From assembly GCA_023131975.1 (NCBI GenBank), contig JAGLYV010000029.1, positions 29,257-93,256 of the forward strand: 64,000 nt of DNA, written 5' to 3'. The notes below the pieces were generated by a model. It was not told the origin of the DNA. It did no database searches and worked only from the letters and a program-made list of their open reading frames with translations. This stretch comes from Candidatus Krumholzibacteriia bacterium. GTDB lineage: Bacteria > Krumholzibacteriota > Krumholzibacteriia > Krumholzibacteriales > Krumholzibacteriaceae. Below, one piece after another: positions 1-64,000 of this stretch. Positions within the stretch are counted from its first letter, which is position 1. Each line of letters starts with the position of its first letter. Position numbers and translations under genes: made by a program.

Positions 1-254
1 GGGCGCTCAGGCTCGAGGAATTAATGAACGATCTGATCGGCAGGAAAATCCACAGAGTCGTCCTCAATTTCAGGGATGTCAGTTTCATTTCGAGCGCTGG
101 TGTCGGAATGCTCCTGGGCCTGGTCTCGTCGCTGCGCAGAGAGGGTGGCGAAGTATACATCGCGGAGCTGACGAGCGGGGTAGAATCTATCTTCAAACTA
201 CTCAACCTGGATGACTATTTCAAGGTCATCACGGAACAGAGTGGAAAACTTTAA
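1..254 (+). CDS. STAS-domain anti-sigma-factor antagonist, 5' end cut by window
   Basis: Only the C-terminal part is in the window: the frame is open back to base 3, ahead of the first ATG at 24, so the true start is upstream. The visible part has the SpoIIAA/RsbV hallmark DVSFISSAGVGML, in which the first Ser of SSAG is the usual phosphorylation site, followed by the helix and strand of a STAS fold (GGEVYIAEL, then a C-terminal LNLDDYF). Such proteins bind anti-sigma kinases and release the sigma factor or another partner when unphosphorylated. The next gene is a sensor kinase 21 bp downstream, so the two probably belong to one signalling operon. The partner kinase and phosphatase are not visible here. 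Confidence 0.85.
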   Translation, partial: ALRLEELMNDLIGRKIHRVVLNFRDVSFISSAGVGMLLGLVSSLRREGGEVYIAELTSGVESIFKLLNLDDYFKVITEQSGKL

Positions 255-275
255 CCCGGTATTGTTGCGGGGTGG

Positions 276-1763
276 ATGAGCCCTGTGTCAGGACAGGCCA
301 TGGAAGTGACGAATAAATCCAGCGAGGCAAATGGAGCCACAGACGTTTCCTCGATGCTCGAACAGGAGCTCGAGAGGAAAAACATGGCTTTCGAGGCCCT
401 TTTCAGGCTGATGGAGAGGATCGGCACGACGCTTGATCTGGAGACCATAGTACGTCTGTTTCTTATGACCCTGGCTGGTCAGCTGAGCCTCGACCAGATC
501 GCGTTTTATCTGGTATCCTCGAAAGACAATATTTTTAGAGCATATTATTCACTGGGGATCGGTACGGGAGAACTGCCTCCCACAATGGACAGATCCTCAT
601 ATATCGTCCGGACACTGGGTAAAAAACTCGATCTTGTGGAGATCAGCGAGTCTCAGGACCTGGAGGCGTACACCGACCCTTCGGACGATGGGACCCTGTT
701 CTCGATGAATGGATTCAGCTATGCCTTTCCACTGATCGGGAAAATGGGGGTGCTTGGTATAATCCTCATGAGCCGGAAGATCGATGGAAGCGGGTTTACC
801 CGGTTCAACGGGGAGATCCTTCATGTTCTGACAAGAGCGACAGCCATGGCTGTCGGTAACGCTATGTTGTATAACGAAGTTCTACTGTCAAACATGGAAA
901 TGGAAGATTTCGCCAGAGTTAAGAAGGAATTTCTCTCTCACACGTCCCACGAGCTCAGGACCCCCCTGACTATCCTTAAGAGTTCTCTCTGGTCTATCGA
1001 AGAGAAGAGTGGAAATGATGGTGTACTGATGGAACTGGCCTGTAAGGCGGTGACCCGGCTCGGTGGTGTGGTGGACCAGCTGCTGTCCCTGAACGATATC
1101 GGGACAAACGCGTCATCGCTCAGCCTTGTCCGCACAAATATCCTGCAATTACTGGAATCGTCTTTTGTGGAAAGGATCTCCGAGATCAGCGAGATGGGAG
1201 TCACCTTCAAACTGGATAAGATGAATACTCCGGAAGACTTGTACATAGACGCGACCAAGATGAGGATCGTATTCAAGAGCATAATCGATAACGCGGTCAG
1301 TTCGGTGGAGAGTGGAGGAAACATCTATCTTAGTGTCTCCACGCGGGCTCTCCCTCCTGATGAACTGGAAGGTGTGGAGATCATCTGCAGTGAATGTCGC
1401 AAAGAATGTCCAGTCGAATTCGCGGTTCCGGACACCCATGGATCTGGATTTTCAGAAGAAACGTCAACCGGCAATGAAAGAAAAAGTGGAAATCCTGTCG
1501 AAAAGTGGGTCGTGATCAGGGTGAGTGACAACGGTATCGGGATACCCGAGGAGGAGATCAGGACTCTGAGCGAACCTTTCACGAGAGCGTCTAACTCAAA
1601 AATGGCCGATGTAAAAGGGTTGGGGCTCGGGCTCTCTGTCTCGTCGAAGATCATCTACTCTCACGGTGGTAGATTCTTCTGTAAAAGCGAAAAAGGGAAA
1701 GGGGCTGAATTCGCAATCTGGCTTCCGGTCTCTTCTGAGAGAGAAAAGGATCAAATCACTTGA
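276..1763 (+). CDS. GAF-domain sensor histidine kinase with Cys-rich insert
   Basis: 495-residue soluble kinase with no membrane segment. A short coiled region (about 25-50) leads into a GAF-like sensor (about 50-200), then a HisKA dimerisation helix with phospho-acceptor His225 in SHELRTP, then a HATPase_c domain with N-box (IIDNAVSSV), G1 box (DNGIGIPEEE) and G2 box (GLGLGLSVS). Between N-box and G1 lies an unusual insert of about 50 residues containing CSECRKEC, which could bind metal or act as a thiol switch (inference). No receiver domain is attached and no response regulator is adjacent. The start at 276 has a GGGGTGG-like ribosome site; 300 is an alternative. It sits between a STAS protein and a V4R-like protein, so it probably senses a cytoplasmic ligand. 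Confidence 0.85.
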   Translation: MSPVSGQAMEVTNKSSEANGATDVSSMLEQELERKNMAFEALFRLMERIGTTLDLETIVRLFLMTLAGQLSLDQIAFYLVSSKDNIFRAYYSLGIGTGELPPTMDRSSYIVRTLGKKLDLVEISESQDLEAYTDPSDDGTLFSMNGFSYAFPLIGKMGVLGIILMSRKIDGSGFTRFNGEILHVLTRATAMAVGNAMLYNEVLLSNMEMEDFARVKKEFLSHTSHELRTPLTILKSSLWSIEEKSGNDGVLMELACKAVTRLGGVVDQLLSLNDIGTNASSLSLVRTNILQLLESSFVERISEISEMGVTFKLDKMNTPEDLYIDATKMRIVFKSIIDNAVSSVESGGNIYLSVSTRALPPDELEGVEIICSECRKECPVEFAVPDTHGSGFSEETSTGNERKSGNPVEKWVVIRVSDNGIGIPEEEIRTLSEPFTRASNSKMADVKGLGLGLSVSSKIIYSHGGRFFCKSEKGKGAEFAIWLPVSSEREKDQIT

Positions 1764-1854
1764 ATAATGAGGAAGATTGGCTGAGAATATCTGGTACGCT
1801 CGCCATAGAAACTGTTTTTCCGGTCTTGCAATATTGGGGGGGATGGAGGTTGAA

Positions 1855-2412
1855 ATGGAAATAAAAGGTATGATCTTTCATTCAAGGAAAGAGTTCGTCA
1901 TCGAGAATTTCGGTGAAGAAGGATGGGATAGTGTAGTAGCTTCACTTTCCAAAGAAGATCAGGAACTTTTCGATGAGACCATCCTCACGGCGAAATGGTA
2001 TCCGTTCGAAGTAGGTGAAAGACTGGATAAGGCTATCGTCGGTATACTCGGTGGTGGAGACGGTGGCATATTCAGGAAGATAGGGGTGCAGTCTGCTCAG
2101 AGAAGCCTGACCAAGGTTCACAAGGCTTTCCTGACCCCCGGCGATCCGCAGGCCTTCATGAAGAAATCGAGTATCATCTACAAGTTCTACTATGATACGG
2201 GATATCGCGAATATCAGGAGACCGGGCCGAATTCCGGCATAGTGACCACCTACGAAGCAGAGACCTTTTCACACCCCGACTGTCTCACTGTCATCGGGTG
2301 GTATGAGGAAGCTCTGAGGATGTGCGGAGCCAAAAGGGTGGCCGGTGTGGAAGAAGAATGCAGGGCAAAAGGCGGAAAAGTCTGCCGTTACAGATTCAGC
2401 TGGGATATCTAG
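1855..2412 (+). CDS. V4R/TIGR02265-like small-ligand-binding domain protein
   Basis: About 185 residues. The C-terminal part has the end motif of the 4-vinyl reductase (V4R) and heme-NO-binding-related fold: paired Cys in HPDCLTVIGWYEEA and EECRAKGGKVCRY. The protein resembles the DUF2378 (TIGR02265) group of myxobacterial-type proteins. Family members bind small ligands or act as sensor modules; no enzyme is implied. I chose ATG 1855 because GGAGG at 1845-1849 lies 5 bp upstream; the frame also runs back to a TTG at 1777 and an ATG at 1843. It follows the histidine kinase and may feed the same signalling pathway (inference from position only). Confidence 0.65.
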   Translation: MEIKGMIFHSRKEFVIENFGEEGWDSVVASLSKEDQELFDETILTAKWYPFEVGERLDKAIVGILGGGDGGIFRKIGVQSAQRSLTKVHKAFLTPGDPQAFMKKSSIIYKFYYDTGYREYQETGPNSGIVTTYEAETFSHPDCLTVIGWYEEALRMCGAKRVAGVEEECRAKGGKVCRYRFSWDI

Positions 2413-2616
2413 GCAGGGCAGGGTCTGCCCCCGGACAGGATACGGACAGTCAGCTTTTTCCAGAGGCTGCGTCTCGCCTCGTAGATTGAGATAATCAACC
2501 GCTTAAAAACCTTGATTTGTGACTGGGGAATGGTCTAAACTCGCTGGGCTTGTTCTCGAAACGTCCCCACTTCCTGCCGGGAAGCAGGGGTTCAGCCCGA
2601 ATGATTGGAGTAAGTC

Positions 2617-4719
2617 ATGCGCAGACCTATTTTCCTGGTTGTCCTGGCCGTAATGCTGGTCATTTCCTGTGCTCAGCAGGTCGGTATCGACAATCCCCTG
2701 CTGTCGGAGTTCGATACGCCTTTCGGGGTCCCTCCTTTTGAGGAGATCAAAGAAGCACATTACGTCCCTGCCTTTCAGGAAGGGATCAGAATGCATAATG
2801 AAGAAATAGCCGCGATAGTCGAAGATACCGAATCGCCGACTTTCGAGAATACGATTGCGGCGATGGAAGGTTCCGGGAGGCTTCTCGACAGTGTCGCCAG
2901 TATTTTCTTCAGCCTCAACTCGGCCAATACGAACGAGGAGATGCAGGCGATTGCCAAAGAGATAGCGCCACTTCTGGCAGCTCATGGCGACAACATCGCT
3001 CTCAATAGTGATCTTTTTCAGAAGGTCAAGACCGTTTACCTTCAGAAGGACGATCTGGGACTGAACACCGAGCAGAACAAGGTCCTGACCGATTATTACA
3101 AGAACTTTATTCGGGGTGGTGCCGATCTGGGTGGGGAAGATAAGGCCACGCTTCGCGAGATAAATCAGGAATTGTCGGTTCTCAGTCTTCAGTTCGGCGA
3201 AAATATACTGAAGGAGACCAACAGGTTCGAATTGATCATCGATAACGAGAAAGACCTTGCCGGGCTTCCCGAGGCCTCTATTGTCGGAGCTGCCGAGACA
3301 GCCACCAGCAGAGGTTATGAGGGTAAGTGGGTTTTCACGACCTCCAAACCCAGCATGGTCCCATTTATCCAGTACGCGGAGAATCGAGATCTGAGAGAAA
3401 AAATCTATAAGGCTTACATAAACCGTGGTGATAACGACGACGAATTCGACAACAAGAAGATCCTTTCCCGGATGGCGGCTCTCAGAGTCAAAAAAGCCAA
3501 TCTCCTCGGGTACGAGACCCACGCTCATTTCATCCTTGAACAGGGAATGGCGAAGAACCCCGCGAATGTCTATATCTTCCTCGACAAGATATGGTTGCCG
3601 GCTCTCGCGAAGGCCAAGGAAGAAAGAGCGATGATGCAGAAGATGATCGACGATGAAGGTGATGATTTCAAACTGCAGAGTTGGGACTGGTGGTATTACG
3701 CCGAAAAGGTGAAGAAGGTAAAGTATGATCTCGATGAAGAGATGATAAAACCCTATTTTCAGCTTGATAATGTCATTAACGGTGCTTTTGCCGTTGCCAA
3801 CAAGCTGTGGGGGATCACCTTCGAAGAACGGACCGATATTCCAAAATATCACCCTGACGTCAAGACCTTCGAAGTGAAGGAGGCGGATGGCACGCACATA
3901 GGTATCCTGCTTGCCGATTATTTCCCCAGGGAGAGCAAGAGGGGGGGAGCCTGGTGCGGTACATACAGGCAGCAGTGCAGGATCGACGGCAAGATGATCA
4001 CTCCGATAGTCAATAACGTAGGTAATTTCCAGAAACCTACAGCCGACAAACCGGCATTGTTGACATGGGACGATGTCCTGACTCTCTTCCACGAGTTCGG
4101 TCATGGGCTGCACAACCTTCTGTCTGCCGGCACCTATCCTTCGGTGACAGCCACAAACGTCGCGACCGACTTTGTCGAACTGCCATCTCAGATCATGGAG
4201 AACTGGGCCGGTGAGCCGGAAGTGCTGGCGATGTACGCGACACATTACGAGACCGGCGAGGTCATCCCCGAAGAACTGGTCACGAAGATGAAGAATGCCA
4301 GCAAGTTCAACCAGGGATTCGCGGCGACGGAGTATCTTGCGGCGTCTTATCTCGATATGGACTGGCATACTCTGAGAGACACGGTCGAACAGGACGTGGA
4401 TGATTTCGAGACTGCCTCGCTTTCGAGGATAGGGCTCATACCGGAGATCATCAGCCGTTACAGAAGTACCTATTACCGGCATATCTTTACGAGCGGCTAT
4501 TCCGCCGGGTATTTCAGCTACATGTGGGCCGAAGTCCTCGATGCCGATGCGTTCCAGGCGTTCAAGGAAGCCGGCATTTTCGACCAGGAACTGGCACAGT
4601 CGTTCAGAGTCAATATCCTGGCAGCCGGTGGTTCGGAAGATCCGATGACCCTCTACAAGAAGTTCAGGGGCAAGGAGCCTGGAATCGAGCCTCTTTTGAA
4701 GAAGAGGGGCCTGATCTAG
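2617..4719 (+). CDS. dcp: M3 family zinc metallopeptidase (peptidyl-dipeptidase Dcp type), lipoprotein
   Basis: 700 residues, the usual length for Dcp/oligopeptidase A. The zinc motif HEFGH lies at residues 492-496 (from base 4090), with the third ligand Glu expected in the following ENWAGEPEVL helix. The C-terminal YxxGYSAGYFSYMW segment matches the substrate-binding loop of the family. The N-terminus is a lipoprotein signal (hydrophobic run then VISC at about residue 18), so the enzyme probably works in the periplasm, cleaving dipeptides from the C-terminus of small peptides. It stands alone: a 200-bp gap precedes it and a terminator hairpin follows. Confidence 0.92.
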   Translation: MRRPIFLVVLAVMLVISCAQQVGIDNPLLSEFDTPFGVPPFEEIKEAHYVPAFQEGIRMHNEEIAAIVEDTESPTFENTIAAMEGSGRLLDSVASIFFSLNSANTNEEMQAIAKEIAPLLAAHGDNIALNSDLFQKVKTVYLQKDDLGLNTEQNKVLTDYYKNFIRGGADLGGEDKATLREINQELSVLSLQFGENILKETNRFELIIDNEKDLAGLPEASIVGAAETATSRGYEGKWVFTTSKPSMVPFIQYAENRDLREKIYKAYINRGDNDDEFDNKKILSRMAALRVKKANLLGYETHAHFILEQGMAKNPANVYIFLDKIWLPALAKAKEERAMMQKMIDDEGDDFKLQSWDWWYYAEKVKKVKYDLDEEMIKPYFQLDNVINGAFAVANKLWGITFEERTDIPKYHPDVKTFEVKEADGTHIGILLADYFPRESKRGGAWCGTYRQQCRIDGKMITPIVNNVGNFQKPTADKPALLTWDDVLTLFHEFGHGLHNLLSAGTYPSVTATNVATDFVELPSQIMENWAGEPEVLAMYATHYETGEVIPEELVTKMKNASKFNQGFAATEYLAASYLDMDWHTLRDTVEQDVDDFETASLSRIGLIPEIISRYRSTYYRHIFTSGYSAGYFSYMWAEVLDADAFQAFKEAGIFDQELAQSFRVNILAAGGSEDPMTLYKKFRGKEPGIEPLLKKRGLI

Positions 4720-4749
4720 ATTCAGGGTTTTCCGCGTTTAGAGAATACA

Positions 4750-4784
4750 GGGGGCTTTCCGGTGATTCCGGGCGCCCCCTTTTG
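4750..4784 (+). terminator. Rho-independent terminator after the M3 peptidase gene
   Basis: GGGGGC (4750-4755) pairs with GCCCCC (4774-4779), followed at once by TTTTG. The loop is 18 nt, longer than ideal. It lies 30 bp after the peptidase stop and ahead of the acetyltransferase gene. Confidence 0.6.
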
Positions 4785-4822
4785 TTATCCTGTACGGGCG
4801 AGCCGGAGAGGATGAAGATGGA

Positions 4823-5287
4823 ATGAATGGAAAAGAGACGCGGATACGGCCATTTGCGCAGCGGGACAGAGAATCCGTTATAAGGCTGTGGGAAGCCTGT
4901 GATCTCATCGTCCCATGGAACGATCCTTCGAAGGATATCGACAGAAAGCTCCTGGTCGATCCCGATCTTTTTCTTGTCCTGGTCAGTCCGGCAGCTGATG
5001 GCCTGGACGGAGAAGAACTGATCGCTTCGGTGATGGGTGGATACGAGGGACACAGGGGGTGGATCAACTATCTGGCCGTCGATCCGCGGCACCGTGGCAG
5101 GGGATACGCCCGGATGATCATGGATGAGGTGGAGGAGAGGATCAGGGCGAAGGGATGCCCGAAGATAAATCTCCAGATACGGGAGACTAACAAAGCGGTG
5201 ATCGAATTCTACGAGCACATCGGCTATACCGACGATCATATAATAAGTCTCGGCAAAAAGCTGGTCGATGACGAGAAAAGAGATTGA
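4823..5287 (+). CDS. GNAT family acetyltransferase, YpeA-like
   Basis: 154 residues with a single GNAT fold. The N-terminus IRPFAQRDRESVIRLWEAC and the acetyl-CoA loop around DPRHRGRGYARMIMDEVEE (motif A, R-x-x-G-x-G/A) are typical, as is the C-terminal FYEHIGY strand. The N-terminal LIVPWNDPSKDI segment is characteristic of YpeA proteins, whose substrate is unknown. The upstream hairpin suggests separate expression from the peptidase. The minus-strand thiS-like gene converges from the right. Confidence 0.85.
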   Translation: MNGKETRIRPFAQRDRESVIRLWEACDLIVPWNDPSKDIDRKLLVDPDLFLVLVSPAADGLDGEELIASVMGGYEGHRGWINYLAVDPRHRGRGYARMIMDEVEERIRAKGCPKINLQIRETNKAVIEFYEHIGYTDDHIISLGKKLVDDEKRD

Positions 5288-5370
5288 TGACGGGAAAAAG
5301 GATGATCATGCCTGAACGATGTTCCGCGGGGGGGGGCTTCGGTCGACCTTGGTATGTCAGTGAGAATATA

Positions 5371-5574
5371 TTATCCTCCGTGCGCAAGATGGAAGACTAC
5401 CACATTCGAACCACTTTCCAGTTCGTATGAATCATAATCTTCTTCCGGTATGAGGATCTCGTTTACCGTCACGGTGATCAGTACGTAGTCATAGCCCATC
5501 TCGTCGAGCAGGTCCTGGACCGTCATCCCTTCGCGCCATTCAAGTCTGTCCCTGTTATTGACGGTTATCATCAC
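5371..5574 (-). CDS. ThiS/MoaD-like ubiquitin-fold sulfur carrier
   Basis: 67 residues ending in HLAHGG, the C-terminal diglycine that ThiS, MoaD and related carriers need for adenylation and thiocarboxylation. The frame opens with GTG directly followed by ATG, right after the TAA of the ThiF-like gene, and its GGGGAGG ribosome site is inside that gene. The pair thus encodes a carrier and its activating enzyme. By sequence it looks ThiS-like, but it closes a tungsten-enzyme operon and no thiamine genes are near. Donating sulfur for molybdopterin (MoaD role) or tungstopterin is therefore at least as likely; this is inference from context. Confidence 0.8.
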   Translation of the reverse strand: MMITVNNRDRLEWREGMTVQDLLDEMGYDYVLITVTVNEILIPEEDYDSYELESGSNVVVFHLAHGG

Positions 5575-6189
5575 TTATACCTCCCCGCCCGTTATCAGCG
5601 CGATCGCCGTATTGGCCTGGATCGCGGCCGCGATGGCGACTCGTGCGCCGCAGAGGCCGATCTGTGGGTCGGATCGTTCGTCACCGACGATATGGATATT
5701 ACCCGAAGTCCTGAGCTCGATCGACGCGTTGTTTCCGATACCCGCGATGCCGCTGACTCCGATCACCGGCCTGTCAGGGCGCGCGGAACACCATTTTTCC
5801 AGGAGCCAGTGTTTGTCTTCGGCCCTGTCAAATGCTTCGATCAGTATCTGGGCATCTCCATATATCTCAATAAGATTATCGGCTGTGAGCCTTGTGTCGT
5901 GCAGCTTTAGACGGATAGACGGATTGATAGCGCGTAGATGGTCGGCGAGAGCTTCTACCTTGACTCTGCCGATATCGTTCTGGAAAAAATGTTGTCTGTT
6001 GAGATTCGACTCCTCGATGGAGTCGTGATCGACGAGGATGAGATTTCCCACTCCCGCTCTCGTCAGGTACACGGCAGTGTTCGACCCTATACCTCCGCAT
6101 CCGGCTATACCGACAGTCGCGGCAGCGAGTCTTTTCGTAGAGCCGGAGACGTTTCTTTTGAAAATGCCGCTTTCCATATCCATGATCAT
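5575..6189 (-). CDS. ThiF/MoeB/HesA-family E1-like adenylyltransferase
   Basis: 204 residues, the short form of ThiF. The Rossmann nucleotide site VGIAGCGGIGSNTAVYLTRAG is followed by the acidic LVDHDSIEESNLNRQ strand and the conserved Arg/Gln that position ATP. The enzyme should adenylate the C-terminal glycine of the adjacent ThiS-like carrier. No CxxC zinc pairs of MoeB/UBA type are present, and the C-terminus has one Cys (GLCGAR) in the place used by short ThiF proteins. The gene follows the AOR genes by 86 bp on the same strand; the gap contains only a weak hairpin without a T-run, so read-through is plausible. Confidence 0.85.
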   Translation of the reverse strand: MIMDMESGIFKRNVSGSTKRLAAATVGIAGCGGIGSNTAVYLTRAGVGNLILVDHDSIEESNLNRQHFFQNDIGRVKVEALADHLRAINPSIRLKLHDTRLTADNLIEIYGDAQILIEAFDRAEDKHWLLEKWCSARPDRPVIGVSGIAGIGNNASIELRTSGNIHIVGDERSDPQIGLCGARVAIAAAIQANTAIALITGGEV

Positions 6190-6275
6190 TAAAGCCTTGT
6201 TATCACGTTTATTCAGAGACAGCGGTCAGAAAGCGAGACGGTCACCAATGAATGATGACCGTCACAAATAAGGGT

Positions 6276-8276
6276 TTATTCCTGATCGTCTTTTATGATC
6301 TCGACAAGCTCCGGCAGGTCGATGCCGAGTTCTTTCAGGCGTTCGATCTTCGGAACGCCGTTTCTTGTCCAGCCGCGACGGTCGTACGCCGCGTCGACTA
6401 CTTTGTTGTACTGCTCTACCCTGTGTTTTCTGGTAATCTCCATCTTTTCTTCGGTGCTTTTGCCTGTCGGGTCGATGCCGATGATCTCTTTCATCTGTTT
6501 GTCGTAGAGCTTTTCGGCGCGTGACTCATACTCTTCCCCGGTCACAGGGCCGACAGCTCTGTATGGGGGCATATCGTCTTTGCGCGTGCCGTATCCGAGC
6601 ATACGGGACATCACCCGCTGAAGGTTGTGTACACGCGCGGACTGATCCAGCATCTTTTCCTCGTCGAGTGGCTCTCCGGTCATTCCCTCGAAGAACTTGA
6701 AGAAATCCTCTACATGCTCGGGCACCTTTGCCGCCTGCTGCGGAGGGAAATTCTTGTTGGTCGCCGGGACCACATCGTTCCAGATCAGCTTGCAGAGGCC
6801 ATTGAGGCCGAACCATGTACGCCAGAGCGGGTAGTAGTAGAGAGCTTCGGCCTTGTCATCGAAAGATGGTATCTGATTGTTCACCATATCCATGAAGATC
6901 AACCAGGCTTCGTCATGCTGCGGCCCCTTGACTGCCATCGTGTAACCGGCCTGCTGGGCGAGTGATTCCTTGCACACATATTCGGAATACTCGAGCCCCT
7001 TGACTTCCATGCCGATATCCTGCATGAAATCGGCATCGGCGCCCAGTTCCCTGGCCCATTTTCCCTTGAGGTAGCGGATGCCCATTCCGACATCTACTCC
7101 GAATCCTTCACCGAGCGCCATCTCGTGCAGGCACTGAAGGACCTCGGCGGTAGCGCCGAATTTGAGTTCCTTGCCACCGGTAACTTCCTTGTCTATCAGC
7201 CCGTTTTCGAAACACTCCATGACGAATGCCATACATGTACCGACCGATATAGTATCGACTCCGTAGGTATCGCAGTAGAAGTTGTATTCCATAAGGAAAT
7301 CGCCGTCGAAGCATCCCATGTTCGCCGCCGCTGCGGCAGTCTCGTATTCCGGTCCATCGACAGTGACCTTCGAGCCTTTGTAGGGGCCGGTCTTCAGTTC
7401 GAAGCCGTCGACCGTCTTGGCGCAGGCCATCGAACATCCCTTCCAGCAACCGTCCGGCAGTCCCTGTGTCACGTACTTTGCCTTGAGCATCTTCGAGTCG
7501 ATGTTGGGCGTGTCCACATGCTGGCCGAATTTGTAGTTGTGTACGGGCAACAGGTCGTACGCGTCCATCACATCGACGATGTTGGCTGTCCCGACTTCGC
7601 GCATCCTGCACTGTGATTTGTCGAGGGTGGCCATCTCGGCGTTGATCTTCATCCCGTAGTCGCGGATGAGCTTTGCGTCATGGGGCCCGTTCATATCGTC
7701 CACTATCTCAATGGCCCCGGTGGGGCAGACGTAGGCGCAGGACGTACAGCCAATACAATGCGGATCGACCTCGCCGAAGGGCATCGTCATGTGTCTCTTG
7801 ATGCCGCGTCCCGCGAAATCAAGGATCTTTTCCATAACGAATTCCTCGCAGGCGTGGACACAATGTCCACAGAGTATGCAGGCCTTCTCATTCTCGTCGG
7901 TCAACTCTGATTTGTATTTGTCCTTGTCGGTGGCGCCGCAGATGGCCGCGATCTCCTGGATGATGGGAACCTTGGGCCAGCGGCCCAGGTACATCTCGGC
8001 AAGGGTCTTTCGGTGTTTTTTCACCCTTTCAGATGTAGTGTCGACACTGATCTCACCGCGGATCGGGAAGTTACAGGAGGTGACCAGTTTTTTCTTTCCG
8101 TTCTGTTCGATCTCCACGACACAAAGGCGGCATGTGCCCTGAGGTGTGAGATCCTTGTGATGACAGAGGGTAGGGACCGCTACCCCGTTATCCCTGAGTA
8201 CTCCAAGCAGGAAGCTGTCTTTTATTACCTCGGTCTCTCTACCATCGATCTTTATCGTGATTTTCTTTGTAGCCAT
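6276..8276 (-). CDS. NuoG-like Fe-S module fused to AOR domains 2-3 (catalytic half)
   Basis: 666 residues. Residues 1-80 form a [2Fe-2S] ferredoxin (Cys38, 49, 52, 68); two [4Fe-4S] motifs follow (Cys133/136/139/143 and Cys174/177/180/184). This matches the N-terminal part of NuoG or HydA, but the His/Cys cluster usually found around residue 100 is missing (GRWPKVPII there). From about 222 to the end it is AOR domains 2 and 3: GTANIVDV, DGPEYET, YGVDTISVG and GLCKLIW. AOR domain 1 is absent here but starts the upstream gene, so the tungstopterin site must form between two chains. The Fe-S ligands in AOR are spaced C-x3-C-x3-C (277, 281, 285) rather than C-x2-C-x3-C. ATG follows the upstream TAA directly, with GGAGGTG inside the upstream gene. 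Confidence 0.9.
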   Translation of the reverse strand: MATKKITIKIDGRETEVIKDSFLLGVLRDNGVAVPTLCHHKDLTPQGTCRLCVVEIEQNGKKKLVTSCNFPIRGEISVDTTSERVKKHRKTLAEMYLGRWPKVPIIQEIAAICGATDKDKYKSELTDENEKACILCGHCVHACEEFVMEKILDFAGRGIKRHMTMPFGEVDPHCIGCTSCAYVCPTGAIEIVDDMNGPHDAKLIRDYGMKINAEMATLDKSQCRMREVGTANIVDVMDAYDLLPVHNYKFGQHVDTPNIDSKMLKAKYVTQGLPDGCWKGCSMACAKTVDGFELKTGPYKGSKVTVDGPEYETAAAAANMGCFDGDFLMEYNFYCDTYGVDTISVGTCMAFVMECFENGLIDKEVTGGKELKFGATAEVLQCLHEMALGEGFGVDVGMGIRYLKGKWARELGADADFMQDIGMEVKGLEYSEYVCKESLAQQAGYTMAVKGPQHDEAWLIFMDMVNNQIPSFDDKAEALYYYPLWRTWFGLNGLCKLIWNDVVPATNKNFPPQQAAKVPEHVEDFFKFFEGMTGEPLDEEKMLDQSARVHNLQRVMSRMLGYGTRKDDMPPYRAVGPVTGEEYESRAEKLYDKQMKEIIGIDPTGKSTEEKMEITRKHRVEQYNKVVDAAYDRRGWTRNGVPKIERLKELGIDLPELVEIIKDDQE

Positions 8277-11200
8277 TTATATCACCTCCACAGCGTCGAA
8301 ATTGCAGGTCTCGAAACAGATCCCGCACTTGATGCATTTATCTGCCTCGATCACATGGAGTCTTTTCGACTCTCCCGTGATAACCTGCACCGGGCAGGCT
8401 CTCGCGCAGAGGGTGCAGCCGGTACATTTGTCGTTTATCCTGTATGTGATCAGCGCCTTGCAGACACCGGCGCCGCATTTCTTTTCCTTTATATGCTGTT
8501 CGTACTCTTCTCTGAAGTATTTCAGAGTGGAGAGTACCGGGTTCGGAGCCGAGCCGCCGAGCTGACAGAGGCTCGTGTCCCGAACGGTGTCACAGAGTTC
8601 CTCCAGCGTCTCGATATCACCTTCCTTCCCTTCACCAGCGCATATTCGTGTCAGGATGTTGTTCATCAGGTGTAATCCCTCGCGGCAGGCCGTACATTTG
8701 CCGCACGATTCGTCCATCAGGAAATCGATGAAATATCTCGCTACATCGACCATGCAGGTATTCTCGTTCATCACGATCATACCGCCCGAACCCATCATCG
8801 ATCCCGCTTCGGTCAATGAGTCGAAGTCGACCGGCATGTCGAGCATCGACGCGGGGATGCATCCTCCTGAAGGTCCGCCGGTCTGTACCGCCTTGAACTT
8901 CTTTCCGCCGGGGATGCCTCCGCCGATCTCCTCGACGATCTCACGGAGCGTGATGCCCATCGAGACCTCTACAAGTCCGGTGTTCGTTATGTCTCCAACG
9001 AGTGAGAATACCTTTGTGCCTGATGAGCCGCCCCACGGGTTTCCGGAAACGTCTCCCGAACCTATCGAGGCAAACCAGTGAGCGCCCTTCTCGATGATCA
9101 CAGGGATATTGGCCCATGTCTCGACGTTGTTCAATACCGTCGGCTTGTCGCGAAATCCGTATTCGACGTTGTGAACATACTTGGCTCTCGGTTCTCCGGC
9201 CTTGCCGGCCATCGATGCCATCAGCGCGCTTGACTCACCGCATACGAAAGCTCCCGCGCCCCGGTGAATGTGTATTTCGAAGGAGAATCCCTTGCCCATG
9301 ACGTCGTTTCCGAGGATGCCGTATTCGTGGCACTGCTCGATCGCCTTCTGGAGTCTGTCAAGGGCGAGAGGGTATTCTTTCCTGATGTAGATGTATCCCT
9401 CTTTCGCGCCGGTCGCGTACGCGCCTATCAGCATACCCTCTATCACCGAATGGGGGTCGGTCTCGATGATCGACCTGTCCATGAAGGCTCCCGGATCACC
9501 TTCGTCGGCGTTACAGACGACGAAGATCTCCTCACCGCGTTCCAGCGCTGCCTTGCGTCCCGATTCCCATTTGACGCCCGCGGGGAATCCGCCGCCGCCG
9601 CGGCCCCGGATACCGGAGACGATCACTTCCCTGATCACGCCCTCGGGATCTCCACTGCCGATCACGGTACGAAGCGAGGTGTACCCGCCGCGCGCGATGT
9701 AATGGTCTATATTCTCGGGGTCTATAAGGCCCTTGTTCCTCAGGGCGATAAGCTGCTGTTTGCTGAAGAAGGTGATGTCGTCCATCTTCTCGTTCACGGC
9801 GCCCGATACCGGGTCGGTATGCAGGAGTCTTTCGACCACCTTTCCAGTAGCGAGGCTGTCTACGAGTTCTTCTATGTCTTCTTTCTGGACCTTCTGGTAA
9901 AAGGTGCCCGAAGGCTGGATGACCACGATAGGCCCCATAGCGCAGAAACCGTTACAGCCGGTACCTACGACAAGAAAATCTTTCTCCAACCCTTTTTCCC
10001 TGATCACCGAAATCAGGCTGTCGCGGATATCGAAGCCTTTCGCCGACACGCAACCGGTCCCGGTGCATACCATCAGCATATTTTTATAACCGGCTGTTTT
10101 CTCTTTTTCCGCCGAGGCGATCTTTTCCAGATCGTCAGAAGATATTCTGGCGGATTTTTTCGAAGCACTTTTTCCGGCGGTCTTTTTCTTCTTTTCGGCC
10201 TTGCCAGCTTTCTCGAGGAGTTTCTCGACGTCCATGGCCCTTACATTGCCGAATACCTCTTCTCCGATCTTGACGACCGGAGCGATAGAGCATGCTCCGA
10301 GGCATGCGACCGCCTCGAGAGAATACTTGCTGTCTTCCGTAGTCTGGCCAGTCTTCACGCCAAGGACCCTTTCGAACGAGTCGAGTATCTTCGCCGAGCC
10401 CTTTACGTGGCAGGCTGTGCCCATGCAGACCTGGACTATCGTCTCACCTTTTGGCTCCAGGCTGAAAGCCTTGTAGAATGTGGCGATGTGGTAGAGGTGT
10501 GATTTTGGCTTGCCGGTCTTTTTGCACAGTTCATCGATGGCTGTTTTGGATATATGACGGAACCGTTCCTGGATGTCCTGCATCATCTCGATGACGTATT
10601 CGGGGTCGTTGTCCCATTTGTCTATGATGGAGTGGATCTCTTTGATCTCGCCCGCGCACTGCAGGGAGAGTATTTTCGGTTTGATCTGCTCGGCGACCTT
10701 ATTTTCCTCTATGCGCCACGCGGGGTTTATCTGACGGTTTTTAAGTACGAGAGCCTTTAATTTTTTATCGCGGAAGACCGTTCCCGTACCGCCTCGGCCG
10801 GCCTGTTTGATCCGTGGGACGTTCCTGCGCCAGTCCCAGAAGGAGAAGTTGAGAACACCCATGTGAGTGTGCTCGGCTCCCCGGCCCGCGGAGACACAGG
10901 CGATGTTTCTGAGGTCGAGTTCGTCGGCCGCGTACATCACGGCGAGTTCCTCGGCGAGAAGATGGGAATCGACACTTTCCATGGGAGCAGTCTCGATGGT
11001 CACTTTTCCCGCGACCGCGTCTATAAGCACGATGACTTCTCTGTCGGCCTTTCCGGTGACCATCAGCGCGTCAAAACCGGCGAATTTCAGGTATGGTCCG
11101 AAATATCCACCGACATTACAGTCCATCATCGATTTTGTGAGAGGGGAGAGGGCCGTTACTATGGTCTTTCCCGATCCTGGAAATGAAGTCGCTCCGCCCA

Positions 11201-11474
11201 GGGGGCCCGAGGAAAAACAGAGCGGGTTTTCGGGGCTGTCCCACTTCGTGTCTTTCGAGATCTCCTGGAAAGTGAGCCAGAGATCGAAACCCTTTCCTCC
11301 AGTCCACAGTTTTTTCATCTCGTCGCTGACCGGAAGGATGCTGATCTTGTTCTCTCCGATATCCACTCTCAGGGTCCTGCCCGCGTAGCCTTTTTGGAGC
11401 GGGATGACATCGAACGGGAACTCGCAGAGGACCTCGTGTGCTTCTTTCATTTTCAGGATACGCTTGTCTACCAT
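8277..11474 (-). CDS. AOR domain 1 fused to NuoE-NuoF and a 2x[4Fe-4S] ferredoxin
   Basis: 1065 residues from ATG 11474, chosen because AAGGAGG lies 8 bp upstream; the frame is open back to 11528. Order: AOR N-terminal domain (about 30-245; SSGPLGGATSFPGSGK, GGYFGPYLKFAGFDALMV, GRGGTGTVF); NuoE-like [2Fe-2S] thioredoxin fold (CMGTACH near 350, CLGAC near 391); a Lys-rich linker; NuoF with a second thioredoxin-like [2Fe-2S] domain (Cys470 region), FMN/NADH site (GRGGGGFP near 624, CNADEGDPGAF), SLBB region and [4Fe-4S] motif ESCGKCTACREG; and two [4Fe-4S] motifs in the last 60 residues. The chain can hand electrons between NAD(H), FMN and ferredoxin-like clusters. With the next gene it should form an NAD-linked, perhaps electron-bifurcating, aldehyde oxidoreductase (inference from BfuABC and bifurcating tungsten enzymes). 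Confidence 0.9.
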   Translation of the reverse strand: MVDKRILKMKEAHEVLCEFPFDVIPLQKGYAGRTLRVDIGENKISILPVSDEMKKLWTGGKGFDLWLTFQEISKDTKWDSPENPLCFSSGPLGGATSFPGSGKTIVTALSPLTKSMMDCNVGGYFGPYLKFAGFDALMVTGKADREVIVLIDAVAGKVTIETAPMESVDSHLLAEELAVMYAADELDLRNIACVSAGRGAEHTHMGVLNFSFWDWRRNVPRIKQAGRGGTGTVFRDKKLKALVLKNRQINPAWRIEENKVAEQIKPKILSLQCAGEIKEIHSIIDKWDNDPEYVIEMMQDIQERFRHISKTAIDELCKKTGKPKSHLYHIATFYKAFSLEPKGETIVQVCMGTACHVKGSAKILDSFERVLGVKTGQTTEDSKYSLEAVACLGACSIAPVVKIGEEVFGNVRAMDVEKLLEKAGKAEKKKKTAGKSASKKSARISSDDLEKIASAEKEKTAGYKNMLMVCTGTGCVSAKGFDIRDSLISVIREKGLEKDFLVVGTGCNGFCAMGPIVVIQPSGTFYQKVQKEDIEELVDSLATGKVVERLLHTDPVSGAVNEKMDDITFFSKQQLIALRNKGLIDPENIDHYIARGGYTSLRTVIGSGDPEGVIREVIVSGIRGRGGGGFPAGVKWESGRKAALERGEEIFVVCNADEGDPGAFMDRSIIETDPHSVIEGMLIGAYATGAKEGYIYIRKEYPLALDRLQKAIEQCHEYGILGNDVMGKGFSFEIHIHRGAGAFVCGESSALMASMAGKAGEPRAKYVHNVEYGFRDKPTVLNNVETWANIPVIIEKGAHWFASIGSGDVSGNPWGGSSGTKVFSLVGDITNTGLVEVSMGITLREIVEEIGGGIPGGKKFKAVQTGGPSGGCIPASMLDMPVDFDSLTEAGSMMGSGGMIVMNENTCMVDVARYFIDFLMDESCGKCTACREGLHLMNNILTRICAGEGKEGDIETLEELCDTVRDTSLCQLGGSAPNPVLSTLKYFREEYEQHIKEKKCGAGVCKALITYRINDKCTGCTLCARACPVQVITGESKRLHVIEADKCIKCGICFETCNFDAVEVI

Positions 11475-11597
11475 CGATATGGCCTCCTTGATCATATTGA
11501 TTAGTTTAACAGGGGTTTGAATATACACCTTCCTCCTTCAGATATGAAGGAAAAACAGGAAGAAATCGTGGCTAAAATGGTGCATGTTCCGACCTTA

Positions 11598-11623
11598 CCG
11601 TTATGTTCGAACAGACATAACGG
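11598..11623. promoter_or_regulatory. Perfect palindrome resembling a ModE operator
   Basis: CCGTTATGT (11598-11606) and ACATAACGG (11615-11623) are exact reverse complements separated by 8 bp. The half-site core GTTAT/ATAAC is like known ModE operators. It lies between the divergent AOR genes (start 11474) and wtpA (start 11767), and a ModE-like protein is encoded at 14725, so metal-dependent control of both arms is likely. Binding itself is inferred. Confidence 0.65.
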
Positions 11624-11652
11624 TTGACAGGGGTGGTGTGGGCATGTTTATT
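11624..11652 (+). promoter_or_regulatory. Candidate sigma-70 promoter for the wtp/moa operon
   Basis: TTGACA (11624-11629) starts at the base after the palindrome and is followed after 17 bp by TTTATT (11647-11652), 4 of 6 matches to the -10 consensus. A protein on the palindrome would touch the -35 box, fitting repression. A second TTGACA at 11669-11674 has a poorer partner (TAGATT, 19 bp away). Confidence 0.5.
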
Positions 11653-11766
11653 CTCTGTATCTGACTGATTGACAGGGTATTCGGCCTGTCTGGTAGATTT
11701 ACGGGAAATTCCGGCATGATGGTCGGGTTACGGGACATTCAGGGTGGTTTGAAAGCGGGTAGGCAG

Positions 11767-12756
11767 ATGCGATCTATGACAGGGTCTTTATTGATTCTGA
11801 TGGTGTTCTTTCTCGCGGTTATCTCGTCGTGCGGAGATGGTGGAGGGGATGGTGGAAAGACCGACCTGGTGATATTCCACGCGGGGTCGTTGTCGGTGCC
11901 GCTCAAACGGATGGCGGCTCTTTACATGGAGAAGAATCCAGAGGTGAACGTCCTTCTGGAAGCTGCCGGCAGTCGGGCGTGCGCGAGAAAGATATCAGAG
12001 CTTGGAAGAGAATGCGATGTCATGGCCTCCGCCGACTATACGGTGATCGATCAATTACTTATTCCTGACCATGCATCGTGGAACATAAAGTTTGCCGGCA
12101 ACGAGATGACGATCGTCTACCATGAAGAGTCGATGAGGTCCGACGAGATCGACGCGGATAACTGGTTCATGATACTGATGGAGGACAATGTCGCTTTCGG
12201 CAGATCCGATCCGAACTCGGACCCATGCGGGTACAGGGCCGTGTTTACGATGCGGCTGGCAGAGACGCATTACGGAATGGCCGGGCTGGCGGATGGATTT
12301 CTGGAAAAAGATAAACGCTACATAAGGCCGAAGGAGACAGACCTGATCGCCCTGCTCGAATCGGGCGTGATCGACTATATCTTTCTGTACAGGTCGGTTG
12401 CTCAGCAGCATGGCCTGGATTATCTGATCCTTCCCAGTGAGATCAACCTGGGGGATCTGGAAATGGCCGGGACCTATGGAAAAGTCTCGGTGGAGATATC
12501 GGGGAAAAAGCCGGGGCACTGGATAGTCAAAAAGGGCGCGCCGATGGTATATGGTGTGACCATACCTTCGAACGCTCCGCATCCGGAGATCGCCCGTTCG
12601 TTTATCGAGTACCTGCTGACCGAAGATATGGGTATGGCCGTGATGACAGAATGCGGCCAGCCATCTGTACTTCCCTCGTATACGGATACCTACGATGCCC
12701 TGCCGGAGAGACTGAGACGATTTGCCCTGCCGGAGAAGCCGGGGAATCAATTATGA
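11767..12756 (+). CDS. wtpA: Tungstate/molybdate ABC transporter substrate-binding lipoprotein WtpA
   Basis: 329 residues from ATG 11767. It begins with a lipoprotein signal (MRSMTGSLLILMVFF then VISSC), so it is anchored outside the inner membrane. The WtpA family signature is clear: VIFHAGSLSVPLKRM, EAAGSRACARKISELG, DVMASADY, FAGNEMTIVYH and GRSDPNSDPCGYR; these segments form the oxyanion pocket. WtpA is known for very tight tungstate binding and six-coordinate metal, which fits the tungsten enzyme encoded divergently. The frame is open to an upstream ATG at 11716, but starting at 11767 gives a compact signal peptide. Its stop overlaps the wtpB start (ATGA). It is the first gene of the long cofactor operon. 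Confidence 0.92.
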   Translation: MRSMTGSLLILMVFFLAVISSCGDGGGDGGKTDLVIFHAGSLSVPLKRMAALYMEKNPEVNVLLEAAGSRACARKISELGRECDVMASADYTVIDQLLIPDHASWNIKFAGNEMTIVYHEESMRSDEIDADNWFMILMEDNVAFGRSDPNSDPCGYRAVFTMRLAETHYGMAGLADGFLEKDKRYIRPKETDLIALLESGVIDYIFLYRSVAQQHGLDYLILPSEINLGDLEMAGTYGKVSVEISGKKPGHWIVKKGAPMVYGVTIPSNAPHPEIARSFIEYLLTEDMGMAVMTECGQPSVLPSYTDTYDALPERLRRFALPEKPGNQL

Positions 12757-13547
12757 GAATATTCCGCGGGGAGATGACGCATCTTGTGTTTGCGGCGCTG
12801 GGCGGGCTCGTGCTGCTCTTTATCATAGCGCCTCTCGCGGGGATGTTTCTGAGCGTCACCCCTGGAGATCTCTCGGAATCAGCCAGCGATCCAGAGGTGT
12901 CGAGAAGTGTCAGGGTCACTCTGTTCACTTCGATGGGAGCCACCCTTATCATGGCTCTTGGTTCCGTGCCGCTCGCCTGGCTGCTGGCCAGGAAAGATTT
13001 TCCACTGAAGCAATTGATAAACGGGATAATCGATCTTCCCATAGTGATACCGCATTCCGCGGCCGGGATAGCTCTGCTCGGGGTGATAGCGAGAGGGACT
13101 CCCATGGGACGTCTCGCCGAAAAAGCGGGGTTCGAGTTTGTCGGTGGTTACGCGGGGATCATGGCGGCGATGGCGTTTGTCAGCGTTCCTTTTCTTGTAA
13201 ACTCCGCGAGAGACGGGTTTGCCGCGGTGCCCAGGCAGCTGGAAAAGGCAGCTCTCAATCTCGGCGCTTCTCCCGTGAGAGTCTTTTTTACCATATCGGT
13301 ACCGCTTGCCTGGCGGTCGATCCTGTCCGGACTGATCCTGATGTGGGCCCGCGGGATGAGCGAGTTCGGTGCGGTCCTTGTCGTCGCGTATCATCCTATG
13401 ATCACGCCGGTCCTGATCTATGAAAGGTTCGGAGCCTTCGGCCTGAAATACGCGCGGCCTGTCTCGGTCCTGTTCGTCACGATATGCCTTCTCTTTTTCA
13501 TCACGCTCAGGGTGATAGCGGGAAGGAGAAGAGATGCTCAGAGTTGA
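12753..13547 (+). CDS. wtpB: Tungstate/molybdate ABC transporter permease WtpB
   Basis: 264 residues starting at ATG 12753, which overlaps the wtpA stop by ATGA; the frame is open further back but within wtpA. It has about six membrane helices (first at about 10-32) and the EAA loop EKAALNLGASPVRVFFTISVPLA that contacts the ATPase. Segments such as DLPIVIPHSAAGIALL are typical of ModB/WtpB permeases. It forms the inner-membrane channel with WtpA outside and WtpC inside. The next gene starts 14 bp before this one ends, so translation is coupled. Confidence 0.92.
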   Translation: MRIFRGEMTHLVFAALGGLVLLFIIAPLAGMFLSVTPGDLSESASDPEVSRSVRVTLFTSMGATLIMALGSVPLAWLLARKDFPLKQLINGIIDLPIVIPHSAAGIALLGVIARGTPMGRLAEKAGFEFVGGYAGIMAAMAFVSVPFLVNSARDGFAAVPRQLEKAALNLGASPVRVFFTISVPLAWRSILSGLILMWARGMSEFGAVLVVAYHPMITPVLIYERFGAFGLKYARPVSVLFVTICLLFFITLRVIAGRRRDAQS

Positions 13548-14649
13548 GGGATTGTCGAAAAGTTTCGGAGCATTTTCGATGAGCGATGTTTCATTCGAAG
13601 TCTCCGAAGGAGAATATTTTGTCCTCCTCGGTCCTTCAGGTACGGGCAAGACTGTCCTTCTGGAGACACTGGCCGGTATGATGGAGGCTGACGATGGCAG
13701 GATCATCCTCCGCGGGAGGGATATCACAAGAGAACGGGTACAGAAGCGGGGAATAGGCCTGGTCTTTCAGGATCAGGCTCTTTTTCCGCATATGACGGCG
13801 CGGGCGAATATAGCGTATGGACTACACGGAAGGGTCGCCGGAAAAGCTGCTATTCAGGCGAGAGTGGAGCAGCTGGCTGAAGAGATGGAAATATCTCATC
13901 TCCTCGAAAGGATGCCGGGTACCCTGTCCGGCGGTGAAGCCCAGAGGGTGGCACTGGCCAGGGCCCTCGGGGCCGAACCGGACTGCCTTCTGCTCGACGA
14001 GCCGCTCTCTTCCCTTGACACGGGCGGCCGTTCGAGGATGAGAGGGTTGCTCCGAAGACTGAACCGGAAGAAGATGACGATAATACATGTGACTCATGAC
14101 TATGAGGAGGCCCTTTCGCTCGCGTCGAGAGTCGGGATAATGGAGGACGGCCGTATCGTTCAGGTCGATTCTCCCGAGAGGATATTTCGCGATCCCGGTT
14201 CCGAATTCGTGGCAAGGTTCATAGGGATAAAGAATTTTTTCAGGGGACGGATAGAGAGGCGGGCAGTCGCGGGTGGAGGAGATCCTGCCGCAGGAGGAGA
14301 CATCGTGGCTGGACGGGTTACTACCGCAGGAGCCGAACCGGTCTTCATATCGGAGGGAATAAAGCTTGATGTCCTGACATCACTGGACGCGGGAGACGCA
14401 GTCGCGGTGATAAGATCCGAGGACATAGTCGTCTCTATCGAACCGGTATCCTCAAGCGCGCGAAATGTGATCGCCGGTGTCATTATAGATATCGTGCCTG
14501 TCCGTGGCGGGGTCGAGATATTGATCGACGCCGGGGTGGAACTGGCCGCCATGGTCACTCCCCGTTCTGTGGAGAGACTCGGGCTTGAGATAGGTACAAA
14601 GATATATTCTTCGATAAAGGCCAGCGCCATAAGGGTGCTCGACGGCTGA
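13534..14649 (+). CDS. wtpC: Tungstate/molybdate ABC transporter ATP-binding protein WtpC
   Basis: 371 residues. The ATPase domain (1-230) has Walker A GPSGTGKT, signature LSGGEAQRVALARAL, Walker B LLLDEP and the switch His in VTHDYEEA. The C-terminal part (about 235-371) has two regions like the TOBE/Mop oxyanion-binding fold (AVIRSEDIVVSIEPVSSSARN; VTPRSVERLGLEIG), which in ModC proteins binds molybdate or tungstate and can inhibit transport in trans. It overlaps wtpB and is followed by the ModE-like regulator gene. Confidence 0.92.
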   Translation: MLRVEGLSKSFGAFSMSDVSFEVSEGEYFVLLGPSGTGKTVLLETLAGMMEADDGRIILRGRDITRERVQKRGIGLVFQDQALFPHMTARANIAYGLHGRVAGKAAIQARVEQLAEEMEISHLLERMPGTLSGGEAQRVALARALGAEPDCLLLDEPLSSLDTGGRSRMRGLLRRLNRKKMTIIHVTHDYEEALSLASRVGIMEDGRIVQVDSPERIFRDPGSEFVARFIGIKNFFRGRIERRAVAGGGDPAAGGDIVAGRVTTAGAEPVFISEGIKLDVLTSLDAGDAVAVIRSEDIVVSIEPVSSSARNVIAGVIIDIVPVRGGVEILIDAGVELAAMVTPRSVERLGLEIGTKIYSSIKASAIRVLDG

Positions 14650-14724
14650 GAGTACGGGTGAGTAAGACTGGACCTCTTCATGGTGAAGGGGCCGGGAGAA
14701 CGATAAGGGTCCGGGAGAACGATC

Positions 14725-15096
14725 ATGGAACCTGGAGTAAAACTATATATCAATACAGACGAGAGGGAAGGCCTTTTCGGCGACGGGAAGTATCTTCTAC
14801 TCAAAGCGGTAAGCGAACTTGGTTCACTGAGAAAAGCTTCGATCAAACTGGGCAGGGGATACAGGAAAGCCTGGGACGATATTCGGAGAACGGAAGAAGG
14901 CCTCGGCAGAAAGATCGTCCTGAGGTCGAGAGGGGGATCCGATGGCGGATCGACGAGGCTGACCACTTTTGGGTCCGAACTGCTTGAAGCCTGGGAAAGA
15001 TACAGGAACGAAGTCTCGGCATGTCTTGAAAAAGCCTGGGACGAACAACTGCGCGGCCTGCTGGAAAAAGCGGACGAAAACGGACGGGATGCGTAG
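14725..15096 (+). CDS. ModE-like winged-helix regulator lacking the oxyanion-sensing domain
   Basis: 123 residues, only the N-terminal LysR-like winged helix of ModE: GKYLLLKAVSELGSLRKASIKLGRGYRKAWDDIRRTEEGLGRKIVLRSRGG with a following RLTTFGSELLEAWERY helix. The C-terminal Mop domains that bind molybdate or tungstate in full ModE are absent, so the signal could come from another protein (for example the TOBE part of WtpC) or the protein may act without metal. It is the obvious candidate to bind the palindrome at 11598-11623. It sits inside the operon, so feedback is likely. Confidence 0.85.
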   Translation: MEPGVKLYINTDEREGLFGDGKYLLLKAVSELGSLRKASIKLGRGYRKAWDDIRRTEEGLGRKIVLRSRGGSDGGSTRLTTFGSELLEAWERYRNEVSACLEKAWDEQLRGLLEKADENGRDA

Positions 15097-15124
15097 TGTC
15101 GAGGGAGGATAAGGAAGGACTGAT

Positions 15125-15313
15125 ATGGACAGGGAAAAACTGACAGAATTGATTCGGGAAAATGCTCTGGAGAGAGACGGAAAAAAAGTGATGCCGTGCC
15201 CGAAGGCGTTTATGTTGTCCAGAGAATACGGGGTGTCTCTGAAACAGATCGGTGAATGCTGCAATGAGGCCGATATAAGGATATCGAACTGCCAGCTTGG
15301 GTGTTTTAAGTAA
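15125..15313 (+). CDS. Small conserved-looking Cys protein in molybdenum/tungsten operon
   Basis: 62 residues with four Cys: MPCPKAF, then ECCNEADIRI and NCQLGCF near the end. The middle part (FMLSREYGVSLKQIGECCNEA) looks like a helix-turn-helix or winged-helix element. I do not recognise a named family. It is coupled to the next gene (TAATG overlap at 15311-15315) and lies 28 bp after the ModE-like gene. The Cys pattern could hold a metal or Fe-S cluster, which would make it a possible sensing partner for the shortened ModE; this is speculation from position. Confidence 0.7.
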   Translation: MDREKLTELIRENALERDGKKVMPCPKAFMLSREYGVSLKQIGECCNEADIRISNCQLGCFK

Positions 15314-16929
15314 TGAAGACGATTGTGATCGCCGGCGCGCATTCGAACGTAGGCAAGACGGGGCTGGCCGGTCGGATATGTTCGATCGTGAAGGGCGCCG
15401 TTCATATAAAGATCGGACATGGCCCTGTAAAGAAGGATATGGACAATATCTTTTTTCCCCAGGGTACGCCATTTCGAGAGATACTGGAGAGATACGATGA
15501 CGCGCCGTTTCTTGTGATAGAAAGTGGAGCGATCACCGCGGAGTTCGAACCGGACTGCCTTATCTATCTTCCCGGTGGTGAACCGAAGCCGGGCGCGGAT
15601 GAGATCAGAAAGGTCGCTGATCTTGTCCGGGGCGAGTCGGCCGGATCGGGCAGGTTCGCTGTCCTGGCTGGAAGGCTGGGCCTGTCGCTGGATACTATCG
15701 GCCGGATCGCGGATGCCGCGGAAGTTCAGACAGAGGTGGATAAAACTGTGAAAGAGATGATTACGTTCGATGAAGCGTTTGCGGCAGTCATGACTTCGGC
15801 ATCACCGCTCGGAAGCGAGGAGGTATCCCTCGATGATGCTGCCGGCAGGGTTCTTTTTGAAGATATTCTCTCCGATATGGATATGCCGCCCTTCGACAAG
15901 TCGGCGATGGACGGGTACGCCTGCAGGAAGATCGATCTTGCTGCCCCGATGAAGATCGTCGCCACGCTTCCCGCAGGAGAACTCCCAACGGTTGAGATCG
16001 ATTCTGGCGAATGTGTGAAAATAATGACAGGGGCCGCCGTTCCGGCAGGAGCGGATGTGGTAGTGAAGGTGGAGGACACGGAAGAGTCCGGCGGGATGAT
16101 GACGGTCACAGGAAAAAGCAACGCGATAAACATATGTTACAGGGCAGAAGATGTCTCGGCCGGGGATACGGTCCTTCGCTCCGGCAGCTTGATCGGGCCG
16201 GTGGAGATAGCGGTGCTGGCCGCCGTCGGCCGAACGACCATAAAGGTCTTCAGAAAACCAAGGATCGGGATCATCGCTACCGGCAGCGAGCTGGTGGAGC
16301 CCGGAGAAAAGCCGTCGGGAGCACAGATCAGAAACAGCAACAGCTATCAGCTTGTTGCGCAGGCAACCCTCGCCGGGTTTGATGCCGCATATATGGGAAT
16401 CGCGGGAGATTCTCCGGAAGAGATTGCCACAGCTCTTGATGGAGCCGCGGCTTCATCTGACATCGTGATCCTGTCTGGAGGCGTCTCCATGGGAGACTAT
16501 GATTACGTTCCCGGAGTGATAGAGAAGAACGGTTTCGATATCCTTTTTCGCAAGGTCGCCATAAAGCCCGGCAAGCCCACTGTCTTTGCCAGGGGAAAGG
16601 ATAAGTTTATTTTCGGCCTGCCCGGCAACCCCGTGTCGACCTTCGTACTCTTCGAGATACTTGTGAGACCGTTCGCGTCGCTGTTGATGGGGATGGATTA
16701 TGATCCCGTAAAGGCGATGGTCAGGCTGTCTGTTCCGGTCACAAGGAAAAAGGCCGTGAGGAAATCTTATATCCCAGTTGTTCTGGATGGCACCGGGACT
16801 GCCGGTCCGGTCGAGTATCATGGTTCCGCGCATATCCACGCCTACGCGGGCGCCGACGGTATCATCTCGATGGAGCCGGGAGTGAGCCGTCTGGAAAAGG
16901 GCGAAGAAGTGGATGTGATCCTGCTATGA
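15313..16929 (+). CDS. moeA: P-loop (MobB/CobB-like) domain fused to molybdopterin molybdenumtransferase MoeA
   Basis: 538 residues, longer than MoeA alone (about 400). Residues 1-140 form a SIMIBI P-loop domain (IAGAHSNVGKT, closer to CobB/BioD than to classic MobB). Residues about 145-538 are MoeA: DMPPFDKSAMDGYA, IMTGAAVPAGADVV, GIIATGSELVEPG, LSGGVSMGDYDYV, FGLPGNPVSTFVLFEI, with the C-terminal beta domain. MoeA inserts the metal into adenylylated molybdopterin; the N-terminal domain may bind GTP for dinucleotide formation or have another role. AOR-type enzymes use a bis-pterin site without an added nucleotide, so the MobB-like part is of interest. Overlaps its neighbours on both sides. 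Confidence 0.9.
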   Translation: MKTIVIAGAHSNVGKTGLAGRICSIVKGAVHIKIGHGPVKKDMDNIFFPQGTPFREILERYDDAPFLVIESGAITAEFEPDCLIYLPGGEPKPGADEIRKVADLVRGESAGSGRFAVLAGRLGLSLDTIGRIADAAEVQTEVDKTVKEMITFDEAFAAVMTSASPLGSEEVSLDDAAGRVLFEDILSDMDMPPFDKSAMDGYACRKIDLAAPMKIVATLPAGELPTVEIDSGECVKIMTGAAVPAGADVVVKVEDTEESGGMMTVTGKSNAINICYRAEDVSAGDTVLRSGSLIGPVEIAVLAAVGRTTIKVFRKPRIGIIATGSELVEPGEKPSGAQIRNSNSYQLVAQATLAGFDAAYMGIAGDSPEEIATALDGAAASSDIVILSGGVSMGDYDYVPGVIEKNGFDILFRKVAIKPGKPTVFARGKDKFIFGLPGNPVSTFVLFEILVRPFASLLMGMDYDPVKAMVRLSVPVTRKKAVRKSYIPVVLDGTGTAGPVEYHGSAHIHAYAGADGIISMEPGVSRLEKGEEVDVILL

Positions 16930-17738
16930 CGATCGATGGACATGGAAGAAATATCGATTACCTGAGGATATCGGTGACGGACAGGTGCAACTACCGTTGT
17001 GTCTACTGCATGCCCGAAGAGGGGGTAAGGTTGAAGGGACACGATGAGATCCTCACTTTCGAGGAGATCGTCAGGATAGCGGGTGCTGCCGGAGAACTCG
17101 GTTTCAGAAAGCTCAGGCTCACCGGTGGCGAACCGCTTGTAAGAAAAAATATAGAACGGCTCGTGGGGATGATCAGCAACACCGGGTACTATGACGATAT
17201 TTCGATGACGACCAACGGCACGATGCTCAGCCCTGTCCTCGCCCTGACTCTCAGAGACGTGGGACTCAGCAGGGTCAATATTTCTCTCGATACCCTCGAT
17301 TCCGGGCGGTTTGCGGAGATTACGAGGGGCGGCGACATCGATGATGTATTTGCCGGAATCGAAGCGGCGAAGAGGGCCAGGTTCGATCCCGTGAAGATAA
17401 ATATGATCATATTCGATACGACTACGATGGAGGAAGTCGAATCGATGAGGGCCTTCTGCGGGGAGCACGATCTCCTGCTTCAGACGATAAAGCATTTTTC
17501 CCTGTACAGGATGGTCGACAGCGGGCAGGTCCATTCGTTCGACAGGCCGATGCCCTGCAGCAGGTGCGACAGGCTCAGGTTGACGGCCGATGGTTATTTC
17601 AAGCCCTGTCTGTTTTCGGATCACGAGATCAAGGTAGACATGGACGATATAAAGGGATCGATACTGAAGTCCGTCAGGGAGAAACCTCTTGAGGGGAGCT
17701 CCTGCTGCAACAGGTCGATGTATCAGATCGGAGGGTGA
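16926..17738 (+). CDS. moaA: GTP 3',8-cyclase MoaA, short form
   Basis: 270 residues; MoaA is normally about 325. The radical-SAM motif CNYRCVYC follows ISVTDR, LTGGEPL binds SAM, and the C-terminal cluster CSRCDRLRLTADGYFKPC plus the terminal IGG are kept. About 55 residues are missing between the barrel strand INMIIFDTT and the C-terminal cluster, the part that usually contains ELMPVG and the linker. All cluster ligands, the RLRLTADG Arg residues and the diglycine needed for the second step are present, so it is probably active. It catalyses the first step of molybdopterin synthesis with MoaC. ATGA overlap with the moeA fusion. Confidence 0.92.
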   Translation: MTIDGHGRNIDYLRISVTDRCNYRCVYCMPEEGVRLKGHDEILTFEEIVRIAGAAGELGFRKLRLTGGEPLVRKNIERLVGMISNTGYYDDISMTTNGTMLSPVLALTLRDVGLSRVNISLDTLDSGRFAEITRGGDIDDVFAGIEAAKRARFDPVKINMIIFDTTTMEEVESMRAFCGEHDLLLQTIKHFSLYRMVDSGQVHSFDRPMPCSRCDRLRLTADGYFKPCLFSDHEIKVDMDDIKGSILKSVREKPLEGSSCCNRSMYQIGG

Positions 17739-17780
17739 TCCACGCGGGGGACCCTGGTAAAACGTTGACTGGAGGACAGC

Positions 17781-18233
17781 ATGAAGAAATTTTCGCATAT
17801 TGGTCAGACCGGAGAAGTGAAGATGGTAGATATCTCCGGCAAGGAGATCGAGAAACGTACGGCGGTCGCCGCCGGAGCCATCCTGATGTCGAAAGAGACT
17901 GTCGCCATGATAGGTGAGGGCCTGCTGAAGAAGGGCGACCCGCTGGCGACCGCGAGGATAGCGGGGATAATGGCTGCGAAGAAGACATCCGACCTGATCC
18001 CTCTCTGTCATCCGCTTCCGATAGCAAAAGTCGGAATCGATTTCAATGTGGGTGTGGACAGGATCGATATCGAGGCGACGGTAGTGACGACGGCGAGGAC
18101 AGGTATCGAGATGGAAGCGCTTACAGCGGTCGCGGTCGCGGGACTTGCCATATATGATATGTGCAAGGCTGTGGACAAGTCCATGACGGTCTGCGAGATC
18201 AGGCTTGTAAGCAAAAAGAAGGAAAAGAAGTGA
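17781..18233 (+). CDS. moaC: Cyclic pyranopterin monophosphate synthase MoaC
   Basis: 150 residues, full length. Typical blocks are MVDISGKEIEKRTAVAAG, ARIAGIMAAKKTSDLIPLCHPLP (with the catalytic His and Cys-His pair) and GIEMEALTAVAVAGLAIYDMCKAVDK. It converts the MoaA product into cyclic pyranopterin. A GGAGGA site precedes the ATG. Its stop overlaps the GTG start of the MOSC gene. MoaD and MoaE, which act next in the pathway, are not in this run of genes. Confidence 0.95.
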   Translation: MKKFSHIGQTGEVKMVDISGKEIEKRTAVAAGAILMSKETVAMIGEGLLKKGDPLATARIAGIMAAKKTSDLIPLCHPLPIAKVGIDFNVGVDRIDIEATVVTTARTGIEMEALTAVAVAGLAIYDMCKAVDKSMTVCEIRLVSKKKEKK

Positions 18234-18670
18234 AAAAGAGATTCAGGGTATTGTCGGTGAATATTTCCGCCGAAAAGGGCACGGTGAAAAAACCGGCCGA
18301 AGAGGTGAAGGTCATCGCCGGTCAGGGGATGGAGGATGACGCTCACGCGGGGGACTGGCACAGGCAGGTCTCCCTTCTCGCCATAGAGGACATCGATACG
18401 ATGCGGGCGAAGTTACCGGAGATCTCTCCCGGGGATTTTGCGGAAAACATCACCACCGAGGGAGTCGAGCTCCCCACACTTCCGATAGGCACGGTCCTTT
18501 CGATAGGAGATGTGAAACTCGAAGTGACGCAGATCGGAAAGGACTGCCACGCGGGTTGTGAGATACTGGCAAAGACCGGCGAATGTGTCATGCCGAAGAG
18601 AGGCATCTTTGCCAGAGTGCTTGAAGGCGGGGTGATCTCAAGTGAAAGTGTTGGTTCTTACGATATCTGA
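18230..18670 (+). CDS. MOSC-domain protein
   Basis: 146 residues from GTG 18230, which overlaps the moaC stop and has AAGGAA 6 bp before it. The sequence GQGMEDDAHAGDWHRQVSLL, PGDFAENITTEG and the Cys region KDCHAGCEI are classic MOSC. MOSC domains bind sulfur-carrying or molybdenum-cofactor ligands; stand-alone bacterial ones are found beside MoaB/MogA and are thought to handle or sulfurate the cofactor. The gene overlaps mogA by 29 bp, a common MOSC-MogA arrangement. Confidence 0.9.
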   Translation: MKKRFRVLSVNISAEKGTVKKPAEEVKVIAGQGMEDDAHAGDWHRQVSLLAIEDIDTMRAKLPEISPGDFAENITTEGVELPTLPIGTVLSIGDVKLEVTQIGKDCHAGCEILAKTGECVMPKRGIFARVLEGGVISSESVGSYDI

Positions 18671-19109
18671 CAGGGCGCACAGGGGAGAGTACGAGGACCT
18701 CTCGGGGCCGGCCGTAGAAAAGATCCTTCTGGAGGGTATGGAAGATACCATTGTGGAGAGAGCGATCGTTTCAGATGACGAGCCTGATATCGAAAATGTT
18801 CTCAGGGCTTCGGGGACCTTCGACATCATACTCACCACCGGTGGGACCGGTCTTGGGCCCCGCGACGTCACCCCGGAAGCGACCCAGCGAGCCTGCGACA
18901 GGATCATTCCCGGGATAGGAGAATATCTGCGCGGCGAATCTCTCCGTGAGACGAAGTCGGCTGTCGTGTCGAGGGGGACAGCCGGGATGATAGGAAAAAC
19001 GATAGTAGTAAACATGCCCGGTTCTGTAAAAGGTGCTTCGTTCTGTGCCGGGCTTCTTGTGGACATTCTTCCCCATGCCCTGGCTATGGCCAGGGGAGAG
19101 GGGCATTGA
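18642..19109 (+). CDS. mogA: Molybdopterin adenylyltransferase MogA/MoaB family
   Basis: 155 residues. TISDRAHRGEYEDLSGP, TTGGTGLGPRDVTPEAT and MPGSVKGASFC are hallmark segments. The enzyme activates molybdopterin with ATP so that MoeA can insert molybdenum or tungsten. The start is GTG at 18642, within the MOSC gene, so the two are translationally coupled. MogA and MoaB cannot be told apart with certainty from sequence alone. Confidence 0.9.
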   Translation: MKVLVLTISDRAHRGEYEDLSGPAVEKILLEGMEDTIVERAIVSDDEPDIENVLRASGTFDIILTTGGTGLGPRDVTPEATQRACDRIIPGIGEYLRGESLRETKSAVVSRGTAGMIGKTIVVNMPGSVKGASFCAGLLVDILPHALAMARGEGH

Positions 19110-19130
19110 AACAGTGAAAAGGAGATAAAG

Positions 19131-19535
19131 ATGGAAAAGATCAGACTGTGTATAGGTTCGAACGACGGGGTCACAGTCGCAGGCACGCACATGGGCGACA
19201 CGGAGTTTTTTCACATCTACGACATCTTCGAGGATTCCAAAAGTGAGTTCATCGAAAAAAGGGCCAACTCGACCATAGGAATGGACCACGCCGCGCCTGA
19301 CAAGATAAAAGCAGTTCTGAAGATAGTCCACGACGCAGAGGTGCTTGTGGCGAAAAAGAACAGCCCCAATTTTGTCAAGATAGCTGGCAAGACAAGTTAT
19401 CAGCCAATAGTCGTCAGTGCCGGGGCCATGCCGGAAGTCCTGGAGATCATTCATGGATCTTTCGATCTGATCGGCGGCCTTGTCGCCAGAAGAAAAAATG
19501 GAGAGATCTTCGGGGATATCCCTGAACTGGGGTAG
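19131..19535 (+). CDS. NifX/NafY-like iron-molybdenum cofactor-binding protein
   Basis: 134 residues with the FeMo-cofactor-binding (NifX/NifB C-terminal, DUF Nitro_FeMo-Co) fold: MGDTEFFHIYDI, DHAAPDKIKAVLKIVHDAEVLVAKKNSP and a C-terminal SFDLIGGLVARR. No nitrogenase genes are nearby. The family includes small proteins of unknown job that bind Fe-S or Mo clusters. Its place in a cofactor operon suggests carriage of metal or a cofactor intermediate (inference). The spacing to mogA (21 bp) and the next gene (8 bp) supports one operon. Confidence 0.8.
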   Translation: MEKIRLCIGSNDGVTVAGTHMGDTEFFHIYDIFEDSKSEFIEKRANSTIGMDHAAPDKIKAVLKIVHDAEVLVAKKNSPNFVKIAGKTSYQPIVVSAGAMPEVLEIIHGSFDLIGGLVARRKNGEIFGDIPELG

Positions 19536-19543
19536 AGGTGCCT

Positions 19544-20341
19544 ATGGATACCACTGGCGACCGAAACGCGTATGATAGTCATGAACCGGCCAGGTATCGT
19601 GCCAGTTTCCGCTTCTACGCGGAACTGAACGATTTTCTTCCCGTTCAGCGACGGCAACGGCCCTTCGATTATTCTTTTGGTGGCAGGCCGGGGATCAAGG
19701 ATGCCATAGAAGCCATCGGAGTGCCGCATCCCGAGGTAGATCTGATAATCGTAAACGGTGTGTCGGTCGATTTCAGTTACAGGCTTTCTGAGGGTGACAC
19801 AGTCTCGGTATATCCTGTGTTCGAGGCTCTCGATATTACTCCGATTGTCAGACTCAGGCCGACGCCCTTGCGGGAGACACGTTTCATACTCGACGTCCAT
19901 CTTGGAAAACTCGTCCGCAGGCTCAGGCTTCTGGGGTTCGATTGCGCGTACGACCGTCAGGCGGACGACCGGGAGATAATCACCCGCTCGATCTCCGAAT
20001 ACCGCATAATCCTGACCAGAGATGTTGCTCTGCTGAAGTCCGGGGATGTGACGCACGGATACTGGGTCAGGGCGACCGACCCCCGTGTCCAGGTGCGGGA
20101 AGTCGTCGATCGTCTCGATCTTCACCGGCAGGTCCGCCCCTTTACGCGCTGTACAGTCTGTAACGGGTTTGTCGTACCTGCCGACAGGGAAGAAGCGATG
20201 AGCGAAGCTCCCGAAAAAGTCAGAACTTGGTGCGAAGAATATTTCAGGTGCAGTGGATGCGGAAAGCTCTACTGGAAGGGAACACACTTCGACAGTCTCG
20301 AAAAGTTTGTCAGGGATGTCACGGAGTCAGATTGTTCCTGA
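19544..20341 (+). CDS. Ubiquitin-like plus Mut7-C RNase domain protein
   Basis: 265 residues from ATG 19544 (AGAGG 5 bp upstream; GTG 19538 is possible). Residues about 10-85 are a beta-grasp domain of the Ub-Mut7C type (YRASFRFYAELNDFLP, VNGVSVDFSYRLSEGDTVSVYP). The rest is Mut7-C, a PIN-like fold (FILDVHLGKLVRRLRLLGFD, IILTRDVALL) with a zinc ribbon (CTVCNGFVVP; CSGCGKLYWKGTHF). The family is predicted to be an RNase; its link with cofactor or sulfur carriers is not established. It is the last gene of the operon and converges with the nitronate monooxygenase gene. Confidence 0.85.
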   Translation: MDTTGDRNAYDSHEPARYRASFRFYAELNDFLPVQRRQRPFDYSFGGRPGIKDAIEAIGVPHPEVDLIIVNGVSVDFSYRLSEGDTVSVYPVFEALDITPIVRLRPTPLRETRFILDVHLGKLVRRLRLLGFDCAYDRQADDREIITRSISEYRIILTRDVALLKSGDVTHGYWVRATDPRVQVREVVDRLDLHRQVRPFTRCTVCNGFVVPADREEAMSEAPEKVRTWCEEYFRCSGCGKLYWKGTHFDSLEKFVRDVTESDCS

Positions 20342-20383
20342 TGGATATGCTGGGCTGGATCGTTTTTGAACGGGCATCCTGGA

Positions 20384-21499
20384 TCAGGTGGTTGCCGCCA
20401 GCACAGCCTGCTCATAACCGGACTTCAATTCATCGAGAAGTTCCTTAACAGCCATGATCCTGTCGACTCTCCACGCGTTGGAGCCGGCGAACGTCACTCC
20501 GTCCTGCATGTGACCCTTCGCCGCGTCTGTAAGGGCCAGAGCTATGCAGTAACGGGCATTTTTGATATCGCAGTTCCTGATGCACTGGTACATACAGGTG
20601 TACGGTTTTTTAATCCCATTAGCTACATCGGAGATATACTGGTTCAGGATCGCGCGGCCCGGCAGGCCGACGGGGCTGTCTATGATCCGCAGTTCTCCCT
20701 CTTTACAATCGACATAGGCCTGTTTGAAGTTGGGGTGGGCGTCGCATTCGTCGGTAGCGACGAACCTCGTACCCATCATCACTCCGGAGGCATTCATCGT
20801 TTCAAAGGCTTCGAAGATGTCCTCGCCCGTGTAGATTCCGCCAGCCGCGATCACCGGGATGTCCTTTCCGAATTTTTCACGGAAAGGGATCATTGCCTCG
20901 ACCACAGCAGGGACGAGTTTCTGAATGGAAAAATCGGGATCATCGATGTCGGGTTTTTTGAACCCGATGTGACCCCCGGCCATAGGGCCTTCCACGACGA
21001 CCGCGTCGGGGATACGTTTGAAGTTTTTCGCCCAGTAAGTAAATATCAGTTTCGCCGCGCGGGCCGATGAGATCTTGGGGACCATCTTGATCCTGAAGTT
21101 CTGGAATTCCTCGACGGAAACGTTACATGGCCTGGTCAGCGGCAGACCCGCGCTGAGAAACACGATATCGGCGCCGCTGTTTTCGGAGGTAAGGATCAAT
21201 TCGCCGTAGTCGGAGAGGGCCAGCATGATATTGACGCCGACAAGGCCGCCTCCCGATATCTCCTTGGCTCTCTTGATCTCTTTTGCCAGTGCCCTGTTAT
21301 TTGCTGCCGAGACATCCTCGATGAAGTTGGGTTCCAGCCTGCCGATCCCGGCGGTGGCGATGGTGCCGATCCCGCCCTCTTTCGCAACGGCTCCGGCCAG
21401 CCCGGAGAGAGAAATGCCTACACCCATGCCACCCTGGACGACCGGGATCCTTGCGGTCAGGTCATCTATACGGAGTTCGGGCATATTTATTGTTGACAT
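20384..21499 (-). CDS. Nitronate monooxygenase family protein (2-nitropropane dioxygenase)
   Basis: 371 residues of a TIM-barrel FMN enzyme: VVQGGMGVGISLSGLAGAVAKEGGIG, GVNIMLALSDY, VVVEGPMAGGHIGF and PVIAAGGIYTGEDIFEAF match the NMO family. Near the C-terminus is a Cys-rich stretch YTCMYQCIRNC, seen in anaerobe homologues related to FabK/enoyl reductases, so the natural substrate may not be a nitronate. It is divergent from a TetR regulator with a shared operator, so expression is probably inducible. Confidence 0.85.
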   Translation of the reverse strand: MSTINMPELRIDDLTARIPVVQGGMGVGISLSGLAGAVAKEGGIGTIATAGIGRLEPNFIEDVSAANNRALAKEIKRAKEISGGGLVGVNIMLALSDYGELILTSENSGADIVFLSAGLPLTRPCNVSVEEFQNFRIKMVPKISSARAAKLIFTYWAKNFKRIPDAVVVEGPMAGGHIGFKKPDIDDPDFSIQKLVPAVVEAMIPFREKFGKDIPVIAAGGIYTGEDIFEAFETMNASGVMMGTRFVATDECDAHPNFKQAYVDCKEGELRIIDSPVGLPGRAILNQYISDVANGIKKPYTCMYQCIRNCDIKNARYCIALALTDAAKGHMQDGVTFAGSNAWRVDRIMAVKELLDELKSGYEQAVLAATT

Positions 21500-21517
21500 T
21501 CCTTTATCTCCAATCTT

Positions 21518-21536
21518 ATGTTAACAGCGTTAACAT
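21518..21536. promoter_or_regulatory. TetR-type operator between NMO and tetR genes
   Basis: Perfect palindrome with 8-bp arms ATGTTAAC and GTTAACAT around AGC. It is centred in the 117-bp space between two divergent genes, one encoding a TetR regulator. Repression of one or both genes is expected. Confidence 0.7.
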
Positions 21537-21616
21537 CAAAGTATATTACTGAAATTGACCAGTCAACAAAATAAGTCAGGTTTTTAGGCAATAAGCCAGA
21601 GATTTGTTGTAAGACG

Positions 21617-22270
21617 ATGAAAAATAACAAAAAGAGCTATCATCACGGAAATCTCAAGGCCGCACTAATCGAGGAAGCTACGCGGATCGTCATCGAAGAA
21701 GGCATAGATAGTGTGACCGTACGTGCTGTCAGCGAGAATGTCGGAGTATCGAGACCGGCCCTCTACAGGCATTTCAGGGGCAAGAATCACCTGCTCTGTA
21801 TGGTGGCGGAAGATGGTTATAAAAGGTTGAATGAAGAACTTGCACGGGCAATGGACAGGGAAGATGCAGACGCCCTCTCAAGATTCCAGGGAATAGCAGT
21901 CGCGTATGTCAGGTTCGCGGTGATGAACGCTCCCTTCTATAGATTGATGTTCGGGAAGAGTGTGGTGACGCGGCATCCTACTGAAGAACTTCAGGATGCT
22001 GCCAGGGAGACTTTCAGGGTCGGGTTTTCCGTTGTCGAGGAATGCAGCAGGAAGGGTCTGATAGAGGGAGATCCCCATGATCTTATAAATGTCGCGTGGG
22101 CGATGGTCCACGGCCTGTCGGTACTGATGATAGACGGCCAGGTCGACAGGGGGAAGGGTATGCACACTCTTCTCGGTGAATCGGGAGTGGGGACCTCGTT
22201 CGACAGTGAGAAGATCATTGAATTTGCTGTCAATACCATGATAACGGGGATGAAGGCGTCAGGCGAGTGA
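21617..22270 (+). CDS. TetR/AcrR family regulator with WHG domain
   Basis: 217 residues. The N-terminal HTH is clear (SVTVRAVSENVGVSRPALYRHFRGKNHLL) and the opening SYHHGNLKAALIEEA plus the C-terminal hydrophobic domain are typical of TetR proteins with the WHG (TetR_C_13) ligand domain. It probably regulates the divergent nitronate monooxygenase gene and itself through the operator at 21518. Its ligand is unknown. Confidence 0.9.
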   Translation: MKNNKKSYHHGNLKAALIEEATRIVIEEGIDSVTVRAVSENVGVSRPALYRHFRGKNHLLCMVAEDGYKRLNEELARAMDREDADALSRFQGIAVAYVRFAVMNAPFYRLMFGKSVVTRHPTEELQDAARETFRVGFSVVEECSRKGLIEGDPHDLINVAWAMVHGLSVLMIDGQVDRGKGMHTLLGESGVGTSFDSEKIIEFAVNTMITGMKASGE

Positions 22271-22447
22271 ATGAATTCTTTCTGGAACCATCCTTCCTCT
22301 GGTTCCTACAAGAGAAAGCAGCAGGGAGGGCACAGGTTTTTTAATTGACCAGACATTCCCCTCCGAAAGATACTGCAGATGACAGTTCAATCCGCAGGAA
22401 AGTTCCCGTCCGACCGCCGGGGAGGACAACCGGAAAGAGGAGAGGGT

Positions 22448-23173
22448 ATGAAAAAAATCATTGGTCTGCTTCTGGTCCTGGCCATCTGGTCGTTGCCCGC
22501 TATGGCCGATTCATACATCAAGATGCAGGACCACACAGATGCGAGTTATGGCCATGGCAATCAGGTACCGGCTAGAGACTCGGAGAGCGAACTATGGATT
22601 GGAGATGGCAGGATCGCATTTGTCACAGAGACTCGTCGCTATATTCTCGACGTGGAAAACGGCAAAGCATATATCATGGAAATGGCTGATACCGCATATG
22701 TCGAGACAGATCTGCCGTTGGACAACACGAAGATATTCCCGCCTGATTATGTTCAGCGTCTCGCGATGTTTCCGATAACAGGCGAACTGAAGCTACTTGA
22801 CGGGAAGAAGGAGATCGCCGGGAAAAGCTGCCGAAGCCACATGATCCATTTCTGGGTCGATTACATGAACGTGAAATATCACGAGACCGAACACACGGTC
22901 TGGGTCACCGACGATGTTCCTTTCGACAAGAAATATATCGACGTGTTTATCGAGACATTCCTCACCCTGCACAATTTCAAGCCTGAGCTTATCGCGCAGA
23001 TCCTGGAAGCCGGAGGCTGGGAGATGCTTTCGGAAAGCGTCCGATTCTCCGAAGGGCAGCAGATTCTGTCGAACAGCGGGGTCATAGAATTCGAGGAGAG
23101 GGAACCGGAGGCCGATACCTACACGATTCCCGATGGATACAGGAAAAAGGAATTTCTCAATCCCAGGGGATAA
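22448..23173 (+). CDS. Secreted protein of unknown function, DUF4412-like
   Basis: 241 residues from ATG 22448 (GAGGAGAGGG upstream). A signal peptide (KKIIGLLLVLAIWSLPAMA) leads a mature protein rich in strands, with ILDVENGKAYIMEMADTAYVE and a KEIAGKSCRSH stretch that resemble DUF4412 proteins of Bacteroidetes. No catalytic motif is seen. It is 40 bp ahead of the Tat-type aldo/keto reductase and may share its operon. Upstream (22284-22306) there is a GGAACCA/TGGTTCC hairpin without a T-run. Confidence 0.75.
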   Translation: MKKIIGLLLVLAIWSLPAMADSYIKMQDHTDASYGHGNQVPARDSESELWIGDGRIAFVTETRRYILDVENGKAYIMEMADTAYVETDLPLDNTKIFPPDYVQRLAMFPITGELKLLDGKKEIAGKSCRSHMIHFWVDYMNVKYHETEHTVWVTDDVPFDKKYIDVFIETFLTLHNFKPELIAQILEAGGWEMLSESVRFSEGQQILSNSGVIEFEEREPEADTYTIPDGYRKKEFLNPRG

Positions 23174-23212
23174 AAGAAACATATGGATAGCAGGATCCAA
23201 CGGAGGTAAAGG

Positions 23213-24424
23213 ATGAAAAAAAACGAGAAGAAGCAGGGGCGTCGTGATTTTATCAAGATAGGCCTGGCAGGTATCGCGGGTGCCGCGGTCGCGCCATCAT
23301 TGCTCAGTGCGGACGAGGAAAAGAAAAAGAACAAGAAAAAACTGGTCAACAGGACTCTCGGCAAAACCGGCCTGAAGTGTCCCATCGTGAGTATCGGCGC
23401 GCAGGCGAAGGACCCGGCTGTGTACAGGGCAGCCATGGATATGGGGCTCACTCATTTCGATACGGCCAACAGTTACGATAATGGAAACCACGAAGTAATG
23501 GTCGGTGAGGTGATCAAGGGAAGACCGAGAGATTCGTATATAATCACGACCAAGGTCCACCTTCCGATGGATCAGAGAACGGGTCAGTTCATTCCGGGCG
23601 CGGCAACGACAGAGGCATTTATCAGCGCCTTCGAGACGAGCCTGGGAAGGCTTGGTATCGAGTACGTAGATATTCTCCACATGCATGCGTTATCGGCCGG
23701 AGCGGCAGTGACATACGAGCCGATCGTTCTTGCTCTCGAAAAGATGAAGAAAGAGGGCAAGACCCGTTTCGTCGGAGTCTCGGTGCATACCAACGAACCG
23801 GAAGTGATCGACGCGGCGGTGGACAGCAAGTTTCACGATGTGGTCCTTACAGCTTACAACTTCAAGCAGCCCCATATGAAGGAAGTGAGGAAGTCGATCG
23901 CAAGAGCGGCGAAGGCGGGACTGGGAGTCGTCGCCATGAAGACCCAGGCTGGCGTATACTGGGACAGGGAGCGCCAGAAGAAGATCAATATGACAGCCGC
24001 TCTCAAGTGGGTCCTCAGGGATGAGAACGTGCACACGTCGATCCCCGGGTTTACCAGCATGGAACAACTCGAAGAAGATATGGCCGCTATGGAGAACCTG
24101 AACTTCTCCGATCAGGAGAAGAAGGATCTCGAACTCGGTATGCTCGATGGGATGCAGGGACTCTATTGCGCGCAGTGTCGCAGATGCGTGGATACCTGCA
24201 GGCACCACATAGAGATTCCAACGATGATGAGAAGTTTCATGTATGCCTACGGTTACAGGAATCTCGCGAAGGCCAAGGATACGATCCGTCCGCTTCTCGC
24301 GGAAACTGGTAAATGCAGGGAATGCGGAAGCTGTACTGTAGACTGCGCTATGGGATTCGATGTAAAAGAGAAGATAGCGGATATCGCCAGGATCGAGAAC
24401 GTGCCCGACGATTTCCTTGCCTAG
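23213..24424 (+). CDS. Tat-exported aldo/keto reductase with C-terminal 2x[4Fe-4S] ferredoxin domain
   Basis: 403 residues. The N-terminus has a Tat signal (GRRDFIKIGLAGIAGAAVAP). Residues about 45-300 are an aldo/keto reductase barrel with FDTANSYDNG, the catalytic Lys in TKVHLP and an HMHA-type strand. The C-terminus has eight Cys in two groups (CAQCRRCVDTC and CRECGSCTVDC) typical of ferredoxin domains in this subfamily. Electrons probably pass between the clusters and the active site; physiological substrates of the group are unknown. It precedes the selenoprotein gene by 56 bp. Confidence 0.88.
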   Translation: MKKNEKKQGRRDFIKIGLAGIAGAAVAPSLLSADEEKKKNKKKLVNRTLGKTGLKCPIVSIGAQAKDPAVYRAAMDMGLTHFDTANSYDNGNHEVMVGEVIKGRPRDSYIITTKVHLPMDQRTGQFIPGAATTEAFISAFETSLGRLGIEYVDILHMHALSAGAAVTYEPIVLALEKMKKEGKTRFVGVSVHTNEPEVIDAAVDSKFHDVVLTAYNFKQPHMKEVRKSIARAAKAGLGVVAMKTQAGVYWDRERQKKINMTAALKWVLRDENVHTSIPGFTSMEQLEEDMAAMENLNFSDQEKKDLELGMLDGMQGLYCAQCRRCVDTCRHHIEIPTMMRSFMYAYGYRNLAKAKDTIRPLLAETGKCRECGSCTVDCAMGFDVKEKIADIARIENVPDDFLA

Positions 24425-24479
24425 AAAAAACGGGTCAGGGGGAGAAATGAAAATGGGGGGGCAGGGCATGAGGAGAGAT

Positions 24480-24704
24480 ATGAAAGTGACGATCGAGTAT
24501 TGTGTCCAGTGAGACTACCTGCCAAAGGCTTCCGGTCTGGAAGCTGAACTCAGAGAGGTCTTCGATAATATCGATGTGGAATTGATCGGTGGCAGGGGTG
24601 GTGTCTTCGATGTACATGTCGACGAAGAGCTGATCTACTCCAAGCATGAGACCGGCAGGTTCCCCGATGATGATGAGATAGCCGGGATCATCGAGAGTGT
24701 CTGA
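24480..24704 (+). CDS. SelW/Rdx-family selenoprotein (in-frame UGA read as selenocysteine)
   Basis: A 74-residue frame runs from ATG 24480 to TGA 24702-24704 with one internal TGA at 24510-24512. Reading it as Sec gives MKVTIEYCVQU then DYLPKASGLEAEL, the Rdx/SelW thioredoxin-like fold with a CxxU redox motif at residues 8-11. The later GGRGGVFDVHVDEELIYSK and GRFPDDDEI are family hallmarks. GAGGAGAG lies just upstream; in-frame ATGs at 24447, 24453 and 24468 are alternatives. A hairpin 18 nt past the UGA supports recoding. Family members act in redox homeostasis, with details unknown. Ordinary ORF callers stop at the TGA and miss it. Confidence 0.9.
24525..24545 (+). promoter_or_regulatory. 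Bacterial SECIS-like hairpin after the UGA codon
   Basis: GCTTCC (24528-24533) pairs with GGAAGC (24539-24544), with an extra G-T wobble outside. The loop is GGTCT, as in the E. coli fdhF SECIS loop. The loop lies 21 nt after the UGA (18 in fdhF). Its place and loop fit SelB binding. Confidence 0.8.
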
Positions 24705-25036
24705 TTCGATTCGGCGAGGCCATTTATTCTGGCCCGGTTTGACAAAAATAGATTTCATGATTATATTGTAAATAGACGCGGGCGTTGCCGGACAACAAAT
24801 GCCCGGCAGCCTCAGAACTACTTTTCTTTCGCCACCCGAAGATGCCGCTCTCGGCAATCAGCTATTGTGAAACGACTTCCGATACCGCCCGGATTGATTG
24901 TGATTCGGGGTCGATGCGCCGGTCTATTCGAACCGCAAGATTTGCGGCACAAAAATGGATCGGACAGGGAACATTTCTGAGACTTTACCTGTCAAAGTCT
25001 CAGAGAAAGAAATTGTCCCTGACGAAAGGAGTCGTA
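24705..25036 (+). other. 332-bp intergenic leader region ahead of the VWA gene
   Basis: No credible gene. A good promoter is at 24739-24767, so about 260 nt of untranslated leader would precede the VWA gene. The reading frame of that gene stays open to a TTG at 24785, but the extension has no ribosome site and no recognizable fold. No terminator or riboswitch is recognised. Confidence 0.55.
24739..24767 (+). promoter_or_regulatory. Candidate sigma-70 promoter upstream of the VWA gene
   Basis: TTGACA (24739-24744), 17-bp spacer, TATATT (24762-24767). Both boxes and the spacing are near consensus. It lies just after the selenoprotein stop. Confidence 0.65.
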
Positions 25037-27160
25037 ATGCGATGCAAGACTGAAGTAATCGCCACGGCAGCAAAACCCCACATCAATCCCACCATTCACA
25101 TCGGAACTGTCATTCTGGTGGTAGCCGCTTTTCTTATGGTTGCTTCTTCGGTTTTTTCTCACCCCGCAGAAGGCGATGAGATAAGAACGGTGATGCGGGC
25201 CACGGGGAATATCTCCGGCACCGTCACCGACGCCAGTGACGGGAAGCCTTTGCCCTATGCCAATGTCGTCCTGGTCGGGACGAAGATGGGAGGGATGACT
25301 CTATTGGACGGGTCGTTCCTGATCACCAGAGTGCCGTATGGAAAATATACGGTCAAAGTGATGATGATGGGATACAAGGTCGCCGATAAAACAAAGGTGA
25401 GAGTAAAAATCGGGAAGACGACAGAAGTCCATTTCAAGCTCACCGAGGAGATCGTCGGGCAGACGCAGGAGATACTGGTCGAGGCGGAAGTGAAGCGGAT
25501 CGAAATCAGGGACAGTGACGTTTCTTATAAAGTGTCGAGCCATGAGATCGAGGAACTCCCGTGTAATGATATGGTCCAGGCTCTCGCCCTCAAGGGCGGG
25601 ATCGTCAGGACAGGTGACGGTCTTCATGTGCGGGGTGGGCGCATCAGCGGGTCCGTTAGTTATAAGAGGCATTGCCGACCTGTTCCAAACCGATATGTCA
25701 GGCCCGACAATACGGAGGAATACGCGCATATAGAGGAAAACCGTTTTATGGACGCGATGACCAGCCCCCAGTCGACTTTTTCGATCGACGTCGATGCCGC
25801 ATCGTACGCCAACGTGAGAAGATTCATAAATCAGGAGATGTTTCCCTACAGGGACGCGGTCCGGATCGAGGAACTTATAAACTATTTTGATTACGACTAC
25901 GAAAGCCCCGATGGAGACGTCCCCTTTTCGGTAGCTCTCGAGTACGGCGATTGCCCGTGGAACGAGGACCACAAGCTTGTCCACATCGGTCTTCAGGGCA
26001 AGGAACTTACCGATGAAGAGCGCAGGCCGAGCAACCTGGTCTTTCTGATCGATGTCTCTGGTTCGATGGATTCGCCGAACAAGCTTCCGTTGTTGAGAAA
26101 AGCATTCAAGCTTCTCGCGGCTCAGCTTGACGCGGACGATCAGGTATCGATAGTAGTATACGCGGGTTCCGCGGGGCTGGTCCTTCCCCCTACAAGCGGA
26201 GGATGCACCAGGACTATCAGGGATGCCATCGACAGGCTTCAGGCCGGCGGCTCGACGGCCGGGGGCCAGGGGATCAAGCTCGCGTACAAGGTGGCGAAAG
26301 ACAACTTCATCGAAGATGGCAACAACAGGGTCATACTCGCGACCGACGGCGATTTCAATGTCGGGATCTCCAACACGAGCGAACTGGTCCAGTATATCGA
26401 GGGCAAACGGGACGAGGGGATATTCCTCACCGTCCTTGGGTTCGGTATGGGTAATTACAAGGACAACAGGCTCGAACAGCTGGCCGATAAGGGAAACGGC
26501 AACCACGCCTATATCGACAACCTCATGGAGGCCAGAAAAGTCCTCGTCAATGAAGTGACATCGACTCTCTATACGATAGCCAGAGATGTGAAGATACAGG
26601 TCGAGTTCAATCCGGCGAAGGTAGAGTCCTACCGCCTCATCGGATACGAGAACAGAAAACTCGCAACCGAGGATTTCAAAGATGACAAAAAAGACGCCGG
26701 TGAGATCGGCGCGGGGCACACTGTGACTGCCCTGTACGAGATCCTGCCCGCTTCGGGCACATCGGCAAAGAAAGATGAACTCCGCTACCAGGAGCGCAGG
26801 ATCAGCGGTGACGGCAGGGTCAAGGATGAAGTCCTTCTGGTGAAGATCCGCTACAAGGAGCTTGATAGCGATTCCAGTATAGAGATAAGTAAAGTCCTTC
26901 GGGACAGGCCTTCCAGGTTCTCTCGTACATCTGATGCCTTCAGGTTCTCCGCCGCTGTCACCATGTACGGAATGATCCTGAGGAATTCCGAACACAGGGG
27001 CGAGGTAGATCTGGATGATGTGGCCAGGATCGCCAGAGGCGCGAAAGGAAAAGACCACTTCCAGTACAGGGCCGAATTCATTAGTATGGTCGAGAAGACC
27101 ATGACCCTGATGGAACTCGGGGCTACTAACGAGGCTATGAACAGGCAGCAGGCAAGGTAG
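25037..27160 (+). CDS. Secreted VWA/DUF3520 protein (YfbK-like) with carboxypeptidase-regulatory and TonB-plug-like N-terminus
   Basis: 707 residues from ATG 25037 (AAAGGAG 5 bp before). Signal peptide or anchor (about 20-40), then a CarboxypepD_reg-like Ig domain (ISGTVTDASDGKPLPYANV), then EIEELPCNDMVQALALKGG and LHVRGGR, which copy the plug of TonB-dependent receptors. From about 235 it is a YfbK protein: VWF_N region (FSIDVDAASYANVRRFIN), VWA with MIDAS motif DVSGSM, and DUF3520 C-terminal part. YfbK-like proteins have no settled function; the VWA domain likely binds proteins in a metal-dependent way at the cell surface. The N-terminal mix looks like a receptor plug recruited to a VWA protein. 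Confidence 0.88.
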   Translation: MRCKTEVIATAAKPHINPTIHIGTVILVVAAFLMVASSVFSHPAEGDEIRTVMRATGNISGTVTDASDGKPLPYANVVLVGTKMGGMTLLDGSFLITRVPYGKYTVKVMMMGYKVADKTKVRVKIGKTTEVHFKLTEEIVGQTQEILVEAEVKRIEIRDSDVSYKVSSHEIEELPCNDMVQALALKGGIVRTGDGLHVRGGRISGSVSYKRHCRPVPNRYVRPDNTEEYAHIEENRFMDAMTSPQSTFSIDVDAASYANVRRFINQEMFPYRDAVRIEELINYFDYDYESPDGDVPFSVALEYGDCPWNEDHKLVHIGLQGKELTDEERRPSNLVFLIDVSGSMDSPNKLPLLRKAFKLLAAQLDADDQVSIVVYAGSAGLVLPPTSGGCTRTIRDAIDRLQAGGSTAGGQGIKLAYKVAKDNFIEDGNNRVILATDGDFNVGISNTSELVQYIEGKRDEGIFLTVLGFGMGNYKDNRLEQLADKGNGNHAYIDNLMEARKVLVNEVTSTLYTIARDVKIQVEFNPAKVESYRLIGYENRKLATEDFKDDKKDAGEIGAGHTVTALYEILPASGTSAKKDELRYQERRISGDGRVKDEVLLVKIRYKELDSDSSIEISKVLRDRPSRFSRTSDAFRFSAAVTMYGMILRNSEHRGEVDLDDVARIARGAKGKDHFQYRAEFISMVEKTMTLMELGATNEAMNRQQAR

Positions 27161-27225
27161 GAAGCGCCTGACGATAGAGACGCGCGTATACGGGGTCATG
27201 GAGACAGTGTGAACGGGAAGTCTCC

Positions 27226-27711
27226 ATGGCTCCGTTTATTTATCAGATTCCGGAATGGACCGGGCAGGAAGGGTTGATCGAGATCCAGCAAAGGACCAGG
27301 ATACTGTTTCTCTGTACCGGCAATTCATGCAGGTCGCAGATGGCCGAGGGTTGGGTCCGGCATCTGAAGGATGATGTCATCGAGGCACGTTCCGCGGGTA
27401 TAGAAGTCCATGGACTCAATCAGCGGGCCGTCGCGGTGATGGCCGAGGCAGGCGTGGATATATCCGGGCACGAATCCACACATGTAAATGATCATCTTTC
27501 GATACGATTCGATTACGTGATAACGGTGTGTGGACATGCCGACGAAAATTGTCCCGCATTCCCCGGTGATACGAAAGTAGTTTATCGTGGGTTCGACGAT
27601 CCGCCGAAACTGGCTGAAAACGAGACCGATGAGGAGAAGATACTCGGTCATTACCGCAGGGTGAGGGACGAGATACGCGAATATATCGAGACTCTTCCGG
27701 AATCTCTTTGA
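27226..27711 (+). CDS. arsC: ArsC-like low-molecular-weight phosphatase (thioredoxin-linked arsenate reductase type)
   Basis: 161 residues. The P-loop CTGNSCRSQMAEGW, the second Cys in TVCGHADENCPAFPG (two Cys, for the disulfide cascade) and DDPPKL match the Staphylococcus-type arsenate reductase that uses thioredoxin. It could also be a tyrosine phosphatase of this fold, but the CxxxxxxC pair favours arsenate. About 20 residues precede the usual first strand; no obvious better start is visible. No ArsR or arsenite pump is adjacent, although a permease gene follows at once. Confidence 0.82.
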   Translation: MAPFIYQIPEWTGQEGLIEIQQRTRILFLCTGNSCRSQMAEGWVRHLKDDVIEARSAGIEVHGLNQRAVAVMAEAGVDISGHESTHVNDHLSIRFDYVITVCGHADENCPAFPGDTKVVYRGFDDPPKLAENETDEEKILGHYRRVRDEIREYIETLPESL

Positions 27712-27743
27712 CAACTGCACCGAAAGTGTGGAAAATCGTCCGC

Positions 27744-28811
27744 ATGGAAGCAACAGACAACAGATCGAGGACCGCGCAGATACTTCTCACCTTCGCGTCG
27801 TTCGTGGTGGTCGTGGCGGGAATAAAAGCCGCTGCCGCCATCGTCGTACCCTTTCTGCTTGCCCTCTTCATATCTATAGTATGCTCTTCGCCTCTTTTCT
27901 GGCTCAAGGGCAGGGGGCTGTCGACCTGGCTGGCCATTCTGATCGTGATACTCGGAATAATTCTGGCTGGCTATATAATCGCTGCCCTTCTCGGTTCGTC
28001 GATAGACGATTTCTCGAAAAACCTGCCAGCATACTCTACGAAGCTCAACGAGCAGTATGTAGGAATGATCTCCTGGCTGGAGTCGCGCGGCATTGACATG
28101 TCGAGATTCGAGCTGGTGGAGGTGATGGATCCCGACAAGGCGATGCAACTGGTCGCGATGCTTTTCAACGGACTCGGAGATGTGCTGGCGAACGGCCTGC
28201 TGATCCTCCTCACAGTCATATTCATCCTTATGGAAGCTTCCGGTTTTCCGGGTAAGCTTAAGGCGATCTTCCGCGACCCGGACAGGTCGCTGGCACAGAT
28301 AGGCAGGATGACAGAGAACGTTAAACATTATCTGGCGATCAAGACCCTGATAAGCCTCGTGACGGGGCTTCTTGTGGCTGTTTTTCTTTTCATCATGCGG
28401 ATAGACTATCCCCTTCTCTGGGGACTGCTTGCGTTTCTTCTGAACTATGTCCCAAACATCGGTTCGATAATCGCGGCACTTCCAGCCATACTTCAGGCGC
28501 TGATCCAGTTCGGTCCGGGAAGGGCCCTCGGAGTGGCGGCCGGGTATGTAGTGATAAATATGTTGATCGGAAATTTCATCGAACCCCGATTTATGGGGAA
28601 AGGTCTGGGTCTGTCCACTCTGGTAGTTTTTCTTTCCCTTATCTTCTGGGGGTGGGTCCTCGGGCCGGTGGGTATGTTGCTTTCCGTCGTGCTGACTGTT
28701 ACGGTGAAGATCGGTCTGGAAAGCCGTGAGGATACACGGTGGATGGCGATCCTGCTCGGATCGGGAGTGCCGGGCAAGACGGAAACAGCCCGGGAGGAGC
28801 CCGGCCGGTGA
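27744..28811 (+). CDS. AI-2E family transporter (YdiK/PerM-like permease)
   Basis: 355 residues from ATG 27744; TTG 27708, overlapping the arsC stop, is an alternative. Seven or eight hydrophobic helices, with the family blocks LLTVIFILMEA, NYVPNIGSIIAALPAI and GNFIEPRFMGKGLGLSTLVVFLSLIFWGWV, fit the AI-2E family. Members export or exchange various solutes; the substrate cannot be named. It follows the ArsC-like gene with no gap, but a role in arsenite export is unproven and would be new. Confidence 0.88.
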   Translation: MEATDNRSRTAQILLTFASFVVVVAGIKAAAAIVVPFLLALFISIVCSSPLFWLKGRGLSTWLAILIVILGIILAGYIIAALLGSSIDDFSKNLPAYSTKLNEQYVGMISWLESRGIDMSRFELVEVMDPDKAMQLVAMLFNGLGDVLANGLLILLTVIFILMEASGFPGKLKAIFRDPDRSLAQIGRMTENVKHYLAIKTLISLVTGLLVAVFLFIMRIDYPLLWGLLAFLLNYVPNIGSIIAALPAILQALIQFGPGRALGVAAGYVVINMLIGNFIEPRFMGKGLGLSTLVVFLSLIFWGWVLGPVGMLLSVVLTVTVKIGLESREDTRWMAILLGSGVPGKTETAREEPGR

Positions 28812-28881
28812 TGTGAAAGGCCCGTCTGTCCAGCCGGACCTGAGGTTTTTTTTGTGTTGATCGCGGGCCGTTCCTGACGGG

Positions 28882-29904
28882 TCAGCCCTGTTCCCTCAGA
28901 ATAGCCCTTGCTCTGCCTACCACCGCTTTTGTCGCGGGGAATTCCCCGCATTCATCGAGTCCCTCTTCGAGAAGGTTCAGGCCGTTTGGAATGGAATCGA
29001 GAAAATGTTTCTTCCCCATCTTTGTTCCCAGCCTGACGAACGCGGCAAGAGCCTGCATATTTCTCTGGATGCCGGCGTGGAGAAAATCGTCATAGTACAT
29101 TTCGAATCCGGGAGACACCTCAACGCCCGCTTCGTCGAGTCTGTAATAAAGTTCCATCAGCAGTGTCCTTCTCGTGCCGGGGAGTATCGGATGGTAGGGG
29201 TCTTTGAGAAAGGAGACAGTATCGTAGAGCCCCGGTCCCTTGTGAGCGCTCTGAAAATCGATCAGCCTGAACCTGCCGTCCTTGAGGACGATGTTCCTGC
29301 TCTGAAAATCGCGGTGCATGAAGACAGGTGGAAGAGAGGCCAGCCGATCGGCCAGCAGTTCGCATTCTTCCCTCCATCCGGGTGGAGGTGTCATATCACA
29401 GTATCCGTTGATGAATTCCACGGCAAAATATTCTGTCTCTCCGAGGAGTACGTCGCGGTCGAACGTGGCGATCCGTGGATGACCAGATTCCTGCATCGCG
29501 GACGTGACACTTGTCTGAAGTTCGAACAGGATGTCTATACCTTCTCTGTAGAACGACAATTCCTCGTCCGGACCAGCTTTTTCGAGCATCGATTCGAGGC
29601 TGTCAGGACCCAGGTCTTCCATCAGCAGGATTCCCTTGCGGTTGTCGGAGATATAGAATTCCGGTACGCCGATATTGTTTTCCCGAAGGAAGTTTCCTAC
29701 CTCCAGGTAGTTTTCAAATTCTTCTCCTCCCCCCGGTTGGAAGAGCGCGACGATCGACCGTTCCCCGTCCTCCAGTCTGGCGAAAAATCTCAGGGAACCA
29801 CCAGTCAGCAGCGTCACCTGGGATTTCATGGGGAAGGCCCCCCCGGGGAAGGTATCCGTAAGTTCGATTGCCGATTCTATCAACGGGATGAGATTGGGAT
29901 CCAA
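28882..29904 (-). CDS. amgK: Anomeric MurNAc/GlcNAc kinase AmgK (aminoglycoside-phosphotransferase fold)
   Basis: 340 residues of the APH/choline-kinase fold. The catalytic loop is HRDFQSRNIV and the metal-binding Asp is in LIDFQSA. The N-terminal SLRFFARLEDG strand and LLMEDLG hinge are as in AmgK. AmgK phosphorylates the anomeric position of N-acetylmuramic acid, giving MurNAc-1-phosphate for MurU. Start TTG 29904, right after the murU stop, with AAGGAGA inside murU. It is the last gene of the salvage operon. Assignment rests on this neighbourhood plus the fold; other sugar kinases of the family are possible. Confidence 0.85.
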   Translation of the reverse strand: MDPNLIPLIESAIELTDTFPGGAFPMKSQVTLLTGGSLRFFARLEDGERSIVALFQPGGGEEFENYLEVGNFLRENNIGVPEFYISDNRKGILLMEDLGPDSLESMLEKAGPDEELSFYREGIDILFELQTSVTSAMQESGHPRIATFDRDVLLGETEYFAVEFINGYCDMTPPPGWREECELLADRLASLPPVFMHRDFQSRNIVLKDGRFRLIDFQSAHKGPGLYDTVSFLKDPYHPILPGTRRTLLMELYYRLDEAGVEVSPGFEMYYDDFLHAGIQRNMQALAAFVRLGTKMGKKHFLDSIPNGLNLLEEGLDECGEFPATKAVVGRARAILREQG

Positions 29905-29905
29905 A

Positions 29906-30889
29906 CTATTCTCCTTCGATCATTCCATCCGGGTATATTATCGATCTAATGCATTCCGTTCCAGAATCCACGACAGTATCATCCAATATCACGCAGTCTT
30001 CAAGCACGGTGTTGCTTTTGACGACAGAATTTTTCCCGATAGACAGGAATCCCTTCCATCGCGTATCAGGAGCTATGTCTGTGCCTTTTCCCGCGAACAG
30101 TGACATAGAGGCTGCCGGGATCGAAGGTGTGAATCTTTCTCCACCCACAAGTATGCGCCTGTGCAGATCCAGCAGCAGGGATGGCGTGCCGGCTTCCGCC
30201 CAGGCGACAGGGGTTCTATCCTGCAGGATGGCTGCTCCTTCGCTTGCCCTGAAGCCGATGACCGAACCGGGATCTGCGGATGCCATTTCAAGGAGAATCT
30301 CGATGAGTCCAGCCTTTTCACCACGGGGGAAATAGTTGAATGCCCCGGGAGAGATGATGGCCAGGCCGGTATAACCTGCGCGCGCAGTTCCTTTCGCGTC
30401 ATCCCGCGGATCGCCTCCTATCGAGACAAGGTGCCCATCAGGATCTGTGACGACCTGCGGGGGAGGGTGTATGACATTTGTCCCCGCGTCCAGGAGGATC
30501 ATGGTGAACAGGGCTCCCGAATCAATATGTGCCTCTATCGCGGGGCCGTAGCTGATATCTGTGAGTATGTCTCCATTATGCAGCAGGACCAGGTCGGTCT
30601 CACGGCACGAGTCAGCCATATTTCCGATTCCACCCCCCGTATCGAGCAGGATCTTTTCCCTGTGGAAGGTGACCGGCAGGTCTTCGTGTTCGGCATACGA
30701 CTCTATCTTTTCAGGAAGATGATGGATATTGGAATGAATATGGCCGGCTCCTTCTCTCACCAGCTTATCCGCGATCAGACCGAAGAGAGGGCGCCCCAGC
30801 ACGGGAACGAGCGGCTTCGGTAGAAAGGAGGACAATTTACCCATCCTCGTGCCCAGCCCTGCCGCCAGTATCATTCCCGTCATCTTCAT
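29906..30889 (-). CDS. murU: MurNAc-1-phosphate uridylyltransferase MurU-like NTP transferase
   Basis: 327 residues. GMILAAGLGTRMGKL and LPKPLVPVLGRPL form the nucleotide-binding signature of sugar-phosphate nucleotidyltransferases, and LLHNGDILTDI holds the metal Asp. The C-terminal third (SIGKNSVVKSNTVLEDCVI) looks like a left-handed beta-helix, an extra part that Pseudomonas MurU (about 220 residues) lacks. With AmgK it would make UDP-MurNAc from free MurNAc. Because of the added beta-helix it could instead serve another sugar-1-phosphate. Confidence 0.8.
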   Translation of the reverse strand: MKMTGMILAAGLGTRMGKLSSFLPKPLVPVLGRPLFGLIADKLVREGAGHIHSNIHHLPEKIESYAEHEDLPVTFHREKILLDTGGGIGNMADSCRETDLVLLHNGDILTDISYGPAIEAHIDSGALFTMILLDAGTNVIHPPPQVVTDPDGHLVSIGGDPRDDAKGTARAGYTGLAIISPGAFNYFPRGEKAGLIEILLEMASADPGSVIGFRASEGAAILQDRTPVAWAEAGTPSLLLDLHRRILVGGERFTPSIPAASMSLFAGKGTDIAPDTRWKGFLSIGKNSVVKSNTVLEDCVILDDTVVDSGTECIRSIIYPDGMIEGE

Positions 30890-30915
30890 TCAATGCTCCC
30901 CGGTCCGTGGCCGGT

Positions 30916-32139
30916 TTAATACAGAAGGAAGGGAGACCTTGTCTTTATGAATCTTTCCTCGTCATCGCTCCAGCGATCGAAAAGGGTACCCAGGCCCCCT
31001 GGCAGACCGGATGGCTCGTTCATCTCGATATATTCGTCATGTCGGTTTTTTATTCCTGACGCCGCATCGACTGTTTCCCTGAGTTGGGGCCCTCCCGAGA
31101 GAATGTCTATCGGCATGTGGATCTCGTCATATTCGTACGGTGGGTCGAGCCATTCGAAGTTGTCCGGGTAGAGCCGGGCGATCGTCTGGATAAGTACCGC
31201 CGCCGCCCTGACAGGTCGGAATGCTTTCCGGTCCGTCACATGTATCTGGACCCCTCCGCACAATTGTTTTTCGTACTTGTCCCAGGCCGGCGTGAATTCC
31301 AGGGGGCGGAATACGGCTCCATCGATTCCGCTCTCCGACAGGGCTCCTGCCAGATTCTTCCCGTCGATCCATGGCGCTCCGAGGATCTCAAAAGGCCTGG
31401 TCGTACCCCGGCCCTCGGAGATGTTCGTCGCCTCCAAGAATACCATTCCCGGGTAGACGGTACTTGTATCGGGGGTCGGCATGTTCGGCGAGGGAAGTAC
31501 CCAGGGCTGCCCGGTGTCATCCCAGGACATATCCCTGTCCCAACCTTCCATCTTTACGATCTCGAGATCGCATCCGAGATTTTCGGTCGTGTTTATCATC
31601 GAGAGGATCTCTCCGATCGTCATGCCGTGCCGCAGGAGTAGAGGGAACAGGCCGACGAAAGACCGGTACTCATCTTCGAGTATCTGACCCTCCACAATCG
31701 TTCCGCCGAGAGGGTTCGGCCTGTCAGCTACCATTACAGAGATTCCCAGTCTCGCGCATTCTTTCATCATCAACGCGGCGGTCCATATATAGGTGTATGG
31801 CCTCGCGCCGATATCGGGCAGGTCTATCAAGACGGTGTCCAGGCCGGCAAGCATTTCCGGTGTGGGGACGCGTGTCTTTCCGTAGAGCGAATGGACCGGG
31901 ACGGAGGCTTTTGGATGGGTGTATCCTTCCCACTCGATCATGTTCGCCTGCGTGTCTCCCTTCAGGCCATGCTGGGGGCCGAAGAGACAGACGAGGCTGA
32001 CGTCGTTTTCAAGGCAGCGATCTATGATGTGAGCGAGGTCATGGCAGACAGAGGCCGGGTTCGAGAGAAGGCTCGTCTTTTTTCCTTTCAGCCGTAGAAA
32101 TCCTTCCGAGGTCAGGATATCGCATCCCGTCTTTACCAA
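30916..32139 (-). CDS. namZ: Exo-beta-N-acetylmuramidase NamZ (DUF1343)
   Basis: 407 residues, full length DUF1343. FGPQHGLKGDTQANMIEWEG, DLPDIGARPYTYIWTAALMM and DRPNPLGG are characteristic, as is SPNMPTPDTSTVYPGMV. NamZ removes terminal MurNAc from peptidoglycan fragments, and its gene often accompanies AmgK/MurU-like genes. The protein starts VKTGCDILTSEGFLRLKG with no signal peptide, unlike exported Bacillus NamZ, so it should act on fragments in the cytoplasm (inference). First gene of the operon; 26 bp to murU. Confidence 0.9.
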   Translation of the reverse strand: MVKTGCDILTSEGFLRLKGKKTSLLSNPASVCHDLAHIIDRCLENDVSLVCLFGPQHGLKGDTQANMIEWEGYTHPKASVPVHSLYGKTRVPTPEMLAGLDTVLIDLPDIGARPYTYIWTAALMMKECARLGISVMVADRPNPLGGTIVEGQILEDEYRSFVGLFPLLLRHGMTIGEILSMINTTENLGCDLEIVKMEGWDRDMSWDDTGQPWVLPSPNMPTPDTSTVYPGMVFLEATNISEGRGTTRPFEILGAPWIDGKNLAGALSESGIDGAVFRPLEFTPAWDKYEKQLCGGVQIHVTDRKAFRPVRAAAVLIQTIARLYPDNFEWLDPPYEYDEIHMPIDILSGGPQLRETVDAASGIKNRHDEYIEMNEPSGLPGGLGTLFDRWSDDEERFIKTRSPFLLY

Positions 32140-32214
32140 TATAGACTCTCCTCGATAAAACGGCGGACCGGAACCGCGGTTCCAGCCCGCCGGATGATTC
32201 AGGTTCTGTATCTT

Positions 32215-33933
32215 TTATTTATCGGCTCCTACAGCCATAAAGGTCCAGTATACAACTGATATGGTGCGATTTCCAAACGTATATTCATCGTCCACCTCTG
32301 TCATCATAACAGGGCCGACTCCCTCGGCCAGATACATTATCTGGTGGACCTCGTCCGTACCGCTCAGGACCCCGCCTTCGTACATCTGGACCGTGATCCG
32401 AAGATGATGGACGTAGCATTCACGGAAGACACCTTCCATGTAGGGGGCGCTGACCGTCACTGTCCTCGATTCGATCTCACATGTGCCAGAGATCGACAGG
32501 ACCACCTGCTCTCCGACAGTCATAGTGGCGGATACCGGCCAGGATTCTCCCGCATGGTCGGGAACGGGAAGCTTGACATATGGCATCGGGTCGTCCCAGA
32601 CCATGGTCCCTGCCATGACTCCTTCGTTGTATTCGGCCCTGCCGACATGGTAAACGGTATTACCGGTGAGTCTGAGAAATGTCTTTTCCTCGATTGTTCC
32701 ATCGTAGCGCTGAATAAATTCCTCGAAATCTCCCGTGGGCATATTGAAGTTCATCAGCCGTCTCAATACATCGAACTCCGGCCCAATGGATGCTTTCGAT
32801 GTGGATACGGGGGGAAGATGTTCCTCACCGTAGTACCATGTGTAGTAATACTCGATCGGGTAATATGAGGTCTCTCCAGCCGTGGAGAAGTAATAGTGAG
32901 TGGGGTCGGGGTCGATGAGGTTGCCTGCCATGTCGGTGGCGCCTTCGAAATAGACCCAGTAGGTACATCCGGGGAGGAGGCTGTTATTAAGTGAGATATC
33001 CAGGACTGTATAATTTTCGCTCCAGTCCGGTTCACCCGCGAATAGATAGTAGATCCTCGCGTCCACATTTTCCTCGGGCATGTACATGTCCGGTTCCATC
33101 GATTCGCTGAAAGTAAGATTAATGGTCTCCAGCCCGATCGATACTCCGGTCTCGCGGTTCGATGGCGCGGCGCTGGCCAGGTATGGCCTTACATCGTCGG
33201 TCATCGTGGTAAACGAGAAATTGTACGGCGCCGCAAGATTGTTTCCTGACAGGTCCGCGATGCCGGTAGTCAGCTCTATGTTCACTACAGTCTCAGGCGG
33301 GAACGGGGTGTGATAGATGAAGACAGAGTTGCCCTCATAGGTGAAATATCCCTCGTCCGGCAGCGGAGTGATCACCATGTAATATTCCACATCCCAGCCG
33401 TGGAACTGATGGATCGGCTCGCTGAAGATGATCTCCAGTGCTTCGCCGGGATCGATCCCTGTCGCGGTGTTCGCCGGGGATACAGATACGACCGTGGGAG
33501 GAGTCATGTCTACATCGAGAGTCGTAGTGAATGAAAGAGAGAAATCGTTCCCCATCGTGTTGGCGGCCAGGTCCTCGGCGTCACCACCGACCACGACATT
33601 GTAGGTCGTGTTGGCGGTAAGAAGATAAGTCGCCGCGAAAAACAGGGTATCACTGGCATCGCTCCAATAGTAATCAAAGGAGGAAGATCCGCTCCCGCTG
33701 ATGTTGTTTTCGACCGATTCCTCGTCCATCGGCTCGCTGAAGGCGATCCAGAACGGGCCGGTCCTTGATACGTTAGTAGCTGCATCGGCGGGATATGTTC
33801 CGACGACCGTCGGCGCTGTCTTGTCCGGATCCGGACCGCTGCTGTCGTCATCCGAACCGAAACATCCGGTCAACGAGATTGTGAAAAACAATGAAAGGAC
33901 AATAACGGTACGGGATAGAAATCGTACGCTCAT
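32215..33933 (-). CDS. Surface lipoprotein with tandem SbsA-type Ig-like (Big_5) domains
   Basis: 572 residues from ATG 33933 (GGAGG 7 bp upstream). A lipoprotein signal ends in LTGC near residue 24, followed by a Ser/Asp-rich linker. Three Big_5 repeats can be seen starting near TAPTVVGTYPADAATNV, PPTVVSVSPANTATGI and RPYLASAAPSNRETGV, each with a FSEPM- or FSEPI-type strand. The last third (about 370-572) is strand-rich and not recognised. Probably an adhesin or scaffold on the cell surface. Nearest neighbours are on the opposite strand upstream and the namZ operon downstream. Confidence 0.85.
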   Translation of the reverse strand: MSVRFLSRTVIVLSLFFTISLTGCFGSDDDSSGPDPDKTAPTVVGTYPADAATNVSRTGPFWIAFSEPMDEESVENNISGSGSSSFDYYWSDASDTLFFAATYLLTANTTYNVVVGGDAEDLAANTMGNDFSLSFTTTLDVDMTPPTVVSVSPANTATGIDPGEALEIIFSEPIHQFHGWDVEYYMVITPLPDEGYFTYEGNSVFIYHTPFPPETVVNIELTTGIADLSGNNLAAPYNFSFTTMTDDVRPYLASAAPSNRETGVSIGLETINLTFSESMEPDMYMPEENVDARIYYLFAGEPDWSENYTVLDISLNNSLLPGCTYWVYFEGATDMAGNLIDPDPTHYYFSTAGETSYYPIEYYYTWYYGEEHLPPVSTSKASIGPEFDVLRRLMNFNMPTGDFEEFIQRYDGTIEEKTFLRLTGNTVYHVGRAEYNEGVMAGTMVWDDPMPYVKLPVPDHAGESWPVSATMTVGEQVVLSISGTCEIESRTVTVSAPYMEGVFRECYVHHLRITVQMYEGGVLSGTDEVHQIMYLAEGVGPVMMTEVDDEYTFGNRTISVVYWTFMAVGADK

Positions 33934-34226
33934 TACACGCCTCCTGCCTGAATCTGACAAAAAAACAACCGGAATTCACACCTTTCCATTCCTTTTCCCT
34001 CGAAGATTCAATTTTTGTTCCGTTTTAGACCTTTCGTCAAGGATATTCTCGTCGCTTTTTCGGCATTCTTCAGGGGCTTCGGGGTGGGGAAAGATGAAGT
34101 ACATCCATCGATTGACCCGTGGATGTTCAGGATTGACTCGTGGATATCCAGTTTTTCCTTTTCCTGCAGCCGTAGATTGCTATAATGAACCAAAATGCAG
34201 GCGGGCGTTTTCAAGGATGGTACAGA

Positions 34227-35840
34227 ATGCGAAATAGCAAACGGATGTGGATATCTGTCTCGATGATACTGACAGTGGTGCTGGCTGCCATGTTCCTTTC
34301 CTGTTCCGAAGTGTGGAAGAAGACAAGGAGTGGAGGAACGATCATCATCGGGGAGACGAGCGATTATGAATCGCTGAACCCGATGCAGACCACGGACGCT
34401 CATGCCCGTGACATTTACAATCAGCTGTTTCTTCTGTTGATGGACGAGAATCCGGACCTGCTTACATTCTCTCCAAGGCTGGCTGAATCGTACGAGTTCT
34501 CCGGGGACAGGAAGAAACTGACATTCCATCTGAGGAAGGATGCGTCATGGAGCGACGGGGTCGGAATCACCTCGCGCGACGTGCTTGCCACCTTCAGTGT
34601 GCAGAAAGATACGACAGTGGTGTGGGCCAGCATTCACCTCAAGGACCATATCGACAGCGTCACGGCACCGGACGACTATACGGTGGTCTATCATTTCAAT
34701 CATGTCTATCCCTACCAGGTGATGGACGCGGTGGATGGCCCGATCCTGCCGGCCCACTTTCTCGAAAAACATCCCGGGGTATCGATAAAGTCTGTACCGA
34801 TCGAGGAATTTCCCGTGAGTGGACCGTTCAAGGTGAAGGAATGGGTAAAGGGTCAGTCGCTTACGCTCGTTCCCAACGAAAGCTATTATGACAGCGACAA
34901 ACCTTATCTCGATAAGGTGATATTCAAGATAGTCCCCGACCAGGTCACTATAAACACTCAGCTCAAGTCGGGTGAGATAGACGGGATGGAGATCTATTCT
35001 CCAAGTGAGGTCGAGGCACTCAGGACCGAGCATCCGGAGCTGACAGTGCATCAGTACCAGGGGCGGAACTATGTCTATATAGGGTGGAATGGTGGACGGA
35101 AGCCGTTTGACAATATGAACGTCCGAAGGGCCCTGAGTCACGCGATCGACCGCCAGAAGATCATAGACAATCTCTATTATGGCCTCGCGAAAGAGTGTGT
35201 GGGGCCTTTTCCCCCGATAATCTGGGCACATGATCCGGATATCGAACCGATTGTCTGTGATCCGGCGATAGCGAGGGAGATCCTTGCCGCGGAAGGCTAC
35301 TTGGACAGTGACGGTGACGGATATCTGGAGAAGGACGGCATGACTTTCGAATTTGAGCTGTTGACCAACCAGGGAAACCAGACACGAGCTGACATACAGG
35401 TGATGGTCCAGGAGGCGCTGAGAGAGATAGGGGTCAAGGTGATCCCGGTCACGATGGAATGGACCGTCATGCTCTCCAGGCACAAGGCGTCCGATTTCGA
35501 TGGTTTGATCAGCGCCTGGCGGGCCAGCACTAAAGCCGATCTCTATCCGATCTGGGGGTGTGACGCGAGGGCTGAAGGATACAACAGGATCGACTACTGC
35601 AATCCTCTTGTCGACAGTCTCAATACCGCAGCGACCTCGATCCTCGATTTCGATGAGGCCAGGCCCATCTTCAACAGGGCCGAGCGGATCATCTACGAAG
35701 AACAGCCCTATACGTTCCTCTATGTGCCGTCTGGCATCCTTGTCCTCAACAGCAGGATCCGTGGCGCCAGGCCCGATGCCATAAGTTCGATACATAACAT
35801 CCACGAGTGGTATGTAGAAGGAGATGGCCCGGGGCATTGA
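34227..35840 (+). CDS. ABC transporter substrate-binding lipoprotein, family 5 (peptide/nickel type)
   Basis: 537 residues from ATG 34227 (AAGGA about 9 bp upstream). A signal with lipobox LSC precedes a full SBP_bac_5 domain: YNQLFLLLMDENPDLLTFSPRLAESYEFS, LTFHLRKDASWSDG, DNMNVRRALSHAIDRQKI. This group binds oligopeptides, nickel or other solutes in the periplasm. No permease or ATPase genes are adjacent, so it must work with a transporter encoded elsewhere or as an orphan. Confidence 0.9.
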   Translation: MRNSKRMWISVSMILTVVLAAMFLSCSEVWKKTRSGGTIIIGETSDYESLNPMQTTDAHARDIYNQLFLLLMDENPDLLTFSPRLAESYEFSGDRKKLTFHLRKDASWSDGVGITSRDVLATFSVQKDTTVVWASIHLKDHIDSVTAPDDYTVVYHFNHVYPYQVMDAVDGPILPAHFLEKHPGVSIKSVPIEEFPVSGPFKVKEWVKGQSLTLVPNESYYDSDKPYLDKVIFKIVPDQVTINTQLKSGEIDGMEIYSPSEVEALRTEHPELTVHQYQGRNYVYIGWNGGRKPFDNMNVRRALSHAIDRQKIIDNLYYGLAKECVGPFPPIIWAHDPDIEPIVCDPAIAREILAAEGYLDSDGDGYLEKDGMTFEFELLTNQGNQTRADIQVMVQEALREIGVKVIPVTMEWTVMLSRHKASDFDGLISAWRASTKADLYPIWGCDARAEGYNRIDYCNPLVDSLNTAATSILDFDEARPIFNRAERIIYEEQPYTFLYVPSGILVLNSRIRGARPDAISSIHNIHEWYVEGDGPGH

Positions 35841-35873
35841 TCGCCCCGCGCCGCAAAACAGAAAAGGTGATCG

Positions 35874-36296
35874 ATGGTCCATCAGATAGGTATTGCGGCA
35901 CTTGTCAGCGCGGTGGCGGCCCAGGTGCTTAAACCCTTTATCGACCTGGTCCAGAGGCGCGGGTTCAATGTTGTCCGAATGATAGATTCGGGGGGTATGC
36001 CCAGTTCTCATACATCTCTGGTGACGACATTGACGACTGGAGTGGCTGTCTATCAGGGGGTCCACTCTCCGCTTTTCGGTATTTCTCTGATTTTCAGCCT
36101 GTACTTCATTTTCGAGGCCACCGGGCTCAGGCAGGAAGTCGGTAATCAGGCCAGAGTACTCAACGAGATCATCGAAAAAGCCCGGGAGACACATCATATA
36201 AACTCAGAGGAATTGCAGGAGCTGATCGGCCACACATGGGCCGAAGTGACAGGCGGTTTCATAGTCGGATTGATCGTGGCCCTGGTCATGTACTGA
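35874..36296 (+). CDS. Divergent PAP2 family membrane protein (DUF212)
   Basis: 140 residues with about four membrane helices and the family motif SGGMPSSHTSLVTTLTTG. The Ser-His pair is like that of PAP2 phosphatases, but the other PAP2 motifs are missing, which is normal for DUF212. Function is unknown, perhaps lipid-phosphate related. It follows the substrate-binding protein gene by 33 bp. Confidence 0.88.
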   Translation: MVHQIGIAALVSAVAAQVLKPFIDLVQRRGFNVVRMIDSGGMPSSHTSLVTTLTTGVAVYQGVHSPLFGISLIFSLYFIFEATGLRQEVGNQARVLNEIIEKARETHHINSEELQELIGHTWAEVTGGFIVGLIVALVMY

Positions 36297-36569
36297 TCGT
36301 TCCAGAAAACTCTTGACACCTTGCAGGAATTCATTGAAAAATCAACGTTGTCACTCTAGCTAAATCTGAAACGGACAACGTATGAGTGAATGGGGCGTGG
36401 GGAAGAAAGGGGCAAGGTAAGATAGTAGTGCGTGTGTTGAAGCAGATCTTACAGATATCAGGAAAATATCTATCGGATATTCCAGAGGCCGGATTGCCAG
36501 AGGGTGATCTGGTCTTTTTCCTGCAGGTACACCCATTGATCGATTCTGGACAGACAGGAGGAAATTGAA

Positions 36570-37646
36570 ATGCGTACAGTATCGATTATCAATCAGAAAG
36601 GCGGTTGCGGCAAGACCACAGTCGCGATCAACCTGTCGGCGGCCCTCTGCGAACTGGGTAGAAAAGTCCTTCTGATAGATATGGATCCCCAGTCTCACGC
36701 GTCCCTCGGATTGGATGTCACATATCACGATGTACAGCACACTACATACGATCTTCTTAAAGATCCCAGGATAAGAGTGGACGATTGTTGTTTTACCATC
36801 AACCAACACCTGGATATAATACCCTCTTCCCCGATACTGTCAGCCGTAGAGCAGGAGCTGGCCGGCAAGGCGGCCCGTGAGACGAGACTCGCGTCAAAGT
36901 TGTCCAAGCTGAGCGGGGACTATGATTATGTGATAATCGATTCTCCCCCCAATGTGGGGCTGCTGACCTTCAACGCGCTTGTTGCTTCAGGAGAAGTGAT
37001 CATACCGGTCGAACCAAGCTATTTTTCTCTGCAGGGGCTTTCTCGTCTACGGGAGACACTTGAGTTGCTGGAGAACGAGATGAGGCAGAAAGTCGCCATT
37101 CACGTACTTGTCAATAATATCGAAAAGAGGACGACATTTTCCCGGGATATCGTCGGAGAACTGGAGCGTTATCACAACGAGGTATTGCTGGATACCACGA
37201 TAAGTCACTCTGTGAAGTATAAAGAATCGGTTCTTCGCGGAGTCTCGATTTTCGGGATCAGCCGGGCAGACAAGTTGCAATGGGAATTTCTCACGCTGGC
37301 GCGTGAATTGGAAGAAAGACAGACATCGCTGATCGAGACTGAGGATATCGCTGACTGGATGGTCAGGCTGCACGGTCCTCAAGTCGCCGGAGACGAGATC
37401 ACATTTACACTCGAGGCGCCCGGGGCGAAGAAAGTATGCCTTACAGGTGATTTTACGAACTGGTCACATGAAGGGCTCCAGATGCTGAGGGATGAAAAAA
37501 AAGGCGTCTGGACGATCAAGGCCCACCTGCCCTCAGGTGATTACGAATACAGGTTCATCGTGGATGACGTGTGGATCAAGGATCCGAAGAATGTTGATTC
37601 GGTATTGAACGAGTTCGGGCAGGAGAACTCTCTCCTGATCATTTGA
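36570..37646 (+). CDS. ParA/Soj-type ATPase fused to a CBM48/AMPK glycogen-binding domain
   Basis: 358 residues. The N-terminal 1-255 is a ParA ATPase: deviant Walker A INQKGGCGKTTVA, Walker A' LLIDMDPQSHASLG, Walker B YVIIDSPPNVG, and EPSYFSLQGLSRLRETLE. The last 80 residues (EITFTLEAPGAKKVCLTGDFTNW through SGDYEYRFIVDD) form an AMPK1_CBM/CBM48 starch- and glycogen-binding domain. No ParB or parS is visible nearby. The fusion suggests an ATPase that positions a glucan or glycogen particle instead of DNA; this is inference. The next gene (31 bp away) encodes a Walker-less relative. A 273-bp gap precedes it and holds no gene I can support. Confidence 0.88.
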   Translation: MRTVSIINQKGGCGKTTVAINLSAALCELGRKVLLIDMDPQSHASLGLDVTYHDVQHTTYDLLKDPRIRVDDCCFTINQHLDIIPSSPILSAVEQELAGKAARETRLASKLSKLSGDYDYVIIDSPPNVGLLTFNALVASGEVIIPVEPSYFSLQGLSRLRETLELLENEMRQKVAIHVLVNNIEKRTTFSRDIVGELERYHNEVLLDTTISHSVKYKESVLRGVSIFGISRADKLQWEFLTLARELEERQTSLIETEDIADWMVRLHGPQVAGDEITFTLEAPGAKKVCLTGDFTNWSHEGLQMLRDEKKGVWTIKAHLPSGDYEYRFIVDDVWIKDPKNVDSVLNEFGQENSLLII

Positions 37647-37677
37647 CATCAAAGCCGCTATCCGGAAGACACGCCAT

Positions 37678-38484
37678 ATGCCCGAAGATAGAAGGTCAAG
37701 ACGGCTGAAGGATGTATCTCACCTTTTCCTGTCGGGGAATGGAGGCGATCGGCCCGGTGGAGGGACCGGGTCGTTTGTCGATATCTGTGTGACCGGGGAT
37801 GAGCATTGCAGGGGTTTTCTGGCTGCGGGGTTCTCTTCCTCGCTGGCTTCCCGGGACGTGAACGTCACTCTCATCGAAACGGGATTGTCCCTGCCGAATG
37901 CCGGTTACTATTTTGGCCTGGAAGCGGAAGTGTATCTGGCCCCCGCTCTGGGCCGGTCGGAGTGTATAGACCTGATGCGGTCGCCCTCCTTCAGATATGT
38001 CTACGCTGCCCGGCCCGCGGCTCTGCCCGACGGGGCCGCGGGGTTTGCCTTTCCTGACAATCCTCATATCGTCATAAACGTGTTCGACTATACAGGCCTT
38101 TCCGGCTATGGGGCGATTCCGGCTGATATCAGAGAGATCCCGGCAAGGTTCAACCCGGATGGGAAAAAGGATGAACGAAGGGGTTTGATCCTTTTTGATG
38201 GAGCAGAGCCCGGGACAGATCCGGCACGGATCGTATCTTCATTTATCGAGACAACGGGAAGCACTGCTGTTCTGATAGCTTCTGGCCGTGGAGAAGCCAG
38301 CAAGGTCCCTGATATATCGGGAGTGGAAGTGGGGATGATGGGAATCCCCGGCGATCTGGGGAGGACATTGGCCATAAGGATGCCGCCCTCGGGCAGTTTT
38401 TTCAGCGCTATGGCGGCCAGGGTGATATGGATGACTGGTCCCAGACAGGAGGGAAAGACGCCGAATGCCGCAGTACAAAGATAA
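37678..38484 (+). CDS. ParA/MinD-like pseudo-ATPase without Walker A motif
   Basis: 268 residues. Spacing such as DICVTGDEHCRGFLAAGFSSSLASRDVNVTLIETGLSLPNAGY looks like the P-loop strand, helix and second strand of MinD/ParA proteins, but the GKT of the P-loop is missing, so ATP hydrolysis is not expected. I know no named family. It may pair with the upstream ParA-CBM protein as a regulator or scaffold (inference). It overlaps the next gene by 20 bp. Confidence 0.65.
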   Translation: MPEDRRSRRLKDVSHLFLSGNGGDRPGGGTGSFVDICVTGDEHCRGFLAAGFSSSLASRDVNVTLIETGLSLPNAGYYFGLEAEVYLAPALGRSECIDLMRSPSFRYVYAARPAALPDGAAGFAFPDNPHIVINVFDYTGLSGYGAIPADIREIPARFNPDGKKDERRGLILFDGAEPGTDPARIVSSFIETTGSTAVLIASGRGEASKVPDISGVEVGMMGIPGDLGRTLAIRMPPSGSFFSAMAARVIWMTGPRQEGKTPNAAVQR

Positions 38485-38812
38485 AATAAGTCTTGCTGCC
38501 GGTAATGGTGGCCGGATATCGCCACTGAAAGTGAGGGATCTCTATAATTCGTTCTGTGAGAATCTCATCCGTATGTCACGGATGATAGAGGTCGAAGCCG
38601 CCACTTTCGAGACCAGGTTTACCTGTCCGGATGGTCTCCACGTTACCCTTGTTCCGTACAGGGATCTTTTCATGGTGTCGGTAGGGTCGTCTCCTCAGTG
38701 TGATATCAGGGTGATAGATGAGGAAGGGTGGAACACGGCGCTCGATCTTGCTTTGAATCACTTTCTTCTGATCCGTTCAGGCGTGGCCGGGAAGAATCAC
38801 GCAGTCGAATGA
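38465..38812 (+). CDS. Small protein of unknown function in the ParA-CBM cluster
   Basis: 115 residues with no signal peptide or membrane segment. It has a charged helix (LYNSFCENLIRMSRMIEVE), a strand-rich middle (TFETRFTCPDGLHVTLVPYRDLFMVSVG) and a helix-like end. I do not recognise the family. The 20-bp overlap with the preceding gene indicates joint translation, so it should be considered part of the three-gene cluster. Confidence 0.7.
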   Translation: MPQYKDKISLAAGNGGRISPLKVRDLYNSFCENLIRMSRMIEVEAATFETRFTCPDGLHVTLVPYRDLFMVSVGSSPQCDIRVIDEEGWNTALDLALNHFLLIRSGVAGKNHAVE

Positions 38813-38914
38813 TGCGAGCCGGGTTCCCTCTCCTGCCACCCCGGAATTTTCTTTCGTAGTCATCATATATTTACTATCTTATTAGCGACCCCGCCGCCAA
38901 AAAGAGGGATGGGT

Positions 38915-40780
38915 ATGAGGTGTAAGAGACTTTCGATATTGTTGGTAGTAGTTCTGTCGGTGTTTTCCGGGTCCTGCATTTTTCAGAACGAACCCCTTAA
39001 GCCTAATCTGCCGCCAGAAATACAATCGTTTTCTCCTCCCGGCCTGCCTATAGTCCTGCAGGCTCCGTCAGAGGTAGTCATTTTTTCTATAGACGCTGTC
39101 GACCCCGACAGGGACGAGCTCACATATATCTATCTTCTTTCCGATTCATGCACGGGATCGATGGATTCAGTGCTGTGCACCGAGAGTACGGCGGAGTTCC
39201 AAGCCGTAAAGGGCGGGTTCTATTGTATTCAGGGGCGTGTTCATGACGGGGCCACACACGTTTCCCGCAACTGGTACGTGACCGTCGTCGAGGAGACGAA
39301 TGAGCCTCCCGAGATCGTCTCGATCACTCCCGACGTGGACAGTCTTTCCTGCATGATAGGAAATACGATCGAGTTCCGGATAGGTGCCACCGACGAGAAA
39401 CCCCATCTGCTGAGATATGCTTACTACGTTGATGGGGAGGAGATGAGGGGCTTTACCACAAACGCCGTTTATCGCCATCACTTCACGGAAAACGGCCATT
39501 ATGATGTCACCGGAGTGATCCACGATTTCGAATACCAGGACTCAGTCACCTGGCACATAAATGTGATCGGTGAGCCTGACACTGTTTTCCCCGGTGGGAT
39601 ATACGATCTTGAGGGATGGACCGGTGACGCGACAGGTTCGGTGAGATTGAAATGGACGGCTCCCGGTGATGATGGTTATGAGGGAAGATGCATGGTTTAC
39701 AGGGTGAAGACCGCGACAGTACCGATCCTGACAGAAGATGACTGGGATGAGGCTTCAGTCAAGTACGATGCGCCGGAACCGGGAGTGGCCGGAACGGTCG
39801 AAGAGATGACGGTCCGGAACCTTTACCCGGGCACTTTCCTTTACGCGACAGTCAGGGCGATCGACGATTTCGGGAATCTCGGGCCGATTGGCAATTGTAT
39901 TTCCCTCCTGGTAAGGGGCTTCGATGTTCATGGGATCGTGTATGACGCGTTGACAGGCCTTCCAGCCGAAGGGGTCGTGGTCTCTACCGGGATGCTTGTC
40001 GATACGACAGACGCGGGTGGGAACTATTTCATGTCGGATCTTCCGAAGTATTCCCAGTTGATCAGGTTGCGTGACGAGGGCATTGCAGGAGATTATGGGG
40101 ATTATTATGATATCGCCCATGTCCTTTCCGAGTTTAATTCTCATTTTGAACTGGATTTTTATATGGTCCCGGTTGTAGGTATGCATTCTACCGACCCGAA
40201 TTATCCGAAATACGATGATTTTCTTAATTTCATGAAGGACGTCACCGGCACGTCGGGCTGGCTGGGCAGAAGTACTGTGTACAAAGGCTGGCACAACTGG
40301 CCGATCAAGGTGTACAACCCTCCGATGATATTTGATCCACCCGGGGATTACGAACCAGTCGATCTACAGGTCGAAGCGAGGATGGCGATGGCCGAGTGGG
40401 AGAACGGGACTGGATGCGATCTGTTCCTGGAGGTCTCCGATCCCGCCAGTGCCGATCTGGAGATAGTCTATTTTTTGGAGGGCGACGAAAAGCACACCAG
40501 CAGGACAATCGAGATCAACGAAGATGGCACGCCGGACAAGAAGGAGATATGGATATACGTCAACAATATGCTCGCTCCGATCTGGCTCAGGGGAGATGTC
40601 ATTTTTGCCCATGAGCTCGGTCATTCCCTTGGTTTCGGACACAGCGATGATCTCGGGCATCTGATGATCGGTCACACATTCCCGGTCGTAAGGGTTCCGA
40701 CGTTGGACGAAACGAATCTTATGCGGGTCATATACCATACGCCTTCACTGTGGGACGGAGATTTTTATCTCAATGAATGA
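38915..40780 (+). CDS. Lipoprotein with Ig-like domains and a matrixin-like metzincin protease
   Basis: 621 residues from ATG 38915 (GAGGG 6 bp upstream; ATG 38909 is too near the Shine-Dalgarno site). A lipoprotein signal ends at GSC. The middle holds Ig/PKD-like repeats, a fibronectin-like stretch (VRLKWTAPGDDG) and a CarboxypepD_reg-like domain (VHGIVYDALTGLPAEGVVV). The C-terminus has HELGHSLGFGH (first His at residue 566) followed by SDDLGHLM, the metzincin zinc site with Met-turn. It should be a surface-linked protease. It is followed at a distance by the C25 protease gene. Confidence 0.85.
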   Translation: MRCKRLSILLVVVLSVFSGSCIFQNEPLKPNLPPEIQSFSPPGLPIVLQAPSEVVIFSIDAVDPDRDELTYIYLLSDSCTGSMDSVLCTESTAEFQAVKGGFYCIQGRVHDGATHVSRNWYVTVVEETNEPPEIVSITPDVDSLSCMIGNTIEFRIGATDEKPHLLRYAYYVDGEEMRGFTTNAVYRHHFTENGHYDVTGVIHDFEYQDSVTWHINVIGEPDTVFPGGIYDLEGWTGDATGSVRLKWTAPGDDGYEGRCMVYRVKTATVPILTEDDWDEASVKYDAPEPGVAGTVEEMTVRNLYPGTFLYATVRAIDDFGNLGPIGNCISLLVRGFDVHGIVYDALTGLPAEGVVVSTGMLVDTTDAGGNYFMSDLPKYSQLIRLRDEGIAGDYGDYYDIAHVLSEFNSHFELDFYMVPVVGMHSTDPNYPKYDDFLNFMKDVTGTSGWLGRSTVYKGWHNWPIKVYNPPMIFDPPGDYEPVDLQVEARMAMAEWENGTGCDLFLEVSDPASADLEIVYFLEGDEKHTSRTIEINEDGTPDKKEIWIYVNNMLAPIWLRGDVIFAHELGHSLGFGHSDDLGHLMIGHTFPVVRVPTLDETNLMRVIYHTPSLWDGDFYLNE

Positions 40781-41121
40781 GTGATGTATGTGGACGATGT
40801 CGTAGACCGCGGATCAGGCCCGGAATATATTTCCCGTTCTCACCCGACATATCCCGACATATAGAGATAAGTCGTTTACCACCGGGGATTTCGGCAGGTT
40901 CGACCCCGGGGATATGCCTGAGCCCCGCCCCGAATGCGTTCTTGACAAAAGGCCATAAAATGGTGTAATATGATAGGACGTTACTCATCTCTCTCTTCTT
41001 AGTGACGATGCTTGAAAGAGAAGGACATCCTGAAGGAGTTGCTCAGTAGAGGCAAACCGCTAACGCGTTAATAAGCAACAGGTAAGGCAACGATTGGAAC
41101 CCCCTTTGTAGGAGGAGAGCG
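40781..41121 (+). other. 341-bp intergenic region with promoter and structured leader
   Basis: No gene. It holds the promoter at 40942-40971 and about 120-140 nt of leader before the C25 gene. The leader contains a short CGC-TAAC-GCG hairpin (about 41057-41066) and ends in AGGAGGAG. I do not match it to a known riboswitch. Confidence 0.55.
40942..40971 (+). promoter_or_regulatory. Candidate sigma-70 promoter of the C25 protease gene
   Basis: TTGACA (40942-40947), 18-bp spacer, TAATAT (40966-40971). It lies about 150 bp ahead of the ATG. Confidence 0.6.
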
Positions 41122-44100
41122 ATGGTTCGGATATTGTCCAGATCATTAATCCTGACAACGGTATTGATATTTGTTTTTGGCAGTCTGCACGCGACAGAGG
41201 TCAGGCATGCGGTGGATATTGACCGTTCCGATTTGAATATGACACAGCCGGAAGCGGGAGTAGTGTCGCTGGCGATGGATGGATGCCTGTCGACAAACTA
41301 CCTCGGCCTGCCGGAATTACCATTCAGAGTAGTGAGTCTTCTTCTGCCACAGGGAGAGAGTGTCCGCTCGTTCTATCTTGATGGTGGATCCGTTATCAGC
41401 ATTTCGACAGAGGCGTCAGTGTCGCTGTTCATGGGGGATTACCTTGATGACGGCACGCTCAGGGGGCTGAGCGTCGATGCTGCCGAAGTCACCGGAAAGG
41501 ATTCGGTCTTTCCCGCGTGGCAGGTCAGGCATCTGGGCACGAGGTCTATGAAGGGTTACAGGATAGCCTCATTCGCGGTCTATCCGATAAGATATAATAC
41601 AGATACGGGAGAGCTTTCCCTGATATCGAATTTCGATCTGGTCGTGGAGACCGAGCCTGCCATGGATTACGATAGCACCGTTGAGAGGGTCAGGTATGTC
41701 GATGGGTTCAGGGAGAGTGCGAGGAGCGATGTAGAATCGATCGTCGTCAATCCTTCAGAAGCCGCTTCATACTCCTTCAACGAGGTCGTGGTCGACACCG
41801 GTGACAGGGGATTCCTGCCCAGCTACCTTCCGAGCATGGAAGGCAGTGAAGTAAAATATCTCATAATCACCAATGCGGAGATGGAATCATCTTTCCAGGT
41901 CCTTGCCGACTGGAAGACGAAGAAAGGTATTCCAGCCGTAGTCCGGACGATTGAATGGATCCAGCAGAATTTCCGGATGGGCACCGATCGCGGAGAGACG
42001 ATCAGGAACTTCATAGTCGAAGCATACGCAAAATGGGGTGTTGAATATGTCCTTCTAGGTGGTGATACCGATATCATTCCCGCCAGATACGCATACGTTT
42101 CTTTCTATACGGGAGATTTTCTGCCTACTGAAATGTACTATTCATGCCTGGACGGTAACTGGAATGCTGACGGCGATTCGATCTGGGGTGAAGCATACCA
42201 CTCTACATTAGACCCCGGAGACGACACTGACCTCTACGCCGAAGTCTATGTCGGTCGTATGCCGGTATCGACTGTGTCGGAGGCCGACATTGTCATCGGC
42301 AAGACGATAACTTATGAGACCCCGGTCGAAACAACTTCGAAAGCAAAGTTCCTTCTCCTTGGAGAGGTGATTTTCCCGACCCTGTATCAGGCTGGTGACG
42401 ACATTATCCTCGATGGCGCCGAGATCCTCGAGGATGTCTATCTGCCATATCTTCAGGGGATGCCCGACCGTGAGGCTATAAGGCTTTATGAAGCATACTT
42501 TGATTACCCGGGAGCATATCTTCTTTCGAAGAGCTCGGCGGTCGATTCTATGAACGCGGGCGTCAACCATGTGATGCACGCCGGACATGGCGGCAAGTAC
42601 AATATGGCCGTCGGTTCGGGGACCATCCTCAATTACGATGCCGCGAATCTGGTCAATGGCGACGCGTTGTTTTCGATGTACCTCATGAATTGCACGAATG
42701 TGGCGTATGATACCGATTGCCTCGCAGAATATTTTCTTCTGAATGCGAACGGTGGCGCATTCGCCGTTACCGGATCGAGTAGATCGGCATTTCCCAGTAC
42801 GTCGAGGCCATACCTCGACAATTACTACCACCTCCTCTTTGTGGATGATGTAGTGCAGCTCGGCAAGGTCCATACGAAATCGAGGGAGCCTTACACTTCG
42901 GGAGCCTCCGCGGAGACGGCCGACAGGTGGACCCATTACATCTATAATTATCTTGGCGACCCTGAGCTCTGCATGTTTCGTGGAGAGGTCGGGACCTTCG
43001 ATGTGGCCTATCCGGCTACCACGGTTTTCGGAGTAAACGAGATCACGATTACAGTGACAAGTGACGGATCGCCTTTCGATTCCGCGTATGTATGTCTCCA
43101 CAAGGAAGGCGACGACTACGTTTATGGATATACCGATATGAGCGGTGAGATCGTTTTCAGCGATTTCCTCTGCCGGGATCACAGGTTTATCGATCTGACA
43201 GTGACCGGTCTCGATCATGCCAGGTTCAATGATTCGATCTCCGTTGTTCAGGAGACCAACGCCTTTCTGCGGGTCGACAAGACCAGGATCAACGACTATG
43301 TCGTCGGGAATAACGACAATATCCTCGACAGCGGTGAATCGGTGGTTCTTTCGGTCAAGGTGGCGAACACTGGCGAGATGGTAGCCGACAAGGTATATGC
43401 ATTCGTCAGGAGCAGCAATCCTGCCGTAACCGTCTCCGATAGCGTCGCGATATATCCGCAGGTCGGCCTGATCGAACCGGTTTATGGCCTGGACGCTTTC
43501 GCGTTCTCGGTCCTTCCAACGGTCGAGGATGAGGAGATAATCGAGTTTATCATCGATATCCATGATTCGACGGGTGGGTTCTGGTCAGAGAAATTTGCGA
43601 TCGAGGTCCATGCTCCGGATCTGGAATTGTATATTAACGCATTGTCAGACGAACTTCCCTACGGGGACGGTGACGGGACGATCACTTCGGGTGAATCGTT
43701 CCTGTTGAATGTATCTGTGAAAAACTTCGGTTCAGGTACGGCGACAGGATTGGAAGGTGTTATCCGCACCACGAACGGCGGGATAACCATCGTCGACAGC
43801 ACCTCGATCTACATCAATCTGCCGACGCTGGGAGTGGGCGAAGGTAGTGGTTTCGTGCTCTCCGAAATGAATCTCTACACCTCCAATTATTTTGAATTTG
43901 AGCTGACGGATGCTTTCGGAAGAGTATATACAAGAGCACTGGAATTGAGAGAGCCGGCATCACCCGACAGTCTTTTTCTCGATGCCAGCTTTGGGCCTAC
44001 CGAGATCCATATCACCTGGGATCCTCCCGACGATATGGAACCATACAGGTATCTCGTATATCACTCCCTGACGCCAGGAGGCCCATACGAACAGGTCAGT

Positions 44101-46095
44101 GACGATCTCGTGTTTCACACGATGTTCAGGGATGTGGGTCTGCTGTCGAGCACCTGGTACTACTTTGTGGTAGCAGCAGTCGATTCTTGCGGCAACCTGA
44201 GTTCATACAGCCCGGAAGTAACTACGACCACCAGCCCGCCGCAACTCGCGGGGTGGCCCAACAAGATGAGCAAAGAAAGCTCCAGCAGCCCGAATATCGG
44301 TGACATCGATGGTGATACGCACGCGGATATCGTGATCGGTTCGGATTATGTCCACGCGTGGCGCGGTGATGGAGTCGAACTTAGAGACGGTGACGGACAG
44401 CCGATCACCTGGGGTATCTTCAACACAGAGGGAACGACATTCACCGCTTCGGTCGCTTTGGGCGAACTGGACGGGGTCCAGGGTCTCGAAATCGTCGGCG
44501 CGGCGTGGGACACGAAAAAGCTGTATGTATTTAACAAAGACGGTGTGAACCTGCCCGGATTTCCCAAGACCACAGTCGATCTCTGCTGGGCGAGTCCCGT
44601 GCTTGGAGACTTTGACGGTGACGGCGATCTGGAGATAATAGCGTACGATGTGGACGGCACAGTATATGTATGGCACCACGATGGGACCGAACTGAGAGAC
44701 GGCGACTCAAATCCCTCGACCGACGGACCGTTCTTCTCGGCGGGAAGCGCGAGTGACGGCTGGCATGTTTCCACTCCAGCGATGGCCGATATGGATGGCG
44801 ATGGTGTCCTGGAACTTATCGTATGTGCTCCGAGCGACAATATCTACTGTCTCAACTATAACGGTACTTCGGTTCCCGGATGGCCGGTAGCGGTCGATGT
44901 AGGAGCGAGTATCTCCGCCAGCCCCGCTGTGGGCGATGTCGATAATGACGGGTACCCCGAAGTCGTTGTGCAGACTTCATGGAGCCGGGTCTACGGCCTG
45001 AACCACGATGGGACAGAGATGCCCGGTTGGCCGAAATGGGTCAACAGCAGCACTTTCTTCAACTCTTCTCCGGCGATGGCCGACCTGACAGGAGACGGGT
45101 TCCTCGAAGTGATACTTCCAGGACAGAATGGATATCTATATATCTTCACTTCTACCGGAGCTTCGCTACCCGGCTGGCCGATCGTCTACTCCACTTCAGC
45201 TGGCACGGAGTCATCTCCCGTAGTGGCCGATATATCGGGCGACGGCAATCTCGATATCATCCTCGGCGCCGAGGATGGCTTCCTGAAAGCCTGGGATATC
45301 AATGGCGATTTCCTGCCAGGTTTCCCGATCAAGCTTAACGGCTATATCCGGGGTACGCCGATCGTCAGCGATATGGATCTGGATGGAGATGTCGAACTGA
45401 TTGCCTCATGCTGGGACCAGAACGTGTTTGTCTGGGATATCGAGGCTCCCACCTATTACGGGTACAGAGCCTGGAACGGTTTCCACTGCAACAGTCTGAA
45501 CAGCGGATGGATCGACCAGCCCGACCTGACAGGCGCCGAAGGCATGGCCTGCTCATACATGATAGATCGTGGAGATATCAATCTCAACTGGTCCGTCAGT
45601 GCCGGAGTGGAAAGCTGGGATCTCTTCAGGAAACAACCTGACGCGGAGTATGAACTTCTGGCAGCCGAGCTCAGGGCTGATCAGGCAGGGACAGTGATCT
45701 ACAGGGATCTTAGCGTGGAAGAGGGCCTGACTTATATATACAGACTTCAGGCTTCAGGCAACGACGAGTTCTATGCTGAGACTGAAGGGATAGAGGTTCC
45801 CGTACAGACCGCACGGATGTACCAGAACTACCCGAATCCTTTCAATCCGATGACCCGGATCGCCTATACGGTGCCTGGTGGAGCCTCTTCGGTCCAGAAC
45901 GTTCTTCTCAATGTCTACGATGTGAGAGGAGCTCTTATAAAGACTCTTGTGAACAGTCCGGTCACCGGGGGCAGGCATATAGTCACCTGGGACGGTACTA
46001 ACAACAGGGGCGCACAGGTATCGAGCGGCGTGTACTTCTCGCGGTTCAGTACCGGTGGACATAATGAAGTCAAGAAAATGCTTCTTCTCAGATAG
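41122..46095 (+). CDS. Gingipain-like C25 protease with FG-GAP propeller and FlgD-like C-terminus
   Basis: 1657 residues. Signal peptide (1-25), N-terminal propeptide with a gingipain-type fold, then a peptidase C25 domain (about 240-630) with catalytic His in HAGHGG (His486/489) and Cys in LMNCTN (Cys524). Next come Ig-like repeats (LSVKVANTGEMVADKVYAF; LNVSVKNFGSGTATGLEG), a fibronectin III-like domain, and FG-GAP/VCBS repeats with Asp-rich turns (GDIDGDTHADIVIGSD, GDFDGDGDLEIIAYD, GDVDNDGYPEVVVQ) that should fold as a calcium-binding propeller. The end NYPNPFNPMTRIAYTVP, VYDVRGALIKTL is the FlgD-like Ig module common in FCB-group secreted proteins and resembles type IX sorting tails. Strong AGGAGGAG ribosome site and a terminator after the gene. 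Confidence 0.92.
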   Translation: MVRILSRSLILTTVLIFVFGSLHATEVRHAVDIDRSDLNMTQPEAGVVSLAMDGCLSTNYLGLPELPFRVVSLLLPQGESVRSFYLDGGSVISISTEASVSLFMGDYLDDGTLRGLSVDAAEVTGKDSVFPAWQVRHLGTRSMKGYRIASFAVYPIRYNTDTGELSLISNFDLVVETEPAMDYDSTVERVRYVDGFRESARSDVESIVVNPSEAASYSFNEVVVDTGDRGFLPSYLPSMEGSEVKYLIITNAEMESSFQVLADWKTKKGIPAVVRTIEWIQQNFRMGTDRGETIRNFIVEAYAKWGVEYVLLGGDTDIIPARYAYVSFYTGDFLPTEMYYSCLDGNWNADGDSIWGEAYHSTLDPGDDTDLYAEVYVGRMPVSTVSEADIVIGKTITYETPVETTSKAKFLLLGEVIFPTLYQAGDDIILDGAEILEDVYLPYLQGMPDREAIRLYEAYFDYPGAYLLSKSSAVDSMNAGVNHVMHAGHGGKYNMAVGSGTILNYDAANLVNGDALFSMYLMNCTNVAYDTDCLAEYFLLNANGGAFAVTGSSRSAFPSTSRPYLDNYYHLLFVDDVVQLGKVHTKSREPYTSGASAETADRWTHYIYNYLGDPELCMFRGEVGTFDVAYPATTVFGVNEITITVTSDGSPFDSAYVCLHKEGDDYVYGYTDMSGEIVFSDFLCRDHRFIDLTVTGLDHARFNDSISVVQETNAFLRVDKTRINDYVVGNNDNILDSGESVVLSVKVANTGEMVADKVYAFVRSSNPAVTVSDSVAIYPQVGLIEPVYGLDAFAFSVLPTVEDEEIIEFIIDIHDSTGGFWSEKFAIEVHAPDLELYINALSDELPYGDGDGTITSGESFLLNVSVKNFGSGTATGLEGVIRTTNGGITIVDSTSIYINLPTLGVGEGSGFVLSEMNLYTSNYFEFELTDAFGRVYTRALELREPASPDSLFLDASFGPTEIHITWDPPDDMEPYRYLVYHSLTPGGPYEQVSDDLVFHTMFRDVGLLSSTWYYFVVAAVDSCGNLSSYSPEVTTTTSPPQLAGWPNKMSKESSSSPNIGDIDGDTHADIVIGSDYVHAWRGDGVELRDGDGQPITWGIFNTEGTTFTASVALGELDGVQGLEIVGAAWDTKKLYVFNKDGVNLPGFPKTTVDLCWASPVLGDFDGDGDLEIIAYDVDGTVYVWHHDGTELRDGDSNPSTDGPFFSAGSASDGWHVSTPAMADMDGDGVLELIVCAPSDNIYCLNYNGTSVPGWPVAVDVGASISASPAVGDVDNDGYPEVVVQTSWSRVYGLNHDGTEMPGWPKWVNSSTFFNSSPAMADLTGDGFLEVILPGQNGYLYIFTSTGASLPGWPIVYSTSAGTESSPVVADISGDGNLDIILGAEDGFLKAWDINGDFLPGFPIKLNGYIRGTPIVSDMDLDGDVELIASCWDQNVFVWDIEAPTYYGYRAWNGFHCNSLNSGWIDQPDLTGAEGMACSYMIDRGDINLNWSVSAGVESWDLFRKQPDAEYELLAAELRADQAGTVIYRDLSVEEGLTYIYRLQASGNDEFYAETEGIEVPVQTARMYQNYPNPFNPMTRIAYTVPGGASSVQNVLLNVYDVRGALIKTLVNSPVTGGRHIVTWDGTNNRGAQVSSGVYFSRFSTGGHNEVKKMLLLR

Positions 46096-46162
46096 TAGAT
46101 GTCTATGTTGAGTGGATAGCAACATTCATGGCTGAGCCATAGCGGCAGGTCAGGGTATAAAG

Positions 46163-46198
46163 AAGAGGGTCGGGACATGGAGTCCCGACCCTCTTTGT
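46163..46198 (+). terminator. Rho-independent terminator after the C25 protease gene
   Basis: A 14-bp perfect stem, AAGAGGGTCGGGAC (46163-46176) with GTCCCGACCCTCTT (46182-46195), loop ATGGA, then TTTGTG. The stem is symmetric and could also serve the minus-strand YkgJ-like gene that ends at 46254. Confidence 0.85.
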
Positions 46199-46253
46199 GT
46201 CTGATCGCGCCGATCATTCGCCGTCATCATCGATCTGCCAGGACTTGATTGTT

Positions 46254-46685
46254 CTAATCGACTTCCTCGAGAGATGTCCTGATATAACGTTCCAATTCTT
46301 CGTAGCTGTGAAAATGGAGATCGAAATCATAATCTCGTTCGAATTCGCAGTCTTCCCAGGTGTGGGTCCGGCAGATATTCGGGCGCACCGGGTAGATCAT
46401 GCAGCCTTTTACAGGATCGTAGAACCTGCATGGATTGTTGACCAGGACAAACCATCGCTCGTCATCCATGTAGATCTGCACATCTCTGTGAGCCATTATC
46501 CAAAGCATGTCGTTCCAGTCGTCCATGTCTTCCGGCTCGTCTATCTCCACTGAGAAGTACATGCAGCATTTGGCGGGAATGCAATCCTCGCACTGGTTTT
46601 TTGCGATTTTATTCCCTGATTTCTTCTTCTTTTTTTCCTTCAGGGCAATTTTCTTTTTTTTGCGGTTTTTTTCTCTTGAAAACAA
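46254..46685 (-). CDS. YkgJ/UPF0153-family Cys-cluster protein
   Basis: 143 residues with Cys pairs in QCEDCIPAKCC, NPCRFYD, KGCMIYPVRPNIC and WEDCEF, as in YkgJ proteins that bind zinc or an Fe-S cluster. The first 30 residues are almost all Lys/Arg, a basic tail absent from most members that might bind nucleic acid. Family function is unknown. It stands alone between two plus-strand genes. Confidence 0.85.
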   Translation of the reverse strand: MFSREKNRKKKKIALKEKKKKKSGNKIAKNQCEDCIPAKCCMYFSVEIDEPEDMDDWNDMLWIMAHRDVQIYMDDERWFVLVNNPCRFYDPVKGCMIYPVRPNICRTHTWEDCEFERDYDFDLHFHSYEELERYIRTSLEEVD

Positions 46686-46786
46686 ATTCTATCTCCCTTC
46701 GGTGTTGTGCATTCCACTGCTGGTGTCGTGCATCCCACTGTTTATAAGGAAAAATCTTCTCTTTGGCAATATCAAAGAAGCGGGGA

Positions 46787-46816
46787 TTGACATTGCGTAC
46801 CGGAATGGTGTATCTT
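46787..46816 (+). promoter_or_regulatory. Candidate sigma-70 promoter for the acyl-CoA dehydrogenase/ETF operon
   Basis: TTGACA (46787-46792), 18-bp spacer, TATCTT (46811-46816), about 58 bp ahead of the chosen start codon. Confidence 0.6.
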
Positions 46817-46873
46817 ATTCTTTCCTTAATACGGGTATGTTCTTATTCGGCAATGATTACTCCAGAGGTTTCG

Positions 46874-48037
46874 ATGAATATCCAGTTAACAGATGAAGAA
46901 CGAATGATTCAGAAGACTATCAGGGATTTTGCCCGCAAAGACCTTGCCGCTGTAGCCGATGAGGCCAACAGGGAAGGGACGTTCCAGGACGAGATATATG
47001 CCAGCCTCGCCGAACTGGGGTTCATGGGTATTACTGTTCCTGAAAAATACGGTGGTGTGGATTTCGGCACATTCAGCCTGGTGCTGACTCTCGAAGAGAT
47101 CAGCCGTGTCTGCGCGTCGACAGCCGTAGCGGTTTCAGTTCATAATTCGCTGGCCAACCATATCGTACTTAAATATGGCAGTGAGGAGATGAAGGAAAAA
47201 TACCTTCCCCGAATGGCTTCAGGAGAAGCGATAGGAGTCTACGCTCTTACCGAGCCAGATGCTGGAAGCGATGTCTCCGCGATAAGAATGTCCGCGGTGA
47301 AAAGGGGCGACGAATATATTCTTAACGGTTCCAAGATATTCATCTCGACTGGAGATAAAGCCGGAGTGATCATTGTCATCGCGCGGACCGATCCGGAAAG
47401 CAAGACGAAGGGAATGTCAGCTTTTCTCGTCGAGCCGGATCATCCAGGGTTCTCTGTCGGCAAGGTCGAGCACAAGATGGGCCTGAAGGCTTCGTCCACG
47501 GTAGAACTTGTCTTCGAGGACTGCCGTGTGCCGGCGGCAAACCTGATCGGCGAAGAGGGTATGGGTATGCAGATAGCTCTCGGGTCCCTCGACGGGGGAA
47601 GGATCGGTATCGCCTCGCAGGCTCTGGGTATCGCGCAGACCGCTCTCGATGAGGCCGTGTTGTTCGGCAGGGAGAGGAAGCAGTTCGGTAAAAGGCTCGT
47701 GGATTTCCAGGCCACCAGATGGAAGATCGCCGACATGGCTACCAATATCGATGCCGCGAGGCTGCTTACTTACCGGGCAGCGAGAATGCGTGACGAGGGC
47801 CTGCCCTGCACAAAAGAAGCGTCGATGGCTAAACTTTTTACGACGAGGATCGCGAACACGGCTGTTTATGATTCGCTGCAGATCCATGGTGGTGTGGGCT
47901 ACACTGAGGAGTTCAAGATAGAGAGATTTTTCAGGGATGCGCGGGTGACCGAGATCTATGAGGGCACCAGCGAGATACAGAGACTGGTTATATCAAAACA
48001 AGTACTGAAAGAGTATGAGCAGATGTATCCGGCCTGA
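46874..48037 (+). CDS. Acyl-CoA dehydrogenase
   Basis: 387 residues from ATG 46874 (AGAGG upstream; the frame extends back to 46763 through the promoter). Standard ACAD blocks: YALTEPDAGSD, NGSKIFISTG, HKMGLKASSTVEL, GRERKQFGKRL, QIHGGVGYTEEF and IYEGTSEIQR. The catalytic Glu lies in IYEGTSEIQR, the position of short-chain acyl-CoA dehydrogenases. FAD-dependent oxidation of acyl-CoA feeds electrons to the ETF encoded next (34 bp away). Confidence 0.93.
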   Translation: MNIQLTDEERMIQKTIRDFARKDLAAVADEANREGTFQDEIYASLAELGFMGITVPEKYGGVDFGTFSLVLTLEEISRVCASTAVAVSVHNSLANHIVLKYGSEEMKEKYLPRMASGEAIGVYALTEPDAGSDVSAIRMSAVKRGDEYILNGSKIFISTGDKAGVIIVIARTDPESKTKGMSAFLVEPDHPGFSVGKVEHKMGLKASSTVELVFEDCRVPAANLIGEEGMGMQIALGSLDGGRIGIASQALGIAQTALDEAVLFGRERKQFGKRLVDFQATRWKIADMATNIDAARLLTYRAARMRDEGLPCTKEASMAKLFTTRIANTAVYDSLQIHGGVGYTEEFKIERFFRDARVTEIYEGTSEIQRLVISKQVLKEYEQMYPA

Positions 48038-48070
48038 GAGTCGGAAGGCAACTGCCGAAAGGAGGATCCT

Positions 48071-48862
48071 TTGAAGATAATCGTGTTGCTGAAAAGGGTG
48101 CCGGACACCGAGGCGAAGATACTTATCAACCAGGATGGGAATGGTATCAGGGAAGACGGTGTAAAATTCATTATTAATACCTACGATGAATATGGGATAG
48201 AGGAGGGGCTCCGGCTGAAAGAGAAAGTGGGTGGCGATTCGAAGGTCACCGCAGTTTGTGCCGGACCGGAAGAGTCGACTGAGGTGATCAGGACGGCCCT
48301 CGCGATGGGAGTGGACGACGCGGTACATATCTGCGATCCCGCTCTGGCGAAACCAAGTCCGTTTACCATCGCGGAAGTACTCGCGAAGGCGATCTCGGAA
48401 GAAGGTTTCGATATCATCTTCTGTGGAAAACAGGGGATCGATGACGATATGGCGCAGACACAGAGTATCCTGGCCGAGAAACTGGATATCCCGCAGGTAA
48501 ACAACGCGACGGTATTCGAGTTGGCTGATGATCTTTCAAAGGCAGTATTGAACCGCAGGATCGAAGGTGGAGACGAAAAGGTCGAGGCCTCGCTGCCAGT
48601 GATTATATCGTGTGAAAAAGGCCTGAACGATCCGAGGTACGCATCGCTTCCGGGGATCATGAAGGCGAAGAAGAAGGAAATCAGGGTAAAGAACCTTGCC
48701 GATCTCGGCTTCAATGAGGCGCCGTCATCGGGAAGAAGCAGGGTCCTGAAGTGGCTGCCGATGCCAAAGGGCGGAGAGTGCAAAATGGTGGAGGCGGAAG
48801 AGACCGTCGATGCCGTCAAGGAACTCGCCAGGTTGCTGCGTGAAGAAGCTAAGGTCGTATAA
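48071..48862 (+). CDS. etfB: Electron transfer flavoprotein beta subunit EtfB
   Basis: 263 residues from TTG 48071, preceded by GGAGG at 5 bp. The opening KIIVLLKRVPDTEAKILI, the GKQGIDDDMAQTQSILAE block and LPGIMKAKKKEI are typical. It binds AMP and docks the acyl-CoA dehydrogenase. There is no sign of the extra motif that would make it a bifurcating EtfB, but sequence alone cannot exclude that. Next gene starts 21 bp later. Confidence 0.93.
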   Translation: MKIIVLLKRVPDTEAKILINQDGNGIREDGVKFIINTYDEYGIEEGLRLKEKVGGDSKVTAVCAGPEESTEVIRTALAMGVDDAVHICDPALAKPSPFTIAEVLAKAISEEGFDIIFCGKQGIDDDMAQTQSILAEKLDIPQVNNATVFELADDLSKAVLNRRIEGGDEKVEASLPVIISCEKGLNDPRYASLPGIMKAKKKEIRVKNLADLGFNEAPSSGRSRVLKWLPMPKGGECKMVEAEETVDAVKELARLLREEAKVV

Positions 48863-48883
48863 AGATAACTGGAGGATTCTGCA

Positions 48884-49867
48884 ATGGGAAAAGATGTTCT
48901 TGTATTTGGAGAGATAAGGAACGGAGAGCTTAAAAAGGTAGTAAAAGAACTTATCGCCGCCGCCGCCGTGATCACCGGTGAGACGGGTGGAGCGGTTGAC
49001 GCTGTGCTTGTGGGCGCCGGGGCGGAGAAGGAAGCTTCGGGGATCTCCGGTTATGGACTTAGAAAGATCGCCGTAGTAGATGACGATGCCGTCGCCGATT
49101 ATTCGTCCGAAGGATACGCGGCCGTGCTGGCGTCTCTCGTAGGTGAAGAAGGTTACGGCTATGTCCTTATGGGAGCGACCTCGATGGGACGCGACCTGGG
49201 GCCGAGAGCCGCGGCCAGGGTCGATGGTGTGATGTTCAGTGACTGCGTCGAAGTAAGGATCGACGGGGGCGCCCTCGTCGCCAGAAGGCCTGTATATTCC
49301 GGGAAATTGTTTGTGGAACTGACTCCGGAGGGTGACGGACCTGTGTTTATCTCGATCAGGCCCAACAATATTGCTCCAGCCGGGGAAAGTGGGGGTTCGT
49401 CAGAGATCGCGGCAAAACCTTCGGGAGTGGATAGAGCCGCCATCCGTGCCATCGTAAGCGAGATCATTCCTCTGGCCGGAGGTCGTCCCGATGTCACCGA
49501 GGCTGACGTTATCGTGTCCGGTGGAAGGGCTATGAAGGAAGAGTCGAACTTCAGGATGCTGGAAAAACTGGCCGACCTGTTCGGTGGGGCTGTGGGAGCT
49601 TCTCGCGCCGCAGTAGACGCGGGATACGCGGAGCAGCCTATCCAGGTGGGACAGACCGGCAAGGTCGTCAACCCCAAGCTCTATATCGCCTGTGGGATCT
49701 CAGGCGCCATTCAGCATCTGGCGGGGATGAGGACCTCGAAGGTGATCGTGGCGATAAACAAGGACGCGAGCGCGCCGATCTTCGAAAAGGCCCATTACGG
49801 GATCGTCGGGGATCTATTTGAGGTCGTGCCGATACTTACCGAAGAACTGGAAAAGATGCTTCAGTAA
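48884..49867 (+). CDS. etfA: Electron transfer flavoprotein alpha subunit EtfA
   Basis: 327 residues. The C-terminal FAD-binding blocks VVSGGRAMKEES-like (IVSGGRAMKE), VGASRAAVDAGY, QPIQVGQTGKVVNPKLYIACGISGAIQH and INKDASAPIF are complete. With EtfB it carries electrons from acyl-CoA dehydrogenase to the membrane oxidoreductase encoded next. Its GGAGG site lies in the short gap after etfB. Confidence 0.94.
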   Translation: MGKDVLVFGEIRNGELKKVVKELIAAAAVITGETGGAVDAVLVGAGAEKEASGISGYGLRKIAVVDDDAVADYSSEGYAAVLASLVGEEGYGYVLMGATSMGRDLGPRAAARVDGVMFSDCVEVRIDGGALVARRPVYSGKLFVELTPEGDGPVFISIRPNNIAPAGESGGSSEIAAKPSGVDRAAIRAIVSEIIPLAGGRPDVTEADVIVSGGRAMKEESNFRMLEKLADLFGGAVGASRAAVDAGYAEQPIQVGQTGKVVNPKLYIACGISGAIQHLAGMRTSKVIVAINKDASAPIFEKAHYGIVGDLFEVVPILTEELEKMLQ

Positions 49868-49992
49868 GGGTAGAATGATTTAGAGTCCGGCGACATTGCT
49901 GTTGTCGGCACATGAAAACAGATGTGACAGGGGGCGGGAACCTGTATCCCGTCCCCGCTGGCCACCTGGTTCATCCGTCCGCGGGAGGTAGC

Positions 49993-51996
49993 ATGACTGT
50001 CCAGGGTATCGTTCTGCTTGTCTTGTTCGTGGCCGTCCTGGTCGTTTTCGGGTTTATTGTAAGGATGCTTATCCGTACTCTCAAACTCGGTAAGCCTGAA
50101 GACCGCTCCGGGAATATCGGACAGAGGATCAACTCGGTCCTCGTCTATGTCGCCGCACAGGCGAGAGTACTTTCCCAACCCGCCGGACTCGGACACTTCC
50201 TTATCTTCTGGGGATTTATCTTCATCACCCTGGGAACCATAGAACACATTGTCGGCATGATAGTGCCGGGGGTCAGTTACACGGCTGTCTTTGGCCCTGT
50301 GGTGGCAGGGGTGATATCCTGGTTCCAGGATATTCTGGCATTCCTCGTATTGCTGGCGATAATCGTATCTCTGTTCAGGAGATTCGTGCTGAAACCAGTG
50401 CGTCTGAAGATCGACGATCCCGGAGCCAGGCAGGAAGCCCTGTTTATCCTTACTCTCATCTCCGCGCTGGTACTGCTGATGTTCGGGATCAAGGGCGCCG
50501 GTATTCTGATGGGAAAGGTCGACCCGGCATATGCCCCCGTTTCGAGTTTCGTCGCGGGACTTCTCCAGGGCAGGGGGTTGGACCTCCATATGTTCGAGAA
50601 TGTTCTGGCCTGGACACATCACCTGATAGTCTTTTTCTTCCTCTTATATGTCCCGTACTCCAAACATATACATATCCTCGGTGCCATTCCCAATATCTAT
50701 CTCAGGAATCTCGGTCCGGCCGGAACACTCAGCAGAATGGATTTCGAGGACGAGAGTGCCGAAAAATTCGGCAACTCGGAGATCAGGGACTTTACATGGA
50801 AACAGCTTCTCGATCTCTATGCCTGTACGGAGTGTGGTCGATGCCAGGCGGCATGCCCGGCCTATCTCACTGAAAAACCTCTCAGCCCATTCAATATGAT
50901 CCACAGGATGAGGGCGCACCTGATGGACGAGAGGGGAAAGCTTCTCAAGGGGCAAGATGGAGAAAAGGGAGAAACGGGAGCAGAAGGAGTGGAAGGCACT
51001 CCGATCATACCCGAGACGATGACGACGGATGAGATATGGGCCTGTACCACCTGTGGAGCGTGTATGCAGGAATGTCCTCCGTTCATCGAACATGTGCAGA
51101 AGATAGTGGATCTCAGGCGTTACCTTGTCATGACCGAGAGTAATTTCCCGCAGGAGATGCAGGCTGTCTTCCGCAACATGGAAGTCAACTACAACCCATG
51201 GTCGATAGGTTTCTCTACCAGGGCTGACTGGGCTGAAGGAATGGATGTGCCCATAGCCTCGGAAAAAAAGGAATTCGACGTACTCTTCTGGACAGGTTGC
51301 GCCGGCTCGTTCGATGCCCGCGGTCAGAGTGTGATGAAAGCCGTAGTGGAATTATTCGGAAAGGCGGACGTGGATTTTGCTATCCTCGGTGTGGAGGAGA
51401 TGTGCTGCGGAGAGACAGCGCGGAGGATGGGTAACGAATACCTCGCCCAGACTCTGATAGATGGAAATATCGATGTACTGAAGAAATACAGTTTCAAGAA
51501 GATAGTCACTGCCTGTCCCCATTGTTTCAATACATTCAAGGTGGAATATCCCCAGTTCGGTTTTGAGGCGGAAGTGATGCATCACAGCGAATTTCTGCTG
51601 GACCTTCTGGAAGAAGGCAGGCTCAAGGCAGGGAAGATCGAGTCAACCAGGGGTACGTATCACGATTCCTGCTATCTTGGAAGATATAACGATATTCTTG
51701 ACCAGCCCAGGAGCATCCTCAATCAGGTGAGTGGCGTTGAGATCACGGAAATGGGCAGAAGCGGCAAGAGGTCGTTCTGTTGCGGCGCGGGTGGTGGCAG
51801 GATGTGGATGGAAGAAGATATCGGCCGACGTATAAATGAAGAGAGAGTAAGCGAGACGACGAAGCTGGGAGTGGATACTATATTCGCCGCCTGTCCGTAT
51901 TGTATTACGATGTTCGAGGATGGTCTGAAGGCTGGTGAGATAGAGAACGTAAGGGTCAGGGATATCGCCGAGGTGCTCCTGGAGTCCATCGACTAG
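49993..51996 (+). CDS. Membrane ETF:quinone oxidoreductase with cytochrome b-like and HdrD-like domains (EtfD/EMO type)
   Basis: 667 residues from ATG 49993 (GGGAGG 4 bp upstream; the frame reaches back to 49912). Five or six membrane helices (up to about 240) with His residues resemble the NarI/cytochrome b domain. Two [4Fe-4S] motifs follow (CTECGRCQAAC and CTTCGACMQEC), then two CCG domains (FWTGCAGS through GVEEMCCGE; DSCYLGRYND through SFCCGAGGGRMW). This matches the membrane oxidoreductases that pass ETF electrons to menaquinone. The four genes form one pathway from acyl-CoA to the quinone pool. Confidence 0.9.
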   Translation: MTVQGIVLLVLFVAVLVVFGFIVRMLIRTLKLGKPEDRSGNIGQRINSVLVYVAAQARVLSQPAGLGHFLIFWGFIFITLGTIEHIVGMIVPGVSYTAVFGPVVAGVISWFQDILAFLVLLAIIVSLFRRFVLKPVRLKIDDPGARQEALFILTLISALVLLMFGIKGAGILMGKVDPAYAPVSSFVAGLLQGRGLDLHMFENVLAWTHHLIVFFFLLYVPYSKHIHILGAIPNIYLRNLGPAGTLSRMDFEDESAEKFGNSEIRDFTWKQLLDLYACTECGRCQAACPAYLTEKPLSPFNMIHRMRAHLMDERGKLLKGQDGEKGETGAEGVEGTPIIPETMTTDEIWACTTCGACMQECPPFIEHVQKIVDLRRYLVMTESNFPQEMQAVFRNMEVNYNPWSIGFSTRADWAEGMDVPIASEKKEFDVLFWTGCAGSFDARGQSVMKAVVELFGKADVDFAILGVEEMCCGETARRMGNEYLAQTLIDGNIDVLKKYSFKKIVTACPHCFNTFKVEYPQFGFEAEVMHHSEFLLDLLEEGRLKAGKIESTRGTYHDSCYLGRYNDILDQPRSILNQVSGVEITEMGRSGKRSFCCGAGGGRMWMEEDIGRRINEERVSETTKLGVDTIFAACPYCITMFEDGLKAGEIENVRVRDIAEVLLESID

Positions 51997-53243
51997 AACC
52001 CTTTGGATATTGTGGCGGAGATCATGGTCAGGGAGAAGTCGTCGTCCCTTCTGGAGTGACGTTCCGGGTCATGCATGATAAATAGCCCGATAGATATGTC
52101 GTTCGAAGTCTTGATGTTTCCCATCAGAGAAAACCTGTTCAGGTAGAAATCCGAATAGATATCGTTCTCCTCCATGATGTAATTGCGCTTGCCCGGTTCC
52201 CAGCTGAAGGTGCACCAGTAATCTCCGTTCCCAAGCAGGTCAAATCCAAGGATGATGGATCCTTCCCAGTATTTTTCCTCTTCGAAGTCGCGGCACAGCA
52301 TCCTCGCAAATCGCGGTTCCGCGAACAATGAAAGTACGGGGTTGACCGGTATCGTAGTCTTTATTCCGCCTCTCAGGTAATGTGTGTCAAAAAATGTAGT
52401 CGTGGGTGTGTCGTAGATGTAAGACTCCGAGTCGAATCTGAGGGAGGTCTTTACCCCGCCTGCCAGCGGTACAGAGATCGAACTGAACGAATAGATATTC
52501 CAGAGCGGACTTCTCGAGTCACCACTGTAATCACGTCTGTCTCCGGAAAGGGAGAATTCGGCGAGAGTTTCGGGTGCAGGTTGAAAGTGGAATTCCAGAC
52601 CGGTGAGTATCCTGTCGTAACTGAGGTCGGAAGTGTCGGCGACCTCTCTGTGGCCGGCCGAGATGGCTATCCGGGTGAATCTTTCAAAATACGAGCCGTT
52701 CTCCACTTCCAGTCCGCCGTCGAAATAGACATAGTCGTAGTCGAAAGCGGTCTTCTCGCTGTAATCAATAAGCTCCATTCTTCCCCTGGCGGAGACCTTC
52801 AGTCCGTTCCTTATTGTCCTTCCGAGTTTCACACTCGTATTCGACTGGACATAGTCGTTGCCGAATTCGTAATCGCTTCCGTCGCGGTAAAATTTCAGGC
52901 GTGAACTGTTCCGAATCTCCAGCCGGAGTGATTCCCAGGATCCCGCGGAAAGGTTGCCGTAGAAGATCTCGTTTATCGACTGGGTTCCATAGCGGAAAGT
53001 ATTTGTGCCACCCAACTTCAGTTTTGCGCCTGAATGTGTGAGTGAGGTGGCGAGTGAGAGGTAAAACTCCTGTATGGCATCGGTCGTGTCTTCCTCAAGG
53101 ATCGTGAACCTGTCTACAAACGAGTCGTAGCCGAAGGTCAGGTCTCCCCGGAAACTGGCGCCGGCGAGGGAAGAGCCGGAACTGGCCAGAACAAAAACGG
53201 CGGCGATGCCAGCCGTTCTGATGATTACGCGGAGATGGTCCAT
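51993..53243 (-). CDS. Predicted outer-membrane beta-barrel protein
   Basis: 416 residues. Signal peptide (IRTAGIAAVFVLASSGSSLAGA) and a mature part made of alternating amphipathic strands (for example LRLEIRNSSRLKFYRDGSDY), ending in SKGF with the C-terminal Phe expected for BAM-inserted barrels. No family is recognised. It is the last gene of the sigma-54 operon and overlaps the convergent EMO gene by 4 bp. Confidence 0.75.
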   Translation of the reverse strand: MDHLRVIIRTAGIAAVFVLASSGSSLAGASFRGDLTFGYDSFVDRFTILEEDTTDAIQEFYLSLATSLTHSGAKLKLGGTNTFRYGTQSINEIFYGNLSAGSWESLRLEIRNSSRLKFYRDGSDYEFGNDYVQSNTSVKLGRTIRNGLKVSARGRMELIDYSEKTAFDYDYVYFDGGLEVENGSYFERFTRIAISAGHREVADTSDLSYDRILTGLEFHFQPAPETLAEFSLSGDRRDYSGDSRSPLWNIYSFSSISVPLAGGVKTSLRFDSESYIYDTPTTTFFDTHYLRGGIKTTIPVNPVLSLFAEPRFARMLCRDFEEEKYWEGSIILGFDLLGNGDYWCTFSWEPGKRNYIMEENDIYSDFYLNRFSLMGNIKTSNDISIGLFIMHDPERHSRRDDDFSLTMISATISKGF

Positions 53244-53617
53244 CAGGGAGTCTGCCTCAACAATAGTTCAGCTTCCGTCAAGAGTTTTACTGCCAACATG
53301 ATGTTACCCTGAAGATAGACTTCCTCCGCAATGATCACAATACTCTTTATCTCAAGCAGGTCCGTGTTGCGCGGTGTGGATCCTTCCCGTCTGGCGATCT
53401 CGCCGAGTATCCAGCTGTGTGAATCGATGAAGATCTTCTCCAATTCCACGCTATCCGTAGAATCCGCTTGATCGATCAGATCTGTGGAAGATATATCATT
53501 AAAGGCAGGCGGCGCTTCGGCGCAGCCTGCCAGTACTATCAACAAGGCCATTATAGCAGGAAGATATCCAGCTCTGCGAAGATGTCCTGTTCTGGAAAGA
53601 TATCCTATCCTGCACAT
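53243..53617 (-). CDS. Small lipoprotein of unknown function
   Basis: 124 residues. A long n-region leads to MALLIVLAGC, a good lipobox. The mature part is acidic and helical (ILGEIARREGSTPRN; AVKLLTEAELLLRQ). The start at 53617 overlaps the previous gene by 13 bp and has AGGG 5 bp upstream. Placed between a coiled-coil secreted protein and a beta-barrel; the three likely form one envelope assembly. Confidence 0.75.
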   Translation of the reverse strand: MCRIGYLSRTGHLRRAGYLPAIMALLIVLAGCAEAPPAFNDISSTDLIDQADSTDSVELEKIFIDSHSWILGEIARREGSTPRNTDLLEIKSIVIIAEEVYLQGNIMLAVKLLTEAELLLRQTP

Positions 53618-54894
53618 ATTTCCCTGATCCGCTGGAATAGGTTCCTCGCTATCCGGGCTTCAGCCCACGCTTCCTCGGTCCTTCCCGCTTCGAAATGGTC
53701 CATCGCGGAGTTCAGTCGGTTCTCGGCTCTGGCGAACAGTTTCCTTGCCCCCTCAGACGTACAGCCTTCTACCAATTCCTGAATCCTGTTTCTCATCTGT
53801 ATGACGTTGTCTATCTCGTTTTCCGCCATCTTCGAACCATCGGAGGTTTTCATCAAGTCTATCGCTTCTCTGAGCATAGTCCTGACCCTGACCAGCAGAC
53901 GTCCGGCTTCCTCGTTATTTCCTTCAGATATCATCTCTCTGGCTCTGAGCATCAATCCTTCGGCCTCGCCGAAAAGGGCCCGGGTATGTTCCGGAACCTC
54001 ATCCATCCCGGATATCATTTCCCCGGCTCTTTCCATGAGTCGATTTGTCTCGGCTATAGCCTGTTGAGGGTCGCCGCCCGTACCACTTCTGATCTTCCTC
54101 GCGATGCCCCTCAGCAGCCGTTCGCATTTTTCGATGTTCATCCTGGCGGCCTCATATCTGCCCTGGTTCAACATCTCTCTTGCCCTGGCAAGCTCCTGTT
54201 CGGCGCGGTGCAGCATTTCGGCGTCCTGATCTGTCCCATCGGTGCCAATCCTGTCTCTGGCACGTTCGGAGAGTCTTTCAAGAAGCATCAGCCTTCTCCG
54301 TGCCATATCTCTGGCACCGACAAGTTTTCTAAGTCTCTCTTCGGCCCGGATCGTGAGTTTTCTGGCGTTTTCGGCCAGGTTCATAGCCAGTCTGTTTCTG
54401 AGCTGCTGGGCGTTCATGCGTGATTTCTCGAGCTGGGTCCTGGCTTCCATCATGAGCCTGTTAAGGCGCTCATCCCGGATACCGCTTTCTATTACTCTCT
54501 CTCTGAGCCTGGATAGTTTCTCCATTGTGTTTTCAGAGATATTGACGAGCTTGTCCTCGATCCTCGCGTCGGCTCTCGCGAGGGCAATCGCGTGCCACGC
54601 TTCCTGCCGTGCTTCCATTGTGTATTTATACGCGAAGTGATTTTTCCCGCTCCGGAAGAGACTGGTCGCCATGTTCTGGATGGCGATAGCCTTCTCGAGG
54701 GAGAGACGGGCGATATTACTGCGGCTCTCATCGATGATGATCCTGGCTTCAGAGATGATCTGCGCGGTCCTCTCGACCGCGTTGCGCGCCGTTTCTACGT
54801 CGACGATGTCCTGCGCGGAGAGATTTACCGCGAAGACGAGGGTGAGCGCCGTGGCGATCAGGATCGATATTGATTTTTTTCTTTTCGTGTTCAT
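53605..54894 (-). CDS. Secreted helical/coiled-coil repeat protein
   Basis: 429 residues. Signal peptide (SISILIATALTLVFAVNLSAQ), then almost entirely charged helices with repeated units such as ARKLFARAENRLNSAMDHFEAGRTEEAWAEARIARN and EGLMLRAREMISEGNNEEAGRLLVRVRTMLREA; about 5-7 helical hairpins of 40-50 residues can be seen. I know no family. It opens an operon with a sigma-54 promoter 44 bp upstream (54938-54953), and is probably periplasmic or surface-exposed. Confidence 0.8.
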   Translation of the reverse strand: MNTKRKKSISILIATALTLVFAVNLSAQDIVDVETARNAVERTAQIISEARIIIDESRSNIARLSLEKAIAIQNMATSLFRSGKNHFAYKYTMEARQEAWHAIALARADARIEDKLVNISENTMEKLSRLRERVIESGIRDERLNRLMMEARTQLEKSRMNAQQLRNRLAMNLAENARKLTIRAEERLRKLVGARDMARRRLMLLERLSERARDRIGTDGTDQDAEMLHRAEQELARAREMLNQGRYEAARMNIEKCERLLRGIARKIRSGTGGDPQQAIAETNRLMERAGEMISGMDEVPEHTRALFGEAEGLMLRAREMISEGNNEEAGRLLVRVRTMLREAIDLMKTSDGSKMAENEIDNVIQMRNRIQELVEGCTSEGARKLFARAENRLNSAMDHFEAGRTEEAWAEARIARNLFQRIREICAG

Positions 54895-54937
54895 CTTCAG
54901 TCAGCTCCTTTCAGCTGTCCTTGCGGCTATATGGACT

Positions 54938-54953
54938 CGCAAGGCATGTGCCA
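54938..54953 (-). promoter_or_regulatory. Sigma-54 (-24/-12) promoter
   Basis: On the minus strand the sequence is TGGCAC-N5-TTGCG, with GG and GC exactly 10 bp apart, close to consensus. It points at the coiled-coil gene, about 30 nt of leader away. The adjacent NtrC-type activator is the natural partner. Confidence 0.8.
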
Positions 54954-55027
54954 TAAGGGGAGCAATCAGTCAACCGCTTATATATCAACAATATAACTGC
55001 TGTTCAATCTGTCTTCAGGGCGCGTTG

Positions 55028-55043
55028 TGTACCCTGTGGTACA
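55028..55043. promoter_or_regulatory. Candidate activator-binding palindrome upstream of the sigma-54 promoter
   Basis: TGTACC and GGTACA are perfect reverse complements around CTGT, about 75 bp upstream of the sigma-54 promoter, the usual distance for an enhancer. Imperfect related sequence follows at about 55049-55067. Confidence 0.55.
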
Positions 55044-55072
55044 GGCTTGTTGAACCTTGAAGTACACTGAAG

Positions 55073-56446
55073 CTATTCATTGGTCCTTTCCGCTTCATGG
55101 TTTTCGGCGTTCATCTCGTATTTTTCCATCCGGCTGTATAATTTTCTCCTGGTTATTCCCAGCATCTCCGCGGCTCTGCTTTTGTTGCCACCGGTCTTTT
55201 CGATGGCGATACGTATCAACGATTGTTCGATATCTGCCAGTCTCATTTCGCCCACGATCGAGGAAAGTATGTCGTCCGGCCTTCCCGGAGCGATGGTGCC
55301 AGAGATCATGATATGATCCAGCCCGATAGGGTCCGTGCCGGCGAGAATAGAACCCCTCTCAAGTATATTTCGTAGTTCACGCACATTGCCGGGCCACGAA
55401 TATGACCTCAGTTTCCCGATCACTTCTTCTGAAAGATGTGGATCACCGAACCGTCTGGTCGCCAGAAAATCTTCGGAGATCGCCCTGATATCTTCTTTTC
55501 TGTCCCTTAGAGGAGGTATCGACACGGGAAACACATTTAGCCTGTAAAGCAGGTCTTCCCTGAATTTTCTTTCGCTCACCATCTTTTCCAGATCCCGGTT
55601 TGTCGCGGCGATGATCCTTACATCCACAGTGACGACCTTCGAACTGCCCAGGGGAAGAAAGGAACCATTGTCTATGGCTCTGAGGAGCTTGGCCTGCAGG
55701 GCCATGGGGAGTTCACCTATCTCGTCCAGGAAAAGGCTTCCCCTGTGAGCCAGTTTGAACTGTCCCGGTTTGTTCTGGACTGCTCCGGTAAACGCGCCTT
55801 TCTCGTATCCGAACAGCTCCGACTCGATGAGGGTCTCAGGTATAGCCGCGCAATTGATAACGATGAAGGGCGCGGTCGACCTCGAGCTTGCTGAATGTAT
55901 CTCGGCAGCCACCAGTTCTTTTCCGGTGCCGCTTTCGCCGTGGATGAGGACCGCCGTGTCAGTCGGCGCGACTCTGGCGATGATATCCTTGAGTTTTTTC
56001 ATGACTGCCGAACTGCCGATGATCTTTTCTCCCGGTGTCCTGGCAGATATTTTTTCTTTAAGGGCGATATTCTCGATCATCAATTCCCTGCGTTCATGGA
56101 TCCTTTTGAGCAGCAGGATGACTTCGTCCATCTGGAAAGGTTTGATCAGGTATTCATACGCGCCCTCACGCATGGCTTCGACGGCTGTCGACGCGCTCGC
56201 GTAGGCGGTCATAATGATGAAATCGGTGGCCGGAGATATCTTTCTCGTCTCTTTCAGGAGCTGAAGTCCGTCCATGCCGGGAAGCCGGAGGTCGCACAGG
56301 ACGATGTCCGCGCCTTCGCTGTCGATAGCGGCCATAGCGTCTTCGGCGTTATGAAAGATATCAGAGGTATAACCGTTCTTTTCAAGATGATCGGCCAGGA
56401 GCTGAGTGATCTTTTTTTCGTCGTCTACGATGAGTATTCTGCTCAT
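55073..56446 (-). CDS. NtrC-family sigma-54-dependent response regulator
   Basis: 457 residues. Receiver domain (1-120) with phospho-Asp in VLCDLRLPGMDG and Lys in YLIKPF. AAA+ domain with Walker A GESGTGKE, the sigma-54 contact loop GAFTGAV and FLDEIGELP. C-terminal Fis-type HTH (GGNKSRAAEMLGITRRKLYSRMEKY). The gene overlaps the kinase gene by one base (TAATG). It probably activates the divergently placed regulatory region of the coiled-coil operon, whose genes lie just downstream on the same strand. Confidence 0.95.
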   Translation of the reverse strand: MSRILIVDDEKKITQLLADHLEKNGYTSDIFHNAEDAMAAIDSEGADIVLCDLRLPGMDGLQLLKETRKISPATDFIIMTAYASASTAVEAMREGAYEYLIKPFQMDEVILLLKRIHERRELMIENIALKEKISARTPGEKIIGSSAVMKKLKDIIARVAPTDTAVLIHGESGTGKELVAAEIHSASSRSTAPFIVINCAAIPETLIESELFGYEKGAFTGAVQNKPGQFKLAHRGSLFLDEIGELPMALQAKLLRAIDNGSFLPLGSSKVVTVDVRIIAATNRDLEKMVSERKFREDLLYRLNVFPVSIPPLRDRKEDIRAISEDFLATRRFGDPHLSEEVIGKLRSYSWPGNVRELRNILERGSILAGTDPIGLDHIMISGTIAPGRPDDILSSIVGEMRLADIEQSLIRIAIEKTGGNKSRAAEMLGITRRKLYSRMEKYEMNAENHEAERTNE

Positions 56447-57783
56447 TACTCTTCTCCCTGATGCTGAATTGCCGGAAGGACGATCCTGACTGTCGTCCCG
56501 TTTCCTTTAGCGTTGCTGATATCCAGGTTGCCGTCGTGGTCCTCGACGATCCGTCTGGCTATCGAAAGGCCCAGGCCGCTGCCATCGATTCTCGTAGTAT
56601 AGAACGGTTCGAACACCTTTTCCAGCTCTCCAGCGGGGATGCCGGAGCCATGGTCCCTGATCACCAGATCATACGATCTTCCCTCAAGAGAAAGCGATAC
56701 TTCAATTGGTCCGGAACTGTCTGTCGAGAACTGCGTAGCGTTGAGGAGGATGTTCATCAGAGCCTGCTGGAGTTTCTTTTCCTCGCAGATGAGAGGTGCC
56801 TTCGTAAGCTTGATGTTGGATTCGACCGGAAGCCCGCCGCCTTTTTCGCCCTCATCGATCAGCCGTACCGATCTGCGAAGTATCACTGTCAGATCTCCCT
56901 CCGACATGGGGGCTTTCTCGTCTCTGGCGAACTGAAGGTAGGCGTTAAGTACAGAATCCAGTCTGTCGGTCTCCTCGATTATGAAAGATTCGATTTCTTC
57001 TGAGCTCTCAGGATGCAGGACCTGCAGCTTTTCCGCCGCGCCACGGATTATGAAGAGAGGATTTCGTATTTCGTGAGCTATGCCTGCTGCCATCCTTCCC
57101 ATCGAAGCAAGAGTGTTTGTCCGCATGAGCGATTCCCTGGTCCAGAGCAGGGAGGAAGTAGCTTTAATTATGAATCCGATGAAAATGGCCAGTCCGGCAA
57201 TAGATACAAGCGTAGTCGCGGTAAGCATGTTTCTGATATCTGACAGCCCGAGCAGGAAAGACGCGTCGGCTTCGACGGCGGCTACTGCTCTGGCCTCTGT
57301 AGAGTCGGCAGCCAGCGGGGAATACCCGGCCTTGAACCATGAGCCATCCTGAGACATGACCAGGCCGGTCGATGAAGGGGTCCCTTCGAGTGCCGCCACG
57401 ATCGTTTCAAAATCCATGTTCCACAGCGGATAGTTCTCTCCAGGCGGAAAGAGCGAATCATCGAGGGACAGGAGGATGACTCCGTCCTCCCGGACGATCA
57501 GGATATTGGACAGGTCAAAATCATCGGCAATCTTTCGCAGTCTGTTTTTTACGTCAGGCCCTTCAAGAGACTGAGGGCTGAGGTCGGCGAAGGTCTCGGG
57601 GGCGAGCGAGGCGGATACGAGCGCTGCCAGTGATCTCAGCCTGATGCTGAACTCGACATCAAGCCTTTCCCGGACATTTCTGAAGTAGTACCAGTTGACA
57701 GACAGAAACAGGGTGAGTGCCATGGCCAGGGCCAGAATCATCCAGATGTTTTTCAGTATAGCTGTCGACGAAATCTTTTTCAT
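56446..57783 (-). CDS. Membrane sensor histidine kinase, NtrB-like
   Basis: 445 residues. Two membrane helices (about 12-30 and 185-205) frame a periplasmic sensor of about 150 residues like a dCACHE/sensory domain. Then HisKA with the phospho-acceptor in GIAHEIRNPL and HATPase_c with DHGSGIP and GSGLGLSIARRI. It is the cognate kinase of the overlapping NtrC-type regulator. The periplasmic ligand is not recognised. Confidence 0.93.
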   Translation of the reverse strand: MKKISSTAILKNIWMILALAMALTLFLSVNWYYFRNVRERLDVEFSIRLRSLAALVSASLAPETFADLSPQSLEGPDVKNRLRKIADDFDLSNILIVREDGVILLSLDDSLFPPGENYPLWNMDFETIVAALEGTPSSTGLVMSQDGSWFKAGYSPLAADSTEARAVAAVEADASFLLGLSDIRNMLTATTLVSIAGLAIFIGFIIKATSSLLWTRESLMRTNTLASMGRMAAGIAHEIRNPLFIIRGAAEKLQVLHPESSEEIESFIIEETDRLDSVLNAYLQFARDEKAPMSEGDLTVILRRSVRLIDEGEKGGGLPVESNIKLTKAPLICEEKKLQQALMNILLNATQFSTDSSGPIEVSLSLEGRSYDLVIRDHGSGIPAGELEKVFEPFYTTRIDGSGLGLSIARRIVEDHDGNLDISNAKGNGTTVRIVLPAIQHQGEE

Positions 57784-57792
57784 ACTCTTCTT

Positions 57793-58929
57793 CTACCTTA
57801 TAGAATGAAACCTTTCAAGCGCATGTTTTTTCCAGGCCGGGTCGCGGGCTGCTTTTTTGAACATCTCCTTTGCCTTCTCATCGTTGCCCTGCAGGCGAAG
57901 CGCCTCGCCCCAATAGAAGTAGATCCCTCCGGCATCGGGGAATTCGCCCACCCCTTTGCCGGCTAGAGGGTAGAGGTCGCTGTACATCTTTCCCTCGAGC
58001 ATGAGCTTTACCAGTGATATATAGACCTTTCTGCGTTCGGAAACGGGTGTTCCCGACAATGTGAGAGACCTGTTGTAATATTTTATCGCATCGCCCCGGT
58101 TCCCCATTTTCTCCAGAAGAGATGCCATGGAGAGAAGTGCGAGAGGGTCGTTCGGCTCGGCGCGATGTGCCTTTCTGTAATATTTCAACGCGGCTTCTTT
58201 TCTGTCTCTGCTGTAGTTTATGTATCCGAGATGGAGGTTCGCGGTATAGTTTCTGCTGTTCTTTTCGAGAGTCTTTCTGAATGCCTGCTCGGCGAGTTCA
58301 GTCTTGCCCCTTCTATAGTAAAGTTTGCCGAGAAGAGCTCCTGCCAGTTCCACATCTCCGGCCTTCAGCAGGTACTTTTCCGCTTCTCCGGTATAACCCA
58401 GTTCGAGGTCGGCCTGGCCGAGAAGAAGGTAATGTCTTTTATCTGCCTTGCCATACGTTTCCGTGGAGATCATTTTCGTCCTGACTTCATTCCATTTTTC
58501 CTTATTGGCAAGGACGGAACCGGCTTCGTACGATGCGTCTGGATCGGAGGGGTCGAGGCTGGCAACCTTTCCCCAGGCGGATGAAGACGCGGAGGTCTTG
58601 CCATCAGCCGCATATACCCTGGCAAGAAGCCTCAAAGCCTCGATGTTCTCAGGTTCCCTTTCAAGAAGTCCCTCCAGCATAGTCGCAGCCGTTTCAAACT
58701 GGCTGTTCTGCGCGGCGACAGTCGCATCGAATATCACAGCACCGGGAGTATCCATTTCGCGCTCCGCTTCGCCTGTCTCTTCTTCAGGATCGGGAGAAGG
58801 TGCCTCGGAGGGAGGCCCTCCGCCGCAGCCACTGATGAGATAGACCGCAAGAAGTATCGCTACCAGGCTGAACGGACTTGAGCGGCGAGGGCAAAGACAT
58901 GCCCGGATATTCAGAATCGATCGTATCAT
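57793..58929 (-). CDS. TPR-repeat lipoprotein
   Basis: 378 residues from ATG 58929 (GGAAGG upstream; the frame goes back to 58959). A lipoprotein signal ends at ISGC and an acidic Pro/Glu linker follows. At least six tetratricopeptide repeats are seen (for example AGALLGKLYYRRGKTELAEQAFRKTLEKN and ANLHLGYINYSRDRKEAALKYYRKAHRAEP). It is a protein-binding scaffold on the envelope, 9 bp before the sensor kinase gene, so it may take part in its signalling. Confidence 0.88.
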   Translation of the reverse strand: MIRSILNIRACLCPRRSSPFSLVAILLAVYLISGCGGGPPSEAPSPDPEEETGEAEREMDTPGAVIFDATVAAQNSQFETAATMLEGLLEREPENIEALRLLARVYAADGKTSASSSAWGKVASLDPSDPDASYEAGSVLANKEKWNEVRTKMISTETYGKADKRHYLLLGQADLELGYTGEAEKYLLKAGDVELAGALLGKLYYRRGKTELAEQAFRKTLEKNSRNYTANLHLGYINYSRDRKEAALKYYRKAHRAEPNDPLALLSMASLLEKMGNRGDAIKYYNRSLTLSGTPVSERRKVYISLVKLMLEGKMYSDLYPLAGKGVGEFPDAGGIYFYWGEALRLQGNDEKAKEMFKKAARDPAWKKHALERFHSIR

Positions 58930-59080
58930 TCCTCTTCCTTCCTTATCAGTATTGTTCATAATGAATAATATAATCGACTTCTATGGAGAATGAAAAGAGT
59001 GAATCTCTGGCACAGAGAAGGAAGTTTGTGTTATGTTCCGGGTGAGATCAGTGTTTCAGGATTTATAAAGAGGGTGGGCA

Positions 59081-60067
59081 ATGCGATCGACAGGACTGGC
59101 CGGGTTGTTATTCGTGACTGTGTTGTTGTCAGTCTGTATCGGCCCCGGGTGCTCGAACGATGCCGATAAGACAGATAAAAAACCGGCCGAGCTCACTATT
59201 CTTTTCTCGAACGACCTTCTGGGCAAGATCAGGTCCTGCGGCTGTGTGGTCGAGGATACCGGCGGGCTTGGAAGGAGATCTACCTACATCAAAAGGGTTC
59301 GGGGAAAGGTCAGTAATCTTCTGGTCCTCGATGCCGGGGATGCCTTCGGCCTCGACCTGGGATACTCTAAAGAGGAAGCACAGCTTACCTTCGATGCTTT
59401 TGATATAATGGGTCTCGATGTATTTACACCGGGGGAGATGGAGTTTATTTTCGGACTGCCGTTTCTCCAGGCGCTGGCTGAAAATGTATCGTTCGATATA
59501 GTCGCTGCCAATGTCATTCTGCGGGAGACCGGGGAGCCTGTTTTCGGCAAACGATACGTTATCCGTGAACTGAAGGGTGGGCTTAAGGTCGGGATAACCG
59601 GTGTGCTGGATGATGCCATGAGATTTCCGGCATATATTGACAAATCGGAATTCAGGATCGAACCGGTGGAAAAAGTCCTTCGTTCTGTAGTGCGTGATAT
59701 GAAGAAGGAAGCGGATTTTTTCATACTGATAAGCCATATGGGCATAGAAAGGACCGAAGGGATCCTTGAGGATATCGAAGATTTCGATGTCGCCCTTGTT
59801 GGTCACGGTAAGCCGGGGATCAAGGGCGAGGTGAAGGTCGGAAAGACCCTTATGCTGGGGACAGCCGGAGAAGGGCAGTATATCGGGAACATGAGTCTAT
59901 CTCTGGGTTCCAGCGGCGGATATACCTACGGGAGGTTGCGCCACGTTCAACTTCTCTCGAAAAATTATGAACTGGACAGGGATATCGCGGACTTGTTCCT
60001 GCTCTACAAGCTCGCCTTGACCGACAAGGACGTCAAGAAAACAGGGCGATCGACAGCTGGGAAATAA
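59081..60067 (+). CDS. 5'-nucleotidase-like metallophosphatase lipoprotein
   Basis: 328 residues. A lipoprotein signal (LSVCIGPGC) then the fold of the UshA N-terminal domain: TILFSNDLLGKIRSCGC, a GGLGRRSTYI segment, LDAGDAFG, and ISHMGIERTEG. The HTNDxHG-type motif is changed (FSNDLLGK, no His), so metal binding may differ. The CGC motif links it to the subgroup found with multiheme cytochromes. Followed by an unrelated lipoprotein gene. Confidence 0.82.
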   Translation: MRSTGLAGLLFVTVLLSVCIGPGCSNDADKTDKKPAELTILFSNDLLGKIRSCGCVVEDTGGLGRRSTYIKRVRGKVSNLLVLDAGDAFGLDLGYSKEEAQLTFDAFDIMGLDVFTPGEMEFIFGLPFLQALAENVSFDIVAANVILRETGEPVFGKRYVIRELKGGLKVGITGVLDDAMRFPAYIDKSEFRIEPVEKVLRSVVRDMKKEADFFILISHMGIERTEGILEDIEDFDVALVGHGKPGIKGEVKVGKTLMLGTAGEGQYIGNMSLSLGSSGGYTYGRLRHVQLLSKNYELDRDIADLFLLYKLALTDKDVKKTGRSTAGK

Positions 60068-60247
60068 GGGTGTGACCGGGCATGTCCTTCCAGCACGCTG
60101 CTATTTTCGATGTTCAAATTATGGTTGACATTGAACCGGGAGCGTATTAATTTTCAACGGTAAAACGGCCTTAATGGCCTGATGAGATTGTACAAGTAGT
60201 CCAGAATTAGAGAATAATTGATTCACTCTTGACAAAGGAGCGGTTCC

Positions 60248-61045
60248 ATGTCGAAGCTTTTTTCCACGATCCTGATAGTTGCCCTGGTTTCCGGTGTATT
60301 CGCAGGTTGCGGAGGCAAGGTCGAGGAGAGCTACCAGATGGTCACAGTCAGGGAAGCCAGCCACGCCGAAATAGTGAGTCCGGGGTATAAGTTCGGCTTC
60401 GATTCGCCAGAATTTATCGCGGTCAAGGGTAATATCGGGATGGTCCGCGAGGGCAACCTGATCGAGTTCTTTACGGGTGAGGATCTTGAGAACAAGGTAA
60501 AGATGGTCGAGGGAAAGAAATTTGTCGCGGGCGTCAGAAAAGCCTATACTCCCAAGGTGCATTTCTCAGTCGATTTCTTTGCCATGGGCGCCGACACGAT
60601 CAGGGTAGGCGAAGCCGGTTATGCTGAGTTCCCGACGCTTCTCCGTGGTTTCGACGAAGGAAACTACGAGGAAATCGATATCGCTCTGGTCGATCAGTCG
60701 ACTCGCAAGCTCAAGGAGATCTACGATACACAGTTCAAAATAGAAGACACCAGGCTTTCCTGGGAAGAGATCCAGGATGCCCAGGGCGAGACGATGTGGG
60801 CATACATGCTGACCTTCCCCAATGTCAGGTTCATCATCGACGGGGACGAACTCGACGCCGGTATGGAGCTTCTCCTGATCGCTCTCATCAATGAGGATCT
60901 TCTTCTGACAGGCGGCATCAGCTACGGCGGCATGCCTTCTGCTTCAGATTTCCCCAGAAGCTACCGTAACAACACCAAGATCGGTGGAATGGTCAAGCTT
61001 CAGTATGTTAAATATGCCGGGGATGTCTGCCCGATTATCCAGTAG
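60248..61045 (+). CDS. Lipoprotein of unknown function
   Basis: 265 residues. A lipoprotein signal ending FAGC, then a protein with strands and loops rich in Asp/Glu (GFDEGNYEEIDIALVDQSTRKLKEIYD). No motif is recognised. AAGGAG lies 6 bp upstream of the ATG and a strong terminator follows, so it is probably a single-gene unit. Confidence 0.8.
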   Translation: MSKLFSTILIVALVSGVFAGCGGKVEESYQMVTVREASHAEIVSPGYKFGFDSPEFIAVKGNIGMVREGNLIEFFTGEDLENKVKMVEGKKFVAGVRKAYTPKVHFSVDFFAMGADTIRVGEAGYAEFPTLLRGFDEGNYEEIDIALVDQSTRKLKEIYDTQFKIEDTRLSWEEIQDAQGETMWAYMLTFPNVRFIIDGDELDAGMELLLIALINEDLLLTGGISYGGMPSASDFPRSYRNNTKIGGMVKLQYVKYAGDVCPIIQ

Positions 61046-61071
61046 GGCGAGCCCAGGACTATACATATCCA

Positions 61072-61107
61072 ACGGACCGGATCGACAGGATCCGGTCCGT
61101 TTTTTTT
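61072..61107 (+). terminator. Rho-independent terminator after the 60248 lipoprotein gene
   Basis: ACGGACCGGATC (61072-61083) pairs perfectly with GATCCGGTCCGT (61089-61100), loop GACAG, then an eight-T run. A textbook intrinsic terminator. Confidence 0.95.
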
Positions 61108-61239
61108 ATGGCTGCGGTCATCCTCCTGCGGGGACCGCCATTATACGATGAGGACCGTTTCTGCTTGACCGGCCGACGGTCTCTGGATTAGTTTAGGTAC
61201 ATCTTTCAGGTCAGGACATCATGCGAGGAGGGATCTGCA

Positions 61240-62208
61240 TTGGCGGAAAGGATTAACGTTGGGGACCGGGTAGATAAGGTGATGGTCGTGGCCAAGAAGG
61301 TCGCGAGAGATTACTCCGGTGGCAGGTTTCTCCTGCTGCAGTTTTCCGATAGTGAGGGGCTGTACAAGGGTGTTTACTGGGGTGTTCCTCCGGTCATCGA
61401 AGAAACCGTGATGACGAACGATATAGTCAGGGTGAAAGGCGATGTCCAGGAATATCAGGGAGCCCTCCAGATAAAAGTCAATTCCCTGGAAAAACTTTCA
61501 AGTGAGGAATTCGATCCTACACTGTTTATCCCGTCTTCTTCGCGGGATATGAGTGTAATATACGAGGAGATACTTACCGCGATAGGCAAAGTGGAAAATT
61601 CCTATATCAAGGATCTGCTGGAAGCCGTATTTGGAGACGACAGCTTCCGGGAGAGGTTTCTAAAGGCTCCTGCCGCGAAAGGATGGCACCATTCGTATGT
61701 GGGTGGACTTGCCGAACATCTGTTCGACATGCTGAAGATCGCACTCGCGGTGGCCGAAGTCTATCCCGAAGTCGACAGGGATCTTCTGGTCGCGGGGGTC
61801 CTTCTTCACGATCTCGGGAAGCTTGCCGAACTTAGTGTGACCAATCATATTGATTATACAGACAGGGGCCGACTGCTCGGGCATATAAGTATCGGAGTGG
61901 AGTTCCTGGACGAATATCTCAGGGGAATGGAAGAGTTTCCGGTAGAACTGGAACTCCGTTTAAAGCATATGATACTGAGCCACCATGGCAGGCTCGAACA
62001 TGGTTCCCCCGTGCTGCCGATGACTATCGAGGCTCTTCTCCTCGGCTATATTGATAACCTGGATGCCCAGGTCAGAGGATCTCTCATGGCTATGGGACGT
62101 GGTGGAGGAGAAGGAAACTGGACCGATTACGTAAAGCTTCTGGACAGGTTTCTGTACAGGGGTGGTAAAGATACAGGGGATGAAGGGGAGGGGGATGAAA
62201 GTGGATAG
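61240..62208 (+). CDS. YhaM-like 3'-5' exoribonuclease (OB-fold plus HD domain)
   Basis: 322 residues from TTG 61240 (GAGGAGGG upstream). The N-terminal OB fold (RVDKVMVVAKKVARDYSGGRFLLLQFSD) is followed by an HD domain: WHHSYVGGLAEHLFDML, LLHDLGKLAEL and LSHHGRLEHGSP give the metal-binding His and Asp residues. This matches YhaM exonucleases that trim RNA and single-stranded DNA. The stop overlaps the alanine racemase start. Confidence 0.9.
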   Translation: MAERINVGDRVDKVMVVAKKVARDYSGGRFLLLQFSDSEGLYKGVYWGVPPVIEETVMTNDIVRVKGDVQEYQGALQIKVNSLEKLSSEEFDPTLFIPSSSRDMSVIYEEILTAIGKVENSYIKDLLEAVFGDDSFRERFLKAPAAKGWHHSYVGGLAEHLFDMLKIALAVAEVYPEVDRDLLVAGVLLHDLGKLAELSVTNHIDYTDRGRLLGHISIGVEFLDEYLRGMEEFPVELELRLKHMILSHHGRLEHGSPVLPMTIEALLLGYIDNLDAQVRGSLMAMGRGGGEGNWTDYVKLLDRFLYRGGKDTGDEGEGDESG

Positions 62209-63364
62209 GCTATCGGCATGGGTAGAGGTGGATCTCGACGCGTTCGAATGGAACCTGGAAAAGATCAGGGAACTTGCGGGGAAGGGCACGAGAGTACTTC
62301 TCGTAGTCAAGGCTGATGCCTATGGACACGGGGCTGTCAGGATGTCGAAGTTTGCCGCCGAAAAGGGCGTTGATATGCTCGGCGTGGCGACACTGGACGA
62401 GGGTAGAGAGCTGAGAAAAGCTGGTATAGAGCTGCCGATACTCATCCTCAGTCCGGTACTTCCCGACGAGCTCGAAGAAGTACTTGAAAGCAATCTCGCG
62501 GTGACCGCGTCTTCCCTCGAATTTGCCAGGGCCGCGGCGGAAGCCGCGTCGAGAAAAGGGATCACCTGCAGGATCCATGTCGAAGTAGACACAGGGATGG
62601 GGCGTGCAGGATTGACCTGTGCCGGTGCGGTGGAGGAGATAGTCGAAATGTCGGGACTGAGCGGGATCAGGCTTGAAGGGATCTATACCCATTTTCCTGC
62701 CTCCGATATTGATGTCGACTATACAGAGGACCAGATAAGGGCCTTTGATGAGACTCTGTCCGACCTTTCCTCAAGGGGAGTGTCGTTCGAATATATTCAT
62801 TCAGCGAACAGCGCCGCGATCCTGAACTTTCCATCTTCCCATTTCAACATGGTCAGGCCGGGGCTTCTGGCTTATGGTCATTATCCTTCGATCGATCTGA
62901 GGAACAGGATCGAACTTGTGCCTGTCATGAAATTCAAGTCGAGACTGGTCCTCGTCAGGGAGATATCTGCTGGTCAGAGCATCAGTTACGGCAGGACTTT
63001 TATAGCTCCGCACGATATGACTATTGGGGTGATCGGTGCCGGATACGGCCATGGAATGAGCCATCGTCTGTCAAACAAGGGAATGATACTCTTCCGTGGA
63101 CAGACGGTCCCTATTACGGGCAGGGTGACGATGGATATGACCATGATCGACTTGAGCGGATTCGATTCACCGAAAGTAGGCGAGGAAGTCGTGATCTTCG
63201 GGAGCCAGGGTGAAGGGGAGATCAGCGCTGACGACATAGCCCAGTGGGACGGAACGCTGAACTACGAGGTGCTTTGCAGGATAAGCAAACGTGTGGTAAG
63301 GGCCTATCTGCGAAGCGGAAAGCTGGATAGTCTTAAATCCCTGCTCGGTGTTCACAAGGCATAG
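62195..63364 (+). CDS. alr: Alanine racemase
   Basis: 389 residues from ATG 62195 (GGGGAGGGGG upstream). The PLP Lys is in VVKADAYGHG; the second active-site Tyr lies in GAGYGHGMSHRL. Domain order (barrel, then C-terminal beta domain) is standard, and the N-terminal WVEVDLDAFEWNLEKIREL fits. It makes D-alanine for peptidoglycan. It overlaps the YhaM-like gene by 14 bp; deoC follows. Confidence 0.95.
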   Translation: MKVDRLSAWVEVDLDAFEWNLEKIRELAGKGTRVLLVVKADAYGHGAVRMSKFAAEKGVDMLGVATLDEGRELRKAGIELPILILSPVLPDELEEVLESNLAVTASSLEFARAAAEAASRKGITCRIHVEVDTGMGRAGLTCAGAVEEIVEMSGLSGIRLEGIYTHFPASDIDVDYTEDQIRAFDETLSDLSSRGVSFEYIHSANSAAILNFPSSHFNMVRPGLLAYGHYPSIDLRNRIELVPVMKFKSRLVLVREISAGQSISYGRTFIAPHDMTIGVIGAGYGHGMSHRLSNKGMILFRGQTVPITGRVTMDMTMIDLSGFDSPKVGEEVVIFGSQGEGEISADDIAQWDGTLNYEVLCRISKRVVRAYLRSGKLDSLKSLLGVHKA

Positions 63365-63397
63365 ATATATTATTTTTAACAGGGAAGGCCGTTCAAG

Positions 63398-64000
63398 GTG
63401 GCTGGAATAGAGCTCAACCGTTTGATCGATCATACTCTTCTCAAGCCGGAAGCTACACCTGATGACATCAGAAAGATATGCGACGAGGCCAGGGAGTATT
63501 CCTTCTTCTCAGTATGCGTCAACACCCATTTCGTTTCACTGGTGGCCGAGGAAGTCGCTGGAACGGATATAAAGGTGTGTTCCATATCCGGATTTCCCCT
63601 TGGAGCGGTAGAGACTTCCGTGAAAGCTTTTGAAGCCCGTACAGCGGTGCAGCAGGGAGCAGACGAAATCGACATGGTGCTGAATGTGGGTGCCCTCAAA
63701 GCGGGGCAGTCGGAGCTCGTCCGCGACGATATCCGCTCGGTAGCAGAGGCATGCGGTGATGCCATTCTTAAGGTGATCATAGAGGCTGCTCTTCTGACCG
63801 ATGAGGAGAAGATCGAGGTGTGTAAGCTTGCGATGCAGGCGGGAGCCTCGTTTGTCAAGACTTCGACTGGATTCGGTCCGCCGGGAGCCAACGTCCGGGA
63901 TGTCGAGATCATGAGAAAGGCCGTCGGGCCGGATTTCGGGGTCAAGGCTTCAGCCGGGATAAGGACGGCCGAGTTCACCCTCGAGCTTATCCGTGCCGGT
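63398..64000 (+). CDS. deoC: Deoxyribose-phosphate aldolase DeoC, 3' end cut by window
   Basis: The frame is open from GTG 63398 (GGGAAGG upstream) to the window end, about 201 residues of a usual 220. DHTLLKPEATPDDI, CVNTHFVSL, GFPLGAVETSVKAFEARTAV, DEIDMVLNVG, ILKVIIEAALL, FVKTSTGFGPPGA and VKASAGIRT match DeoC, with catalytic Lys residues in VKTSTGF and VKASAGI. It splits 2-deoxyribose-5-phosphate to acetaldehyde and glyceraldehyde-3-phosphate. The acetaldehyde may be a substrate for the AOR complex of this window, a loose inference. Confidence 0.93.
   Translation, partial: MAGIELNRLIDHTLLKPEATPDDIRKICDEAREYSFFSVCVNTHFVSLVAEEVAGTDIKVCSISGFPLGAVETSVKAFEARTAVQQGADEIDMVLNVGALKAGQSELVRDDIRSVAEACGDAILKVIIEAALLTDEEKIEVCKLAMQAGASFVKTSTGFGPPGANVRDVEIMRKAVGPDFGVKASAGIRTAEFTLELIRAG

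Follow-up and report, generated by a model that had tools for sequence, protein, structure and literature searches.

How might an enzyme of the aldehyde oxidoreductase (AOR) family work when its gene has been opened and its catalytic domains are divided between two proteins? The question arises at positions 6276-11474 of the window (the whole 64,000-nucleotide stretch analyzed, from a Candidatus Krumholzibacteriia bacterium), where two abutting minus-strand genes split one such enzyme, chain 1 running from 11474 to 8277 and chain 2 from 8276 to 6276. AOR-family enzymes are not known with the buried metal-pterin site divided between two polypeptides. The reading we favor, at a probability of roughly 0.7, places AOR domain 1 and domains 2-3 on two chains with a complete Bfu module between them; these chains likely lock into one tungsten-bis-pterin site, from which aldehyde electrons are predicted to reach NAD and ferredoxin. 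If true, the site is joined to a bifurcation module through gene architecture alone.

The two genes and their surroundings

Chain 1 (8277..11474, minus strand, 1065 aa, assigned from Pfam and relatives) starts at an ATG (11474) with AAGGAGG 8 nt upstream. It carries AOR domain 1, NuoE (BfuC), a thioredoxin-like [2Fe-2S] domain, NuoF (BfuB) and two [4Fe-4S] clusters, in that order; Pfam places AFOR_N at residues 32-245, NuoE at 281-422, Complex1_51K at 620-791, NADH_4Fe-4S at 910-994 and Fer4 at about 1011-1061. Domain 1 (10740..11381) is assigned by Pfam and by alignment to Pyrococcus furiosus (Pf) AOR, N120 corresponding to Pf Asn93 (the Mg ligand), K103 to Pf Arg76 and K223/Q224 to Pf Arg182/Ala183. 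Directly behind it, the alignment rows reveal a split-specific tail motif, P251-x-W253 (10716..10724), whose Trp is present in 36/36 split rows versus 0/34 intact relatives. The strict PxW pattern was rejected as a marker of the split, being missing from 9 AFOR_N-NuoE chains and 10 AFOR_N-alone chains; a Trp stands at or adjacent to the W253 place in all nine of the former and three of the latter, and the remaining seven look like pieces of intact AORs, fragmentary or frameshifted.

The rest of chain 1 comprises the NuoE/BfuC thioredoxin-like [2Fe-2S] domain (10209..10634; C350, C355, C391, C395; Pfam and ligand check), BfuB's own thioredoxin-like [2Fe-2S] domain, interpreted as B5 (9825..10088; C470, C475, C507, C511; ligand check), the NuoF/BfuB core (8490..9719) and two [4Fe-4S] clusters, B3/B4, the predicted ferredoxin exit (8292..8444), the last two by Pfam and ligand check. 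Within the core lie the FMN/NADH site, an SLBB domain, the B1 [4Fe-4S] ligands (C924/C927/C930/C970) and three B2 ligands (C907, C945, H994), with C1000 and C1005, also B2 ligands, just upstream of the B3/B4 region. SLBB scores 25.3 bits, below Pfam's 27, but is listed for a 93% identical relative (P0121).

Chain 2 (6276..8276, minus strand, 666 aa, likewise from Pfam and relatives) joins a BfuA/NuoG-type N-terminal part to AOR domains 2-3, with Fer2_4 at residues 4-82, two 4Fe-4S sites at about 129-190 and AFOR_C at 209-652 in Pfam. The [2Fe-2S] domain, A1 (8031..8267; C38, C49, C52, C68), and the two [4Fe-4S] clusters of the BfuA part (7707..7892; C133/136/139/143 and C174/177/180/184) rest on Pfam and ligands; AFOR_C (6321..7652) rests on Pfam, alignment and a structure model, and contains T230, E310-Y311-E312, Y433, H454 and the [4Fe-4S] cysteines C277/C281/C285/C495. 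Pfam gives no match in chain 2 to the Cys/His [4Fe-4S] domain of complex-I NuoG, and the BfuA of the Acetomicrobium mobile tungsten enzyme (9mqx_A) aligns over this stretch with few gapped residues.

Pfam thus bears out the transcript order of the initial sequence-only reading (AOR domain 1, NuoE, NuoF, a stop/start, NuoG N-terminal domains, AOR domains 2-3), and the NuoG label is correct, chain 2 having Fer2_4 and two 4Fe-4S sites. Every domain listed there was found; what it omitted is the thioredoxin-like [2Fe-2S] domain, at about residues 463-550 between NuoE and NuoF.

At the junction (8274..8289, minus strand), the chain 2 ATG (8274-8276) directly abuts the chain 1 TAA (8277-8279), and GGAGGTGAT (8281-8289), within the final codons of chain 1, looks like the ribosome site of chain 2.

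Downstream of chain 2 are genes for a ThiF/MoeB-like adenylating enzyme (5575..6189, minus strand; match in 30/46 split loci) and a WorX-like 67-aa protein with a Gly-Gly end (5371..5574, minus strand; match in 36/46), which its position suggests to be of the ThiS/MoaD family. Divergent genes (11716..14649, plus strand) are annotated as a transporter's binding protein, permease and ATPase with a TOBE domain; its substrate is likely tungstate/molybdate. Pterin-cofactor genes follow (15313..19109, plus strand), with MoeA (15313-16929) and MoaA (16926-17738) identified by Pfam, and frames up to 19109 that are presumably MoaC-, MOSC- and MoaB/MogA-like. On the scale of the operon the order is chain 1, chain 2, ThiF, ThiS and the divergent metal/pterin operon; neither WorS nor WorL is encoded separately next to the chains. 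The adjoining ThiF/ThiS, transporter and pterin genes are indirect pointers to a putative tungsten bis-pterin.

Split forms in other genomes and their possible origin

A set of 46 split-type loci (L005-L050) was assembled from a database of genome contigs. AFOR_N lies upstream on its own frame in 36, which are all those with upstream DNA (in L038 and L042 a contig end truncates the domain); in the other 10 the contig starts downstream of the expected position. No single frame in L005-L050 contains both AFOR_N and AFOR_C. The two kinds of protein that the sequence-only reading proposed to seek elsewhere, AFOR_N+NuoE+NuoF and NuoG_N+AFOR_C, both exist: the former in 111/120 chain 1 relatives listed (best 120 of 1976), the latter, as AFOR_C with the NuoG-type [2Fe-2S], in 120/120 chain 2 relatives listed (best 120 of 7999 scored). 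Genomes with split forms bear many phylum names, one of them archaeal, and the forms are widespread in lineages of uncultured anaerobes. One open frame of 1785 aa in G015 (L093) gave the appearance of a full single-chain fusion but was discarded: NuoF is in another frame.

An assembly error, a frameshift or a decaying gene might mimic such a break, and one relative (L009/L094) does have an in-frame stop in chain 2. Against this stand an identical break, order and set of conserved residues in dozens of genomes, on contigs of up to megabases (2.15 Mb for L019, 1.03 Mb for L097), and a GGAGGT resembling a ribosome site close to the chain 2 start in 31/46 rows. The sequence-only reading had itself named two outcomes that would count against it, a complete AOR domain 1 joined to AFOR_C elsewhere in the genome, as an assembly artefact, and the absence of the split from any related genome with reads across the joints. 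Neither came about: the source genome (96% complete) has two AFOR_N and two AFOR_C matches, which are one intact 600-aa AOR on another contig and the separate split pair, and the related genomes share the arrangement. An artefactual origin is scarcely credible; the split arrangement is real, and neither chance nor misassembly.

Depending on the genome, the pieces are encoded as four, three or two genes, and the cassette comes either as individual genes or reduced. Because some relatives without bifurcation clusters, or without the entire diaphorase, remain split, the split is not tied to bifurcation alone. This series of states (four genes, three, two, reduced diaphorase, none) offers natural variants that probe the split, the loss of WorS and each bifurcation cluster.

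As a likely origin, a bfuC-B-A gene string would have entered an AOR gene at the domain boundary, or an equivalent rearrangement would have taken place, after which gene fusions may have reduced four genes to three and then two. Free trees of AFOR_N and AFOR_C did not recover one split clade: in the AFOR_C tree the intact rows L055, L071 and L080 fall among early split lineages (97), in the AFOR_N tree the split rows L045-L048 group with intact ones (98), and the early branches are unresolved or run against one clade. AU tests did not reject a single split clade. Since the free trees gave no such clade, a single origin and a four-to-three-to-two gene order are fits rather than proofs.

A candidate shared site and its electron path

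Residues that map to the cofactor site of P. furiosus AOR are present and conserved on both chains. On chain 2, the second-shell residues T230, E312, Y433 and H454 (Pf Thr243, Glu313, Tyr427 and His448) and the four [4Fe-4S] cysteines C277, C281, C285 and C495 are invariant in 48/48 rows. On chain 1, the Mg ligand N120 (Pf Asn93) is kept in 35/35 readable domain 1 rows, as are further cofactor-side residues. Across genomes the two halves change together (r 0.86 vs 0.84 in intact relatives). Such patterns suggest that the two chains likely combine to build one catalytic site. Telling against the favored reading, each half follows NuoF far more loosely than it follows the other half (r 0.35 and 0.34; 26 loci).

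It can be envisioned instead that the halves share no active site, domain 1 being otherwise employed (for example, in cofactor handover) and chain 2 working alone. Stand-alone AFOR_N genes do exist (AFOR_N alone in 85/120 listed matches to a four-gene form, some of them contig fragments), and the model of chain 2 alone resembles AOR domains 2-3. That model is of middling confidence (pLDDT 71.8, pTM 0.60) and was built from a shallow alignment (depth 16); it falls below 50 pLDDT in the ferredoxin part (136-183) and the active-site loops (275-286, 425-437, 449-457, 497-503), a pattern that would fit an absent partner and cofactors and equally the alignment of 16. The retention of N120 and its cofactor-side companions, and co-variation like that of one-piece AORs, argue against separate roles, as does an archaeal bin (G086, the genome of L048) in which, as far as it is sequenced, the sole AFOR_N and the sole AFOR_C found are the split ones. 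We consider separate roles very improbable.

The shared site may instead serve another reaction, be it acid reduction as the physiological direction or turnover of a substrate other than an aldehyde. Bfu enzymes are hypothesized to be reversible (PMC9304861), the neighbors are cofactor genes only and give no substrate hint, and BamB has the same fold with other chemistry (PMC12096430). The aldehyde-type second-shell set kept in all 48 chain 2 rows points the other way, BamB being reported without these residues; a different reaction thus seems unlikely.

As to the inserted module, the sequence-only reading was right about an AOR opened at its domain boundary; what it took for a plain diaphorase is a Bfu/HydBC-type module, predicted to bifurcate. 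Chain 1 contains the domains that define BfuB (FMN 51K, SLBB, NADH_4Fe-4S, 4Fe-4S; PMC9304861), and the two chains together supply a NuoE-type BfuC and a BfuA with at least one [2Fe-2S] and one 4Fe-4S (PMC9304861). Every ligand of C1, B1, B2, B3/B4 and B5 is present in chain 1, including the B2-B5 set with the B2 His by which bifurcating forms are recognized (PMC9304861); these are ligands, rather than clusters, read from sequence. According to the same paper, just 8 of 1558 BfuB sequences are without the B2 His; it is absent from non-bifurcating homologues, which keep B1 and miss B2-B5.

A two-chain AOR could nevertheless be a simple NAD(H)-linked enzyme, its diaphorase serving NAD only and its extra clusters being relics. 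Like those homologues, 14/164 aligned chain 1/NuoF rows, some incomplete or badly aligned, keep B1 and fail the NuoE, Trx, B2 and B3/B4 tests, and in Pfam NuoE is cut to its first part and the C-terminal 4Fe-4S pair is missing in L012, L015, L041 and P0224. Given the full set of ligands at the source locus, B2 His included, we regard NAD-only transfer there as a doubtful alternative to bifurcation.

In the bifurcating enzyme, electrons would exit the tungsten site by way of the AOR [4Fe-4S] cluster, run within chain 2 to its two [4Fe-4S] clusters and one [2Fe-2S], a role filled elsewhere by WorS, and cross to B1/FMN on chain 1; there, NAD would receive half of them and ferredoxin the other half, via B2-B3-B4. 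As the chains would make two contacts, one between NuoF and NuoG and one between AOR domains 1 and 2, an interlocked heterodimer is possible, and it may set how far the tungsten site lies from the flavin.

Comparison with known systems

We lean toward a further class of tungsten oxidoreductase, in which a gene string inserted at the AOR domain boundary would leave the tungstopterin site rebuilt at an interface of interlocked chains, each bearing half the site and half the bifurcation machinery, with the Trp tail replacing the lost peptide link and WorS dispensable. As the sequence-only reading held, known bifurcating WOR/BfuABC forms use separate subunits, and in open-licence PMC papers we found no description of a split AOR and no measured activity, metal content or complex for any member.

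WOR/WorL is defined in PMC13328260 by the AOR domains IPR013983 and IPR001203 within one protein; here, by Pfam equivalents, they are on two proteins. The residues the same paper uses (Thr243, Glu313, Tyr427, His448 and four Cys) are present in 48/48 rows. A 2026 WOR census admitted only proteins with both AOR domains. Since neither protein has both, the split class would have been missed, and any such rule has a blind spot for split enzymes.

The closest AOR relatives found for both halves are intact AORs of about 720 aa (Thermotalea metallivorans, Anaerosolibacter carboniphilus), with mean identities of 50% (N) and 60% (C), the same site residues and the same CX3CX3C cluster motif; unlike the split enzyme, they are one chain. 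Within the DNA examined, none of 34 intact loci has a nearby NuoE, NuoF or NuoG match above 25 bits. On the question of descent from an A. mobile-type WorL, a profile of these relatives scored 1aor at 227 bits vs 197 bits for 9mqx_D.

Class III AOR of Aromatoleum aromaticum (AorABC) and class II benzoyl-CoA reductase (Bam) likewise link an AOR subunit to NAD(H) via partners, but both have an intact catalytic subunit, and AorABC has an FAD subunit. FeFe-HydABC and other Type 1 Bfu enzymes share a catalytic domain behind the BfuA iron-sulphur domains, and the BfuB of chain 1 is 44-58% identical to solved HydB/NfnB/BfuB chains (the rows listed in the chain 1 structure comparison being taken up by its NuoF part, with AOR domain 1 not among them). 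In Type 1, according to PMC9304861, the catalytic domain for a third substrate is fused into BfuA; theirs is on BfuA only, whereas here BfuA carries domains 2-3, the other chain carries domain 1, and the catalytic part is spread over the BfuA and BfuC-BfuB chains. In Type 2 (Wor-Bfu), by the same source, extra separate subunits feed electrons into BfuA; this locus has no separate genes for them.

Class IV WOR or Wor-Bfu enzymes (A. mobile AmWOR1, PDB 9mqx; Eubacterium limosum WOR1) also join an AOR-type catalytic part functionally to BfuA, BfuB and BfuC. The 9mqx BfuB is the best structural match of chain 1 (51% identity), and its BfuA, the nearest solved, likewise has no inserted stretch that would hold the Cys/His cluster domain of NuoG. 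That class, recognized by WorL, WorS and WorABC, has an intact WorL, a WorS with four clusters, and A, B and C as individual proteins; in the split enzyme, WorL is divided, WorS is absent from the operon, and the two halves of the AOR are fused, one to C-B and the other to A.

Domains and predicted cofactor sites of the two chains

The window contains two contiguous genes on the minus strand, the TAA of the first abutting the ATG of the second, and their Pfam domains bear out the sequence-only reading, which had placed AOR domain 1, NuoE and NuoF on one chain and the NuoG N-terminal part with AOR domains 2-3 on the other. Chain 1 (11474-8277; 1065 aa) carries AFOR_N at residues 32-245, NuoE at 281-422, a thioredoxin-like [2Fe-2S] domain between NuoE and NuoF, the NuoF FMN domain at 620-791, NADH_4Fe-4S at 910-994 and a 4Fe-4S pair at about 1011-1061; in chain 2 (8276-6276; 666 aa) a [2Fe-2S] domain of NuoG type precedes a pair of [4Fe-4S] motifs and AFOR_C at 209-652. 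Within the last chain-1 codons, GGAGGTGAT looks like the ribosome site of chain 2. Among the matches listed, 105 of 120 chain-1 relatives have V-E-V within their final four residues. Of 46 rows of relatives, 31 have GGAGGT close to the start of chain 2; the other 15 are mostly the Cloacimonadota four-gene group plus some reduced or three-gene forms.

From residue 463 chain 1 is nearest to HydB/BfuB proteins (700-717 bits to 7t2r_B, 7q4v_B, 8a6t_B and 9mqx_B), and 9mqx_B is the best structural match of its model (pLDDT 73.7, pTM 0.68); the first 194 residues of chain 2 are nearest to BfuA of the bifurcating tungsten enzyme of Acetomicrobium mobile (9mqx_A). According to the Bfu family paper (PMC9304861), the B2 cluster in the NiFe enzyme is liganded by C438, C476, H525, C531 and C536; only 8 of 1558 BfuB lack this His, and non-bifurcating homologues do not have it. 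The chain-1 equivalents by alignment are C907, C945, H994, C1000 and C1005. Across 164 aligned chain-1/NuoF rows, taken from loci and database proteins and including some duplicate sequences or contig-end cuts, the full set of eight B3/B4 Cys occurs in 147; all 147 also have the His, and 140 of them have C-(C/T)-H-C-C. Every tested cluster set occurs in 105 of the 164 rows, and B1 alone in 14. Judged by sequence, the cassette shared by the two chains is of the bifurcating type.

Spread and gene states

A scan of genome_contigs returned at least 80 loci: in 46 (L005-L050) the AOR is split, and in 34 (L051-L084) it is an intact protein of about 720 aa. The split form, which the initial reading had proposed to seek in other genomes, is present there: AFOR_N lies upstream on its own frame in 36 of the 46, which is every locus long enough to show it, the remaining 10 being cut off by a contig end before reaching that region. 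Split loci appear under the names Krumholzibacteriota, Acidobacteriota, Aminicenantes, KSB1, Cloacimonadota, Deltaproteobacteria, Sumerlaeota, Eisenbacteria, Bacillota, Bdellovibrionales, Myxococcota, Muiribacteriota, Elusimicrobia, Phycisphaerae, Armatimonadota, Coatesbacteria and Fermentibacteria, among others, and under one archaeal name, a Thermoplasmatota archaeon; individual names may be wrong because most are metagenome bins. Chain 2 is found in 17 of 80 genomes of the window's phylum, which overlap partly with the genome_contigs loci. It is complete or nearly so in 14 of them, including G019 with an internal stop, cut by contig ends in G034 and G043, and in two pieces in G018. An in-frame stop near chain-2 residue 78 in L009/L094 lies on a low-coverage contig (cov 2.25) and may reflect sequencing error or decay.

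The domains are apportioned among genes in several ways. Four genes (AFOR_N, NuoE, NuoF, NuoG_N-AFOR_C) occur in L045 and L047, and in L042, whose AFOR_N is partial. A three-gene state, with AFOR_N-NuoE fused, occurs in L010, L016, L020, L022, L023, L024, L027, L030, L035, L037, L048 and L050, and in L026, a near-copy of L024; L026 and L024, binned as Dojkabacteria and Clostridia respectively, share hit coordinates and scores, and one or both of these bins are probably incorrect. The two-gene state is that of the window, L005-L009, L014 (NuoE shortened), L018, L019, L021, L031 and the reduced forms. With stand-alone domain 1 as query, the best 120 of 1192 matches comprise 85 with AFOR_N only, 27 with AFOR_N and NuoE, and 8 with AFOR_N and AFOR_C; part of the first class look like fragments of intact AORs.

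Among reduced forms, L012, L015, L041 and P0224 lack the C-terminal 4Fe-4S pair and all but the first part of NuoE, while domain 1 and the core of NuoF are retained. In L012, L013, L015, L041 and L098, where NuoE is cut short, neither the Trx Cys nor those of the C-terminal 4Fe-4S pair were found, and L012 and L041 also have an altered FMN glycine loop; these five are likely NAD-only or degenerate forms. A shorter chain of 895-913 aa (L028, L032, P0232) still has NuoE, NuoF and the 4Fe-4S pair, with no Trx Cys found in L028, and in L039 domain 1 is accompanied by a trace of the cluster domain of NuoF. In Coatesbacteria (L046, 7192-9977) a 264-aa domain 1 gene is followed directly by NuoG_N-AFOR_C, with no NuoE, NuoF, ThiF or ThiS match at the locus. 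Reduced and diaphorase-free forms are still split, and the split therefore outlives the diaphorase.

Kinship of the halves and a tryptophan tail

Pairwise distances of AFOR_N and AFOR_C correlate at r 0.862 over 34 split loci (0 of 5000 permutations), compared with 0.843 in 33 intact AORs; against NuoF the two halves give r 0.35 and 0.34 (26 loci). Split forms and the ~720-aa intact AORs group together against 14 other AORs in both trees (support 99 and 100). The split forms were not recovered as a single clade in the free AFOR_C or AFOR_N trees: the former places intact L055, L071 and L080 among early split lineages (support 97), and the latter places split L045-L048 with intact rows (support 98). 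Constraining all split rows to one clade gave higher likelihood and was not rejected (p-AU 0.66, 0.62). Because all AORs outside this joint group in these sets are intact, we infer that the split is the derived state. The intact relatives, which have no nearby NuoE/F/G match above 25 bits, exceed P. furiosus AOR in length by more than 100 residues; no function was found assigned to them. The AOR [4Fe-4S] motif (chain 2 residues 277-285) is CX3CX3C in split forms and L051-L084 alike, an odd cluster spacing, whereas P. furiosus AOR has CX2CX3C.

At the cut-offs used, domain 1 has nine split-specific columns and domains 2-3, although longer, only four. A Trp close behind domain 1 (W253) marks the split, being found in 36/36 split rows and 0/34 intact rows. 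Among the matches listed, P-x-W occurs in 112/112 chain-1 relatives with a readable tail, 61/85 AFOR_N-only and 17/27 AFOR_N-NuoE matches; those lacking it have short tails, a shifted Trp, or resemble pieces of intact AORs. The tail might serve as a dock between the chains.

Setting, proposed action and known relatives

Downstream of chain 2, on the same strand, are ThiF and a 67-aa ThiS/MoaD-like protein; ThiF matches occur in 30/46 split versus 6/34 intact loci, ThiS/MoaD-like matches in 36/46 versus 20/34. AOR-MoaD-MoeB neighbourhoods are already known (PMC1779556), and a comparable ThiS-like gene is named worX in the 2026 WOR census (PMC13328260). In a divergent operon, the genes of a binding protein, a permease and a TOBE-ATPase are followed by those of MoeA and MoaA. 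Elsewhere in the window, a weak haem-NO-binding (HNOB) match at 1777-2412 (20.0 bits, cut-off 25.5) adjoins a histidine kinase at 276-1763. The genome also has an RnfC, two other NuoF-type proteins (610 and 623 aa), five POR-domain matches (2-oxoacid:ferredoxin oxidoreductases) and no FeFe-hydrogenase match, so other users of ferredoxin and NADH are likely. The two NuoF-type genes, on contigs C98 and C126, stand next to frames of NuoG type (1097 and 1111 aa), and seem to mark further Bfu-like modules with conventional separate genes.

In the proposed reaction, domain 1 of chain 1 would close over domains 2-3 of chain 2 to complete a tungsten site at which aldehyde would be oxidized; the chain-2 model is weak in the ferredoxin region and the active-site loops. 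Electrons would leave by the AOR cluster, run along chain 2 through its BfuA clusters and reach B1/FMN of chain 1, where the B2/C1/FMN core would divide them between NAD and ferredoxin; with two contacts, the chains would form an interlocked pair. NAD coupling is argued in the census to let aldehyde oxidation proceed where Fd alone is insufficient (PMC13328260).

The known kind comprises Class IV tungsten oxidoreductases and Type 1-4 Bfu enzymes, whose tungsten members are described, in the accessible sources, with an intact large subunit. The census sampled sequences with both AOR domains, which would exclude split chains, and a word search of its main text gave no 'split', 'fusion' or 'interrupted' (PMC13328260). 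The Bfu paper leaves 17 BfuB clades without function (PMC9304861), so split-form BfuB may be among them, unrecognised. No report of a split AOR was found in open-licence PMC papers; within that literature, the split AOR with its inserted cassette appears to be a previously unreported form of this enzyme kind. In Class IV enzymes the four-cluster partner WorS lies between the tungsten subunit WorL and the A-B-C plug, whereas in the split form A is fused to the AOR, and WorS may therefore be dispensable.
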